Of a stretch of 39,996 nucleotides of DNA, positions 1 through 39,996 are shown piece by piece. Location: positions 1 to 39,996 of IMG/VR virus record IMGVR_UViG_3300032217_000206. One strand, 5' to 3'. Under the pieces are notes generated by a model. The model was not told where the DNA came from. It worked only from the letters and a program-made list of their open reading frames with translations, and ran no database searches. Source of the DNA: a virus. Positions within the stretch are counted from its first letter, which is position 1; every line of letters begins with the position of its first letter. The translations under genes and the position numbers were made by a program.

Positions 1-123
1 CCCGCAGCTATTGAATTCGACAATAAATCAACTCTGGTAATGCCACCACTAGGCACAGAAACAATCAATGTGTTTGAATTGTTATTAACTAAAATTGCAC
101 CGCTACTTTGGTTGTTATCAAAC
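1..123. repeat. terminal direct repeat, left copy (circular contig overlap)
   Basis: Bases 1-123 are identical to 39874-39996. The fibre reading frame passes through the join with no stop or frame change, so the repeat is best read as the overlap left when a circular or circularly permuted genome is assembled into a linear contig. A true 123-bp terminal repeat in the virion is less likely because it would lie in the middle of a gene. The unique unit is 39,873 bp. Confidence 0.93.
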
Positions 124-1244
124 TCAAAAATTGCACCATTTACCAACGTGGTTGCATCAGGCAATTTAAATGTATGCCCACCAGAACCAGTAACTGTATA
201 TCTACGAGCTGAAGCTACTGTTAATGTGGTTGTTGTTCCAGAAGCCGCAAAGTTTGTATAACCATCATCTATAGCATTAACCGCAACATTCTGATTGGCA
301 TCACGCAACATTACAGAGTTTGCGCCACTAGATGCGGTTACACCTGTACCACCATTGCCAACACCAAGTGTGCCCGCCAATGTAATAGTTCCAGATGTGG
401 TAACAGGTCCACCAGATGTGGTTAAACCTGTTGTACCGCCCGATACATTGACTGAAGTAACAGTTCCTGTACCCGCAATTACTTGCCAATAGCTGTTAGA
501 ACCGTCTGTAGTCAATACTTTGTTTGCATTGGATGTCTGACTAGGCAATAAAGCATTTAAAGCGCTGTTGGCTGTTGCTTGTCCTGTACCGCCATTGCCA
601 ATAGCAACAACTCCAGTAACATTACTTGCAGTTCCTGAAACGCTACCTTGAATCTGAGAGCTAAAAGTTTTAGTGCCACCAATAGTTTGATTGTTAACCA
701 AATCCACATATAAAGTAGAACCAGTTAAACGAGTCCATGTGCCAGATTCTTTTAACCAAATGGTTTGAGGTGTGCTACCTGTTTGGACATAAAGCTGATT
801 GTTTACGCCATCACCAGACAAAGGGATATCTGCACCACTTAAAACTGGTAAGCCTTGAGCATAGGCAAAAAGACCAGGCGCACTCCAAGTCAATGAAGAT
901 GCATTGGCAGAATTAACAAGGGCTATAGAACCCCAAACAGCCAATGTGGGCGCAGATGGAGGAGTTGTTGACCAACCAGTTGGAGGTGTGCCTACGTTTG
1001 AAGTAAAGTTCCAAGAACCGCCTGTGGGTGTAGCGGGTTGCGTGGCTGATTGAATAAAAATAAACCACTCAAAATAAGTGCCACCAAAAACTGTGGCATT
1101 ACCATACAAACCCGCTGTCTCACTGCCTGGTGATGCTACTGTTGCACCTGTGGGACTACTTCCATAAAGACCACTTGTCTCACTGCCTGGAGCCGCAACA
1201 ACTGCGCCCGTAGGACTGCTACCGTAAAGACCGCTTGTAGCCAT
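1..1244 (-). CDS. giant tail fibre, N-terminal 414 residues (continues at 39873)
   Basis: This is the start of the fibre gene whose remainder lies at 34590-39873. The ATG at 1244 is preceded by a good Shine-Dalgarno (AAGGAT). With the circle closed, the gene is 6528 nt and 2175 residues, in one frame. The N-terminus (about residues 4-43) is a perfectly spaced 20-residue tandem repeat built on GLYGSSPTGA and PGSET, followed by a degenerate third copy. Later come Gly-Thr-rich fibre repeats ending in GNGGTG. In short-tailed phages the fibre N-terminus anchors to the tail hub, which is a plausible role here. Annotation of the linear contig alone would miss this part, because an internal ATG at 39941 looks like a start. 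Confidence 0.9.
   Translation of the reverse strand, partial: MATSGLYGSSPTGAVVAAPGSETSGLYGSSPTGATVASPGSETAGLYGNATVFGGTYFEWFIFIQSATQPATPTGGSWNFTSNVGTPPTGWSTTPPSAPTLAVWGSIALVNSANASSLTWSAPGLFAYAQGLPVLSGADIPLSGDGVNNQLYVQTGSTPQTIWLKESGTWTRLTGSTLYVDLVNNQTIGGTKTFSSQIQGSVSGTASNVTGVVAIGNGGTGQATANSALNALLPSQTSNANKVLTTDGSNSYWQVIAGTGTVTSVNVSGGTTGLTTSGGPVTTSGTITLAGTLGVGNGGTGVTASSGANSVMLRDANQNVAVNAIDDGYTNFAASGTTTTLTVASARRYTVTGSGGHTFKLPDATTLVNGAIFEFDNNQSSGAILVNNNSNTLIVSVPSGGITRVDLLSNSIAA
1116..1235 (-). repeat. two tandem 60-bp repeats in the fibre N-terminus
   Basis: Two 20-codon units, 1176-1235 and 1116-1175, encode nearly identical segments (SGLYGSSPTGA then VVAAPGSET or TVASPGSET). A partial third unit (AGLYGN) follows. 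The DNA copies differ at synonymous sites, so this is an older duplication kept at the protein level rather than a fresh assembly artefact. Confidence 0.85.
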
Positions 1245-1258
1245 GTTTTATCCTTAGT

Positions 1259-2245
1259 TCACTTGAACGAATATCTGTAATTGCGAGGTTGAAATTCAGA
1301 TGTCAAATGCTGATCTCCACCCAACCACTTGCCCTTGAAGTTTTGATCTTCAATCAAGCCATAAGCGTCTTCATATCTTGCATTCCATTTTTGAGCTTCA
1401 TCTGTATTTTTGTTTTTATCATAATACGCCCACAAAGTACCATACATATAGCCTTCAGGAAATGATGCCAAAGCCGCATTGTTTTGCACAATAGGATTCA
1501 ATGCATCACTTGTAGGTCCAAACAAGAATGGGAATGTGCGTTGATAGTAGGCTTTGATTTCTACGTTTTCACCAGGGTTTGGCGTAAACACATAGTTTCC
1601 ACCCACTTCAGAAAATGAAGCACGAATAACCCGTGGCACACCAAATGGTCGCACATACAATTGGTCAATCATGCGTCTGCGAATAATTTCTCGGTCGCCA
1701 ACTCGGTCGTAAATAATCCAAGGACCCATAGAGGCAGCAGGAGTGCCTGGTGGCACAGAGCTATTAGGTGTTTCTTGGAAAAACAAAATAGGCTTGTTCA
1801 TGTCTGCGGGAATAGGAGCCATACCCTGAGCGTTGGTCAACAATGTTGTTGGGGAAGCGCCATATGGGTCTGTACGCAAAGCGGGCAACTCAATAATACG
1901 CATCTTGAGTTCTGCCAATTGGATAGAAGCCAAAATCTCAACAGTAGATTGGGTTGGCAACTTTAAAATAGCTGCTGGCAATGAAACGCCCGTCCAAACG
2001 GCATCAGGGTCATTAACTGTAATTGTTGTGCTAGTTACCGCAGTAACAATAGCATATGGACCAACTACGCTTGTACCAATAAAATCACCAACAAGAACCG
2101 TGCCAACTGCCGTAGAAGAAGTTGTAATTGCTTTGGTAGTTGAGTTATATGCCGTAGCATTTATATTGGTTGACGATGGAATGGCTCCAACCCATTGTGC
2201 GATTCGGCTAACAAGAGCGTTGCCAGATTGGATAAAAGAAGCCAT
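1259..2245 (-). CDS. head-tail adaptor / connector-like structural protein
   Basis: A 328-residue protein between the capsid genes and the fibre, with AAGGAT as ribosome site before the ATG. The first third is Ser/Thr-rich and beta-like with an inserted domain (about 25-95). The rest is helical and mixed, including an Arg-rich patch (REIIRRRMIDQLYVRP) and many aromatics near the C-terminus. Its position downstream of capsid and decoration genes and before tail genes fits the adaptor (gp4-like) ring of podoviruses, which joins portal to nozzle. No single motif proves this; the role is inferred from position, length and general resemblance. It could also be a tail-tube component. Confidence 0.5.
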   Translation of the reverse strand: MASFIQSGNALVSRIAQWVGAIPSSTNINATAYNSTTKAITTSSTAVGTVLVGDFIGTSVVGPYAIVTAVTSTTITVNDPDAVWTGVSLPAAILKLPTQSTVEILASIQLAELKMRIIELPALRTDPYGASPTTLLTNAQGMAPIPADMNKPILFFQETPNSSVPPGTPAASMGPWIIYDRVGDREIIRRRMIDQLYVRPFGVPRVIRASFSEVGGNYVFTPNPGENVEIKAYYQRTFPFLFGPTSDALNPIVQNNAALASFPEGYMYGTLWAYYDKNKNTDEAQKWNARYEDAYGLIEDQNFKGKWLGGDQHLTSEFQPRNYRYSFK

Positions 2246-2254
2246 AAAACATCC

Positions 2255-2764
2255 TTATTTTGTGGGTACTATTGGATTATAAGGCAATGGTATTTTACCG
2301 CTAGGATGACAAACAAAATCACTGTAAAACTGATTAACAATTGCATAAAAAAGAATCTTATCTTTCTTATCCATTTTAATCAATTCCCAAGGGCGGTTGT
2401 TAAACCATTTTGAGCTTATTTCGTGAGCAAAACACTTAGGAAGATTCATTGCTTCAAAAGTGCCCGCAAATAATGGATTATCTGTTGTGCCAATAGCTTT
2501 ATAAAACTCTCTGCGGTCTTTGCAATACTGCCTTACAGATTCAACATTTTTTTGCTCATACTGAACATAACGCTCACCATCAATAGCACCAACTTTGTAA
2601 TTGATATTGTTTGTATTAAAGGTTTGCGACCATGTTCCCGATTTAACCTCGTTGAACATCTTGTCATTTTTAATTAACGCACCTTCCATGCCAGATTCAA
2701 GAATGCCTTTTGTGTAGTAATCCTCGTTTACTTTGGCTTCTTCGTTATTAAGATTTAATTCCAT
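2255..2764 (-). CDS. hypothetical protein in the head gene cluster
   Basis: A 169-residue protein with a strong ribosome site (AAGGAGTAAAGC before ATG). It is rich in Asn, Lys, Tyr and Phe, with no signal peptide or membrane segment, and looks globular alpha/beta. I do not recognise a family. Its place between a putative decoration protein and a putative adaptor suggests a virion or assembly role. It ends 9 nt before the next ATG, so translation is probably coupled. Confidence 0.75.
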   Translation of the reverse strand: MELNLNNEEAKVNEDYYTKGILESGMEGALIKNDKMFNEVKSGTWSQTFNTNNINYKVGAIDGERYVQYEQKNVESVRQYCKDRREFYKAIGTTDNPLFAGTFEAMNLPKCFAHEISSKWFNNRPWELIKMDKKDKILFYAIVNQFYSDFVCHPSGKIPLPYNPIVPTK

Positions 2765-2776
2765 GCTTTACTCCTT

Positions 2777-2804
2777 ACCAAAAGAGCCTCCGAAAAAGCC
2801 CTTT
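2777..2804 (-). terminator. weak hairpin, possible partial terminator
   Basis: On the minus strand, AAAGGGC (from 2798-2804) can pair with GCTCTTT (from 2781-2787) using one G-U pair, with a 10-nt loop. Four Ts, part of the stem, end the element. It lies in the 52-nt gap after the putative decoration gene. The U tract is short, so read-through is likely. It may instead protect the 3' end of the upstream message. Confidence 0.4.
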
Positions 2805-2816
2805 CAGTAAAGATAA

Positions 2817-3623
2817 TTAATCTTTAGTGTTCATCTCAACCATGTAACCTTCAAGCACGATGTGATCGGTTGCAGTAGCAGTATCACCAGTAATGGTAAT
2901 TGCTTTGTTAACAGATGTATCAATTGAAGTGTATACAGCGGCAGAGGCAGAAGCGCCACCAATTAATTGGCTAACTTGAGCACCTAAAATGCCACGATTG
3001 CGAATAGCATTCATAGAACTACCACCAGTAGAGGTGGTGTATGAAGATGCAGTACCAACAGCAGTGCCGCCCAAATAAACAGTACCAGTTTTAGCGCCAG
3101 CAGAGTTATTGCAAGCCCAGTTTGCCACAACACGGACTGAACCATTATTGCCCAAAGAACCTGCGGGCAAAGTAATGTTAATCAATGTGGTTTCAGTGGT
3201 TGAACCAGTAAAAGAACTGTTAGAACCTGTAACTGCAGTCAAAGTGCCTGTAGGAACAGTAGGTTGGAATGCAACAGAACCCACGCCATTTGCTACGCCA
3301 TACTTGCCAGCGTAAACAACGCCAACAGTAGTGCTAGAAAACACAACATAATACAAACCGCCAGTTGAATCACCACTCACTGCGGAAGCAGGGAAGTAAA
3401 CAAAAGCATTTGCGTATGTTGTAGGCAATGCAGTACCCAAAGTTACAGTGCCGCTAGTGGCAATAGTGCCACTGTTAGCAACAATAACGGGAATACCGCT
3501 TGAACCCAAAGTGCGGGGGAAGTATTGAACTTGTGCTTGCTCTGCAATAACACCTGTAACGTCACCAGTTGTGGTGTCAGTTGTAAAAGCTGTGTTATAT
3601 GGTTTGTATGTAATGGTTGCCAT
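2817..3623 (-). CDS. putative capsid decoration or head-fibre protein
   Basis: A 268-residue protein immediately downstream of the major capsid gene, with AAGGA before the ATG. It is very rich in Thr, Ser, Gly, Ala and Val with almost no Cys, a composition typical of beta-rich surface proteins of virions. The N-terminus (TYKPYNTAFTT) is distinct. Residues about 40-150 are repetitive beta-like, and the C-terminal third ends in a short acidic/basic tail. In many phages the gene directly after the capsid gene encodes a decoration or head-fibre protein, so this is the leading idea, based on position and composition only. Confidence 0.5.
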   Translation of the reverse strand: MATITYKPYNTAFTTDTTTGDVTGVIAEQAQVQYFPRTLGSSGIPVIVANSGTIATSGTVTLGTALPTTYANAFVYFPASAVSGDSTGGLYYVVFSSTTVGVVYAGKYGVANGVGSVAFQPTVPTGTLTAVTGSNSSFTGSTTETTLINITLPAGSLGNNGSVRVVANWACNNSAGAKTGTVYLGGTAVGTASSYTTSTGGSSMNAIRNRGILGAQVSQLIGGASASAAVYTSIDTSVNKAITITGDTATATDHIVLEGYMVEMNTKD

Positions 3624-3643
3624 GATTTTTCCTTAAAAAAAGT

Positions 3644-3670
3644 AAAAAAAGGGAGTTTTTAGCTCCCTTT
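3644..3670 (-). terminator. rho-independent terminator after the capsid gene
   Basis: On the minus strand an 8-bp stem (AAAGGGAG / CTCCCTTT, bases 3663-3670 and 3648-3655) with a 7-nt A-rich loop runs into a seven-T tract. It starts 4 nt after the capsid stop codon. Terminators just after the major capsid gene are common in podoviruses and help give the capsid gene a higher transcript level than the genes downstream. Confidence 0.8.
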
Positions 3671-3673
3671 GGT

Positions 3674-4828
3674 TTATGCCAAATAACGCTTGACTTGAGC
3701 AGTAGGACGAGCAGTTGTTACTACTGCACGAGTTGTCATAGCCGCCAAAACAGCTACACCAGCAGGATTGCGAACAATCAAAGTACCTTCCATGATGTAC
3801 TGATCCAAAGAGGCATCAGCGTTAGAGAACACTTCGTTGTTAGGACCGAGTTCACGCAAAGAACCCCACTGAACAACGTCAGGGTTCAAAAACAAGATGG
3901 AAGTGTTGTCAGAACCTGTCTGATCCATAACCCATGAGTCATCGATCTGATAGGTGTAGTTAAAGTCACCTTCGTAAGTACCAATCGTATCGCCCTTGTC
4001 AGCAGGGTTAAAACGGTTGATAGAACGGCTCTGAGGAATGTTATCAGAGATAGTGGTACGCAACGATGTTGGGACTACCATGTTGGTAATCTTGGCATTG
4101 AAACGTTGTTCAGCAACAGTTACCAATTGCTTGTACAACACGGGGCTAAAAGCTTGCAATGTCACACCAGTTGAATAGGTAAAATAACCCAAACCTGCGT
4201 TAGACAAAACACCGTTAAAAGGTGTGTTTGTATCAACAGCAGAAGTTGTGTCATTGCCATCAGAGGTAGCCAAGTTCAGAACAGAAGTTCCATCTGTGTC
4301 GTTGCCAGAACGTGTGCCAGCAAAAGCAAACAAAGAACCAAATCTGCGACCTGTGTTAGGAGCAGTGCCTTGAGTAGCGGCTTGACCAGAATATTTGATA
4401 GAAGCGCCATCTGCACGGAGCATCTGTAATTCAACGTCAAACATAATTTCGGTCAATTGCTTAACTTCTTGGTAAGCTTGTGGATCACCACCAGCTTGTT
4501 CAACGGCACGAGCAGTACCAGTTGCGCCAATGGTTGTTGTGAAAATTTGAGTGTAATTGCCCAAATTTGAACGTGTGTTATTGTCAGCGGCAGAGGCTGT
4601 AACAGCCGCACCTTCCAACTTGGCGTTCAATGCGGGAACACGGAAATAGTCATTAGGCCAAATGTGCAAAGTCGAATTAATTTTGCGTTTTTTGCTCATA
4701 GCCATGTTAGTGACGGGTGTACGGTCTTTAACATAGTTAGAAACGGTCATATCGAGGTCTTTGACCACGATGTCGGTGGCGTATGCGCCATTACCATTAC
4801 CCAAAGAGGTAGAAGTGATTGTAGACAT
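3674..4828 (-). CDS. major capsid protein (SU10 / DUF5309-type, HK97 fold)
   Basis: A 384-residue protein. The open frame extends 13 codons further to a TTG, but the ATG at 4828 has an ideal site (AGGAG, spacing 6) and is chosen. The stretch RSNLGNYTQIF, followed by TGTARAVEQAGG and a helical segment (EVKQLTEIMFDVELQML), matches the conserved pattern of the SU10-type capsid family (Pfam DUF5309), whose members adopt the HK97 fold. Usual length for the family is about 300-400 residues. It lies just after the scaffold gene and just before a terminator, the classical order. No separate protease gene is visible; the scaffold is separate rather than fused. Confidence 0.82.
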   Translation of the reverse strand: MSTITSTSLGNGNGAYATDIVVKDLDMTVSNYVKDRTPVTNMAMSKKRKINSTLHIWPNDYFRVPALNAKLEGAAVTASAADNNTRSNLGNYTQIFTTTIGATGTARAVEQAGGDPQAYQEVKQLTEIMFDVELQMLRADGASIKYSGQAATQGTAPNTGRRFGSLFAFAGTRSGNDTDGTSVLNLATSDGNDTTSAVDTNTPFNGVLSNAGLGYFTYSTGVTLQAFSPVLYKQLVTVAEQRFNAKITNMVVPTSLRTTISDNIPQSRSINRFNPADKGDTIGTYEGDFNYTYQIDDSWVMDQTGSDNTSILFLNPDVVQWGSLRELGPNNEVFSNADASLDQYIMEGTLIVRNPAGVAVLAAMTTRAVVTTARPTAQVKRYLA

Positions 4829-4841
4829 AAAATTCTCCTGA

Positions 4842-5951
4842 TTAACGCTTGCGTTTATTGTTTGCAAGCATGGTTGCTAAAAGGTCACGAGCCGCATTCT
4901 TATCACCGCTTTGTGCTTTCTTTTGAAGTTCAACCGTCTTATCTTCAGGTGCTGTTTTGCCTCTTGCCATTGGTTTACTAGCCGCAGCTAACGAACCGCC
5001 CGCATTCTTCACTTTAGGACCTTCTCGGAACTTCATACCATCCCGAATCAAGCCTAAAAGATACTCATCACTGGATACCAAATCAATGTTTTGGACACCA
5101 GGGACAAATGACCCACTTGCACCATTCCAATCCTTAGACAATTTTTCCCGCAACTCGGTAAAAACTGCCTTGTTCGCCAATTCTTTGTCTTTGAAGCTTT
5201 GACGAGATTGTTCAAGCTGTTGCTTTACAAACTCACTTCTATGTTCGAAAAACTGTTGAACTTTCGGTCTATTCGCCTGAATGAACTGTGACTTTTCTTG
5301 AATTAGATCGTTGTTCTGGCGGATTGCCGCTTCAGCTTCACTTCTTCTAATATCATCTGTCGCATTGTCGTAAATCTGCTTCCATTGCTGGTTATATTGT
5401 TGAATCTTGACCAGTTCGTCAGCCGCTTGTTGCAACTGAGGCACTACAGTTAATTCCAACCCTATTTGCAGACCATCTAGTTCAGTCCTGCGCTTACTCT
5501 CATATTCTTCAAAATCTGCTTTTTCGGCTTTAAGCTTACGAGCATTCTCATGGATAGCACTTCCTTGACCAAGAATAGCAGCCGCCCTAGATACAGGAAT
5601 CTCAACAAAACCGCCTTCTGCGTCTTTATTGGGAATTCTCCACATCATGTCAGGATTCTGCTCTGCAAACTCCAAGAAGTTAATCGGCTCGGTTACACCA
5701 TCGGTGGCCTCTTCCGTATTTTCTGAATCTACAGTGTCCGTAGTCCCATCAATACCATCTTCAGGTTCGATTCCTTCCTCAGGAAACGCCTCAGGGGATT
5801 TGGCTTGCGCCTCTTCTTGTCCTGCTGGTGGTGTAACTGCTTCGGTTGGAGGATTGTTACGCCTATTGGCGGCAATCATTCCTGCAATAGCATCTACAGG
5901 GTTCACACCAGTTTGCTCAGTGGCGGTCGCATTTGCGATTACGTCTGACAT
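4842..5951 (-). CDS. scaffolding protein
   Basis: A 369-residue protein between portal and capsid genes. The first 100 residues are acidic and Pro/Glu/Asp-rich (disordered). Residues about 130-270 are strongly charged, Gln/Glu/Lys-rich and helical with heptad character (coiled coil). The C-terminus is Lys/Arg-rich and ends NNKRKR. This acidic-coil-basic pattern is that of internal scaffolds, in which the basic tail binds the inner face of the capsid. The order portal-scaffold-capsid is conserved across podoviruses. Start ATG has AAGGTAATAT upstream. Confidence 0.8.
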   Translation of the reverse strand: MSDVIANATATEQTGVNPVDAIAGMIAANRRNNPPTEAVTPPAGQEEAQAKSPEAFPEEGIEPEDGIDGTTDTVDSENTEEATDGVTEPINFLEFAEQNPDMMWRIPNKDAEGGFVEIPVSRAAAILGQGSAIHENARKLKAEKADFEEYESKRRTELDGLQIGLELTVVPQLQQAADELVKIQQYNQQWKQIYDNATDDIRRSEAEAAIRQNNDLIQEKSQFIQANRPKVQQFFEHRSEFVKQQLEQSRQSFKDKELANKAVFTELREKLSKDWNGASGSFVPGVQNIDLVSSDEYLLGLIRDGMKFREGPKVKNAGGSLAAASKPMARGKTAPEDKTVELQKKAQSGDKNAARDLLATMLANNKRKR

Positions 5952-5959
5952 ATATTACC

Positions 5960-6289
5960 TTATTTTGTTAAAGTTTCAACATTTTTGTTGGCTACCTTAC
6001 CAAGATATTCAGTTCGTTCTATAAACTCAATGAAATCTCGGACTCCAGCAACACGCTGTGCATTATTAATACGTTTCACATCATCATCACTTTCTTCCAA
6101 CATTTCTAATAAATAGAACCTGTAAAGATTAAATAACAATGCAAAATCATCATTGCGTAAGAGCCTTTTAGCGCACTCTCCATTTTCAATTACTAGAGTC
6201 TTTCGACTTGCATTAGCCTCCTTATAAGTATCAATTACTTTTGTTCTTTTATTGAAATATTCTCTAATATTCGAAACCAAGCTTTTCAT
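5960..6289 (-). CDS. hypothetical protein between portal and scaffold
   Basis: A 109-residue, mostly helical, charged protein (Lys, Glu, Asn, Arg). The central part (ALLFNLYRFYLLEMLEES) is an amphipathic helix rather than a clear membrane segment. Good ribosome site (TAAGGATTGC). Family not recognised. The position suggests a role in head assembly, or as a small cofactor of portal or scaffold. Confidence 0.75.
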   Translation of the reverse strand: MKSLVSNIREYFNKRTKVIDTYKEANASRKTLVIENGECAKRLLRNDDFALLFNLYRFYLLEMLEESDDDVKRINNAQRVAGVRDFIEFIERTEYLGKVANKNVETLTK

Positions 6290-6297
6290 TGCAATCC

Positions 6298-8469
6298 TTA
6301 ATCTATTTCAACGGCACTGAGTTTACCCCTTTTAGCCGCCAAACTTTCAAAATAATTATCCATATCAATATCTTCAGCTTTTTTCATATTCAAAGCAGTA
6401 ACTGAACTGCTTTCCTGAACTTTAGCTTTATTCAAATCTACTTTAGATTGAGTTTCTTGCTGTTCAGCAGACGGGCCTTTTGCCGCTTGTGCTTGCATTA
6501 TCTTAACTGCCTCTTCCATTGTTGGCAAATAAGCATCTACGTCCTTAACGCCCAATACCCGCAAAGTATCTTCAAACGGCCTACGCACCTTAATAAACAT
6601 TTCAGGAACTTCCTGAGGAATTTGCATCATGGCTTGACCAAACTGCTGTTGAGCCTGAAGAATCATTTGTTGGCGAGTTAATCGGTTTTCTTCTGACAAG
6701 AACCCCAAGGCCAAATCAATGTTAATCATTCTGCGATCAATAAACTCAAAATTCTCTATTGATAATGCATCCATAAATGGTTGGCCTTTTAAACAAGTGC
6801 CCGCCAATTGTTGAATATTAAAGTCATCTGAATACTGAATCAATGTTTTCCAAGTAATGTAAATAACATCACGCAAACCAATGGCACAGTTCTTGACCAT
6901 CTCATCTTGGATTAACTGGTTAGGACCCATAGCTAATTGAAGCTTAAATCCTGAGTTACCGTCTTTCATAACTTCAGGATTAAGCGTATCGCTTGGGCTA
7001 GTCATGCCAATCATTGCCATTTTGTCCGATTCAAACCGATTCATGGCGGATTCCACATATGCCAAGTTTCCTTGCATAGGTTGGAATTCAAAAATGTGCT
7101 TAGTAGGATCAAACTTACGATCCAAAATAAACATGGCACTTACGCCACGCTGAATTTCTTCTGCATCCAAGAACTCAGGATTGACACCAATCCTTGGGGT
7201 GGACGATTGCATGGCAAAGGACATTTCAGCTCTGCGAATAGCTGTTGCATACTCTTGCAAAGGAACCAAACGCTCACCCAATGAGTAACCAAAGAAGTTA
7301 CCTGTAATGGGCTTGGGGCACATATTTGCTAAAGGTATGAAATCAACTTCTTTTGCATACAATATGTAAGAGCCAGAGAAGCAACATTCCACAATCTCTT
7401 CTTCACCGTCACCGTCAATGTCTCTACGCAACCAAGCAGTGGTCAGCATAATGACTCGGCTATAGCGGTCTGCACCTTGTGATGCAATTACGCCTTGGCC
7501 TGGCACTGGCGTGGAGTCACGGGCATGAAGAGCCAAATCGTTTTCCAATGCGCCCGCTTGATAAGCACCCGCAGGTCCATAGGCAGCGTGGTCAGCTAAC
7601 AACTCCAAGTCTACAAATGGGAATTGACTTTTGCATTCGTGAATAGTCATGGGGTCATAAAAACCCACAAAGTCTTGATCTTGAATAGTTGAAATGGTTG
7701 GGTTGCAAACAAAGTAATGTTGTGCAACGTGTTTAATCCTAATGCTGGTTTCGTAGCCAGTTAACTTGTACTTGGCACGATAAATAGTATTTTTACGCAA
7801 GGCTTCTTGCAACTCATCACCGCTAGGCTCTTGCATTTGCTCATTCTCATCAGAAGCCATAGCTTCTTGCATAGCACCTTGCAAATCAACGTCAATCTTA
7901 CGCATATCTTGACGCTTGGCAGTTAATCCTTTTTCACCCGCCAAGGTTTCAAATACACGCAATTGATCCCTAGTTCCTTCTACTTCTTTATATTGGGTAA
8001 TAGGGCTACGCACGGGCGAAACCATTACAATTCCGTTTTTGTGCAACAAAGAATCTTGCGCCCAATCACGAATAACTTGGTAAGAATCATTCTTACTGTT
8101 AATCATGTATTTAACCATTTCAGTGGCTTGGCGGGCTTGGTCGCCATCCATCTCACTGAACCGCTCAAACTCAAAATTAACTTTACCGTTTGGCATCAGG
8201 CACTTGGTAATAACGGCAGTAGCATAATCAATGCCAGGCGCAACAATAGGCTGAATGTAATCAATACCACGAATTGGTTCTGTGGAATTTGATACTGGAA
8301 TGTTCAGATAATGGTAATCTGTAAAACGATTGTATGTATTCTTGGACTGTGTAAGTCTCAAGTAATCTACCATTTTGACATACACTTCATGGCACACCTG
8401 TTCGGTAAGGCCACGATTGCCAGATGAACTTGCAAGATTTTCTACAATAACGTTTTGTTTATCTAGCAT
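6298..8469 (-). CDS. portal protein (P22 / SU10-type)
   Basis: A 723-residue protein, the length expected for large podovirus portals of the P22 group. It follows the large terminase gene by 2 nt and has AAGGAT as ribosome site. The first 200 residues carry the clip/wing pattern (long helices, DYHYLNIPV, WAQDSLLHKNGIVMVSP). The middle has the region ITGNFFGYSLGERLVPLQEY, typical of portal proteins, where the chain passes to the crown/stem helices. The C-terminal 130 residues are Gln/Ala/Glu-rich helical (barrel or disordered). The dodecamer forms the DNA entry vertex and binds terminase. Confidence 0.85.
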   Translation of the reverse strand: MLDKQNVIVENLASSSGNRGLTEQVCHEVYVKMVDYLRLTQSKNTYNRFTDYHYLNIPVSNSTEPIRGIDYIQPIVAPGIDYATAVITKCLMPNGKVNFEFERFSEMDGDQARQATEMVKYMINSKNDSYQVIRDWAQDSLLHKNGIVMVSPVRSPITQYKEVEGTRDQLRVFETLAGEKGLTAKRQDMRKIDVDLQGAMQEAMASDENEQMQEPSGDELQEALRKNTIYRAKYKLTGYETSIRIKHVAQHYFVCNPTISTIQDQDFVGFYDPMTIHECKSQFPFVDLELLADHAAYGPAGAYQAGALENDLALHARDSTPVPGQGVIASQGADRYSRVIMLTTAWLRRDIDGDGEEEIVECCFSGSYILYAKEVDFIPLANMCPKPITGNFFGYSLGERLVPLQEYATAIRRAEMSFAMQSSTPRIGVNPEFLDAEEIQRGVSAMFILDRKFDPTKHIFEFQPMQGNLAYVESAMNRFESDKMAMIGMTSPSDTLNPEVMKDGNSGFKLQLAMGPNQLIQDEMVKNCAIGLRDVIYITWKTLIQYSDDFNIQQLAGTCLKGQPFMDALSIENFEFIDRRMINIDLALGFLSEENRLTRQQMILQAQQQFGQAMMQIPQEVPEMFIKVRRPFEDTLRVLGVKDVDAYLPTMEEAVKIMQAQAAKGPSAEQQETQSKVDLNKAKVQESSSVTALNMKKAEDIDMDNYFESLAAKRGKLSAVEID

Positions 8470-8471
8470 TT

Positions 8472-10064
8472 TTATATCCTTTGGACTTTACCTTCGGGCA
8501 TTTCAATGCGCCTAAAACTAAAGTTGTTTGCCCTACTTACTACAGATTCACCGTGGCCTTGAATCAAAGCCAAAATTCCAATACGAGCAGAATCAATATG
8601 GTCGTCTGGATCAGAAAATTTCCCTGCATCATCAATAGCATAATTCCTAGCTTCATCAAGAAATGCCTTACATGATTCATTAATCATAAAAGTTTTACGT
8701 TCCATGCCCATTCGCATTATATTGATTCCGTAAGCTTTGTGGTTAGTTACTTTACCTTGATCGTTTGGCGGGTTCAATATAGCACCCGCAATACAGTTTA
8801 ATCCATAAGAATCTTCAAATACTTCCCTTACTGACTGTTCGGTGAGCGTGTATCGACCCGCCAATCCCGCATCGTGAGGCAAAGCAATAGGGACATCCCT
8901 AGATTCTCTGTCTAACAAATAATGAACGTATTCATCTGGAGTTTCACCGCTAGGAATTGTAATTTGTTTATGCAAATAAATTATATCTTCTACGGCATTT
9001 CTGAAAAAGAAACTAATGACCGTTGGGTCATTTTTAATTCCCAAGTCAAAACTAATTAACCGTTCTAGTTTTTCATTGTTTTTTAGGTCAATATCTTCAG
9101 TCTTATAAGTAGGCCATTCAAGCAATGGAAACACCACGCCTTTGCCAACCAAAGGAATACCATTCATACGGCATTCTCTTTCCCAAGGCATAAAGTCTCG
9201 GCTTAATTGTTCTCGTTCTTTCTTAGAGAAAAATGCCTCACCCCATTCATTTACATAGGGGATATCGTCCCATGTAACTCTGACATGGCAGTAACCGTCA
9301 ATGTTGTCCCAGAACTTTCGGACAAGTCCTGACATACCTTTAAGCGGAGTAAACGAGCAGATAACTTGCCCGTTTCTGGACGCTGTACGAACAACAAGTT
9401 CTGAGAAAGTCTCATCTGGTGGCTGCTCATCAAGAACCACGAGGTCCAACTCAAAACCTTGGAGGTGTCTAACTTGTTGGGTGTAGTTGGAAAAATAGAG
9501 CTTAGACTTTCCTCCACATTCATGCCAGACTTCAATGGCAAGGACGTTTGCTCCATCTGTTCGGATTGATTTTTCATCAATGCATTCCCTTGGAATAGAG
9601 CCAGTACCCAACTTATAGATTTGCTTAATATCATCACATCCCAACAATTTGGATTGCAAAGTCTTGGCAACCTGTTCCCATGATTCACCAGAACACATGG
9701 CAATAATAGGTTTGTCCCACCTACTGCCTTTCCAATTCTTAGGATATCTGCCCGTCAAGTGATAAGCGGTTTCATAGGTAGAAGCAATTGTCTTGCCAGC
9801 TCGGTTGGCAGCAATCATTCCTCTACGGGAATACTGTGCGCCCAAATCAAAGAATTTTTGTTGATATTTAAATGGCTTAAACCATTTCAAGGAATTAAAT
9901 TGCATCTCATGGGCAATCTTGTCCCTTGCAACTTTCATTGCTTTTAGTTGTTCAGCATTTAAAGTTTTAACATAATCTTTTCCACCCGCCAACTTTACCA
10001 AGTGCTTAATTGCCCTGTCTTTGTATATGGGCTGAATATAGTCACTGGCTTCACTTTTTGCCAT
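8472..10064 (-). CDS. terL: terminase large subunit
   Basis: A 530-residue packaging motor. Walker A is AANRAGKT at residues 85-92, Walker B is LDLVVLDE at 206-213, with catalytic Glu. The C-terminal RNase H-like nuclease begins at SFDLGIKNDP (338-347, first acidic residue D340) and includes HDAGLAG and a late acidic DDHIDSA motif. The segment TGRYPKNWKG after Walker A resembles terminases of phages such as BcepC6B. It translocates DNA into the prohead through the portal and cuts concatemers. Its ATG lies inside the end of the preceding gene (14-nt overlap), which suggests translational coupling. Confidence 0.93.
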   Translation of the reverse strand: MAKSEASDYIQPIYKDRAIKHLVKLAGGKDYVKTLNAEQLKAMKVARDKIAHEMQFNSLKWFKPFKYQQKFFDLGAQYSRRGMIAANRAGKTIASTYETAYHLTGRYPKNWKGSRWDKPIIAMCSGESWEQVAKTLQSKLLGCDDIKQIYKLGTGSIPRECIDEKSIRTDGANVLAIEVWHECGGKSKLYFSNYTQQVRHLQGFELDLVVLDEQPPDETFSELVVRTASRNGQVICSFTPLKGMSGLVRKFWDNIDGYCHVRVTWDDIPYVNEWGEAFFSKKEREQLSRDFMPWERECRMNGIPLVGKGVVFPLLEWPTYKTEDIDLKNNEKLERLISFDLGIKNDPTVISFFFRNAVEDIIYLHKQITIPSGETPDEYVHYLLDRESRDVPIALPHDAGLAGRYTLTEQSVREVFEDSYGLNCIAGAILNPPNDQGKVTNHKAYGINIMRMGMERKTFMINESCKAFLDEARNYAIDDAGKFSDPDDHIDSARIGILALIQGHGESVVSRANNFSFRRIEMPEGKVQRI

Positions 10065-10239
10065 AGCTGTCTCGTATGGTTAACAAGATGGTAGCGGCAT
10101 AAGCAAGATAGTAAACCTCATCTGGCTCAAGTTTCTGTGATCCTTGTAGGTCTTTCTGCAACCACTCCAATGTTTTACGGGCACAAACTTCAGCTTGAGA
10201 TGACAGTTTACTTTGAAAGATTGTTGATGGATCTTCCAT
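10051..10239 (-). CDS. small hypothetical protein overlapping terL
   Basis: A 62-residue helical protein. A GTG at 10248 would add three residues, but the ATG at 10239 overlaps the upstream stop as TAATG, which favours reinitiation. The 3' end overlaps the terminase start by 14 nt. The sequence is charged, with one Cys, a Trp and no membrane segment. Family not recognised; it may help packaging because of its position. Confidence 0.65.
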   Translation of the reverse strand: MEDPSTIFQSKLSSQAEVCARKTLEWLQKDLQGSQKLEPDEVYYLAYAATILLTIRDSYGKK

Positions 10240-10880
10240 TACGCCCACGGATCAGCAATATTTTTTGCAGAAATGCTAATAATGTCTCTGTCAATTAAAG
10301 ACCAAACTCCACCGCCTTTTTCGCCAACCAAGAATGTGTATAAACCACGGCCTTTTTCAGTCAAAGTGCCATCAGCTCTACGCATTACCAATTCTGCTGT
10401 GCGGGGATCAAGCCATGTATATTTCTCAGGAGTTGTTTGACCATACTTATTAACTTTAGTGCCAACAGGAATTTGTTCCAATGGCCCCATGATTTGATAA
10501 GTAATAACCCCGTTATTGTATTTTTTAAAATTAATGTGAACCTTTTTATCCGATTGCGGATCAAGTGGGTGCGGCATATTGGTAGCACCAAAAAAATGCA
10601 CCAATGAATCTTCATCGGGCAAATCAATGTCACGCTTAGGAAGTTTTCTTACGGGGTCGCAAGGTATTTGATCCTTTTTGTCCACATAAGGGTTTTCTTC
10701 AGTTAAATATTCTGAAGGAATTTTTTTACCTTCAAGAGCATTTTTAGCAACTGCGTATTGTTCTTCTTTGTTTTTACCAAGAAGATCCAATGAAACATTT
10801 ACCTTGTCATAAACAAACTGAGCCAATTCTTTTGCTGTTGGTAAGTCTACCTTGAGCGATTCAATATCATACGTTGCCAT
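10239..10880 (-). CDS. hypothetical protein of the packaging cluster
   Basis: A 213-residue soluble protein. The N-terminal 60 residues are helical, the middle is Pro/Asp-rich (LPKRDIDLPDEDS), and the C-terminal half is beta-rich with Gly (GRGLYTFLVGEKGGGVW). No catalytic motif is recognised. The gene follows three small genes and overlaps the next gene by one base, so it belongs to the same transcript as terminase. Its function is unknown; a virion or packaging accessory role is inferred from context. Confidence 0.75.
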   Translation of the reverse strand: MATYDIESLKVDLPTAKELAQFVYDKVNVSLDLLGKNKEEQYAVAKNALEGKKIPSEYLTEENPYVDKKDQIPCDPVRKLPKRDIDLPDEDSLVHFFGATNMPHPLDPQSDKKVHINFKKYNNGVITYQIMGPLEQIPVGTKVNKYGQTTPEKYTWLDPRTAELVMRRADGTLTEKGRGLYTFLVGEKGGGVWSLIDRDIISISAKNIADPWA

Positions 10881-10888
10881 GTTATTCC

Positions 10889-11119
10889 TTAAATGGGGAT
10901 GTCTTTACTGCGGTTGCTAGGTTTGGTGAAACTTCCACCTTTTGTGTTGTTGGTGTGCTGTGAGGAAATGGTATTTACTTTATACGCATTGTTAACAGCG
11001 CCAGCCACTACTGCCCTACGGTCATCTTCAGAAGAGCGTGAGGATAGTTTATCATTGATGCCTTTAGAGACACCCTTACGCATTTGTGCGCCACCATTAA
11101 TTACTTTACCGTAGGACAT
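10889..11119 (-). CDS. small hypothetical basic protein
   Basis: A 76-residue hydrophilic protein rich in Ser, Asn, Lys, Arg and Gly, with little predicted order and no Cys. It is flanked by two other small genes with gaps of less than 10 nt, in the same direction, so the reading is supported by operon packing. No family recognised. Confidence 0.6.
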   Translation of the reverse strand: MSYGKVINGGAQMRKGVSKGINDKLSSRSSEDDRRAVVAGAVNNAYKVNTISSQHTNNTKGGSFTKPSNRSKDIPI

Positions 11120-11126
11120 ATTAATC

Positions 11127-11423
11127 TCACTTTAAATAGTTGGTGCGGTCTGAATTCATGTAACCAGTATTATGGGCTTTGCCATCATAGTCGCAATTAG
11201 TTTTGACCATAACTTTTTGACCACGGCCTGAAGTAACAGAGCCACCAGTAGAAGAAGCGCCTTGATTGCCAGATGGTTGCTTAACGCCACCGCTGCCGCT
11301 TGTAACGGCTGTTACACCCAAGGGGCCAGCCATGCCTGGTACGTTTTTAGATTGATTGCCTTTGCGATTAGGAGCTTGGGCCATCAGTGTTGGGGCATTG
11401 TTGCCAGATGTGTATCCACTCAT
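11127..11423 (-). CDS. small Gly/Ser/Asn-rich hypothetical protein
   Basis: A 98-residue low-complexity protein (Gly, Ser, Asn, Gln, Thr), probably disordered up to residue 70. A more ordered C-terminus (VMVKTNCDYDGKAHNTGYMN) has one Cys. Its ATG overlaps the stop of the preceding 48-residue gene (ATGA at 11420-11423). It could be a minor virion component, but nothing in the sequence proves that. Confidence 0.6.
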   Translation of the reverse strand: MSGYTSGNNAPTLMAQAPNRKGNQSKNVPGMAGPLGVTAVTSGSGGVKQPSGNQGASSTGGSVTSGRGQKVMVKTNCDYDGKAHNTGYMNSDRTNYLK

Positions 11424-11566
11424 TTTGAACCTTTACGTTTGTGTTCGGCATCCCGTTTCATTTGATACGCTATTGCCACGGCCTGTTTCTGAGGCTTACC
11501 CGCCTTCATTTCAGTTTTGACATTAGAGGAAAAAGCTTTGGGACTTTTTGACTTTTTCAATGGCAT
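11420..11566 (-). CDS. small conserved phage/bacterial protein, 48 residues
   Basis: Encodes a short basic protein starting MPLKKSKSPKAFSSN and carrying the core KTEMKAGKPQKQAVAIAY, a pattern I know from many short proteins annotated as hypothetical in phages and proteobacteria. Function is unknown. The gene is below usual length cut-offs, but it is packed between neighbours, with a 4-bp overlap with the next gene and a 3-nt gap to the previous one, which supports it. Confidence 0.75.
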   Translation of the reverse strand: MPLKKSKSPKAFSSNVKTEMKAGKPQKQAVAIAYQMKRDAEHKRKGSK

Positions 11567-11569
11567 ATA

Positions 11570-12100
11570 TTACACCTTTCTCAGTGAATCAATAAATTCA
11601 TTTAATGCTTCTTCAGCATCCCCTTCATCTTCCCTATTTATGTTTTGAACGTGTTCAATAGATATTATAGGCGCACGAGAAGACTCATAAGAAGCAATTT
11701 TTTCAGCTATTTTAGCTCGTTCTTTAATATCTAATCCGCTTTCAGGTTGCATCGCCATAATTAATGTTTCCATAGCCGTGGTTAATTCACCCATGCCTTT
11801 ATTAATGGATTGTTCATTCATTGAATTAAATAAAGCACCATACTCGGTAACTTTGTTAACAATGGATTTAGGACGACCCCCTACATTAGGTTTGGGGTTT
11901 TGTGATCTGGGGTGGAATGCGTCAGCGTCAAAGTCATCAACGACCTCATTAATTTTGATGGCATTCTTAGGATCAATTTTACCTGTGGCAAGTTTCATGG
12001 CTTTTTTCTCAGCCCTTTTAGCTTTTGCATAATCCCGTGCTTTCTGCCTGATAGCTTCAGAGCTAACCATTGAACCTTCGGGTCTTATTTCTTTAAACAT
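11570..12100 (-). CDS. putative small terminase subunit
   Basis: A 176-residue protein upstream of the terminase in the packaging cluster. The N-terminus is basic and helical, the motif VGGRPKSI is of the kind seen in DNA-binding proteins of this class, the middle is helical (GMGELTTAMETLIMAM), and the end KERAKIAEKIASYESSRAPIISIEHVQNI resembles the C-terminal segment of some small terminases. It overlaps the 3' end of the preceding gene by 16 nt. A second ATG at 12070 has a better ribosome site (GAAGG) and could be the true start. Assignment rests on position and weak resemblance. Confidence 0.45.
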   Translation of the reverse strand: MFKEIRPEGSMVSSEAIRQKARDYAKAKRAEKKAMKLATGKIDPKNAIKINEVVDDFDADAFHPRSQNPKPNVGGRPKSIVNKVTEYGALFNSMNEQSINKGMGELTTAMETLIMAMQPESGLDIKERAKIAEKIASYESSRAPIISIEHVQNINREDEGDAEEALNEFIDSLRKV

Positions 12101-12588
12101 TCCATACCTTTTTCAGTTCTTATCCAAGCATACGATCCATTAACAATGAACCCACGTTTCTGGTGGATTCTCATAAAACCATTATGCTCGGCACGAATGG
12201 AGGTGGAACATACCACTGGTATATGCCAAGTATGTGCCCACAGTATATGTTGGTCAATCATCTCATTAATCAGCTTTATCCGCAAGCGTGGACTCAATGT
12301 CAGGTCAACATGGTGGAATTTAGCGTTGCTTATTTCTTCATTGGCATAGGTGGTATATCCACCACGATCAAACCAACAGTAGCCTAGCAGCGCATCATCC
12401 TTACGGCACACGGCAATAAACTCACGGCTCTTGTCAAACAGTTGAGTGGTTGTGGCGATGGTGACATTCTTGCGGAACACGGCTTTGTCCCTGGTCAATA
12501 TGCCATCAGCTTCAGTACCAAAGACTGAGTCTGCCATGTCCACAATATCTTCCACATCATGCAGTGGGTGTGCTAATGTCCATTCCAT
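12085..12588 (-). CDS. GNAT-like acyltransferase fold protein
   Basis: A 167-residue protein, first gene of the late block. The order of elements fits a GNAT domain: helical start, central strand pair (FIAVCRKDDALLGYCWFD), a strand with HHVDLTLSP, a helix, then VVCSTSIRAEHNGFMRIHQK and GFIVNGSYAWIR, which correspond to the last strands and the Asn-containing turn. The classical Q/RxxGxG/A acetyl-CoA loop is not clear, so catalytic activity is uncertain. GNAT-like genes of unknown role sit beside terminase genes in several podoviruses. Ribosome site AGGAATAGC precedes the ATG. Confidence 0.6.
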   Translation of the reverse strand: MEWTLAHPLHDVEDIVDMADSVFGTEADGILTRDKAVFRKNVTIATTTQLFDKSREFIAVCRKDDALLGYCWFDRGGYTTYANEEISNAKFHHVDLTLSPRLRIKLINEMIDQHILWAHTWHIPVVCSTSIRAEHNGFMRIHQKRGFIVNGSYAWIRTEKGMECLKK

Positions 12589-12608
12589 GCTATTCCTATG
12601 CTATTAAG

Positions 12609-12704
12609 TTGTTGGAACTCAATTTGGTCTTTGGCAAGGCAAGATGGAAAGCTCGAAAAAATCTTGCATCGACATCCTTGAAAGCGAGCTTAACATTCCA
12701 ACAA
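12609..12704 (-). ncRNA. structured 5' leader of the late operon
   Basis: Read on the minus strand, the 96-nt segment starts with TTGTTGGAA and ends with its exact complement TTCCAACAA (outer stem, 9 bp). Inside lie AAGCTCG and CGAGCTT (12685-12691 and 12649-12655, 7 bp), giving nested long-range stems. The predicted start of transcription from the TATAAT at 12709-12714 falls at the 5' edge of the outer stem. The late start codon is 20 nt beyond it. This is a candidate regulatory leader (antitermination, stability or translation control); no known RNA family is recognised. Confidence 0.5.
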
Positions 12705-12708
12705 AATA

Positions 12709-12737
12709 ATTATATACACCCAGAAAAGTTTTGAGTA
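12709..12737 (-). promoter_or_regulatory. candidate late promoter, perfect TATAAT
   Basis: On the minus strand TACTCA (12732-12737) is followed after 17 nt by a perfect -10 box TATAAT (12709-12714). The -35 matches consensus at only three positions, so an activator may be needed, as expected for late genes. Transcription would start about 12702 and enter the structured leader, then the late gene block beginning at 12588. Confidence 0.5.
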
Positions 12738-12797
12738 AAAATTTTTATACAGGGATACTTATACATAAATATCCACAGCAATTACACATCTTATTGT

Positions 12798-12826
12798 CTG
12801 TCAATAAGTAAAAACCCTAATAGAAT
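12798..12826 (+). promoter_or_regulatory. candidate plus-strand sigma-70 promoter with operator half-site
   Basis: CTGTCA (12798-12803), 17-nt spacer, TAGAAT (12821-12826). The spacer carries AAACCCTAATAG, a half of the palindrome family seen in other early gaps. Transcription would enter 12833-12970, which has several short stems but no open frame with a ribosome site, so it may make a non-coding RNA or a long leader. Confidence 0.35.
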
Positions 12827-13127
12827 AGATACGGGGCCATCATCCAGCCCTTGGGAAGGCAGAGTAGCTTACCAACCCAGATAAACGTACCGAGTCCATT
12901 GGTCTCTCTAGTAGGCAACGAACGGGAACATACAAGTGGAGCCTAACAAGGTCAGGTTAGATAAACAAGGTGCTACTTTCTTTACGAAGAAAAAACAGTG
13001 GATGCCATAGTTCGTCCACAGTTCTTCACACAACCACCATCTCCCATCCTAGCAATCACCAATCAGTCTATGTTGTTTTGTTACAACAGGAAAAAGTTTA
13101 TGGAAAATTTTGGGAATGGGTGAGTGG

Positions 13128-13180
13128 GCCTCCCTCTTTCCAATCCTTTCCAGTCCTACCCCCCTCCCCTTATTCACTGG
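13128..13180. other. pyrimidine-rich tract
   Basis: About 50 bases on the plus strand are almost all C and T, including a run of six C followed by TCCCC. It lies just upstream of the iteron array and stands out from the AT-rich surroundings. Strand-asymmetric tracts next to iterons occur at several replication origins, where they aid strand opening or priming; here the role is inferred. Confidence 0.45.
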
Positions 13181-13215
13181 CGCACGGCAAAGATGGTAGG
13201 GGGTGGAAGTGTTGC

Positions 13216-13301
13216 GTGACTGCAACGTTTACATTGTGACTAAAGGGGCTAGATTGTGACTGATATAGGGGCCCACTGACTAATCCGTTTAAATACTGAC
13301 T
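13216..13301 (+). repeat. iteron-like array, five copies at exact 20-bp spacing
   Basis: The hexamer GTGACT occurs at 13216, 13236 and 13256, and CTGACT at 13276 and 13296. All five starts are exactly 20 bp apart. The second and third copies are preceded by ATT, and the base after the hexamer alternates G and A. The sequence between is not conserved, so this is a set of short protein-binding sites about two helical turns apart, all on the same face of the DNA. Such arrays bind replication initiators or multimeric regulators. It is not a CRISPR: units are too short and spacers too small. Confidence 0.75.
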
Positions 13302-13489
13302 GACCAACCCACCGAATGGCCTTGCAAGCCTGATAAACATTAGACAATTACAATAATGTAATGTTGTTAACTAATGTGTAATGTGGCCAAAACTGGCATG
13401 TTTTATGCCTAGATTGATTGTTTAACTTGAATATACGTCAATCCAAGTTGTTAGCATTGACTAACGCTAATATGAATACTCTAGTTCTA

Positions 13490-13513
13490 AGGGTAAACCC
13501 TATTAGGGATTTG
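13490..13513. promoter_or_regulatory. operator-like palindrome upstream of block A
   Basis: Two overlapping palindromes share bases: AGGGTAAACCCT (13490-13501) and AAACCCTATTAGGGATT (13496-13512, one mismatch). They belong to the same family as sites at 15281-15341, 16871, 18265 and 18888. A TATAAA lies shortly downstream (13523-13528). The block A start codon is 115 bp further on. Confidence 0.6.
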
Positions 13514-13574
13514 GAGGGGCTATATAAATCAACAACTTACGAGAGCTGGCACGATTCTATTATGCTATATATGT

Positions 13575-13596
13575 GAGAGCATCAAAAAAAGCTCTC
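13575..13596 (+). other. hairpin in the leader of block A
   Basis: GAGAGC and GCTCTC form a 6-bp stem with a 10-nt A-rich loop, 31 nt before the ATG at 13628. No T tract follows, so it is not a terminator. It could stabilise the mRNA 5' end. The next 15 bases (TTTTAATAGGTGTTA, 13609-13623) recur exactly before the gene at 14380. Confidence 0.5.
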
Positions 13597-13627
13597 AATT
13601 CAATCAACTTTTAATAGGTGTTACATC

Positions 13628-13972
13628 ATGTCAAATTCTCACGTTAATTCTTTAATCGCTGCAGCTATCGCACCATTTGCACCCGCTGCCACAGATCCGA
13701 CAATGCAAGCCCTGGTGGATCAATATGGCGCATTAGATGCACAGATCAAGGGCTTACAAGGCACCTTAGAGATGCTAAAAAGTGCAATTAAGGCACAGGG
13801 TGCAGGAAAGCACGAAGGCTTGTCTTATCGGGCCACAGTGTACGAAAGCGCAGGGCGCACAATAACCGATTGGAAAGCTGTGGCAGAGCATTTCAATCCC
13901 TCATATCAGTTAATCACAGCGCACACAAACACAAGCGCTGCAACATTGACTATTAAGCCTTCAAAGATTTAA
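13628..13972 (+). CDS. conserved phage hypothetical protein with coiled-coil N-half
   Basis: A 114-residue protein. Residues about 25-60 form a short coiled coil (LDAQIKGLQGTLEMLKSAIKA). The C-terminal half, with GKHEGLSYRATVYES, TDWKAVAEHFNPSY and ITAHTNTSAATLTIK, follows a pattern I know from many phage early proteins of unknown role. It is the first gene of block A, with AGGTG as ribosome site. The repeated 15-base leader suggests shared translational control with the gene at 14380. Confidence 0.7.
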   Translation: MSNSHVNSLIAAAIAPFAPAATDPTMQALVDQYGALDAQIKGLQGTLEMLKSAIKAQGAGKHEGLSYRATVYESAGRTITDWKAVAEHFNPSYQLITAHTNTSAATLTIKPSKI

Positions 13973-13982
13973 GGTGCCCACA

Positions 13983-14066
13983 ATGGATAAAGACACAATT
14001 TTGGACATTCTGGCAGCTGTGGCAATCGGCCTAATGCTTGCATTCTTTTTTACATATAGGGGTTAA
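13983..14066 (+). CDS. 27-residue single-pass membrane protein
   Basis: An ATG with AAGGTG ten bases upstream opens a frame of 27 codons (MDKDTILDILAAVAIG and a following hydrophobic run to Phe-Phe). It has one transmembrane helix with an acidic N-terminus and an Arg at the C-terminus. It fills the gap between two genes and ends two bases before the next ATG, so coupling is likely. The function is unknown; very short early membrane proteins in phages often act on the host envelope or host enzymes. Confidence 0.6.
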   Translation: MDKDTILDILAAVAIGLMLAFFFTYRG

Positions 14067-14068
14067 AA

Positions 14069-14299
14069 ATGGCATATACATTAAAACGATCAATTCAAGG
14101 CTTATCCGATGATGATATCTGCAGAATATATGACAATAACTTAAATATGACATTGAAAGAATTGTCTAATTTAACTGGATATGCTGTGCCATATCTTAAA
14201 AAGATATTGATGCAGGAAAAACCTACACCCAATGCTCTGGATATTGCATTTGATCACCCAATGCAAGCACTAGACAAGCTCACTATTCGCACACAGTAA
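14069..14299 (+). CDS. small protein with helix-turn-helix-like segment
   Basis: A 76-residue protein. The segment MTLKELSNLTGYAVPYLKKI has the spacing of a helix-turn-helix (MTLKELSNLTG then recognition-like helix VPYLKKILM). The rest is short, so it may be a DNA-binding adaptor or regulator and a candidate to bind one of the operator families nearby. Assignment as HTH is by eye only. Ribosome site GGGG lies 7 bases upstream. Confidence 0.6.
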   Translation: MAYTLKRSIQGLSDDDICRIYDNNLNMTLKELSNLTGYAVPYLKKILMQEKPTPNALDIAFDHPMQALDKLTIRTQ

Positions 14300-14310
14300 A
14301 ACTTAGCCTG

Positions 14311-14353
14311 TAGACACTAGATATCTGGTGTCTATGGGGTGCGCTTTGCACCC
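14311..14353 (+). promoter_or_regulatory. two consecutive hairpins before the GP88 gene
   Basis: First hairpin: TAGACAC (14311-14317) with GTGTCTA (14328-14334); the loop itself can pair almost fully (AGATATCT). Second: GGGTGC (14337-14342) with GCACCC (14348-14353), 5-nt loop, then AAAATCAATTTTT. The pair sits between two plus-strand genes and just before a ribosome site in the repeated 15-base leader (14363-14377). It could be an attenuator, a weak terminator or an RNA processing site. Confidence 0.5.
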
Positions 14354-14379
14354 AAAATCAATTTTTAATAGGTGTTAAT

Positions 14380-15045
14380 ATGAAAATCATTCCAATTGTT
14401 TCGATGTCTAGGGCACAAGCTGCCACTGTGTGCGGATCCCTTACAAGCACAAGCAAAATGCCTTGTAAAAGTTATTCTCTGCCCACAGAAGCTTGTAAAA
14501 CGGGTTTTAATATGGCGCAGATTAAGGGATCAATATGCTCTATGTGCTACGCAGATAAGGGTTTTTATAAAATGTATGCAAATAATATTAAGCCCGCACA
14601 ATTTGCCCGTCTTGATAGCATACAAGGTGAGTTTTGGGTGTCTGGTATGGTGTCTCATATTGGCAAAGATGCATTTTTTCGCTGGCACGATAGCGGAGAT
14701 TTGCAAAGCTTAGAGCATTTTGAAAAAATTGTCGCTGTGTGTATTGCAACACCAGACACAAGCCATTGGCTGCCGACTAGAGAATATGGAATCATCAAAG
14801 AATTTATTGCAAAGCATGGAAAGAATAGCATTCCAAAAAATTTAATTGTGCGCTTGTCTGCCATGTATCCAGACAAGCCCGTGAATGTGCCTTTATCGCT
14901 TCAAAATGTTCCTGGTGTCACTGCGTCTAATGTGCATACAGATAAACCTATAGGGAATGTGTGCAAAGCACCCTCACAAGACGGTGAATGTAGGGATTGT
15001 AGAATGTGCTGGACAAGCGCTGTGGTGTCATATGCGCTGCATTGA
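14380..15045 (+). CDS. GP88-family protein (Cys-rich, function unknown)
   Basis: A 221-residue protein with ten Cys (18, 29, 39, 53, 56, 121, 195, 204, 207, 210). SICSMCYADKG at 51-61, the WHDSGD motif at 102-107 and the ending CRDCRMCW at 204-211 match the GP88 family (Pfam PF17338), named after a mycobacteriophage protein. The Cys clusters suggest metal or Fe-S binding, and the HDSGD motif a catalytic role, but no activity is known to me. It is the last gene of block A and is followed by a strong terminator. Confidence 0.8.
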   Translation: MKIIPIVSMSRAQAATVCGSLTSTSKMPCKSYSLPTEACKTGFNMAQIKGSICSMCYADKGFYKMYANNIKPAQFARLDSIQGEFWVSGMVSHIGKDAFFRWHDSGDLQSLEHFEKIVAVCIATPDTSHWLPTREYGIIKEFIAKHGKNSIPKNLIVRLSAMYPDKPVNVPLSLQNVPGVTASNVHTDKPIGNVCKAPSQDGECRDCRMCWTSAVVSYALH

Positions 15046-15062
15046 TTAATTAAACCGATTAA

Positions 15063-15087
15063 GCCCGTTCTATACGGGCTTTTTTTT
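15063..15087 (+). terminator. strong rho-independent terminator of block A
   Basis: GCCCGT (15063-15068) pairs with ACGGGC (15074-15079), 5-nt loop, followed directly by eight T. It lies 17 bases after the GP88 stop codon. Confidence 0.9.
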
Positions 15088-15090
15088 GAT

Positions 15091-15212
15091 CTGTAGGTGC
15101 TGTGGTGTCACTGTGCCCGTTTTTGCCTTGTGGGTGCCCATAGGATTTGCTGTGGGTGTCGCTGTGTGTAAGCTGTGGGTGCGCTGTGTGCCTGTGGTGC
15201 TGTGTGCGCTTT
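15091..15212 (+). repeat. G/T-rich imperfect repeat (GCTGTGGGTG type)
   Basis: About 120 bases built from degenerate units such as GCTGTGGTGTC, GCTGTGGGTG and GCTGTGTG, with few A on the plus strand. A 12-base unit, GCTGTGGTGTCA, is found at 15099-15110 and again inside the end of the GP88 gene at 15019-15030. No good reading frame fits. It lies between two convergent terminators in the convergent gap 15046-15434. Confidence 0.6.
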
Positions 15213-15280
15213 AATATTTTTGTTGCATAAAAACCACTGTAAAAAAACGCAGTATTACTGTATAAAAACACATGAGAACT

Positions 15281-15341
15281 AAGGTAAACCCTAATAGGGT
15301 TTCTACTAATAGGGTAAACCCTAATAAGGGTAAACCCTTAT
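15281..15341. promoter_or_regulatory. cluster of three operator-like palindromes
   Basis: Site 1, 15286-15302: AAACCCTA-A-TAGGGTTT, perfect. Site 2, 15310-15323: TAGGGT-AA-ACCCTA, perfect. Site 3, 15324-15341: ATAAGGGT-AA-ACCCTTAT, perfect. Three adjacent perfect palindromes without coding capacity indicate a high-occupancy binding region for one dimeric protein. It lies in the convergent gap and so does not overlap an obvious gene promoter; it may act as a partition, replication or titration site. Confidence 0.7.
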
Positions 15342-15398
15342 ATCGATAATTTTTATAAAAATAAGGGAGAGGCCCCCATAAGAAGGACCCCCCCCCAT

Positions 15399-15430
15399 AA
15401 AAAATCTAAGCCCCTGTTTTTTTTAGAGGC
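15399..15430 (-). terminator. terminator of the early minus-strand operon
   Basis: On the minus strand GCCTCT (15425-15430) pairs with AGGGGC (15410-15415, one G-U), with an A-rich 9-nt loop, then TTAGATTTTTT. It starts 5 bases after the stop codon of the last gene of the operon. Confidence 0.65.
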
Positions 15431-15434
15431 CAGA

Positions 15435-15794
15435 TCAAGGAAAACGTAGGAGATAAAGTGTCGAATCAATTAACTGCTGAATTTCATCTGCAATGTTCTG
15501 TATTTCAGAATCTTGCGGCAAAAATTGCCTTTTTTCTTGGAAATAATCAGAAAGGTCTTGAAGCTCTTCTTTGCCATTGGCAGCGGGTACATGGTAAGTG
15601 GCGGGATATTCAAGGGTTATTTCATACTTGCCTTGAATTGCCTCAACAAGGCTATCTACACGCTCTGGAAGCTCATCATAGAACGTGCCAAGGGCTTTGT
15701 GCTGTGCATAAGAATTTGTCTGCCAGTGCAGAATGTGAGTATTTGTTGCTGAATGCAACAAGGTCAAAATCAATTCGCCTACTTCATTGTCCAT
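15435..15794 (-). CDS. Dps/ferritin-like DUF5856 protein
   Basis: A 119-residue helical protein. Residues 20-57 (HILHWQTNSYAQHKALG, then YDELPERVDSLVEAIQGKY) carry the pattern of the phage DUF5856 family, which resembles the Dps ferritin fold with His, Asp and Glu at positions suited to bind a metal. The family is scattered in phages of aquatic bacteria; its role is unknown, with DNA protection or redox metal binding as ideas. It is the last gene of the early minus operon and follows a 42-nt gap. Confidence 0.7.
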   Translation of the reverse strand: MDNEVGELILTLLHSATNTHILHWQTNSYAQHKALGTFYDELPERVDSLVEAIQGKYEITLEYPATYHVPAANGKEELQDLSDYFQEKRQFLPQDSEIQNIADEIQQLIDSTLYLLRFP

Positions 15795-15836
15795 ATTGAG
15801 CCCCTAGAATATCTGCCATATTAAACCATAAATGCA

Positions 15837-16106
15837 TTACATATTGTCATTGATTAACTTTTGAATACCCGCATGAATGGACCCCTCCCCCATTTCAGAC
15901 AGTATTTTCTTTTGTAATTCAGTTAAATCAAATCCAAACTCTTTGGTGGTCGTGCGTTCTTTTGGCCTCCCCGCACCATTTCTTTTACCCCCCCATGTTA
16001 ATAATTCACGCCCTAGTTTTTTTGACTGTGCATCCCGCCTTTTCTTGACCATATCTGCATAGATTTGCTCAAGCCTCCATTCGGGAATGTCGTCAAACAT
16101 ACTCAC
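15837..16106 (-). CDS. small putative DNA-binding protein
   Basis: An 89-residue protein starting at GTG (16106), supported by AAGGA seven bases upstream and by GTGA overlap with the preceding stop; an ATG two codons later is less well placed. Centre: WGGKRNGAGRPKE, a basic Gly-rich linker often found before ribbon-helix-helix domains; then FGFDLTELQKKILSEMGEGS and IHAGIQKLIND, which fit a short strand and two helices. It may be an RHH-type regulator or nucleoid-binding protein; this is by eye. Confidence 0.6.
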   Translation of the reverse strand: MSMFDDIPEWRLEQIYADMVKKRRDAQSKKLGRELLTWGGKRNGAGRPKERTTTKEFGFDLTELQKKILSEMGEGSIHAGIQKLINDNM

Positions 16107-16330
16107 TGGTTATTCCTTGCCCGAATTAGTTCCGATAAATAATTATCAAACCCAATATTTTGGTCAACAATTCTTGCACACTCTTCTCGCTCAATCTGCA
16201 CTGCGGCTTTTGTAGCCTCTGCCGTCCAGTGATAGGGTTGGCCTTGCGCTCTCAAAATCTGTTTGCCAAGATTGCTTTGCTTTTCAACATCGTTAAATGC
16301 TTCCTCTTCTTCGTTGGTCCAATCAGTCAT
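16103..16330 (-). CDS. small hypothetical protein
   Basis: A 75-residue acidic helical protein. The segment AAVQIEREECARIVD is a helix with the IEREECAxI pattern found in many short phage proteins of unknown function. The ATG overlaps the stop of the 31-residue gene before it (ATGA), and its stop overlaps the GTG of the next gene. Confidence 0.65.
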   Translation of the reverse strand: MTDWTNEEEEAFNDVEKQSNLGKQILRAQGQPYHWTAEATKAAVQIEREECARIVDQNIGFDNYLSELIRARNNQ

Positions 16331-16422
16331 AGCGGTGCGTCCTCTTCATTCTCAGGGTTGAACTTGGGCACTCGGCTGCCCTTGTCTTTTGGGTTTGGAA
16401 ATGGTGGGAAAGGCCAAGCCAT
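16327..16422 (-). CDS. 31-residue Pro-rich mini-protein
   Basis: The frame starts MAWPFPPFPNPKDKG and ends NEEDAPL, with TGA overlapping the next ATG as ATGA. The gap between its neighbours (16331-16424) is exactly filled by it, with 2 bases to the upstream stop, which supports expression. The sequence is half Pro/Phe/Trp and half acidic, so a folded domain is unlikely; it could be a peptide inhibitor of a host protein. Confidence 0.5.
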   Translation of the reverse strand: MAWPFPPFPNPKDKGSRVPKFNPENEEDAPL

Positions 16423-16424
16423 AA

Positions 16425-16577
16425 TTATTCTTGCAGTGAGATCGGTATGTAAATGCAAGCTTTGTCAGTGCTGTTTTTAGCATTAACGTGCATAAGAGAT
16501 TCAACCAACCGCCTTTTACAATTCATGCACTTTGTATCAGGCTTTAGTGGCTGGCATCTGAGTTGGTCAGGGCTCAT
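16425..16577 (-). CDS. 50-residue protein with CxxC motif
   Basis: The ATG at 16577 lies within the end of the upstream gene (11-nt overlap in another frame); an ATG at 16607 would overlap more and has no better site. The sequence contains CMNCKRR with two further Cys (positions 8 and 41), so four Cys could bind one zinc ion. Family not recognised. Confidence 0.55.
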   Translation of the reverse strand: MSPDQLRCQPLKPDTKCMNCKRRLVESLMHVNAKNSTDKACIYIPISLQE

Positions 16578-16809
16578 AATCCATTGGCTTTTCGTAATAT
16601 TCAGCAAGCAATTTAACTGCTTTAATCTCTATATCTTGCCATTGTTCATCACAAAAAATACCTGTAATGTCCATGCCGCTGCAAGTAATTTTCTCAATGT
16701 TTTCATGGTAAGTGCCACATTCATCTATGTCGTAACTCAAAGAAACAATGATGTCTACATCACCTTCCCCTGTAGTCATGTGAATGTCGTGTGTGTGTCC
16801 GTATGTCAT
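16567..16809 (-). CDS. 80-residue hypothetical protein
   Basis: Start at ATG 16809 has AAGGGGAAAGCA upstream and is preferred to an ATG nine codons earlier, which has no ribosome site. The N-terminus is His-rich (MTYGHTHDIHMTTG), then beta-rich with acidic and Cys residues. It is the first gene after the 73-nt gap that holds an operator-like site (16871-16883), so it may begin a separate transcript. Confidence 0.65.
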   Translation of the reverse strand: MTYGHTHDIHMTTGEGDVDIIVSLSYDIDECGTYHENIEKITCSGMDITGIFCDEQWQDIEIKAVKLLAEYYEKPMDYEP

Positions 16810-16870
16810 TGCTTTCCCCTTAAAAATTATTGACAACTAAACTGTAACTTGAATTCTTGATTAATTGTAT

Positions 16871-16883
16871 AGGGACAAACCCT
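16871..16883. promoter_or_regulatory. operator-like site inside the early minus operon
   Basis: AGGGACAAACCCT, in minus-strand reading AGGGTTTGTCCCT, shares AGGGTTTGTCC with the site at 18888-18905. A TATACA lies immediately downstream on the minus strand. It overlaps the end of the nuclease gene by one base and precedes the gene starting at 16809, so it may control a second promoter within the operon. Confidence 0.5.
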
Positions 16884-17155
16884 TAGTTTTGCTTAATTGT
16901 TGCAATCATGCGTAAAGCCGCCTCTGGGCTGTCAATTCTGCATAGAGTACCACCTATCCAATTTTCAAAAAAGTCGGCTTGTAAGGCCGTTAAACGCTTT
17001 TTAGAGTCTGTTTTGATCTCCACCAGAAACGTATGATTGTTGTAGCCAACAAGCAAGTCCACGGGTAGTCCAATAATCCAAACATAAGCGCCAGCGGCTC
17101 GCAAGGCGGAAACTATTTGCTCTTGATTTGCATCAACTCTAGCGGCTCGCCTCAT
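16883..17155 (-). CDS. PD-(D/E)XK family nuclease (VRR-NUC-like)
   Basis: A 90-residue protein with the minimal nuclease core: GLPVDLLVGYNN (D33) and FLVEIKTDSKKRLTALQADFF (E46, K48, Q59). The pattern D-(12)-ExK with a following LTxxQ helix is that of VRR-NUC and Holliday-junction-resolvase-like nucleases. The helix before the core contains E13. A role in resolving recombination intermediates or nicking is likely, matching the ERF annealing protein on the other strand. ATGA overlap with the preceding gene. Confidence 0.75.
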   Translation of the reverse strand: MRRAARVDANQEQIVSALRAAGAYVWIIGLPVDLLVGYNNHTFLVEIKTDSKKRLTALQADFFENWIGGTLCRIDSPEAALRMIATIKQN

Positions 17156-17364
17156 AAAATTAACCCATCTTTCATGTTGTTCATGTAATTGCGGATTCTG
17201 TCTTTAGAACCTTTTCCATAGATTCGCTCGGACCGCTCTAGCCGCCCACGCACAAAATCTCTGTCTTGGTTTGTTTGCCAAGTGCGGAATATTTCCCTGG
17301 CCTCTGATTGCTCAAGGATTGCCCTATCACTTGGGTCTTCAATCGTTTTTCTGCTGTAAGTCAC
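17152..17364 (-). CDS. small charged hypothetical protein
   Basis: A 70-residue protein with GTG start and GGAG seven bases upstream. It is rich in Arg, Glu and Asp and wholly helical (DRDFVRGRLERSERIYGKGS). It overlaps the end of the preceding 39-residue gene by 26 nt and the next gene by 4. No family recognised. Confidence 0.6.
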   Translation of the reverse strand: MTYSRKTIEDPSDRAILEQSEAREIFRTWQTNQDRDFVRGRLERSERIYGKGSKDRIRNYMNNMKDGLIL

Positions 17365-17458
17365 CAGTTAACTCCAATGCTTTGTTGATTATGTACAAAG
17401 GATAAGGCACACCTTCTCGCACCTTATCAAGGATTTTTATCGCTGTTTCATGGCTCAT
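17339..17458 (-). CDS. 39-residue mini-protein
   Basis: Starts at an ATG that overlaps the stop of the DUF1376 gene (ATGA at 17455-17458) and runs MSHETAIKILDKVREGVPYP to LQQKND. Predicted as two short helices. Coupled overlap and the coverage of an otherwise empty gap support it. Confidence 0.55.
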   Translation of the reverse strand: MSHETAIKILDKVREGVPYPLYIINKALELTGDLQQKND

Positions 17459-18207
17459 GCCTTCCTCCGCAGCTCTGCCATCTTAGCCAACACATCAAGC
17501 GGAATTGGCACTGCTTTTTTATCATCAGCTTTAATCTTCTCTAATGCGGCATCTGGCTCATTTTTGGATGGCACTGTAAGCCTAACAATGTCAGCAGGAT
17601 TTTGCTTAGGTGCGTTTGTATTTCTCACCCAATTACGCCATGTTGCAAACCAATCAAGCTTGACCCCTTTTTGACCAGGCTGGGCAACCCAATAATCTTT
17701 GAATTGGTCAAAGGTTTTTTGAGCATTTAGCTCTGGCCTCTGCTCAACAAGAAAATCACACCAATCTTTTGGAAAAAATAAATCATTGGCGAGGCGTGTG
17801 CCGAGTGTTCTCTTCTCTTTTGGTTTATGGTTAGTAGTTATTAGTTCTTGGTTTATAGTTGCCTTAGCGATGGGTTGCGAGTCGGAACCCACTGGGTTCT
17901 TTCTACGTCCACCAAGCTTTCCATTGGCTCTATTTTTTTCTGCCATAGCGTGATACTGTTCAATGGTTAACTGACAACGAGCATGAAACCAACCATCTTC
18001 GTGTTTCTCAAACATATCATTAAGTACATCATTAACTACAGATGAATCCATTCGTATGCGCCTGGCAACCCACTGGGTATCCAATGGGATCTTAGACTCC
18101 ATGTCGTAGTACATATCTAAAAGCCTACGATAAGCCAAATCCTCTTCATTGGTTAAATGAACTGTAGCCGACCTGTAGTCGGAAATATTGAACTGAAAAT
18201 AATGCAT
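17455..18207 (-). CDS. DUF1376 replisome-organiser-like protein
   Basis: A 250-residue protein. An upstream TTG extends the frame, but the ATG at 18207 has GAGGAT five bases before it. The N-terminus MHYFQFNISDYRSATVHLTN, followed by EEDLAYRRLLDMYYDMESKIP and WVARRIRM, is the DUF1376 (PF07120) signature. A central linker (GKLGGRRKNP) follows, and the C-terminal half (FPKDWCDFLVEQRPELNAQ to LDWFATWRNWVRN) is like the C-terminal domain of phage O-type replication proteins. Such proteins bind the origin and recruit host helicase; here it is the best candidate for binding the iteron array. Confidence 0.8.
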   Translation of the reverse strand: MHYFQFNISDYRSATVHLTNEEDLAYRRLLDMYYDMESKIPLDTQWVARRIRMDSSVVNDVLNDMFEKHEDGWFHARCQLTIEQYHAMAEKNRANGKLGGRRKNPVGSDSQPIAKATINQELITTNHKPKEKRTLGTRLANDLFFPKDWCDFLVEQRPELNAQKTFDQFKDYWVAQPGQKGVKLDWFATWRNWVRNTNAPKQNPADIVRLTVPSKNEPDAALEKIKADDKKAVPIPLDVLAKMAELRRKA

Positions 18208-18264
18208 ATAGCATCCTCGCAAACCTCCAGAAAGAAACTGCGGCAGGAGGGAGGTACTCTTTTC

Positions 18265-18286
18265 AATAGGGTAGCTACCCCCTATT
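18265..18286. promoter_or_regulatory. palindrome in the gap between two early genes
   Basis: AATAGGG (18265-18271) and CCCTATT (18280-18286) flank an inner GGGTAGCTACCC (18269-18280), a perfect 12-bp palindrome. It belongs by sequence to the TAGGGT half-site group. On the minus strand it can form a stable hairpin ahead of the DUF1376 start, 60 bases away. There is no T tract. Confidence 0.55.
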
Positions 18287-18309
18287 TAGCCGTGTTTCAA
18301 AACAGTGTA

Positions 18310-18678
18310 TCAGATACTTTGATTACTTGTAATACCGCCAGTAAAGTATGGATTGCCCCTAAATAACTGGTTAGCTTGCGCCTTCATTGTTCTGTACTCA
18401 GTGGGCGTAAAAATACCCTTGGCATTACGCCAATCAAAGGGATTGTTTTTGTCCCAAGGCTTCTCTTCTTTGGGTTCTTTAATCATGTGATCTGCCAGAG
18501 TGTATTTGGCAACCCATTTGTTGCCGTCTTTAACTTGCTCTGTAGTCAATTTGCCTTGATATCTAAGCTTCTTCGCAGTAGACAAAACAGTGTCTTTGTT
18601 CATGCCTGTTTGCTCTGCAATTTGTCTCGATGTAAGTGGTCCGTTTTGTAATACTTGTATTACTTGTGCTTGTGTCAT
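18310..18678 (-). CDS. HTH-type DNA-binding protein (winged helix)
   Basis: A 122-residue protein. Residues 1-60 form a winged-helix unit: QVIQVLQNGPLTSRQIAEQT, then GMNKDTVLSTAKKLRYQG and KLTTEQVKDGNKWVAKYTL as the wing. The C-terminal 60 residues are Pro/Asn/Trp-rich and unstructured with PTEYRTMKAQANQLFRGNPY. A regulator that binds operator palindromes is a fair guess; it is the second gene after the divergent promoter. Its start overlaps the stop of the first gene (ATGA). Confidence 0.7.
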   Translation of the reverse strand: MTQAQVIQVLQNGPLTSRQIAEQTGMNKDTVLSTAKKLRYQGKLTTEQVKDGNKWVAKYTLADHMIKEPKEEKPWDKNNPFDWRNAKGIFTPTEYRTMKAQANQLFRGNPYFTGGITSNQSI

Positions 18679-18854
18679 TTGTGGAGATTTTGAATGGTTA
18701 TAGGTTTGTCAGTATGAATTTCTAACGCTCTGACAAGCAATGCTATCACAGAGGCACTGAGGTCTTCAGGCTCGTTTGTGTAAGCTTCAGCCATTGTTAT
18801 AGCATACGCAAGCAATGTTTCAGCACAGGTTTGTTCAATTTGTTCGATGTTCAT
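18675..18854 (-). CDS. 59-residue hypothetical protein, first gene of the early minus operon
   Basis: The ATG at 18854 opens a 59-codon frame (MNIEQIEQTCAETLLAYAIT to QNLHK) ending in an ATGA overlap with the HTH gene. It is helical and soluble, with acidic character. No family recognised. Its start is 104 bases from that of the divergent plus-strand gene at 18958, so both blocks share one control region. Confidence 0.6.
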   Translation of the reverse strand: MNIEQIEQTCAETLLAYAITMAEAYTNEPEDLSASVIALLVRALEIHTDKPITIQNLHK

Positions 18855-18881
18855 CCCGCAAGCCTAGCATGGAAATAATTG

Positions 18882-18910
18882 TTGTCTATTAGGGTTTGTC
18901 CTAATATAAA
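18882..18910 (+). promoter_or_regulatory. sigma-70 promoter with operator filling the spacer
   Basis: TTGTCT (18882-18887), exactly 17 bases, TATAAA (18905-18910). The spacer is occupied by ATTAGG-GTTTGT-CCTAAT (18888-18905), an inverted repeat of the family also at 16871. A protein bound there would block RNA polymerase. The promoter serves block B, whose first ATG follows after 47 bases with AGGAG upstream. The same site is suitably placed to act on the divergent minus operon. Confidence 0.65.
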
Positions 18911-18957
18911 TAGTTAAAAAACCGTGGCATATTAGAGGCTCTTTAACAGGAGTCACT

Positions 18958-19158
18958 ATGATAATTTTCAAAGGTAAAAGAGTTGTTGATCTAGAAGTAG
19001 ATGGTGCAGATAGTAGGGATTTTCCCGATTTCTGCGATGCGTATTTTAGTTACGCTTGCTATGAGGACGGTACGAGGCTCACAGATGATGAGCTAAATGA
19101 GCTTACCGAGTCTCATGGCGATGTAGTTAACCAAATGGCATTTGAATCATTTCACTAA
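18958..19158 (+). CDS. small conserved phage protein, early
   Basis: A 66-residue protein with an excellent ribosome site (CAGGAG). The sequence DFPDFCDAYFSYACYEDGTR, then LTDDELNELTESHGDVVNQM, is a pattern common in short phage proteins of unknown function. It is acidic, with two Cys in the CDAYFSYAC pattern. First gene after the promoter at 18882-18910, so it is expected to be made early and strongly. Confidence 0.7.
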   Translation: MIIFKGKRVVDLEVDGADSRDFPDFCDAYFSYACYEDGTRLTDDELNELTESHGDVVNQMAFESFH

Positions 19159-19167
19159 GGAAAAGCA

Positions 19168-19338
19168 ATGAATACTATCAAACTCAAATATGTCCGTCAG
19201 TTGTTCCAAACATATGACGCATCCCCACAAACCATTCGCTCTTATCAACGTCAATGGATTCGTTCCGTGCGTTACCTTGGCGACAATTGGTTGTTGGCTA
19301 AGAAGGTTGAAAAACTTGATGTTGCAAAATCTAATTAA
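19168..19338 (+). CDS. 56-residue basic phage protein
   Basis: ATG with AAGGAAAAGC upstream; the frame starts MNTIKLKYVRQLFQTYDASP and ends DVAKSN. The middle (SYQRQWIRSVRYLGDNWLLA) is a pattern known from many short podovirus proteins. Basic and aromatic residues dominate, so it may bind nucleic acid. The longer frame overlapping it in another register is not used upstream of 19355. Confidence 0.7.
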   Translation: MNTIKLKYVRQLFQTYDASPQTIRSYQRQWIRSVRYLGDNWLLAKKVEKLDVAKSN

Positions 19339-19354
19339 TCGACAGGGTGAACTT

Positions 19355-19552
19355 GTGAAAAACTACATACTTGAATACAAAGAGCAGTACGCTCAAGAGA
19401 AATACTGCCCATATTGCGTGACACCCAAGTCGCATAGGCTTGTGTGCTGCAACGAAGCAGATTGGGTAAATTTTGAAGACCTTGATGACAACACTCAAAT
19501 GGAAATCATTAAGGAAGAATACGACAATGCATTTAATAACCACAAGGTGTGA
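19355..19552 (+). CDS. 65-residue Cys-rich protein, zinc-finger-like
   Basis: The true start is taken as GTG 19355 (AGGG seven bases upstream), because the open frame upstream to 19190 overlaps the previous gene in another register and has an atypical composition. The protein has CPYC at 18-21 and CC at 31-32, enough for a zinc knuckle, and an acidic C-terminal half. It could interact with nucleic acid or host protein. Confidence 0.6.
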   Translation: MKNYILEYKEQYAQEKYCPYCVTPKSHRLVCCNEADWVNFEDLDDNTQMEIIKEEYDNAFNNHKV

Positions 19553-19554
19553 AT

Positions 19555-20166
19555 ATGAAAGTTTATAGAAAGTTAATGGAAGCCAGGATCAATTTGCAAG
19601 GCACTAAGCTGAACAAATCTGGACACAATAAGTTTGCGGGATATCAATACTTTGAACTCGGTGACTTCTTGCCAACAATTCAAAGCATTTTTGACAGAGT
19701 TGGATTGTGTGGCGTGGTGAGCTTTACCGCAGATATTGCTACTCTGACCATCACAGACATGGATGACCTCTCTCAGATCGTTTTGACAAGCCCTATGGGG
19801 TCTGCCGCACTTAAAGGTTGCCACGAGGTTCAAAACATCGGTGCTGTTGAGACATATCAGCGTAGATATCTTTGGGTATCGGCAATGGAAATTGTTGAGC
19901 ATGACGTACTAGATGCCACCACTGGCAGCGACAAGCCCAAGCACAGGCCAGTAGATGGTGCTGTTGTAAACAAACAAAGAGAAAGCATTGTCCATGATGT
20001 GGCAATTGCAATCAAAGATCGTATGGATGCCGATGACCATGTCGGTGCATATGAAGAGGCTTCTGGCATTACCGATGCAGAAGAAAAAACGCTCTTGTGG
20101 TCCTTACTGGACTCAAAAGCTAGATCGTCAATAAAGAAACAAGCGCAAGCTTTGAAGGAAATTTAA
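19555..20166 (+). CDS. ERF-family single-strand annealing protein
   Basis: A 203-residue protein; a GTG two codons earlier also exists, but the ATG at 19555 has AAGGTG at the proper distance and follows the previous stop by two bases. The features SGHNKFAGYQYFELGDFLPT, GLCGVVSFTADIATLT and IGAVETYQRRYLWVSAMEIV (about 95-114) match the ERF family (PF04404), with the YQRRY motif. The C-terminal 80 residues are helical and variable. ERF proteins anneal complementary single strands and help recircularise or recombine phage genomes. It is followed by an SSB-like gene, an expected partner. Confidence 0.85.
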   Translation: MKVYRKLMEARINLQGTKLNKSGHNKFAGYQYFELGDFLPTIQSIFDRVGLCGVVSFTADIATLTITDMDDLSQIVLTSPMGSAALKGCHEVQNIGAVETYQRRYLWVSAMEIVEHDVLDATTGSDKPKHRPVDGAVVNKQRESIVHDVAIAIKDRMDADDHVGAYEEASGITDAEEKTLLWSLLDSKARSSIKKQAQALKEI

Positions 20167-20414
20167 TGGAAAAGCGTGATAACACTGGTGTTCTTTTTAA
20201 GAACGACCGAAAAGAGTCAGAGAAGCACCCTGACTACAAAGGCAGTCTGATTGTTGGAGGCCAAGATTATTGGCTCTCAGCATGGATTAAAGAAGGCAAG
20301 GGCGGCAAATTTATGGGCCTCGCTCTTTCACCCAAAGATGCTGAACAAGCAAAACCATCTGACCGTTCCAAGGCCACTGGCTTTGATGACATGGCGGACG
20401 ACATCCCCTTTTAA
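20166..20414 (+). CDS. SSB-like small protein with DDIPF tail
   Basis: An 82-residue protein with ATG overlapping the ERF stop (TAATG). The core GVLFKNDRKESEKHPDYKGS, then GGQDYWLSAWIKEGKGGKF and GLALSPKD, is a compact beta domain found in phages next to recombination genes. The ending GFDDMADDIPF is nearly the same as the bacterial SSB tail (acidic residues plus DDIPF), which binds host partners such as primase, RecO and exonucleases. It may bind single strands or attract host repair proteins; it is smaller than true SSB (about 150-180 residues). Confidence 0.75.
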   Translation: MEKRDNTGVLFKNDRKESEKHPDYKGSLIVGGQDYWLSAWIKEGKGGKFMGLALSPKDAEQAKPSDRSKATGFDDMADDIPF

Positions 20415-20466
20415 TGTTTACAGGGCGAACGCTTAAACAGTTAGTAGCCCTAACCAATAGGAGTTA

Positions 20467-20757
20467 ATGATGGATATATTTAAATTTTTCCGCAGAAAAG
20501 ACCCAGAGACTTCAGTACAGGCTATTGAAAGTATCAGTCTTAACTTGCCAATCATTCAAGGGCAAGTTTATGCATATGCAAAGTATCGGGGTGAACAAGG
20601 GTTTACCGATGACGAAATGAATGAATTTTTCCAAACAACAAAATCCACCTACCGATCAAGGCGAGCCACGCTAGTTCAAAAGGGATACATTGTTGACTCA
20701 GGAACCAGAGTGTTCAACGATAGCAACAGGGCAGTAATTGTTTGGAGGGCAGTATGA
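20467..20757 (+). CDS. winged-helix DNA-binding protein
   Basis: A 96-residue protein. The ATG at 20467 and the next codon ATG both fit AGGAG (spacing 4 or 7). The sequence KDPETSVQAIESI is a common phage start, followed by IIQGQVYAYAKYRGEQGFTD, DEMNEFFQTTKSTYRSRRAT (helix-turn-helix) and LVQKGYIVDSGTRV as wing. This type is widespread in phages and probably regulates early genes or DNA metabolism. A candidate for binding the palindromes of this region. Confidence 0.75.
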   Translation: MMDIFKFFRRKDPETSVQAIESISLNLPIIQGQVYAYAKYRGEQGFTDDEMNEFFQTTKSTYRSRRATLVQKGYIVDSGTRVFNDSNRAVIVWRAV

Positions 20758-20960
20758 GATCAATCTTTGATATTTTCTCAGGCGAGGTTTATACAGAAAC
20801 TTCAACAATGCGAATAACACAAGATGGGCGTGTATTTACCAAAGTAGGAGATAATTACATAGCCCCCGATGGTGAATTGATTATTAAACAAGGTAATCAT
20901 TTACTAAATACAAAAACAGGAATTATGTCCAATTTTGGTGACCCATTTTTAGAGGAATAG
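20754..20960 (+). CDS. small hypothetical protein
   Basis: A 68-residue protein; the ATG at 20754 overlaps the previous stop (ATGA) and has GGAGG five bases upstream. A TTG at 20742 would extend into the upstream gene and is not favoured. Beta-rich sequence with repeated short strands (MRITQDGRVFTKVGDNYIAP, then DGELIIKQGNHLL). Family not recognised. Confidence 0.65.
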   Translation: MRSIFDIFSGEVYTETSTMRITQDGRVFTKVGDNYIAPDGELIIKQGNHLLNTKTGIMSNFGDPFLEE

Positions 20961-20962
20961 CA

Positions 20963-21268
20963 ATGTCATATGCAGCAATTGAAATGAAAATTATTCAGTG
21001 GGCGGAAGCTCGCAAGATTATTCAAAATAGTAATCCTGAATCTCAATTACTCAAAGCAGTATCAGAGATTGGCGAGTTAGCAGATGCCACCATTAAGCAC
21101 GACAAGGAAGATATTGTTGACGCTGTGGGTGATGTAATGGTTTGCCTGATTAACTATTGCGCCATCCAAGATATTAATTTGGTTGATTGCATGGAAATTG
21201 CATATGACCAAATTAAAAATCGTCAAGGTACATTATTGCCCAATGGCGTATTCAAAAAAGAACAGTAG
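20963..21268 (+). CDS. MazG-like NTP pyrophosphohydrolase
   Basis: A 101-residue helical protein carrying the MazG/dUTPase-type metal site: SEIGELAD (E35, E38) and KEDIVDAVGDVMVCL (E49, D53, D57). Length matches the short phage MazG-like domain. Such enzymes hydrolyse non-canonical or alarmone-type nucleotides, and in phages they may lower (p)ppGpp or clean the dNTP pool during infection. Located among early genes with ERF and SSB-like genes. Confidence 0.8.
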   Translation: MSYAAIEMKIIQWAEARKIIQNSNPESQLLKAVSEIGELADATIKHDKEDIVDAVGDVMVCLINYCAIQDINLVDCMEIAYDQIKNRQGTLLPNGVFKKEQ

Positions 21269-21334
21269 TCTTGTTTTTGACATAAATTTATCCTAGTATT
21301 TAGTTGCAACAATTGGTTGCGTAAGGAGAAAACT

Positions 21335-21535
21335 GTGTACACATTAGAAATTAACATCGGTTGGATTGGCGAAGAAAAAATTACTATTCATTCACATGAC
21401 TTTGAAAAGTTACAGATCGTTCAGGAATTTATTGAATTCCAAGAAGAGAATGGATGGGAGGCTGACTATGAAGCTGTTGACGAGCTTGTTCTTGAAGACG
21501 AAGAAGATACCGAAGAAGAAGAAATCGTAGGTTGA
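21335..21535 (+). CDS. small acidic protein, last gene of block B
   Basis: A 66-residue protein; GTG at 21335 has AAGGAG six bases before it and is preferred to an upstream TTG without site. The N-terminal half is beta/alpha (YTLEINIGWIGEEKITIHSH), and the C-terminal 25 residues are almost all Glu/Asp (LVLEDEEDTEEEEIVG). DNA-mimic acidic tails occur in phage anti-restriction and host-takeover proteins; this is a speculative idea. A short hairpin GCAAC/GTTGC lies just upstream, after a TTGACA. Confidence 0.6.
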   Translation: MYTLEINIGWIGEEKITIHSHDFEKLQIVQEFIEFQEENGWEADYEAVDELVLEDEEDTEEEEIVG

Positions 21536-21545
21536 TAAAACCCAA

Positions 21546-21575
21546 GGGGCTTACTTTGCTAACAAGTAAAGCCCC
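21546..21575. terminator. bidirectional hairpin at the convergent end of block B and late block
   Basis: GGGGCTTACTT and AGTAAAGCCCC (21546-21556, 21565-21575) form a long stem with a single bulge and 8-nt loop. It lies directly after block B and overlaps the last codons of the small membrane protein gene on the other strand. On the minus strand it is followed by TTGGGTTTT, a poor U tract; on the plus strand none. It may stop both transcripts or only act as an end-protecting stem. Confidence 0.55.
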
Positions 21576-21694
21576 ACATTACTAAACGCATACCCGCCAT
21601 ATACCACCGCCATAGATGGATTGCCACGATACAGTTGTTCGGCAGCAATGTAGGCATAAATTGCCCCTGTAAGGATAATTAACCAGGCGCTCAT
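21551..21694 (-). CDS. 47-residue membrane protein at the end of the late block
   Basis: ATG at 21694; the frame runs MSAWLIILTGAIYAYIAAEQ and ends VGLYLLAK. Two hydrophobic helices are separated by a short loop (LYRGNPS), so it spans the membrane twice. Short proteins of this pattern are common in phages, but their role is unknown; a lysis accessory is possible given the nearby lysis genes. Ribosome site is weak. The TAA is inside the hairpin described at 21546-21575. Confidence 0.65.
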   Translation of the reverse strand: MSAWLIILTGAIYAYIAAEQLYRGNPSMAVVYGGYAFSNVGLYLLAK

Positions 21695-21725
21695 GTGATT
21701 TTGATGTTATTTGTTCTGATGAGGG

Positions 21726-22709
21726 CTAAAAATCACTTACGTCAATGACTTCACCCCTAAACTGAATGTGCCCTTCATTAAAAGAATGGACTAATTCAGG
21801 CCAAAGCAATTCACCATTAAAAAAGGTCAGAACTGCAAAGCCTGACCTGTGATTTGAGGGGTTTAATTCAGCATATGTAAACTGAGGACCATCTGGTTCT
21901 GCCAATGTTCCTGTGTCCACGCCATATCTCACGCCATTATAATCATTGTAGGGGGTAGTTTTTAAACTATGAAGGTGTCCTGTCACCATAGAAACCCCGC
22001 TTGAAACCGCATTATTGTGAGTGGCATGAATTCCACCCTTATATCGGTGCTTGACAATCACTTTTGATGTAGGCCAACAAGCCCAACAAAACTCCCAATC
22101 AGGGATATGGTCAGTAATCTTGAAGCCTAGAACGTCTTTGTACTGCGGTGCGTGTTGTGCAAGGCGATTAGCAAATCTTGCATCGTGATTGCCCCATGTG
22201 TGGATCAAACGCACATTGTGGCGTTCTGCTTTGGCACGCTCTTCAATCTCACCCAATGCACCTTGACAAGCTTTTAATTCCTGAATGACAGTTGTAGCTG
22301 GTTGGTCAGTTGGATCGTGGCGGCTTATGGATGCTCCATCAAAAGAATCACCGTTAGCTATTACTGCTACTGGTTTGAGAGCTTCTATCATGTATAAAAG
22401 CCCTTTAAAGGCCGTAGAACGCTCTGAGGGAATGAAGTGTGCATCTGAGAACACAATCACAGTGCCATCAATAATGCCAAGGTCTATCTGTCTTAGTGGA
22501 GAGTAGGAAGCTTGTCGAGTATCGTGCATATACCCCCTAGGGTCAGCACTAAATAGCTTGATGTTGTATTCTAATTCTATGTTGCGTCTTCTGTTATATG
22601 CATTACGAGTAGCAATACCTAATGCCCTTGCTACTTTTGTAGCAGACTGATGCTCTTCCCACAAAGCGATAAACTCGTCATCTGTACAAGTTTGGTTATG
22701 AGAGCCCAT
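21726..22709 (-). CDS. calcineurin-like metallophosphoesterase with HTH N-terminus
   Basis: A 327-residue protein. Residues 1-50 contain a helix-turn-helix-like start (EHQSATKVARALGIATRNAY). The enzyme follows with all metal motifs: DAH (D89, H91), GDSFDG (120-125), GNHD (173-176), HATH (228-231) and GHLH (244-247). These proteins are frequent in phages of aquatic bacteria; substrates (cyclic nucleotides, 2',3'-ends or nucleic acid) are unknown. Its start overlaps the end of the following gene by 14 nt. Confidence 0.88.
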   Translation of the reverse strand: MGSHNQTCTDDEFIALWEEHQSATKVARALGIATRNAYNRRRNIELEYNIKLFSADPRGYMHDTRQASYSPLRQIDLGIIDGTVIVFSDAHFIPSERSTAFKGLLYMIEALKPVAVIANGDSFDGASISRHDPTDQPATTVIQELKACQGALGEIEERAKAERHNVRLIHTWGNHDARFANRLAQHAPQYKDVLGFKITDHIPDWEFCWACWPTSKVIVKHRYKGGIHATHNNAVSSGVSMVTGHLHSLKTTPYNDYNGVRYGVDTGTLAEPDGPQFTYAELNPSNHRSGFAVLTFFNGELLWPELVHSFNEGHIQFRGEVIDVSDF

Positions 22710-23070
22710 CTGAATCCTTTAAGAGCAAACGCTCAAGTAAGTTAATCACTCTATGCTCTTGCTTGTCTATATCATCCTGAGATGATTTAGGGTCTTGAGC
22801 CGCAGCTAAAAGATCGTGCAGTAAAACATGAAGCAATTCATGCAATGCTGTGCCATTAAGAGACTTTTGGTTTATCTGTTCAGCACCAAAGTCTCCAAGT
22901 CTATACACTGCAAGCCTAGCCCCCTCGTTAAACTCTACAGAGGCCATTGCTTGCTTGGCGGGCTTTAAACCTTTCTCAATTCTCCAATCCCCAAGATTCA
23001 ATACTTCTTGCCATTTCTTCACGCATAGCGCAAAGTATTTAGCGTCTTCAGTTGATGGGACATTGGGCAT
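22696..23070 (-). CDS. zincin-like putative metalloprotease
   Basis: A 124-residue protein with TALHELLHVLLHD: HELLH at 77-81 is a zinc-binding HExxH motif, with a possible third ligand in the EHRV segment (about 106-108). The N-terminus is helical, then beta-like. Short HExxH proteins of this kind are frequent in phages. A protease aimed at host proteins or a remnant are possible; catalysis is not shown by the sequence alone. Confidence 0.7.
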   Translation of the reverse strand: MPNVPSTEDAKYFALCVKKWQEVLNLGDWRIEKGLKPAKQAMASVEFNEGARLAVYRLGDFGAEQINQKSLNGTALHELLHVLLHDLLAAAQDPKSSQDDIDKQEHRVINLLERLLLKDSDGLS

Positions 23071-23105
23071 AGGCGAGACATTAGAGTTTGTTTATGTCAA
23101 CTTTA

Positions 23106-23534
23106 TTAAATGTATGGTCTAGTGCCTGATTTATCGATAATTAGCGCTTGCTTTCGTGGTTTTGCATCAACAGTGTTGGGAATACTCAGATGGGTCCACC
23201 TGTCGAACTCTCTTATGACCTGGTCATATTTGAGGCTAGATGCAATAACTGACTTAACTACTTGGTCAGGTGTTAATTCAGGAACTCGGATGTCCACAGC
23301 ACAACCAATGCGATGCTGGCTGCTATCTTTAGAGCCCACAGCATCATTGACTTGCTTACTGCGAAAAGCTGAGTTAACCATAATTGGTCGTCCGCCCAAG
23401 GTCTGTTTGACCTCCTCAAGGAACTCGGCAAGGCGTTTGAGGTTTTCGAGTTCTGCATCATTTGGCGTATTATCATATTCACGATGGTCGGTATGGGTCA
23501 GTTCTTCTAAAGAAAAATGTTCAGTTAACTTCAC
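23106..23534 (-). CDS. endolysin, peptidase M15A family
   Basis: A 142-residue cytoplasmic enzyme, no signal peptide. The N-terminus KLTEHFSLEELTHTDHREYD is the usual start, then SAFRSKQVNDAVGSKDSSQH and IGCAVDIRV; zinc ligands are H74, D81 and H115 (WTHLSI). This is the M15A (PF08291) pattern, a D-Ala-D-Ala-type carboxypeptidase or L-Ala-D-Glu endopeptidase fold that cuts peptidoglycan stems. Because no export signal is present, a holin must release it; holin genes precede it. Gene overlaps the holin stop by four bases. Confidence 0.88.
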   Translation of the reverse strand: MKLTEHFSLEELTHTDHREYDNTPNDAELENLKRLAEFLEEVKQTLGGRPIMVNSAFRSKQVNDAVGSKDSSQHRIGCAVDIRVPELTPDQVVKSVIASSLKYDQVIREFDRWTHLSIPNTVDAKPRKQALIIDKSGTRPYI

Positions 23535-23938
23535 TTTTTCACCCTATCGGTTATTTTCTCAAGTGTTCTGCCACCAAAGTAGAACGACATTACAAGCATT
23601 CCCCATTGACCAAGCAGCTCGACATAAGCGCCACGAGTCTCATATTCAAAGATCGAGGCAATAGCAAAGCCTGAATAGGCAATTAAAAGGAATATAAGGG
23701 TCATAGGGCGAATATTCTTGGACAGCCAAGAGTCAGATGCCATATCCGCTTGAACACGCTGTGTGAGGTTGTTTTGCTCAGTCTTGTATAACTCGGTTTC
23801 GTTAGCCATCTTAGCCAACTCACCATCTTGAGCCAACTTAGTTAGCTCTAATTGAGCTTTGGCCTTTTGCTCTGGATCAGGAATAAGCTTGTCAATGAGC
23901 TTTCCGCCAATGTTTAAAAGTGAATCTAATCCGATCAT
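23531..23938 (-). CDS. holin, 3TM GTA-type family
   Basis: A 135-residue membrane protein. An upstream TTG extends the frame, but ATG 23938 gives the natural start. The sequence DPEQKAKAQLELTKLAQDGE, then LTQRVQADMASDSWLSKNIRP, is the signature of the holin family known from gene-transfer agents (PF11351). Two membrane segments follow (about 88-108 and 115-130). It forms holes in the inner membrane at the end of infection and releases the M15 endolysin encoded next. Confidence 0.8.
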   Translation of the reverse strand: MIGLDSLLNIGGKLIDKLIPDPEQKAKAQLELTKLAQDGELAKMANETELYKTEQNNLTQRVQADMASDSWLSKNIRPMTLIFLLIAYSGFAIASIFEYETRGAYVELLGQWGMLVMSFYFGGRTLEKITDRVKK

Positions 23939-23942
23939 ATTA

Positions 23943-24176
23943 TTATTCCGTTTTATCAAAAGTTTGTGAAAGTTTAATACCCGCCAATAGACCTATGAAA
24001 CCCCCAGTAATTGTCTGAAGTACGGGCGTAATCTCTTTAAAAACTTCCGAGTTGTCCACGTCAGCAGAATACAAGCCCATCAACAAGGCAAAGATAATGC
24101 CAAGCATAACAAGGCAAAGTGTCGCAGTAACCATTAAGGTCACAGAAAAGGTAAGTTTCTCTCTTAGATCGCTCAT
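23943..24176 (-). CDS. small membrane protein of the lysis cassette
   Basis: A 77-residue protein (ATG 24176 with GAGG seven bases upstream; a longer frame without site is rejected). The first membrane segment lies at about 10-34 (VTLMVTATLCLVMLGIIFAL), then a short polar loop with acidic residues and a second helix (GGFIGLLAGIKLSQ) with a charged end. Two membrane helices and position before holin and endolysin suggest a holin or antiholin. Confidence 0.7.
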   Translation of the reverse strand: MSDLREKLTFSVTLMVTATLCLVMLGIIFALLMGLYSADVDNSEVFKEITPVLQTITGGFIGLLAGIKLSQTFDKTE

Positions 24177-24183
24177 ATAAACC

Positions 24184-24423
24184 TCACACAAATTTATCAA
24201 TGTCACGTTTAAGATTTGCAATCTCAATGTTCAAAGTTATCTGCCTCATCCGATAGTTGTATATCTCATACTCGTACTGGTGAAACTTCTCTACCTGCTT
24301 ATCAACTTGAACTTGATTTGCCCGTTCAGCATTCAACTTTTCCACACGCTTAATAAATGCTTCCTGTTGCACCATAGCTTGGGGCTGAACTACGGGATAC
24401 CATTTATCAAAGCTGACTTTCAC
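24184..24423 (-). CDS. coiled-coil protein, possible spanin-like role
   Basis: A 79-residue helical protein with GTG start overlapping the previous stop (GTGA). Residues about 20-75 form one charged helix with heptads (KRVEKLNAERANQVQVDKQV). There is no signal or membrane segment, so it is not a typical spanin, though it lies between an exported protein gene and a membrane protein gene of the lysis region. Function unknown. Confidence 0.65.
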   Translation of the reverse strand: MKVSFDKWYPVVQPQAMVQQEAFIKRVEKLNAERANQVQVDKQVEKFHQYEYEIYNYRMRQITLNIEIANLKRDIDKFV

Positions 24424-24704
24424 TTCTTTTCCCTTTCAGCCGCTCTTGCGTAATAGTAAAGAATCTTTTGCCTTAACTCCGCACTATCCGCTGCACCCGC
24501 CCACACCGCAAGGTTGTTCCAAATCAATACCAGTTGTTCAGCAGAACAATTGTCACCATTTGTGGTGAGCCATTCTGACAAACGCTGATGCCTCTCCGAT
24601 GGGTTTCCCAACCAACTCATTCCGTAAAAGTCTGAAATTGTGCAAGGTGCTTTGGCACTTACCCAGAAAACAAAAAAGAGAAATAATAAAATAAGCCATT
24701 TCAT
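24420..24704 (-). CDS. exported protein with signal peptide
   Basis: A 94-residue protein with a clear signal peptide (MKWLILLFLFFVFWVSAKA, then P), cleavage likely after AKA at about residue 19. No lipobox. The mature part has two Cys (about 21 and 53), which may form a disulfide in the periplasm, and helical Trp-rich sequence. The lysis-region location suggests a role at the envelope in late infection, possibly in the periplasm with the spanin-like or holin proteins. Family not recognised. Confidence 0.7.
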   Translation of the reverse strand: MKWLILLFLFFVFWVSAKAPCTISDFYGMSWLGNPSERHQRLSEWLTTNGDNCSAEQLVLIWNNLAVWAGAADSAELRQKILYYYARAAEREKK

Positions 24705-24719
24705 TCCTGACTAACATTG

Positions 24720-25010
24720 TTACTTCTTATTTCTTGCTGAAATATTCTTAGCTTTAGCTTTTGCATCTGCTTTAGATGATGCGCCCCAAGCTTTGAGAGA
24801 CAACAACAATCTAGTAGGCTTGCCATCCTTGTACTCAGGACCCGCCATGTTGCCCATCCTAGCCAAGAAACTAGCCCGTCTAGGATTGTCACCAGACTTA
24901 ACTGGCGCTTTTAAGTTCATGCCTTCAGCTTTAGCACTGGCTCTGCCTTTAGCATTGAGGCCACCTTTAGGGTTCTTGCCCTCAGATCGTTGCCATGCAG
25001 CGGACTTCAT
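24720..25010 (-). CDS. conserved phage protein (DUF6321-like)
   Basis: A 96-residue basic protein, rich in Lys, Ala, Gly and Ser. AWQRSEGKNPKGGLNAKGRA, then APVKSGDNPRRASFLARMGN and TRLLLSLKAWGASSKADAKA, is a highly conserved pattern of a phage protein family (as I recall, DUF6321). Function is unknown; basic composition and late expression suggest DNA or RNA contact in the virion. Start overlaps the stop of the preceding 50-residue gene (ATGA). Confidence 0.75.
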   Translation of the reverse strand: MKSAAWQRSEGKNPKGGLNAKGRASAKAEGMNLKAPVKSGDNPRRASFLARMGNMAGPEYKDGKPTRLLLSLKAWGASSKADAKAKAKNISARNKK

Positions 25011-25159
25011 TTCTTAGGCTTCTTTGCAGTTTTGGCAGACTTAACAAAGTCTTGCTTAGAAGGTGCGTTCTTAGTGCCAGGCTTATTCATCTTCTCGCCT
25101 GAACCTTTTTTGATGCGTTCTTGTTTAGCGTGAATATTTGCATACAAACCATTTTTCAT
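25007..25159 (-). CDS. 50-residue conserved basic phage protein
   Basis: ATG at 25159; the frame starts MKNGLYANIHAKQERIKKGS, ends in AKTAKKPKK, and overlaps the next gene as ATGA. This short protein, with its GLYANIHAKxERIKxGSGEKM pattern, is commonly found beside the DUF6321-like gene in phage genomes. Function unknown. Missed by length cut-offs. Confidence 0.75.
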   Translation of the reverse strand: MKNGLYANIHAKQERIKKGSGEKMNKPGTKNAPSKQDFVKSAKTAKKPKK

Positions 25160-25174
25160 AATGCACCCAATCAG

Positions 25175-25399
25175 TTATTTTTTAATAAAAGTTTGCCAAA
25201 CAGCGCCAGCCGCCATAATTAACCCGCCTACCCAAAGAATAGGCTTGGCAATAGAGGCAATCCACCCCAACACCTTAATAGCACCTTGAGCCGCATTGAC
25301 AGCTTCCACCAAACCTTTGGTGTTGTTATCAATACGATCAACTTTCTCTTCTACTTTGACAAGTCGCTCGTATATTTGTTCATGTGATATATCAGCCAT
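25175..25399 (-). CDS. XhlA-like membrane protein
   Basis: A 74-residue protein: N-terminal coiled coil (YERLVKVEEKVDRIDNNTKG), an Ala-rich linker and one C-terminal membrane segment (about 46-68, PILWVGGLIMAAGAVW), then FIKK. This layout is that of the XhlA/haemolysin-associated group, which with a holin helps lysis or organises membrane-bound proteins. Good placement upstream of lysis genes. Confidence 0.65.
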   Translation of the reverse strand: MADISHEQIYERLVKVEEKVDRIDNNTKGLVEAVNAAQGAIKVLGWIASIAKPILWVGGLIMAAGAVWQTFIKK

Positions 25400-25401
25400 A
25401 T

Positions 25402-26832
25402 TTACCTCGGAGGAACAGAACGATAAGGACTACCAAGCTTTTTAGCCTCTTCAAAAGCTTTTAATTGTTTTGGACCAAGAGTAGGTGCGCCAGCCTCATT
25501 AGGAGACAATCCTTGTTTTATTTGAGCAATCAAAGGCAAAAAGTCTGTTGCAAAATCAGCACTTCGAAAAGCAGTTTCACCAAAGTTACCACGTTCAGCG
25601 GCATTTGCAATATCTGAGATGGCAACCAAAGCGCCCGCAGTACCAGCAACTTTAACTAATTTTTTGTCACCAACATATTTAAAGATTCCCTTTGCCACTG
25701 GTGGCGGCTCAATTCCTTGCGCTTTCATTTCCGCTCTTGTGGGTCTATTCAGTCCACGATTAATTTCTTGTACCTGTGCTTGGGCTTCAGGATAAGTAGA
25801 TGGAAATTCTTTACCTTTATATGTTTTTGTATATGTTTCTTGACCAAGGTCATTACGCATAACATCAGCATACTGAGCGTTTGGTACAAAAACATATCCT
25901 TTAGGAACATCTAATGCTGACTTGTATTCTTTGGCAAAATGTTTTTTGACTGGACCTTGGCCTTCAACAACTTCTCTACCAGTACCTGTCATTAGTTTTT
26001 TAACTTCAGTGCTTTTTGTTGGTTCAGGTTTTGGCTCAACAGTAGGCTCAATAGGTTGTTTAGTAGTTTCAGGCGCAATATTTGATGCTTGACCATAAGC
26101 TGATGGCTGTGAAAACGCACCATTTGTAGTTGTGGGAATGTTTTGTTGACCACTAGGAATGGCTGCCACAGTTCCTTTTGGAAGGCTGTTTTTGTAATTG
26201 TTAGTTAAAATTTCAGCATCTTTAAGATTAGTAATCTTTACGCCAAAATGATTTTCTACGTCAGCTAATGGCGCACCAAACTTTTGTTCTGCCTCAATAG
26301 CTAATTTTGTTTTTGGTGTTTCAACAGGAGTTTCAATAGGTGCTTCAGAAAAAGTTGGAGCTGGTTTTGAAACATCCAAATTTTCCATTGTTGGTTCAAT
26401 ACGTTGAGTAATGTCTCTAGCTTTTAAACCTTTGCTTTGGTTTGCACCTTTTTTATATCCGTAATAACCAGCGGCACCCATGCCCGCCAAACCAATTAAT
26501 CCCAATGTTGGCATTAACCAATTACTTGTAAGTTGATCGACTAATGTCCCTGGCGCAGAAGGTGCTTGAGGTGCGGGTGTTGCTTTTTGTATTTGTTTGT
26601 TAGCTTTGTCAACTTGCTCAACCAAGCTTGGTGCATCTAAATTATTTAAAGATGGTTTGCCCATTTTGGGAGGAGCAATGCCACTTGATTTACGAGGAGA
26701 TGTTTCAACAGGTATTGGTTGTTGAGCAACAGATTCTTGTTGAACAGGTTGCTGAGTAGGCATTGGAGCCTTGGGCTTAGACCCATAAAGAAATGCTTCA
26801 GCTTCTTCTTTAGAAAGTGTGTCGTAGGCCAT
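25402..26832 (-). CDS. putative virion/ejection protein with one membrane segment
   Basis: A 476-residue protein. The first 100 residues are Pro/Gln-rich and disordered, a hydrophobic Gly-rich segment lies at about 107-128 (WLMPTLGLIGLAGMGAAGYY), then more Pro/Thr-rich linker, and a better ordered C-terminal part (from about 300) with a second hydrophobic helix (VKVAGTAGALVAISDIANAA). Such mosaics are typical of internal virion proteins ejected into the host envelope in short-tailed phages. No enzymatic motif is visible. The stop overlaps no gene; the ATG overlaps the stop of the preceding gene by one base. Confidence 0.6.
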   Translation of the reverse strand: MAYDTLSKEEAEAFLYGSKPKAPMPTQQPVQQESVAQQPIPVETSPRKSSGIAPPKMGKPSLNNLDAPSLVEQVDKANKQIQKATPAPQAPSAPGTLVDQLTSNWLMPTLGLIGLAGMGAAGYYGYKKGANQSKGLKARDITQRIEPTMENLDVSKPAPTFSEAPIETPVETPKTKLAIEAEQKFGAPLADVENHFGVKITNLKDAEILTNNYKNSLPKGTVAAIPSGQQNIPTTTNGAFSQPSAYGQASNIAPETTKQPIEPTVEPKPEPTKSTEVKKLMTGTGREVVEGQGPVKKHFAKEYKSALDVPKGYVFVPNAQYADVMRNDLGQETYTKTYKGKEFPSTYPEAQAQVQEINRGLNRPTRAEMKAQGIEPPPVAKGIFKYVGDKKLVKVAGTAGALVAISDIANAAERGNFGETAFRSADFATDFLPLIAQIKQGLSPNEAGAPTLGPKQLKAFEEAKKLGSPYRSVPPR

Positions 26833-28325
26833 TATTCATTTCCTGGTGAAGAAAACACTTGATTTCTACCATTAACCATTAAAGAACCTTTTGGTGGCAA
26901 CACAGCTCTGCCAGTTAATTGAGAATCCATTTTATGTTTAAAAGTATTATTAATGGCTTGAAAAATTTCTGACTTTTGAAAATTATCAGCAAGTTCTCCA
27001 AGATCAATTTTTTGACCAGTTTTAGCCATAGCACGTTGTGATGCTAGTAATTCTTTTGACCATGCTGCCATCAGCGCATTGTTGCGCTGTTGATTAACTC
27101 GATTGGCAATCATTGCTTCAGCACCACCAGTATACGGGTCTGTGTCAGGAATCGTATTCCATGTTGGTGGCTTAACGTGTTCTGGAATGTTTTTGTATGC
27201 CAAATCGTTAGCAGAATTTAATGCATTTAAACGCATAAAACTTTGAAACTCTGCTGGGTCTTTAATAGCACCTTGCAACTCTTGAAAGATTGCTCTCTCA
27301 AGGTTTTGTTGCTCTTGCAACATTTCATTGCTAGATGCAGTTCCACTTACAGCCTGTCTTCCAGATGCGCCCGCTTGGGTTGTAGCAGATGTATTGGCAC
27401 CAATACTTCCGCCAATACCAAGCTTTGATCCAGGTGGAGGCATACCGCCTTCAGAACCAGATAAGTTGCTTCCAACATTTCCAGATATATTTGCGCCCGC
27501 AGTTTGTTGACCGCCCGCATTTACATTTAAGCCACGCTCTTCAGCAGTACCTTTAGAAGCACCAATTTGTTGCAAGCGGCTTACATAACCAAGAACTCTT
27601 TTTCTTTGATCCGATGGCAAAGATGCAATATGATTTAGAAGAGGTTTTAAGTTCTTTGTTAACTCTAATTGCTCATCAATATTTTTATTAGCACTGCCCG
27701 CTGTTGTTGCAGCATTGTATGCATCGTTAGTAGCAATTTGAAGTTGACTTACTAATCCATTATTAGCTAATGTGGCATTGCTTTTTGCTTGTTGCCAAGG
27801 CAAAGTTTTTAAGTCTTTTACATCTGTATCAGTAAAAATTCCGCCATTAGCATTTAATGCTTGGTATTCTTTAGGGCTTAATACACGACCAGTAATGCCA
27901 TCTTTAACACGACCTGTAAAACCAAAGTCATTTTCTTCTTTGTAATACAAGTTGTTATTAATATCTTTAGCGGCAACATCTCTTGCGCCACCACCGTTGT
28001 ACCATTTCAAAGCCTCGTTATAGTTTCGGCTTAAAAGATTTACTAAAACTTTATCCCATTGTGTTGTTTGATTTGGACGATAAAGTTTAGTATCTTCATT
28101 GTGAGCAATTACATTGTTAGCAATACGAACTCTTGCCTCAGGCGCATCTGCCACCTTGGGAATATCATTAACAATTTCTTTAAATCGAGGTGGATAATCT
28201 AAAGATACTTGAGCAATAGAGTTGGTATTATTAGGGTCTGCGGGCGTAACAGTTTCAACCATTCCACCGCCAGAAGATGGAGGAATGGCTTGTTTTTCTT
28301 GTGTTGGTGCAATAGCTTCAGCCAT
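26832..28325 (-). CDS. putative ejection / internal virion protein
   Basis: A 497-residue protein, mainly helical, rich in Asn, Ala and Gln. The centre (about 265-335) is a Gly/Ser/Asn low-complexity linker (VGSNLSGSEGGMPPPGSKLG). There is no membrane segment and almost no Cys. Between a Gln-rich small protein and the membrane-active protein above, in the order expected for ejection proteins (gp7/gp20/gp16-like in P22). Assignment is by context; a lytic transglycosylase motif was looked for and not found. Confidence 0.55.
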   Translation of the reverse strand: MAEAIAPTQEKQAIPPSSGGGMVETVTPADPNNTNSIAQVSLDYPPRFKEIVNDIPKVADAPEARVRIANNVIAHNEDTKLYRPNQTTQWDKVLVNLLSRNYNEALKWYNGGGARDVAAKDINNNLYYKEENDFGFTGRVKDGITGRVLSPKEYQALNANGGIFTDTDVKDLKTLPWQQAKSNATLANNGLVSQLQIATNDAYNAATTAGSANKNIDEQLELTKNLKPLLNHIASLPSDQRKRVLGYVSRLQQIGASKGTAEERGLNVNAGGQQTAGANISGNVGSNLSGSEGGMPPPGSKLGIGGSIGANTSATTQAGASGRQAVSGTASSNEMLQEQQNLERAIFQELQGAIKDPAEFQSFMRLNALNSANDLAYKNIPEHVKPPTWNTIPDTDPYTGGAEAMIANRVNQQRNNALMAAWSKELLASQRAMAKTGQKIDLGELADNFQKSEIFQAINNTFKHKMDSQLTGRAVLPPKGSLMVNGRNQVFSSPGNE

Positions 28326-28334
28326 ATTAAATCC

Positions 28335-28679
28335 TTATTCCTCTTCTATACCGTGTGTATAGTCATAACCTGAAATTGGCGCAATTTGTTGTATAGGTGA
28401 TGTTGTTGTTTGTTGGGCACGGTTTCTAGCTTGACGCACAGTATTAACTGCGCCCATAACATTACCTTGTCCTAATTGAGCCATGGCGGGGACAACAGCA
28501 TTTGCCATGCCTTCTGCTGAGCCCATTCTTTGATTCATGTAGTCACCAAAATTTTCAGGCGGTTTTATTGCTTGTTGAGTATTTTGATTACCCTCAACTT
28601 CACCAGTATTACGGTTAAAACCCGCATACTGCGCCCAATCACTAAATTGGGAAGGACTAGCAAAATCAAACTGTTTCAT
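28335..28679 (-). CDS. small virion-associated protein
   Basis: A 114-residue Gln/Asn/Ala-rich protein. The middle (AEGMANAVVPAMAQLGQGNV) is helical and the ends are disordered. Composition is shared with its neighbours in the ejection cluster, so it is probably a minor internal protein. Family not recognised. Confidence 0.6.
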   Translation of the reverse strand: MKQFDFASPSQFSDWAQYAGFNRNTGEVEGNQNTQQAIKPPENFGDYMNQRMGSAEGMANAVVPAMAQLGQGNVMGAVNTVRQARNRAQQTTTSPIQQIAPISGYDYTHGIEEE

Positions 28680-28688
28680 TTTTGTCCT

Positions 28689-29399
28689 TTAAATCTTAAA
28701 GCCCAAGCCTTTGCCACTTGTATTTTGGCCTTGAGTTCCACCAAAGTTGGGCGTGGTAGAAGCTTGTGGTGTGCCATAGATAACTTGAGCATATTTTGCC
28801 AATACGTCTTGTGGTGCTTGAGCGTATCCAATACGACTTGCTGCCGCTTGTTGTGCGCCAGTAAGACCCGCTTGACCTGCTGTAACCAAAGCATTGGCTG
28901 CATTTTGGCGCTGTGATTCAACATTAGCAGAAGTTTGTGCGGCAACAGTACCTAATCGTTGTTCACCAAGCTGACTCAAATTACGATCAGCCAAAGCTTG
29001 TCGGGCAGAACCAAGTCCACCTGCACCACCGTACATGGCATTCTGGCCTGATAGTTGGTTACGAATTTCTTCACGAGCGGGTTGCATTGAGGCATTAATT
29101 TGCTCTTCTTTAAACTGAGGGCTAAATAATTTCTGAAGATTTGTTAAACCGCTAACATAAGCACCAGAGCCGCCCGCCTCTTGTAAAGCGCCAGTTCTTT
29201 GACCAACATCTAAAGCTGTGTTGGCAGCAGCAGTAGTTGCAGGATTAACCTGACCGTATGTATTACCCGCCATTCCAATAGTTTTTTGATAAGCAGGAAG
29301 AAACGTGCCTATCAAAGCATCAGTTTGTGCCGTCAAACTCCGTTGCTGTTCGGGGTTTAATTGTGCTGTTGTAGAGCTTCTACTTTTTCCGCCACCCAT
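28689..29399 (-). CDS. putative ejection protein (Ala/Gln/Gly-rich, gp7-like)
   Basis: A 236-residue protein beginning MGGGKSRSSTTAQLNPEQQR, with Ala-rich helices and a Gly-rich turn (YGGAGGLGSARQALADRNLS) of the type found in DNA-transfer proteins of podoviruses. The C-terminus is a disordered Gly/Gln tail ending GLGFKI. In P22-type phages such helical proteins leave the head before DNA and line a channel into the cell. Moderate confidence because sequence identity in this class is low. Confidence 0.55.
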   Translation of the reverse strand: MGGGKSRSSTTAQLNPEQQRSLTAQTDALIGTFLPAYQKTIGMAGNTYGQVNPATTAAANTALDVGQRTGALQEAGGSGAYVSGLTNLQKLFSPQFKEEQINASMQPAREEIRNQLSGQNAMYGGAGGLGSARQALADRNLSQLGEQRLGTVAAQTSANVESQRQNAANALVTAGQAGLTGAQQAAASRIGYAQAPQDVLAKYAQVIYGTPQASTTPNFGGTQGQNTSGKGLGFKI

Positions 29400-29404
29400 G
29401 ATAT

Positions 29405-29725
29405 TTACCCTTTACCTTTCCCAGATTGACTCTGAGGTTTAATGTTTGCATTATCCCACGGTTGAATGGTATTTGAATAGGCATTTGGCATACCCATTCG
29501 TGGTTGTCCGCCTTGACCAGGCATTGTTATGTTTCTATTGCCGCCCTTACCCATAGGTTGTTGTCGGCTTGGCATAACTGCGGGAGCCGTCATTGAATCG
29601 TTTGAAATTTGGTCTGTTTCTTGTATTTGTTGGGTTTGTTGGGCGGGGAATCCCGCAGCAGGTCCCATACCTTTGCCACCACCTTGGTTTGGTGACTGCT
29701 GAAATGAAGCTGATTGCATTCCCAT
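29405..29725 (-). CDS. Gly/Gln/Pro-rich small protein
   Basis: A 106-residue low-complexity protein (GGGKGMGPAAGFPAQQTQQI and similar), almost surely disordered, with many Met. It lies between a tail-chaperone-like gene and the ejection genes. It might be a minor tail or ejection factor. The reverse-frame reading in 29547-29753 is a shadow. Confidence 0.55.
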   Translation of the reverse strand: MGMQSASFQQSPNQGGGKGMGPAAGFPAQQTQQIQETDQISNDSMTAPAVMPSRQQPMGKGGNRNITMPGQGGQPRMGMPNAYSNTIQPWDNANIKPQSQSGKGKG

Positions 29726-29728
29726 GAT

Positions 29729-30145
29729 TTATCCTTGTGGTGGAGTAGGCCAAATTACATTGTATGGATAGCCTGATTGCTTTGAGATATCTCTTAATTC
29801 TTGTCTATATGTCGCCCATTCCGCTTGAAGAGCAACACTTAGAGGATTATTAGGAATCTGAGTCCAATCTGACGCATACAACAAAGTGTTTCTTTTTTGC
29901 AAAACATCTGAAATGGCTTGATTTTCATCCAAAACCCATTGTTTAGTAGTGTAATCAAAAATAGAATATTTACTAGGCTTTGTTGGAATAACTTGTGGCT
30001 GATTATTTTCTATGTAGTAATCAGTACCAACAAAAATCCCATCGATATATGCTTCATTTGGCTGAATTTGTTGATTAATATCGCCAGATGTTTCAAGATT
30101 CCTAAGAATTTGTCCATTTATTACGGAATAAATTGTGTAATTCAT
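29729..30145 (-). CDS. tail fibre assembly / APC-type chaperone
   Basis: A 138-residue protein. The last 65 residues hold LLYASDWTQIPNNPL, AEWATYRQELRDI and GYPYNVIWPTPP, the pattern of the phage tail assembly chaperone family PF16778 (APC). The first 70 residues form a small beta domain found before it in related proteins. It directly follows, by a four-base overlap, the fibre gene at 30142-32529, which is the likely client. Confidence 0.8.
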   Translation of the reverse strand: MNYTIYSVINGQILRNLETSGDINQQIQPNEAYIDGIFVGTDYYIENNQPQVIPTKPSKYSIFDYTTKQWVLDENQAISDVLQKRNTLLYASDWTQIPNNPLSVALQAEWATYRQELRDISKQSGYPYNVIWPTPPQG

Positions 30146-32529
30146 CGTTTTAACTCCGTAGCAGACAAGAACGAGATTTGAACGCCTGGTGGCGAACCAG
30201 AGTCAAAAGTTGAAGAAGTTGATAATCCTTGCAAATAATAATTGTAAGTTCCCGCACTTATTGTTTCCGCATAAGAAATACTTGCATCACAAGAACCTGC
30301 CGTACCACTGCCCAATGGAATAGATTTATAAACTAATACAGTAGAACCTCTAACCAACCTAAAAACTGGAGCGACCTGTGCGTTATAAGTTGAATCATAT
30401 CCAATGACTTGGTTGCCATTTGTTGTAATTAAAATTGGACCACCACTTGTTGTAAAAGCAATACTTAAAATATTAGTCCAAGTAATCCCGCTAGTTGTAA
30501 TATTTGTAATGGCGGGATTTGATGCGTAAACAAGATTAGTAATTGCATTGGGGGCAATATTAGAAGTATTAACTACGTTGCCATTAAGGGTAATTTGGCT
30601 ACCATTAAAAGTAATGTTTGTGGTTGAATTACCAATAGCGGCAGTTCCATCGCCATTCAAAATAGCACCAGAACCTGTCATGGTTGTGCCAGAAATGGCG
30701 GCAGTACCAACTTTAATATTCTTACTTGCACTAACAGTAATTGAGCTTAACTCATTGGCAGTAATAGTATTGGCGGCAATTAAGTCACCAGTAATGGTTC
30801 TACCAACAATCTTAGAGCCTGTAATTGTGTTCTCAACAATCAAACTACCAGTGATGTATGTCGTAAACAATACCCATGAAGTGACATATCTGTAGACAAC
30901 AGCGTTGTTATAGTTGTTGTAGCTCACAGTCACAATGTCACCCGCAACAGGGTTTCTTCCAATTACTGCATTAGTTTCAGCATTGGTAGGAGGGCTACTG
31001 TCATTGGCAAATCGAGTAATGACATAGGTGGCAGCGCCTGGGTTTCCCGCACTACCCGCATCTCCATTTGCACCATTTGCACCGTTATAAGCAATTGCCC
31101 TAATTGGGTTAATAACATTAGTCCAATCAAGAACAGATGTTACTGTTGTGGCAGTGACGTTCAGTGGGTATGTCAACGACCAAAGAAAGTTACCCGCAAC
31201 AGTATTGCTAGGAGCCGAGGAATACCATCCTGTAGGCGGTGTAAACGCTCCAGTGCCCCAAGTATAGGTAGATGTGGTTGTTGGCCTTGCAGGAGGCGTA
31301 GAAGAGCCTGTCCATTGATAGATGGTGGGGAAGGCTGACATCACACCATTAGATCCCGCTTCACCTGGCGCACCATCATATGACACTGGCATATTAATGG
31401 TCTTGCTAATTGGGGATAGCAAGTTAGAGCCATTAACAGTCAATGTCACTACTACATTTGTAGAAGAGGACAATGGAGTTACAACAACAGATGATGATGT
31501 AGAGCTTGTGGGTGTTGCACCAGATATTGACCAACTAAATGTCGGACTTGTAACATTGGGGTATACAGCACTTAAAGTTGCATTAGGTGGGTTAAAAGCA
31601 CCACCCGCATTTTGCACAAAAGTTGTGTATCCAGAAATGTCCACATTAGGACCATTCGTGCCCGCAGCGCCTGGGTCTGTAAAGATTAACTGTACAGTTG
31701 CCACGCCCGCTTGAGACACCACGCCTGAGCTATTCTTATACCTAACTGGCACAGTAATAAATGCGGGGCTAGATGACATTGCCGTTGGTATAGGCCACAA
31801 AGCATAGTCACCCGCATCTGTTGGGTTGCCAATTGTGATGTTGGTTAAGGAAATATCGCCATAACCAGTTGTTGATGAATTACCAATACGCCATGAATTG
31901 TTTACAAACGCAACATTTGAGTCTGTTTGTGCATCAGTAAAAGGAACAACGCCCACACCATTTGATGCGTACATTGTTGGCCTAATGCCTGTAAAGCTAG
32001 GAGCCAAAGGACTACCAGAGCGAGGCACTTGCAAAACAGCGGGTGTAAAGTAAGGAACAAATTGTTGCGTCAGAACTGGAGAACTACCAGAAGTAATTAC
32101 ATCTAAATCAATAGATGCACCACTGTCTTGCAACCAACCAACATCTGGTGCAGTGGCGGAAATGGCAAACTGAATCTGTCTGCCACCAGTAGATATGTAC
32201 CAAAGAAATCTAGTAGTACCAAATCCTAAAGTAACTCTATTCCAAATGTAGTCTACTGGGTTTGTTGACTCTGCGGCATCATTGGTATTACGCAAACCAT
32301 AATACAAACGGTTTGTTGGTGAGTCACTAAAGTTTAAAGAGCCATCCGCACTGTCGGCATACTTAACTGCCATGTACTTGTATAGATATCCAAGAATCTC
32401 ACCTGTAGGACCTGTAATCTGTCCTGTCCCCGCATCGGAATTAATGCCTGTTGCAAAGTTGCTCAACAGATAGTTAATTGCCTCTGATATCTCAGATGGG
32501 GATGGATCACCGTCAAGAGCGTATGGCAT
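30142..32529 (-). CDS. tail fibre / spike protein with collagen-like patches
   Basis: A 795-residue protein. Residues 1-230: N-terminal domain with SPTNRLYYGLRNTNDAAEST and aromatic residues. About 250-400: two or more Ig-like or PKD-like beta domains. Then collagen-like Gly-X-X runs (GAPGEAGSNG near 400; GANGANGDAGSAGNPG near 500). About 560-620: repeated Ile/Thr/Ala helix-strand motif (ENTITGSKIVG, IAANTITANEL) like the DUF1983-type central fibre segment. The C-terminal 130 residues are a beta domain with IGYDSTYNAQVAPVFRLVR. Likely a host-contact spike; order with the APC gene supports this. Confidence 0.7.
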   Translation of the reverse strand: MPYALDGDPSPSEISEAINYLLSNFATGINSDAGTGQITGPTGEILGYLYKYMAVKYADSADGSLNFSDSPTNRLYYGLRNTNDAAESTNPVDYIWNRVTLGFGTTRFLWYISTGGRQIQFAISATAPDVGWLQDSGASIDLDVITSGSSPVLTQQFVPYFTPAVLQVPRSGSPLAPSFTGIRPTMYASNGVGVVPFTDAQTDSNVAFVNNSWRIGNSSTTGYGDISLTNITIGNPTDAGDYALWPIPTAMSSSPAFITVPVRYKNSSGVVSQAGVATVQLIFTDPGAAGTNGPNVDISGYTTFVQNAGGAFNPPNATLSAVYPNVTSPTFSWSISGATPTSSTSSSVVVTPLSSSTNVVVTLTVNGSNLLSPISKTINMPVSYDGAPGEAGSNGVMSAFPTIYQWTGSSTPPARPTTTSTYTWGTGAFTPPTGWYSSAPSNTVAGNFLWSLTYPLNVTATTVTSVLDWTNVINPIRAIAYNGANGANGDAGSAGNPGAATYVITRFANDSSPPTNAETNAVIGRNPVAGDIVTVSYNNYNNAVVYRYVTSWVLFTTYITGSLIVENTITGSKIVGRTITGDLIAANTITANELSSITVSASKNIKVGTAAISGTTMTGSGAILNGDGTAAIGNSTTNITFNGSQITLNGNVVNTSNIAPNAITNLVYASNPAITNITTSGITWTNILSIAFTTSGGPILITTNGNQVIGYDSTYNAQVAPVFRLVRGSTVLVYKSIPLGSGTAGSCDASISYAETISAGTYNYYLQGLSTSSTFDSGSPPGVQISFLSATELKR

Positions 32530-34145
32530 TAGAAAGCATCCTCAACAATAGTTGCTTGCCAATTAAGTGCAGTTAAATTCCATGTATTTGTAGCATCATT
32601 TGATTGCACTTTTACTGAAATAGTCCGAACATTGTTTTGTTGCGTTGTAACCCAAGGGTTGTCAGTCACAATCGATACTGTGCCCACCTGACCATATGTA
32701 GGCGCTTGAGCTGTTGAGTTAGCTCCACCAACAGTAATATCTATATTCCCAGAACCAGCTATTTCAGGCAACAACCTGTGTACATACACTTTAGAGCTGT
32801 ATGGCACAGCGCCTTGTTCATTTTGCAATACCATGTTCTGACGTTCAAACAATGCTGAAATAGGCGCACTATTAATAAAAGAATTACCAACACCTGTTTG
32901 AACTAATTTAGAACTAGCAGTGCCGCCTCGACCATAAACAACAGTACGAGAAGCAAACTTAAAATTACCGCTCACCAACTTAGGGGCTTCACAAGCATTG
33001 CAAGCATTGGCAATATCTTTGGGTGCATTCCAAATCTGCAAGTCATATCGCCATGACAGCATTTCATTGCACCAACCAGTAGATGTCAGATTAGGAAAGT
33101 AAATTTCAATCTGATTTTTTTGGGTGTTGTTAACCATGAACAAACGGTCAGAATATGTAGGGCTTAGATTGTTAAAGAAATAATCTCTAACTTTTTGGTT
33201 GCCCAAAGGATTAAAGTTTGATCCATCAAACACCCAAATGTCACGGCTATCAATGCCATATACATTGGTATCAGTATTTGACCAACAGTTGTTGTTAATC
33301 AGTCCACGACCTTGGTTAAACAAACGTATACCAAAGATAGGTGCGGTGGAGTTTTGATAAGCAATTGGACTAAAGACTACTGTGTCCCAATAGGAACAAA
33401 CATAAAAGTTACCACCTAAAAAGAAGCCATCAACAATAGGTCCACGAACAGGAATCTCTTGTTCATTGGCTACGTTGCTTATAGTAGGAACCCATGTGGC
33501 GGGCACACCAGTGTTAGCAAAAGATTGCGACCATCTTACAGTTGTAGGATAGTTAATCGTAGTGCCAATAGCATAATCTTTAGTCAAATTGCCCGCAATT
33601 AGAATGTTGCCTACATTGGGTGAGCAAAAGTTTCTAACAAATGCGGCACGAGTGGCAGTTACGCCAATGTCGTAGTTCCACACATAGTTGTTAGGTGCTT
33701 GATCGTAAATGTAGATTTCTGTTGCTGTGGGCAAGAAATACATGGGTGAGCGCAAACCATCATTGATAAAGAACACATTACCTACCCAAGAGGTGGTGAT
33801 GTTTACGTCATCAGAGTAGCCACTTAAAGCTACGCTAGGATTTGCGCCCACGCCTGGTGTAATGTTGGAGATTCCCGCAGAAGTCAATAAATACCATTTG
33901 CCTTCACGAGTGGCAGCAATAAAGGTCCATTGAGTTTCACTGCGGAAACCGCCATCCATATAAACTACGTTGCCTGGTATGGTTGAAAGAATCTCTTGTT
34001 CACCAGATATCTTTTTTACACCACGAACGTCAGCTTCAACATTGCGACCAGAGTTATATTCGTTTGGCCCCAAAGCATTGCTAGGTACATCAGGCGTGTA
34101 GCTCATGTTTGTAAAAGGCGTACGAATTCGGCTGTAGTCGCTCAT
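32529..34145 (-). CDS. tail nozzle-like protein (beta-propeller-type, gp10-like)
   Basis: A 538-residue, beta-rich protein with frequent Trp and Asn. The start (YSRIRTPFTNMSY, then GPNEYNSGRNVEADVRGVKK) is of the type used by P22 gp10 and SU10 nozzle proteins, which form the hexameric tail tip under the adaptor ring. Repeated W-containing strand patterns (TQWTFIAATREGKWYLLTS) fit a propeller. Length also fits. It is placed just downstream of the fibre gene and two small genes. The stop overlaps the next ATG by one base. Confidence 0.65.
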   Translation of the reverse strand: MSDYSRIRTPFTNMSYTPDVPSNALGPNEYNSGRNVEADVRGVKKISGEQEILSTIPGNVVYMDGGFRSETQWTFIAATREGKWYLLTSAGISNITPGVGANPSVALSGYSDDVNITTSWVGNVFFINDGLRSPMYFLPTATEIYIYDQAPNNYVWNYDIGVTATRAAFVRNFCSPNVGNILIAGNLTKDYAIGTTINYPTTVRWSQSFANTGVPATWVPTISNVANEQEIPVRGPIVDGFFLGGNFYVCSYWDTVVFSPIAYQNSTAPIFGIRLFNQGRGLINNNCWSNTDTNVYGIDSRDIWVFDGSNFNPLGNQKVRDYFFNNLSPTYSDRLFMVNNTQKNQIEIYFPNLTSTGWCNEMLSWRYDLQIWNAPKDIANACNACEAPKLVSGNFKFASRTVVYGRGGTASSKLVQTGVGNSFINSAPISALFERQNMVLQNEQGAVPYSSKVYVHRLLPEIAGSGNIDITVGGANSTAQAPTYGQVGTVSIVTDNPWVTTQQNNVRTISVKVQSNDATNTWNLTALNWQATIVEDAF

Positions 34146-34153
34146 GTCAATCC

Positions 34154-34312
34154 TTATTGAACTACTTGTTCTTCTTGCTTAGGAAGTTGCTCTTCAGCTT
34201 GCGTTTTGATTTTGACAATCAAAGGCCATGCACCAGTTTTAGAAGGCAGTTCGCCCAAAACTTGCAATACAGAGTTTACTTCTTCAACAGATAATTTCAA
34301 TGTGATTTCCAT
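34154..34312 (-). CDS. 52-residue conserved phage protein
   Basis: The ATG at 34312 with AAAGGAAAAGC upstream opens a frame MEITLKLSVEEVNSVLQVLG, then ELPSKTGAWPLIVKIKTQAE, ending QEEQVVQ. The pattern LxVEEVNxxLxxLxELPxK is well known from short phage proteins near tail genes. A strand and two helices; function unknown. Below the usual size cut-off, but the gap is filled by it. Confidence 0.75.
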   Translation of the reverse strand: MEITLKLSVEEVNSVLQVLGELPSKTGAWPLIVKIKTQAEEQLPKQEEQVVQ

Positions 34313-34357
34313 TGCTTTTCCTTTAAATTGCCACCAAGTTCAGGTGATGGCTTCCTG

Positions 34358-34573
34358 TTATGCAGATGCGGTTTGCAAAGGCGTCAGGTTTTCTGTTGTC
34401 CAGAAGTCTTTAGCCAACATAATTTTGAGGTGCTCTTTGTTACGAGCAACAGTGTCAGCCCAGTCTTCAGCAGACATTTTCTCAGGTTTTCCTGCGTTAA
34501 TCAGGTTTACTGAGTCCATTGCAGCACTATAGTGACGAGCAATTTCTTCGGTGGTTTGTGTTTCAATAGTCAT
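34358..34573 (-). CDS. 71-residue conserved phage protein
   Basis: A helical protein starting MTIETQTTEEIARHYSAAMD, with the core SVNLINAGKPEKMSAEDWAD and NKEHLKIMLAKDFWTTENL. I know this pattern from many phages near tail fibre genes; function is unknown. It follows the giant fibre gene by 16 bases and has AAAGGAAAATC as ribosome site. Confidence 0.75.
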   Translation of the reverse strand: MTIETQTTEEIARHYSAAMDSVNLINAGKPEKMSAEDWADTVARNKEHLKIMLAKDFWTTENLTPLQTASA

Positions 34574-34589
34574 GATTTTCCTTTAAATG

Positions 34590-37500
34590 TTATTTGGCTT
34601 CTAATGCCGCCAAGCGTTTACGAAGTGATTGAATTTCCTTGACCAACATTGGGACAAGTTTTGAATAGTCCACAGCCATCATCTGCTCTGTGTCTTGTGG
34701 TTGATGTACGGCTTCAGGTGCTACTGTTACCAATTCTTGAGCAATAAAACCATAACGCTGATGTGTTTGATCTGTTTTCCAATCGAACTTGCGTACTTGT
34801 AAAGAATCAATTAGTGATGAGGAAGAATCTGCATCTTGGATGTTTTCTTTTAATCGTTGGTCAGAAGTTACATTGTATAAAACAGCAGTTGTGCCTGATT
34901 GAGTAATAGAACCAATTTGACTTGTGCCGTTGTAATTAAAAACTATGTATTGAGTTCCGTTAACAGTTCCGCTTACATGGCCAATATATAGTCTTGATGC
35001 ACCAGCACCATAATAAGATTGAAAACCACCAGTATTTGCTCCAGCAAAATCTGTAGTGCCTACTGAAAAGCTACCAGCATTATCAAAAATACCCCTTGGA
35101 TTCCCATCCCCATCAGACAGCACGATGTAGTTGCTTGCTGTGCGGATGTCTAGGCCACCTTGATTGCCTGTAAAAGAACCGATGATGGTGTTTTTAGAGC
35201 CAGTAGTCATGTAATAACCAGCACCATAGTTAAAACCACCGCCTACATAAGTATTACCTATGCCTGTCGTGTTGCTATACCCTGCATATGCTCCAGCAAA
35301 TAAATTGTTGGTAGCTACACCGCTTGTTGTATATCCAGCTTTGTACCCCAAATATGTGTTTGCATTGCAATCAGAACCTGTTTGACTATACCCCGCCTGA
35401 TAACCGACCGCAGTGTTTGCAATGGCTGTAGTATTGGATGTCAAAGCGGTATGCCCAATTGCGGTATTTGAACCACCCGTTGTATTAGCGTTTAAAGCCT
35501 GAACACCCATAGCCACGTTGTCTGCGCCAGTTGTGTTTGCATAAAGCGCACGTTGACCAACAGCAGTTATACCGCCTGTAGTGTTGCTGTATCCTGCGGT
35601 GTAACCAACAGCAGTGTTATTAGATGCTGAGGTGTTGGAGTAAAGAGCGCCAGAACCAAGAACCGTGTTGTAACTTCCTGTGCTGGTGTATCCTGCATAT
35701 CCACCAATGTAAGTATTGTCTATGCCAGTTTGGTTACTATATCCAGCCTTAGTGCCAACATAGGTTTGAGCAAAATTAGAACCTGTTGTTGTTTTTGAAT
35801 AACCTGCGTGCCAACCGACGGCAACTACCGCATCCGTAGTTGTATTGGAATAAAGAGCCTGATAACCAACAGCAGTATTGTTAGATGCTGTGGTGTTGGC
35901 TTGGAGGGCTTGCATACCCATTGCCACGTTATTTCCGCCAGTGGTATTGGAGGTTAAAGCCAACTCACCAACTGCGGTATTTTGAATCCCTGTCGTATTA
36001 GCGGTTAAAGCTAATTGACCAACTGCGGTGTTGTAGTAGCCCGTTGTGTTAGCTCTTAAAGCACTACCACCAACGGCAGTTATACCAAATCCAGTTGTGT
36101 TTGCATAACCAGCTTGATAGCCAAAAACTTGAATGTCGCCAGTTGTATTGCTATACCCAGCCTGATAACCAACAGCAGTATTGTTAGATGCTGTGGTGTT
36201 GGCATTAAGCGCCAAAGAACCAATTGCAGTATTGTAGTTTCCAGTCGTGTTATATCTAAGAGCTTCTGTTCCTACAGCTACACTGTTTGTGCCAGTGCTA
36301 TTAGTTTGAAGTGCAATTGAGCCAACTGCAGTTAAATAGTTTCCAGTAGTTGTTCCGATTCCTGCAATACGCCCCACGAACACATTGTTGTCGCCAGTAG
36401 TATTGCTGTACCCTGCTTGATAGCCTATAGCAGTGTTGTTTGATGCGGTGGTGTTGTTGTACAAAGAATCTTTACCAATAGCCACGTTCTGTGTGCCAGT
36501 GCTATTGGTATACATGGCGTTGTTACCAATTGCTACGCTATCTGTTCCACCTGTTGTAGTGCTATATGCGGCGGCATGACCAATTGCAGTCAAATTGTTT
36601 GCTGTGGTTCTTGAATAACCTGCTTGGTAGCCTACAAATGTGCTGTATTGACCAGTCGTGTTTGAATAAGCGGCCTGATAACCGACAGCCGTATTATTGG
36701 AAGCTGTGGTGTTGTTGCGAAGTGCATCACCACCAATTGCAATATTTGCACCACCAGAAGTGTTAAAGAATAAGGCAGTAGCACCAACCGCAGTGTTGTA
36801 GTTACCAGCGCCAGAAGCATATAAAGCCGCCGCGCCAAGTGCAGTATTGTAGCTACCTGTGTTTTGGTATCCAGAATTGCGTCCAAAGTAAGAAACGTCT
36901 GTGCCTGTTACATTTGAGTAACCAGCTTGGTAACCGACAGCAGTATTGTTAGACGATGTAGTGTTGGCTTGTAGGGCGGCACGACCTATCGCTACATTGT
37001 TACTTCCAGATGTATTGTTATATCCTGCGTTGTATCCAACAAATACACTGCCTTCTGCCGTGGTGTTATAGCCAGCCTGACCGCCTACAAACACAGAGTC
37101 GTATGAGGAGTTTCCAGCCCATGATGCGCCACCATAACCAGCTTGCCAACCAATAGCAACGGAGTGTTGACCGTTTAAGTTGTAACCAGCTTGATAGCCA
37201 AGCGCAGTCATTTGTTGGTTTGTGGTGTTTCCAGAAAGCGCATTATCGCCAATTGCTATGTTGTAGCTACCAGTTGTATTGCTTACGGCAGACCTGTTGC
37301 CAAAGAAAGAATTTGATGCGCCAGTCGTGTTATTAAAACCAGCTTCAGCGCCTACAGCAGTATTATTTGAGGCTGTTGTATTTAATCCTAAAGCGGCGCT
37401 ACCAAATGCTGTATTGCTTTGACCAGTTGTATTTGTATAACCAGCGCCATAACCAGAAGAATTCTGACCGCCAGCAAAAGAGTTGTATATGCCAGTGGTA

Positions 37501-39996
37501 TTTGATCTACCTGCAAGACTTCCAACAAACAGATTTTTATCGCCAGTTGTGTTACTAAATCCTGCTTGGTAGCCTACAGCCGTATTGTTTGCACCGCTTG
37601 TATTTGCCGCCAACGCACTGACACCAAAAGCGCTGTTAGTAGAAACCGCACTAGCACCCTTACCAACAGTCAGACCTTGAATCAAACCGCTGACAGACGC
37701 GCTGTCCTTAATCAGCTTACCTGTTGTGCCATCAAACAGAGCAATACCGTTGTTTGTCGCAGAGGATGGGCCAACCACATCACCGCCTGTGCCTGTTGCG
37801 TTAATTGTGATTGAACCCGAAGCATTGGTAATTGTTACGCCTGAGCCCGCAGTTAGAGTAGTGCGCGTAAAACCTGTGCCGTTACCAATATCTAAAGCAC
37901 CATTTGCAGGGGTTGTAGTTAAACCTGTACCGCCATTAGCAACTGCAACAGTACCTGTAGATGTTAAATTTTTAGAAGCATCAGTAAATACAACTTTAGA
38001 TGCAGTCAAACTAGCAATGTTTAAATTGCTAGAAGTTAAACGCATTTGTTCTGAACCGCCAACATACCAAATTTGGTTTGCTATGGTAGAAGCTATTCCA
38101 TAATTTATGATAGTTGGGCCATTATCAATAGCGCCAACATAATTTTCATTACCCGCATTAATGCCAAGCAAACGAACAGCAGTTCCTGCCGCATTTTTTC
38201 CATAATAATACTGACCATTGTTTAAACGAACACTTCCAGTGCTTGCTATATCAGTTCCATCAAAAGTAAGAGCAGAACCAGTTGTTAATGCACTTGTAGA
38301 TGATGCGTAAACAATACCATTTGCAGTAAAAGATGTAAGTCCTGTGCCACCATTGGTTGTTGCCAGTGTTCCTGCAAGCGTTACTGCACCAGTAGTTGCA
38401 ACATTTGGTGTAAATCCTGTTGTACCAGCAGAGAATGAAGTTACGCCAGTAGCGGGTGCGGCAGTCCAAGATGCAGTAGTGCCATTAGAAGTTAATATAT
38501 AACCATTAGTACCGATGGCTAGTCGTGTAGCATTGTTAGTGCCGTTACCGATAATCAAATCACCAGTAGTAGTGATGGGGGATAGTGCGTTAAACGCTGC
38601 TGAGGCTGTGGTTTGGCCTGTACCACCATTTGCAATTGGCAAAGCAGTTCCTGAATAAGAGATTGCCAATGTGCCGCTTGAGGTAATGGGTGAACCAGTT
38701 ATTGACAAAAACGATGGGACAGTGGCAGCGACACTTGTAACAGTTCCACCAGGGTTGCTACTGTTAATTGTTTGGTTAGGCCAAGTGCCAGTAATGGTTA
38801 CATTGGTTCCCGCCACTAATGCGGGTGTTGATGTGCCTGTGCCGCCTTGAGCAACACTAACAGTTCCTGTCGATGTTAAGTTCTTAGACGCATCACTAAA
38901 TACAACCTTAGATGCAGTTAAGTTAGCAATGTTTAAATTACCAACGTTATCTAACGACATCCTTGTTGCAAATGTTGCTAATGTTCCCGCAGTACCACTT
39001 GCCGCAGTCTTCCACTCAAAAGTACCAAGGTTTGTGGTAAATTCTGCCGCAGCTCCTGTATACAAATAATATGCATTAGAAGGACTGCCTGAATAATACG
39101 CATTGGACAACATAGCAAGTCCATTGCCTGATCCAACAAGATTTCCCCAAAAAGATACTTGTATTGCTTTTATGTAGTTGTATGTAGACCAACCATAAAG
39201 AGAACTGCCTAAAGCAATGTTTGAGCCATCAGTAATTAAACCACTGTTGTTAGACAACGAACCAGTGCCAGAAGCATACAAAATACCTTGGTTGGTATAA
39301 GAAGTAAGGCCAGTACCACCATTAGCTACGGGCAAAGCTGTTCCAGAATAACCAATAGCCAATGTTCCGCTTGTTGTAATTGGCGAACCAGAAATACTTA
39401 AAAAAGATGGGACTGTTGCGGCAACACTAGTGACTGTTCCTAATGGGTTTGTTGCCCAAGAAGTATTGCTTCCATCGGTAGTTAAATATTTACCTGAATT
39501 ACCAGTTTGGCTAGGAGCTAAAGCATTGAATGCCGTATTAGCTGTTGTTTGACCAGTGCCGCCATTAGCAATTGCTACTATGCCAGTTACATTTGCCGCA
39601 GTTCCTGTGGTATTTTGATTAAGTGTAGGAACATCTGATACTTGAATGGCAGACATAACAACATTAGTGCCATTGCCTCGCAAATAAGAACCCAATGTAA
39701 CAGCACCCGCAAAACTATTCATTGCGGCTTGCGCTGTAGTTTGCCCTGTTCCGCCACGATTTAATTGAACAGTTGCACCATTCCAAGTAGCAGAAGTAAT
39801 AGAGCCAGGGTAATCAAATGTATTGGTTGACCAAGATACGTTTGCAGGTGTTAGATCGTGTCTGTCCCATGACCCCGCAGCTATTGAATTCGACAATAAA
39901 TCAACTCTGGTAATGCCACCACTAGGCACAGAAACAATCAATGTGTTTGAATTGTTATTAACTAAAATTGCACCGCTACTTTGGTTGTTATCAAAC
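34590..39996 (-). CDS. giant tail fibre with S74 chaperone domain (residues 373-2175)
   Basis: Main part of the 2175-residue fibre that starts at 1244 and passes the junction. Order (full-length numbering): Gly-Thr beta repeats with NGGTG ends; near copies of GTVTSVAATVPSFLSI at about 530 and 770; two copies of LTASKVVF(S/T)DASKNL; then about 820 residues (DNA near 35170-37640) of YadA-head-like repeats NNTAVGYQAGYSNTTG; last, an intramolecular chaperone (Peptidase_S74, PF13884) with SDQRLKENI (catalytic Ser about 2085, Lys about 2090), YGFIAQEL and a C-terminal coiled coil. S74 trimerises the fibre and cuts itself off. Bases 39874-39996 duplicate 1-123. Confidence 0.9.
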   Translation of the reverse strand, partial: FDNNQSSGAILVNNNSNTLIVSVPSGGITRVDLLSNSIAAGSWDRHDLTPANVSWSTNTFDYPGSITSATWNGATVQLNRGGTGQTTAQAAMNSFAGAVTLGSYLRGNGTNVVMSAIQVSDVPTLNQNTTGTAANVTGIVAIANGGTGQTTANTAFNALAPSQTGNSGKYLTTDGSNTSWATNPLGTVTSVAATVPSFLSISGSPITTSGTLAIGYSGTALPVANGGTGLTSYTNQGILYASGTGSLSNNSGLITDGSNIALGSSLYGWSTYNYIKAIQVSFWGNLVGSGNGLAMLSNAYYSGSPSNAYYLYTGAAAEFTTNLGTFEWKTAASGTAGTLATFATRMSLDNVGNLNIANLTASKVVFSDASKNLTSTGTVSVAQGGTGTSTPALVAGTNVTITGTWPNQTINSSNPGGTVTSVAATVPSFLSITGSPITSSGTLAISYSGTALPIANGGTGQTTASAAFNALSPITTTGDLIIGNGTNNATRLAIGTNGYILTSNGTTASWTAAPATGVTSFSAGTTGFTPNVATTGAVTLAGTLATTNGGTGLTSFTANGIVYASSTSALTTGSALTFDGTDIASTGSVRLNNGQYYYGKNAAGTAVRLLGINAGNENYVGAIDNGPTIINYGIASTIANQIWYVGGSEQMRLTSSNLNIASLTASKVVFTDASKNLTSTGTVAVANGGTGLTTTPANGALDIGNGTGFTRTTLTAGSGVTITNASGSITINATGTGGDVVGPSSATNNGIALFDGTTGKLIKDSASVSGLIQGLTVGKGASAVSTNSAFGVSALAANTSGANNTAVGYQAGFSNTTGDKNLFVGSLAGRSNTTGIYNSFAGGQNSSGYGAGYTNTTGQSNTAFGSAALGLNTTASNNTAVGAEAGFNNTTGASNSFFGNRSAVSNTTGSYNIAIGDNALSGNTTNQQMTALGYQAGYNLNGQHSVAIGWQAGYGGASWAGNSSYDSVFVGGQAGYNTTAEGSVFVGYNAGYNNTSGSNNVAIGRAALQANTTSSNNTAVGYQAGYSNVTGTDVSYFGRNSGYQNTGSYNTALGAAALYASGAGNYNTAVGATALFFNTSGGANIAIGGDALRNNTTASNNTAVGYQAAYSNTTGQYSTFVGYQAGYSRTTANNLTAIGHAAAYSTTTGGTDSVAIGNNAMYTNSTGTQNVAIGKDSLYNNTTASNNTAIGYQAGYSNTTGDNNVFVGRIAGIGTTTGNYLTAVGSIALQTNSTGTNSVAVGTEALRYNTTGNYNTAIGSLALNANTTASNNTAVGYQAGYSNTTGDIQVFGYQAGYANTTGFGITAVGGSALRANTTGYYNTAVGQLALTANTTGIQNTAVGELALTSNTTGGNNVAMGMQALQANTTASNNTAVGYQALYSNTTTDAVVAVGWHAGYSKTTTGSNFAQTYVGTKAGYSNQTGIDNTYIGGYAGYTSTGSYNTVLGSGALYSNTSASNNTAVGYTAGYSNTTGGITAVGQRALYANTTGADNVAMGVQALNANTTGGSNTAIGHTALTSNTTAIANTAVGYQAGYSQTGSDCNANTYLGYKAGYTTSGVATNNLFAGAYAGYSNTTGIGNTYVGGGFNYGAGYYMTTGSKNTIIGSFTGNQGGLDIRTASNYIVLSDGDGNPRGIFDNAGSFSVGTTDFAGANTGGFQSYYGAGASRLYIGHVSGTVNGTQYIVFNYNGTSQIGSITQSGTTAVLYNVTSDQRLKENIQDADSSSSLIDSLQVRKFDWKTDQTHQRYGFIAQELVTVAPEAVHQPQDTEQMMAVDYSKLVPMLVKEIQSLRKRLAALEAK
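35170..37640 (-). repeat. about 2.5 kb of tandem degenerate fibre repeats
   Basis: The central fibre region consists of many units of roughly 20-25 codons with core NNTAVGYQAGYSNTTG and variants (ALxANTTASNNTAV). DNA copies are often similar over 30-45 bases, so unequal recombination could change repeat number, and short-read assembly could collapse or expand units. At protein level this is a left-handed trimeric beta roll as in YadA-like heads. Confidence 0.8.
39874..39996. repeat. terminal direct repeat, right copy
   Basis: Exact copy of bases 1-123; see the left copy. Merging both gives one circle of 39,873 bp, in which the fibre frame is continuous. Confidence 0.93.

Follow-up and report, generated by a model that had tools for sequence, protein, structure and literature searches.

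The window analyzed here is a complete stretch of a virus record, 39,996 bases in length. Palindromes built from the half-sites AGGGT and ACCCT, which we refer to as boxes, are found in the gaps between its early genes. Six sites in the window have the strict form, at 13490, 15281, 15311, 15327, 16871, and 18891. The boxes and the features that accompany them are as follows.

12811 to 12822, no strand assigned: a degenerate copy of the box, upstream of a leftward late operon.
13490 to 13501, no strand assigned: a perfect 12 bp palindrome, AGGGTAAACCCT, that precedes the early operon running rightward from 13628; the orthologous site in G283 is at 32636.
13505 to 13519, plus strand: a second half-site, AGGGATTTGGAGGGG, a direct repeat 15 bp beyond the first, with a degenerate AGGG at 13505.
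13547 to 13572, plus strand: the promoter of the 13628 operon, TGGCACG..TGCTATATAT, near-invariant in an alignment of about ten phages.
15281 to 15292, no strand assigned: AAGGTAAACCCT, a site with one mismatch and the opening unit of an array in the gap between convergent genes.
15296 to 15309, plus strand: a half-site within the array, AGGGTTTCTACTAA, of a sequence type that recurs in other array-bearing phages.
15311 to 15322, no strand assigned: a perfect AGGGTAAACCCT, array unit.
15327 to 15338, no strand assigned: a perfect AGGGTAAACCCT, array unit.
15837 to 16106, minus strand: a gene for an 89-aa protein with a ribbon-helix-helix-like C-terminus (a sequence pattern; the fold is predicted).
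16841 to 16846, minus strand: a -10-like TACAGT, conserved in relatives, whose distance to the first base of the 16871 box is 37 bp.
16871 to 16883, minus strand: an asymmetric 13 bp box, AGGGTTTGTCCCT (AGGGACAAACCCT as read in the window), ahead of the leftward operon 16808-15435, of which the 15837 gene is part.
18224 to 18296, minus strand: an int-alpA-like RNA (RF02996), the variable stem of which is the palindrome at 18265-18286.
18891 to 18902, plus strand: an asymmetric box, AGGGTTTGTCCT, preceding the operon that runs rightward from 18958, with a promoter conserved in G283, G293, and L135.
18930 to 18935, plus strand: a -10-like TATTAG, whose distance to the first base of the 18891 box is 39 bp.

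A chance origin of the boxes is ruled out by shuffled sequences and by backward patterns. Dinucleotide-shuffled windows contained a mean of 0.01 strict sites and a maximum of 1, compared to the six that are present. All six are located within gaps of the 12.6-19 kb region and the late blocks contain none, as had been claimed in an earlier note on this DNA, which placed the family in the early region and saw no such set in the late block. A looser pattern, AGGGTNNACCCT with two mismatches allowed, was no more frequent in a scan of the window than expected by chance. Our claim is therefore limited to the strict form. The palindromes listed in the earlier note hold up at 13490, 15281-15338, 16871, and 18891, but not at 18265-18286, which is an RNA stem. 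The first of them, given there as 13490-13513, is a perfect palindrome over 12 bp only (13490-13501); the remainder is the degenerate second half-site.

The box is retained at orthologous promoters, namely those before the 18958 operon (G283, G293, and L135), the operon with the 15837 gene (14 relatives), and the 13628 operon. In the 14 relatives that keep the 16871 box, it often reads AGGGTAAGTCCCT or a variant of it. Within the operon downstream of this box, the gene at 15435-15794 (minus strand) matches phrog_858, labeled as a starvation-inducible transcriptional regulator; its sequence looks Dps/ferritin-like rather than like a repressor. The 13490 module, consisting of the box and the direct-repeat half-site, is alignable in about ten other phages (e.g., L076, L049, L057, L051, and L018). 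A GAGAGC...GCTCTC hairpin is located at 13577-13597, where the 13628 operon transcript is predicted to have its 5′ end, and similar arms are found in phages that share the promoter. The half-site at 12811-12822 aligns with a complete TAGGGGTAAACCCTA in L404, L405, and L409 and with partial sites in other relatives. Thus, it is a worn member of the family, and its earlier assignment to the set was correct. It lies within a non-coding region (12590-13163) that is about 80% identical to relatives and contains a near-invariant TACGGGGCCATCATCCAGCCC at 12830-12850. A search with the array sequence against phage and plasmid collections returned no match.

The palindrome at 18265-18286 was rejected as a box. 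It has a different spacing and forms an RNA hairpin with a covarying stem: in 28 homologues the pairing is kept while both sides change, with up to 17 sequences for one pair. Likeness to the int-alpA RNA (RF02996) accounts for this palindrome and its surroundings. The match in the window scores 22.6 bits, below the gathering score of 35.8, and that in the relative L129 scores 37.2 bits, above it. The window copy also differs from the known RNA in preceding a DUF1376 replication gene. The int-alpA-like RNA upstream of this gene is conserved with covariation in many relatives.

The distribution of the box was determined in 26 relatives recruited solely via the replication protein, which together with the window make up 859 kb. 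Intergenic DNA is 6.7% of this sequence and holds 24/26 sites (symmetric 13/14, asymmetric 11/12). The backward-pattern controls occurred 1 and 0 times in the 26 relatives. The earlier note had expected the motif to be present in relatives, and this is the case in about half of the 26; the strict scan found no site in the rest, nor in the complete relative MW202484, where no repeats that might replace the box were evident. For most relatives, the scan revealed neither an equal density in coding late genes nor absence of the motif, the two outcomes that the earlier note had named as refuting its reading. The box-bearing phages span several terminase groups, and arrays in other phages are found before small-terminase-like genes. 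Contigs were also recruited by the box alone, with counts that cover the matches listed. Among these, 53/69 non-redundant sites fell outside ORFs of at least 90 aa, versus 10/44 for the controls. We found nothing relevant in a literature search for the box.

The position of the box relative to the -10 is regular. When distances are counted from the first base of each of 108 non-redundant asymmetric boxes, strong -10 hexamers occur at 36-38, 46-49, and 56-58 bp, in peaks about 10.5 bp apart, i.e., about one helical turn. As descriptive measures (both the on-phase bins and the Rayleigh test were chosen with the peaks already in view), 34/50 were on phase compared to 6.4 in shuffles, with 0/500 shuffles as high, and the Rayleigh z was 14.4, a value that 0/500 shuffles reached. 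Of the two, the Rayleigh value is preferable, being independent of the chosen bins. The size of the -10 peak varies with the matrix (64/95 at 36-37 bp versus 37/95 at 35-39 bp), and the conclusion on phasing relies on the stricter -10 test, not on these two matrix-dependent counts. With the -10 placed at -12, the center of the box is near -42, -52, or -63. In a weak test for the -35, 10/37 promoters had at least four matches to TTGACA, and the mean score was slightly above that of the shuffled spacer. The 13490 box is out of phase, 76 bp from its conserved -10, and no promoter is evident at the 15281 array between the convergent genes. We observed directly that the sites exist, lie between genes, are retained at orthologous promoters, and are phased to the -10 by helical turns. 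The box is a real, conserved phage regulatory element that is helically phased to promoters.

Activation is the usual reading of a phased box with its protein on the face of RNA polymerase. Going by its placement in the DNA, the asymmetric box is probably an activator site, centered near -42, -52, or -63. The geometry points to activation no less than to repression, and repression from these positions is conceivable. On balance, we favor the explanation that the AGGGT/ACCCT palindromes are putative boxes of one dimeric transcription regulator, which would activate from the asymmetric sites and also bind the symmetric and array copies. We infer that the binder is a single dimer, that it activates, and that the symmetric and asymmetric forms share it. 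Besides this phage, many others, mostly from fresh water, would use the regulator. The asymmetric form, TTAGGGTTTRTCCCTA, would be placed upstream of the -10 on a single face of the DNA, either near -42 or farther upstream by one or two helical turns; from there, the bound protein would contact RNA polymerase and turn on early operons and regulatory ones. Symmetric copies, as well as arrays, at the boundaries of gene blocks (13490, 15281-15338) would be further sites of the same regulator. The set of sites fits one half of the proposal of a phage-wide regulon under one protein, as it is intergenic, conserved, and phased to the -10, but no protein family covers all site-bearing phages.

A search by family co-occurrence for a common DNA-binding protein found none that spans all of the site-bearing phages. 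Four HTH proteins had been put forward as candidate binders. Those at 18310 and 20467 are equally or nearly as frequent in site-free as in site-bearing relatives, and the one at 14069 was not found in any protein family that separates the two groups. The 15837 protein is the only listed candidate associated with the box, but it is neither always present nor sufficient.

It is conceivable that the box is the operator of the ribbon-helix-helix-like family encoded at 15837-16106, which would repress its own gene and control the neighboring promoters, as in the case of P22 Arc and Mnt. The family was discovered by its presence in six site-bearing records and zero site-free records, and a profile of nine members matched only site-bearing contigs in the first set. 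In loci recruited by the protein, the box is located 57-68 bp before the start codon in 53/68 cases, between the gene and a divergent promoter; it overlaps the gene's presumed promoter, with the divergent one facing it. These loci (539 kb) contain 142 sites versus 0 for the backward controls. In the lineage of the window, a box likewise stands before the operon that contains the gene. Among the loci listed from recruitment by the box alone, the family is present in 22/118, versus 0/75 control loci. However, box and gene do not strictly accompany one another: G274, G285, G289, and G292 have boxes without a family member, and MW202484 has a 15837 orthologue without a box, both of which weaken the family as the sole binder. 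Subfamilies have different residues in the strand predicted to read the DNA, yet their box is unchanged. Searches of Pfam, PHROGs, and PDB gave no support for a ribbon-helix-helix fold, and a structure model of the protein has the two helices but not the strand. In light of this counter-evidence, the association of gene and box may mean that the regulator acts on the gene instead of being encoded by it.

Another phage-encoded regulator, outside the list of the earlier note and differing between phage groups, is likewise possible, and we hold it with reserve. Several phages without the 15837 family have a Cro-like gene adjoining the box, and the two kinds of gene are never found at the same locus. 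Among the 118 box-recruited loci listed, a Cro-like gene is present in 11, both genes in 0, and neither in 85, these loci being partial; no Cro-like gene is present in the 75 control loci listed. The proteins that adjoin the box in G274, G285, G289, L119, L136, and L140 are Cro/YdaS-like and 50 aa in length, and several of their genes have a palindrome at their own -10. These separate palindromes (TATAAGTTGGCTTATA, TATAAGTTGCCTTATA) are likelier operators of the Cro-like proteins than the box is. This, and the failure of the co-occurrence search to find a common family, count against the alternative.

A regulator of the host that reads the box and is exploited by the phages appears rather doubtful. 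Some Burkholderiales chromosomes carry AGGGTWWACCCT operators that overlap or lie upstream of a TATAAT, in pairs 24 bp apart, and the upstream site of a pair has a distance of 35 bp to the -10, similar to that in the phages. The genes downstream are those of small proteins, a phasin, and CoA metabolism. Burkholderiales promoters of this type, with GGGTWWACCC over the -10, precede small proteins (LTDALERDL-type and others) and phasin in L152, L155, L166, L169, L170, and L416-L445. A host regulator would also fit a box common to unrelated phages with different local regulators. Nevertheless, AGGGTAAACCCT alone is only mildly enriched across Burkholderiales, and matches to the asymmetric box were found in 3/399 Burkholderiales and 1/398 Pseudomonadota genomes, similar to the backward control and thus at background. 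The near-absence of the asymmetric box from the sampled Pseudomonadota chromosomes argues against a host regulator, which we do not favor for this form. Seven bacterial genomes with the motif yielded no credible homologue of the 15837 protein, and in a protein search for the host the nearest match was only a phage from the Manatee Spring metagenome.

A role of the arrays in replication or packaging, instead of promoter control, is improbable, since the single boxes are spaced to promoters and the sequence recurs at operon starts. In favor of such a role, the window array is flanked by convergent genes, and the arrays of other phages precede small-terminase-like genes.

If the dimeric regulator proposed above is real, a regulon is defined in phages that are seen mostly via metagenomes. 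It would provide a sequence rule for locating their early promoters, and the regulator could be captured with a 16-bp probe. Two unrelated small DNA-binding proteins alternate beside one box, which allows one to ask whether phages have a regulatory code in common, whatever repressor they carry. We raise, as a speculation, a common early-promoter code in which unrelated freshwater phages share the promoter box of an exchangeable putative activator, with different local repressors (ribbon-helix-helix-like or Cro-like) attached.

Parts of this arrangement resemble known systems. Arc and Mnt of P22 are ribbon-helix-helix repressors, and the 15837 protein is like them in being a very small phage protein with a similar turn motif (GxGN/S..G), encoded by a gene adjoining a candidate operator. 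It differs in that it has no family or fold match, its predicted contact residues vary, and the box is also found without the protein. The GGGTWWACCC operators of Burkholderiales, for which we know of no regulator, share the palindrome, the intergenic location, and the link to a TATAAT. Theirs mostly overlap the -10, as expected for a repressor, and these chromosomes do not make use of the 13-bp asymmetric form. At the lambda PRM promoter, where CI binds OR2, and at the class II promoters of CRP, a palindromic site near -42 lies beside a poor -35, and other activator sites are located whole helical turns further upstream. The phage box has another sequence, its activation is predicted, and we found no CI-like or CRP-like binder, whereas the layout is the same: a palindromic box centered near -42, with others whole turns upstream.
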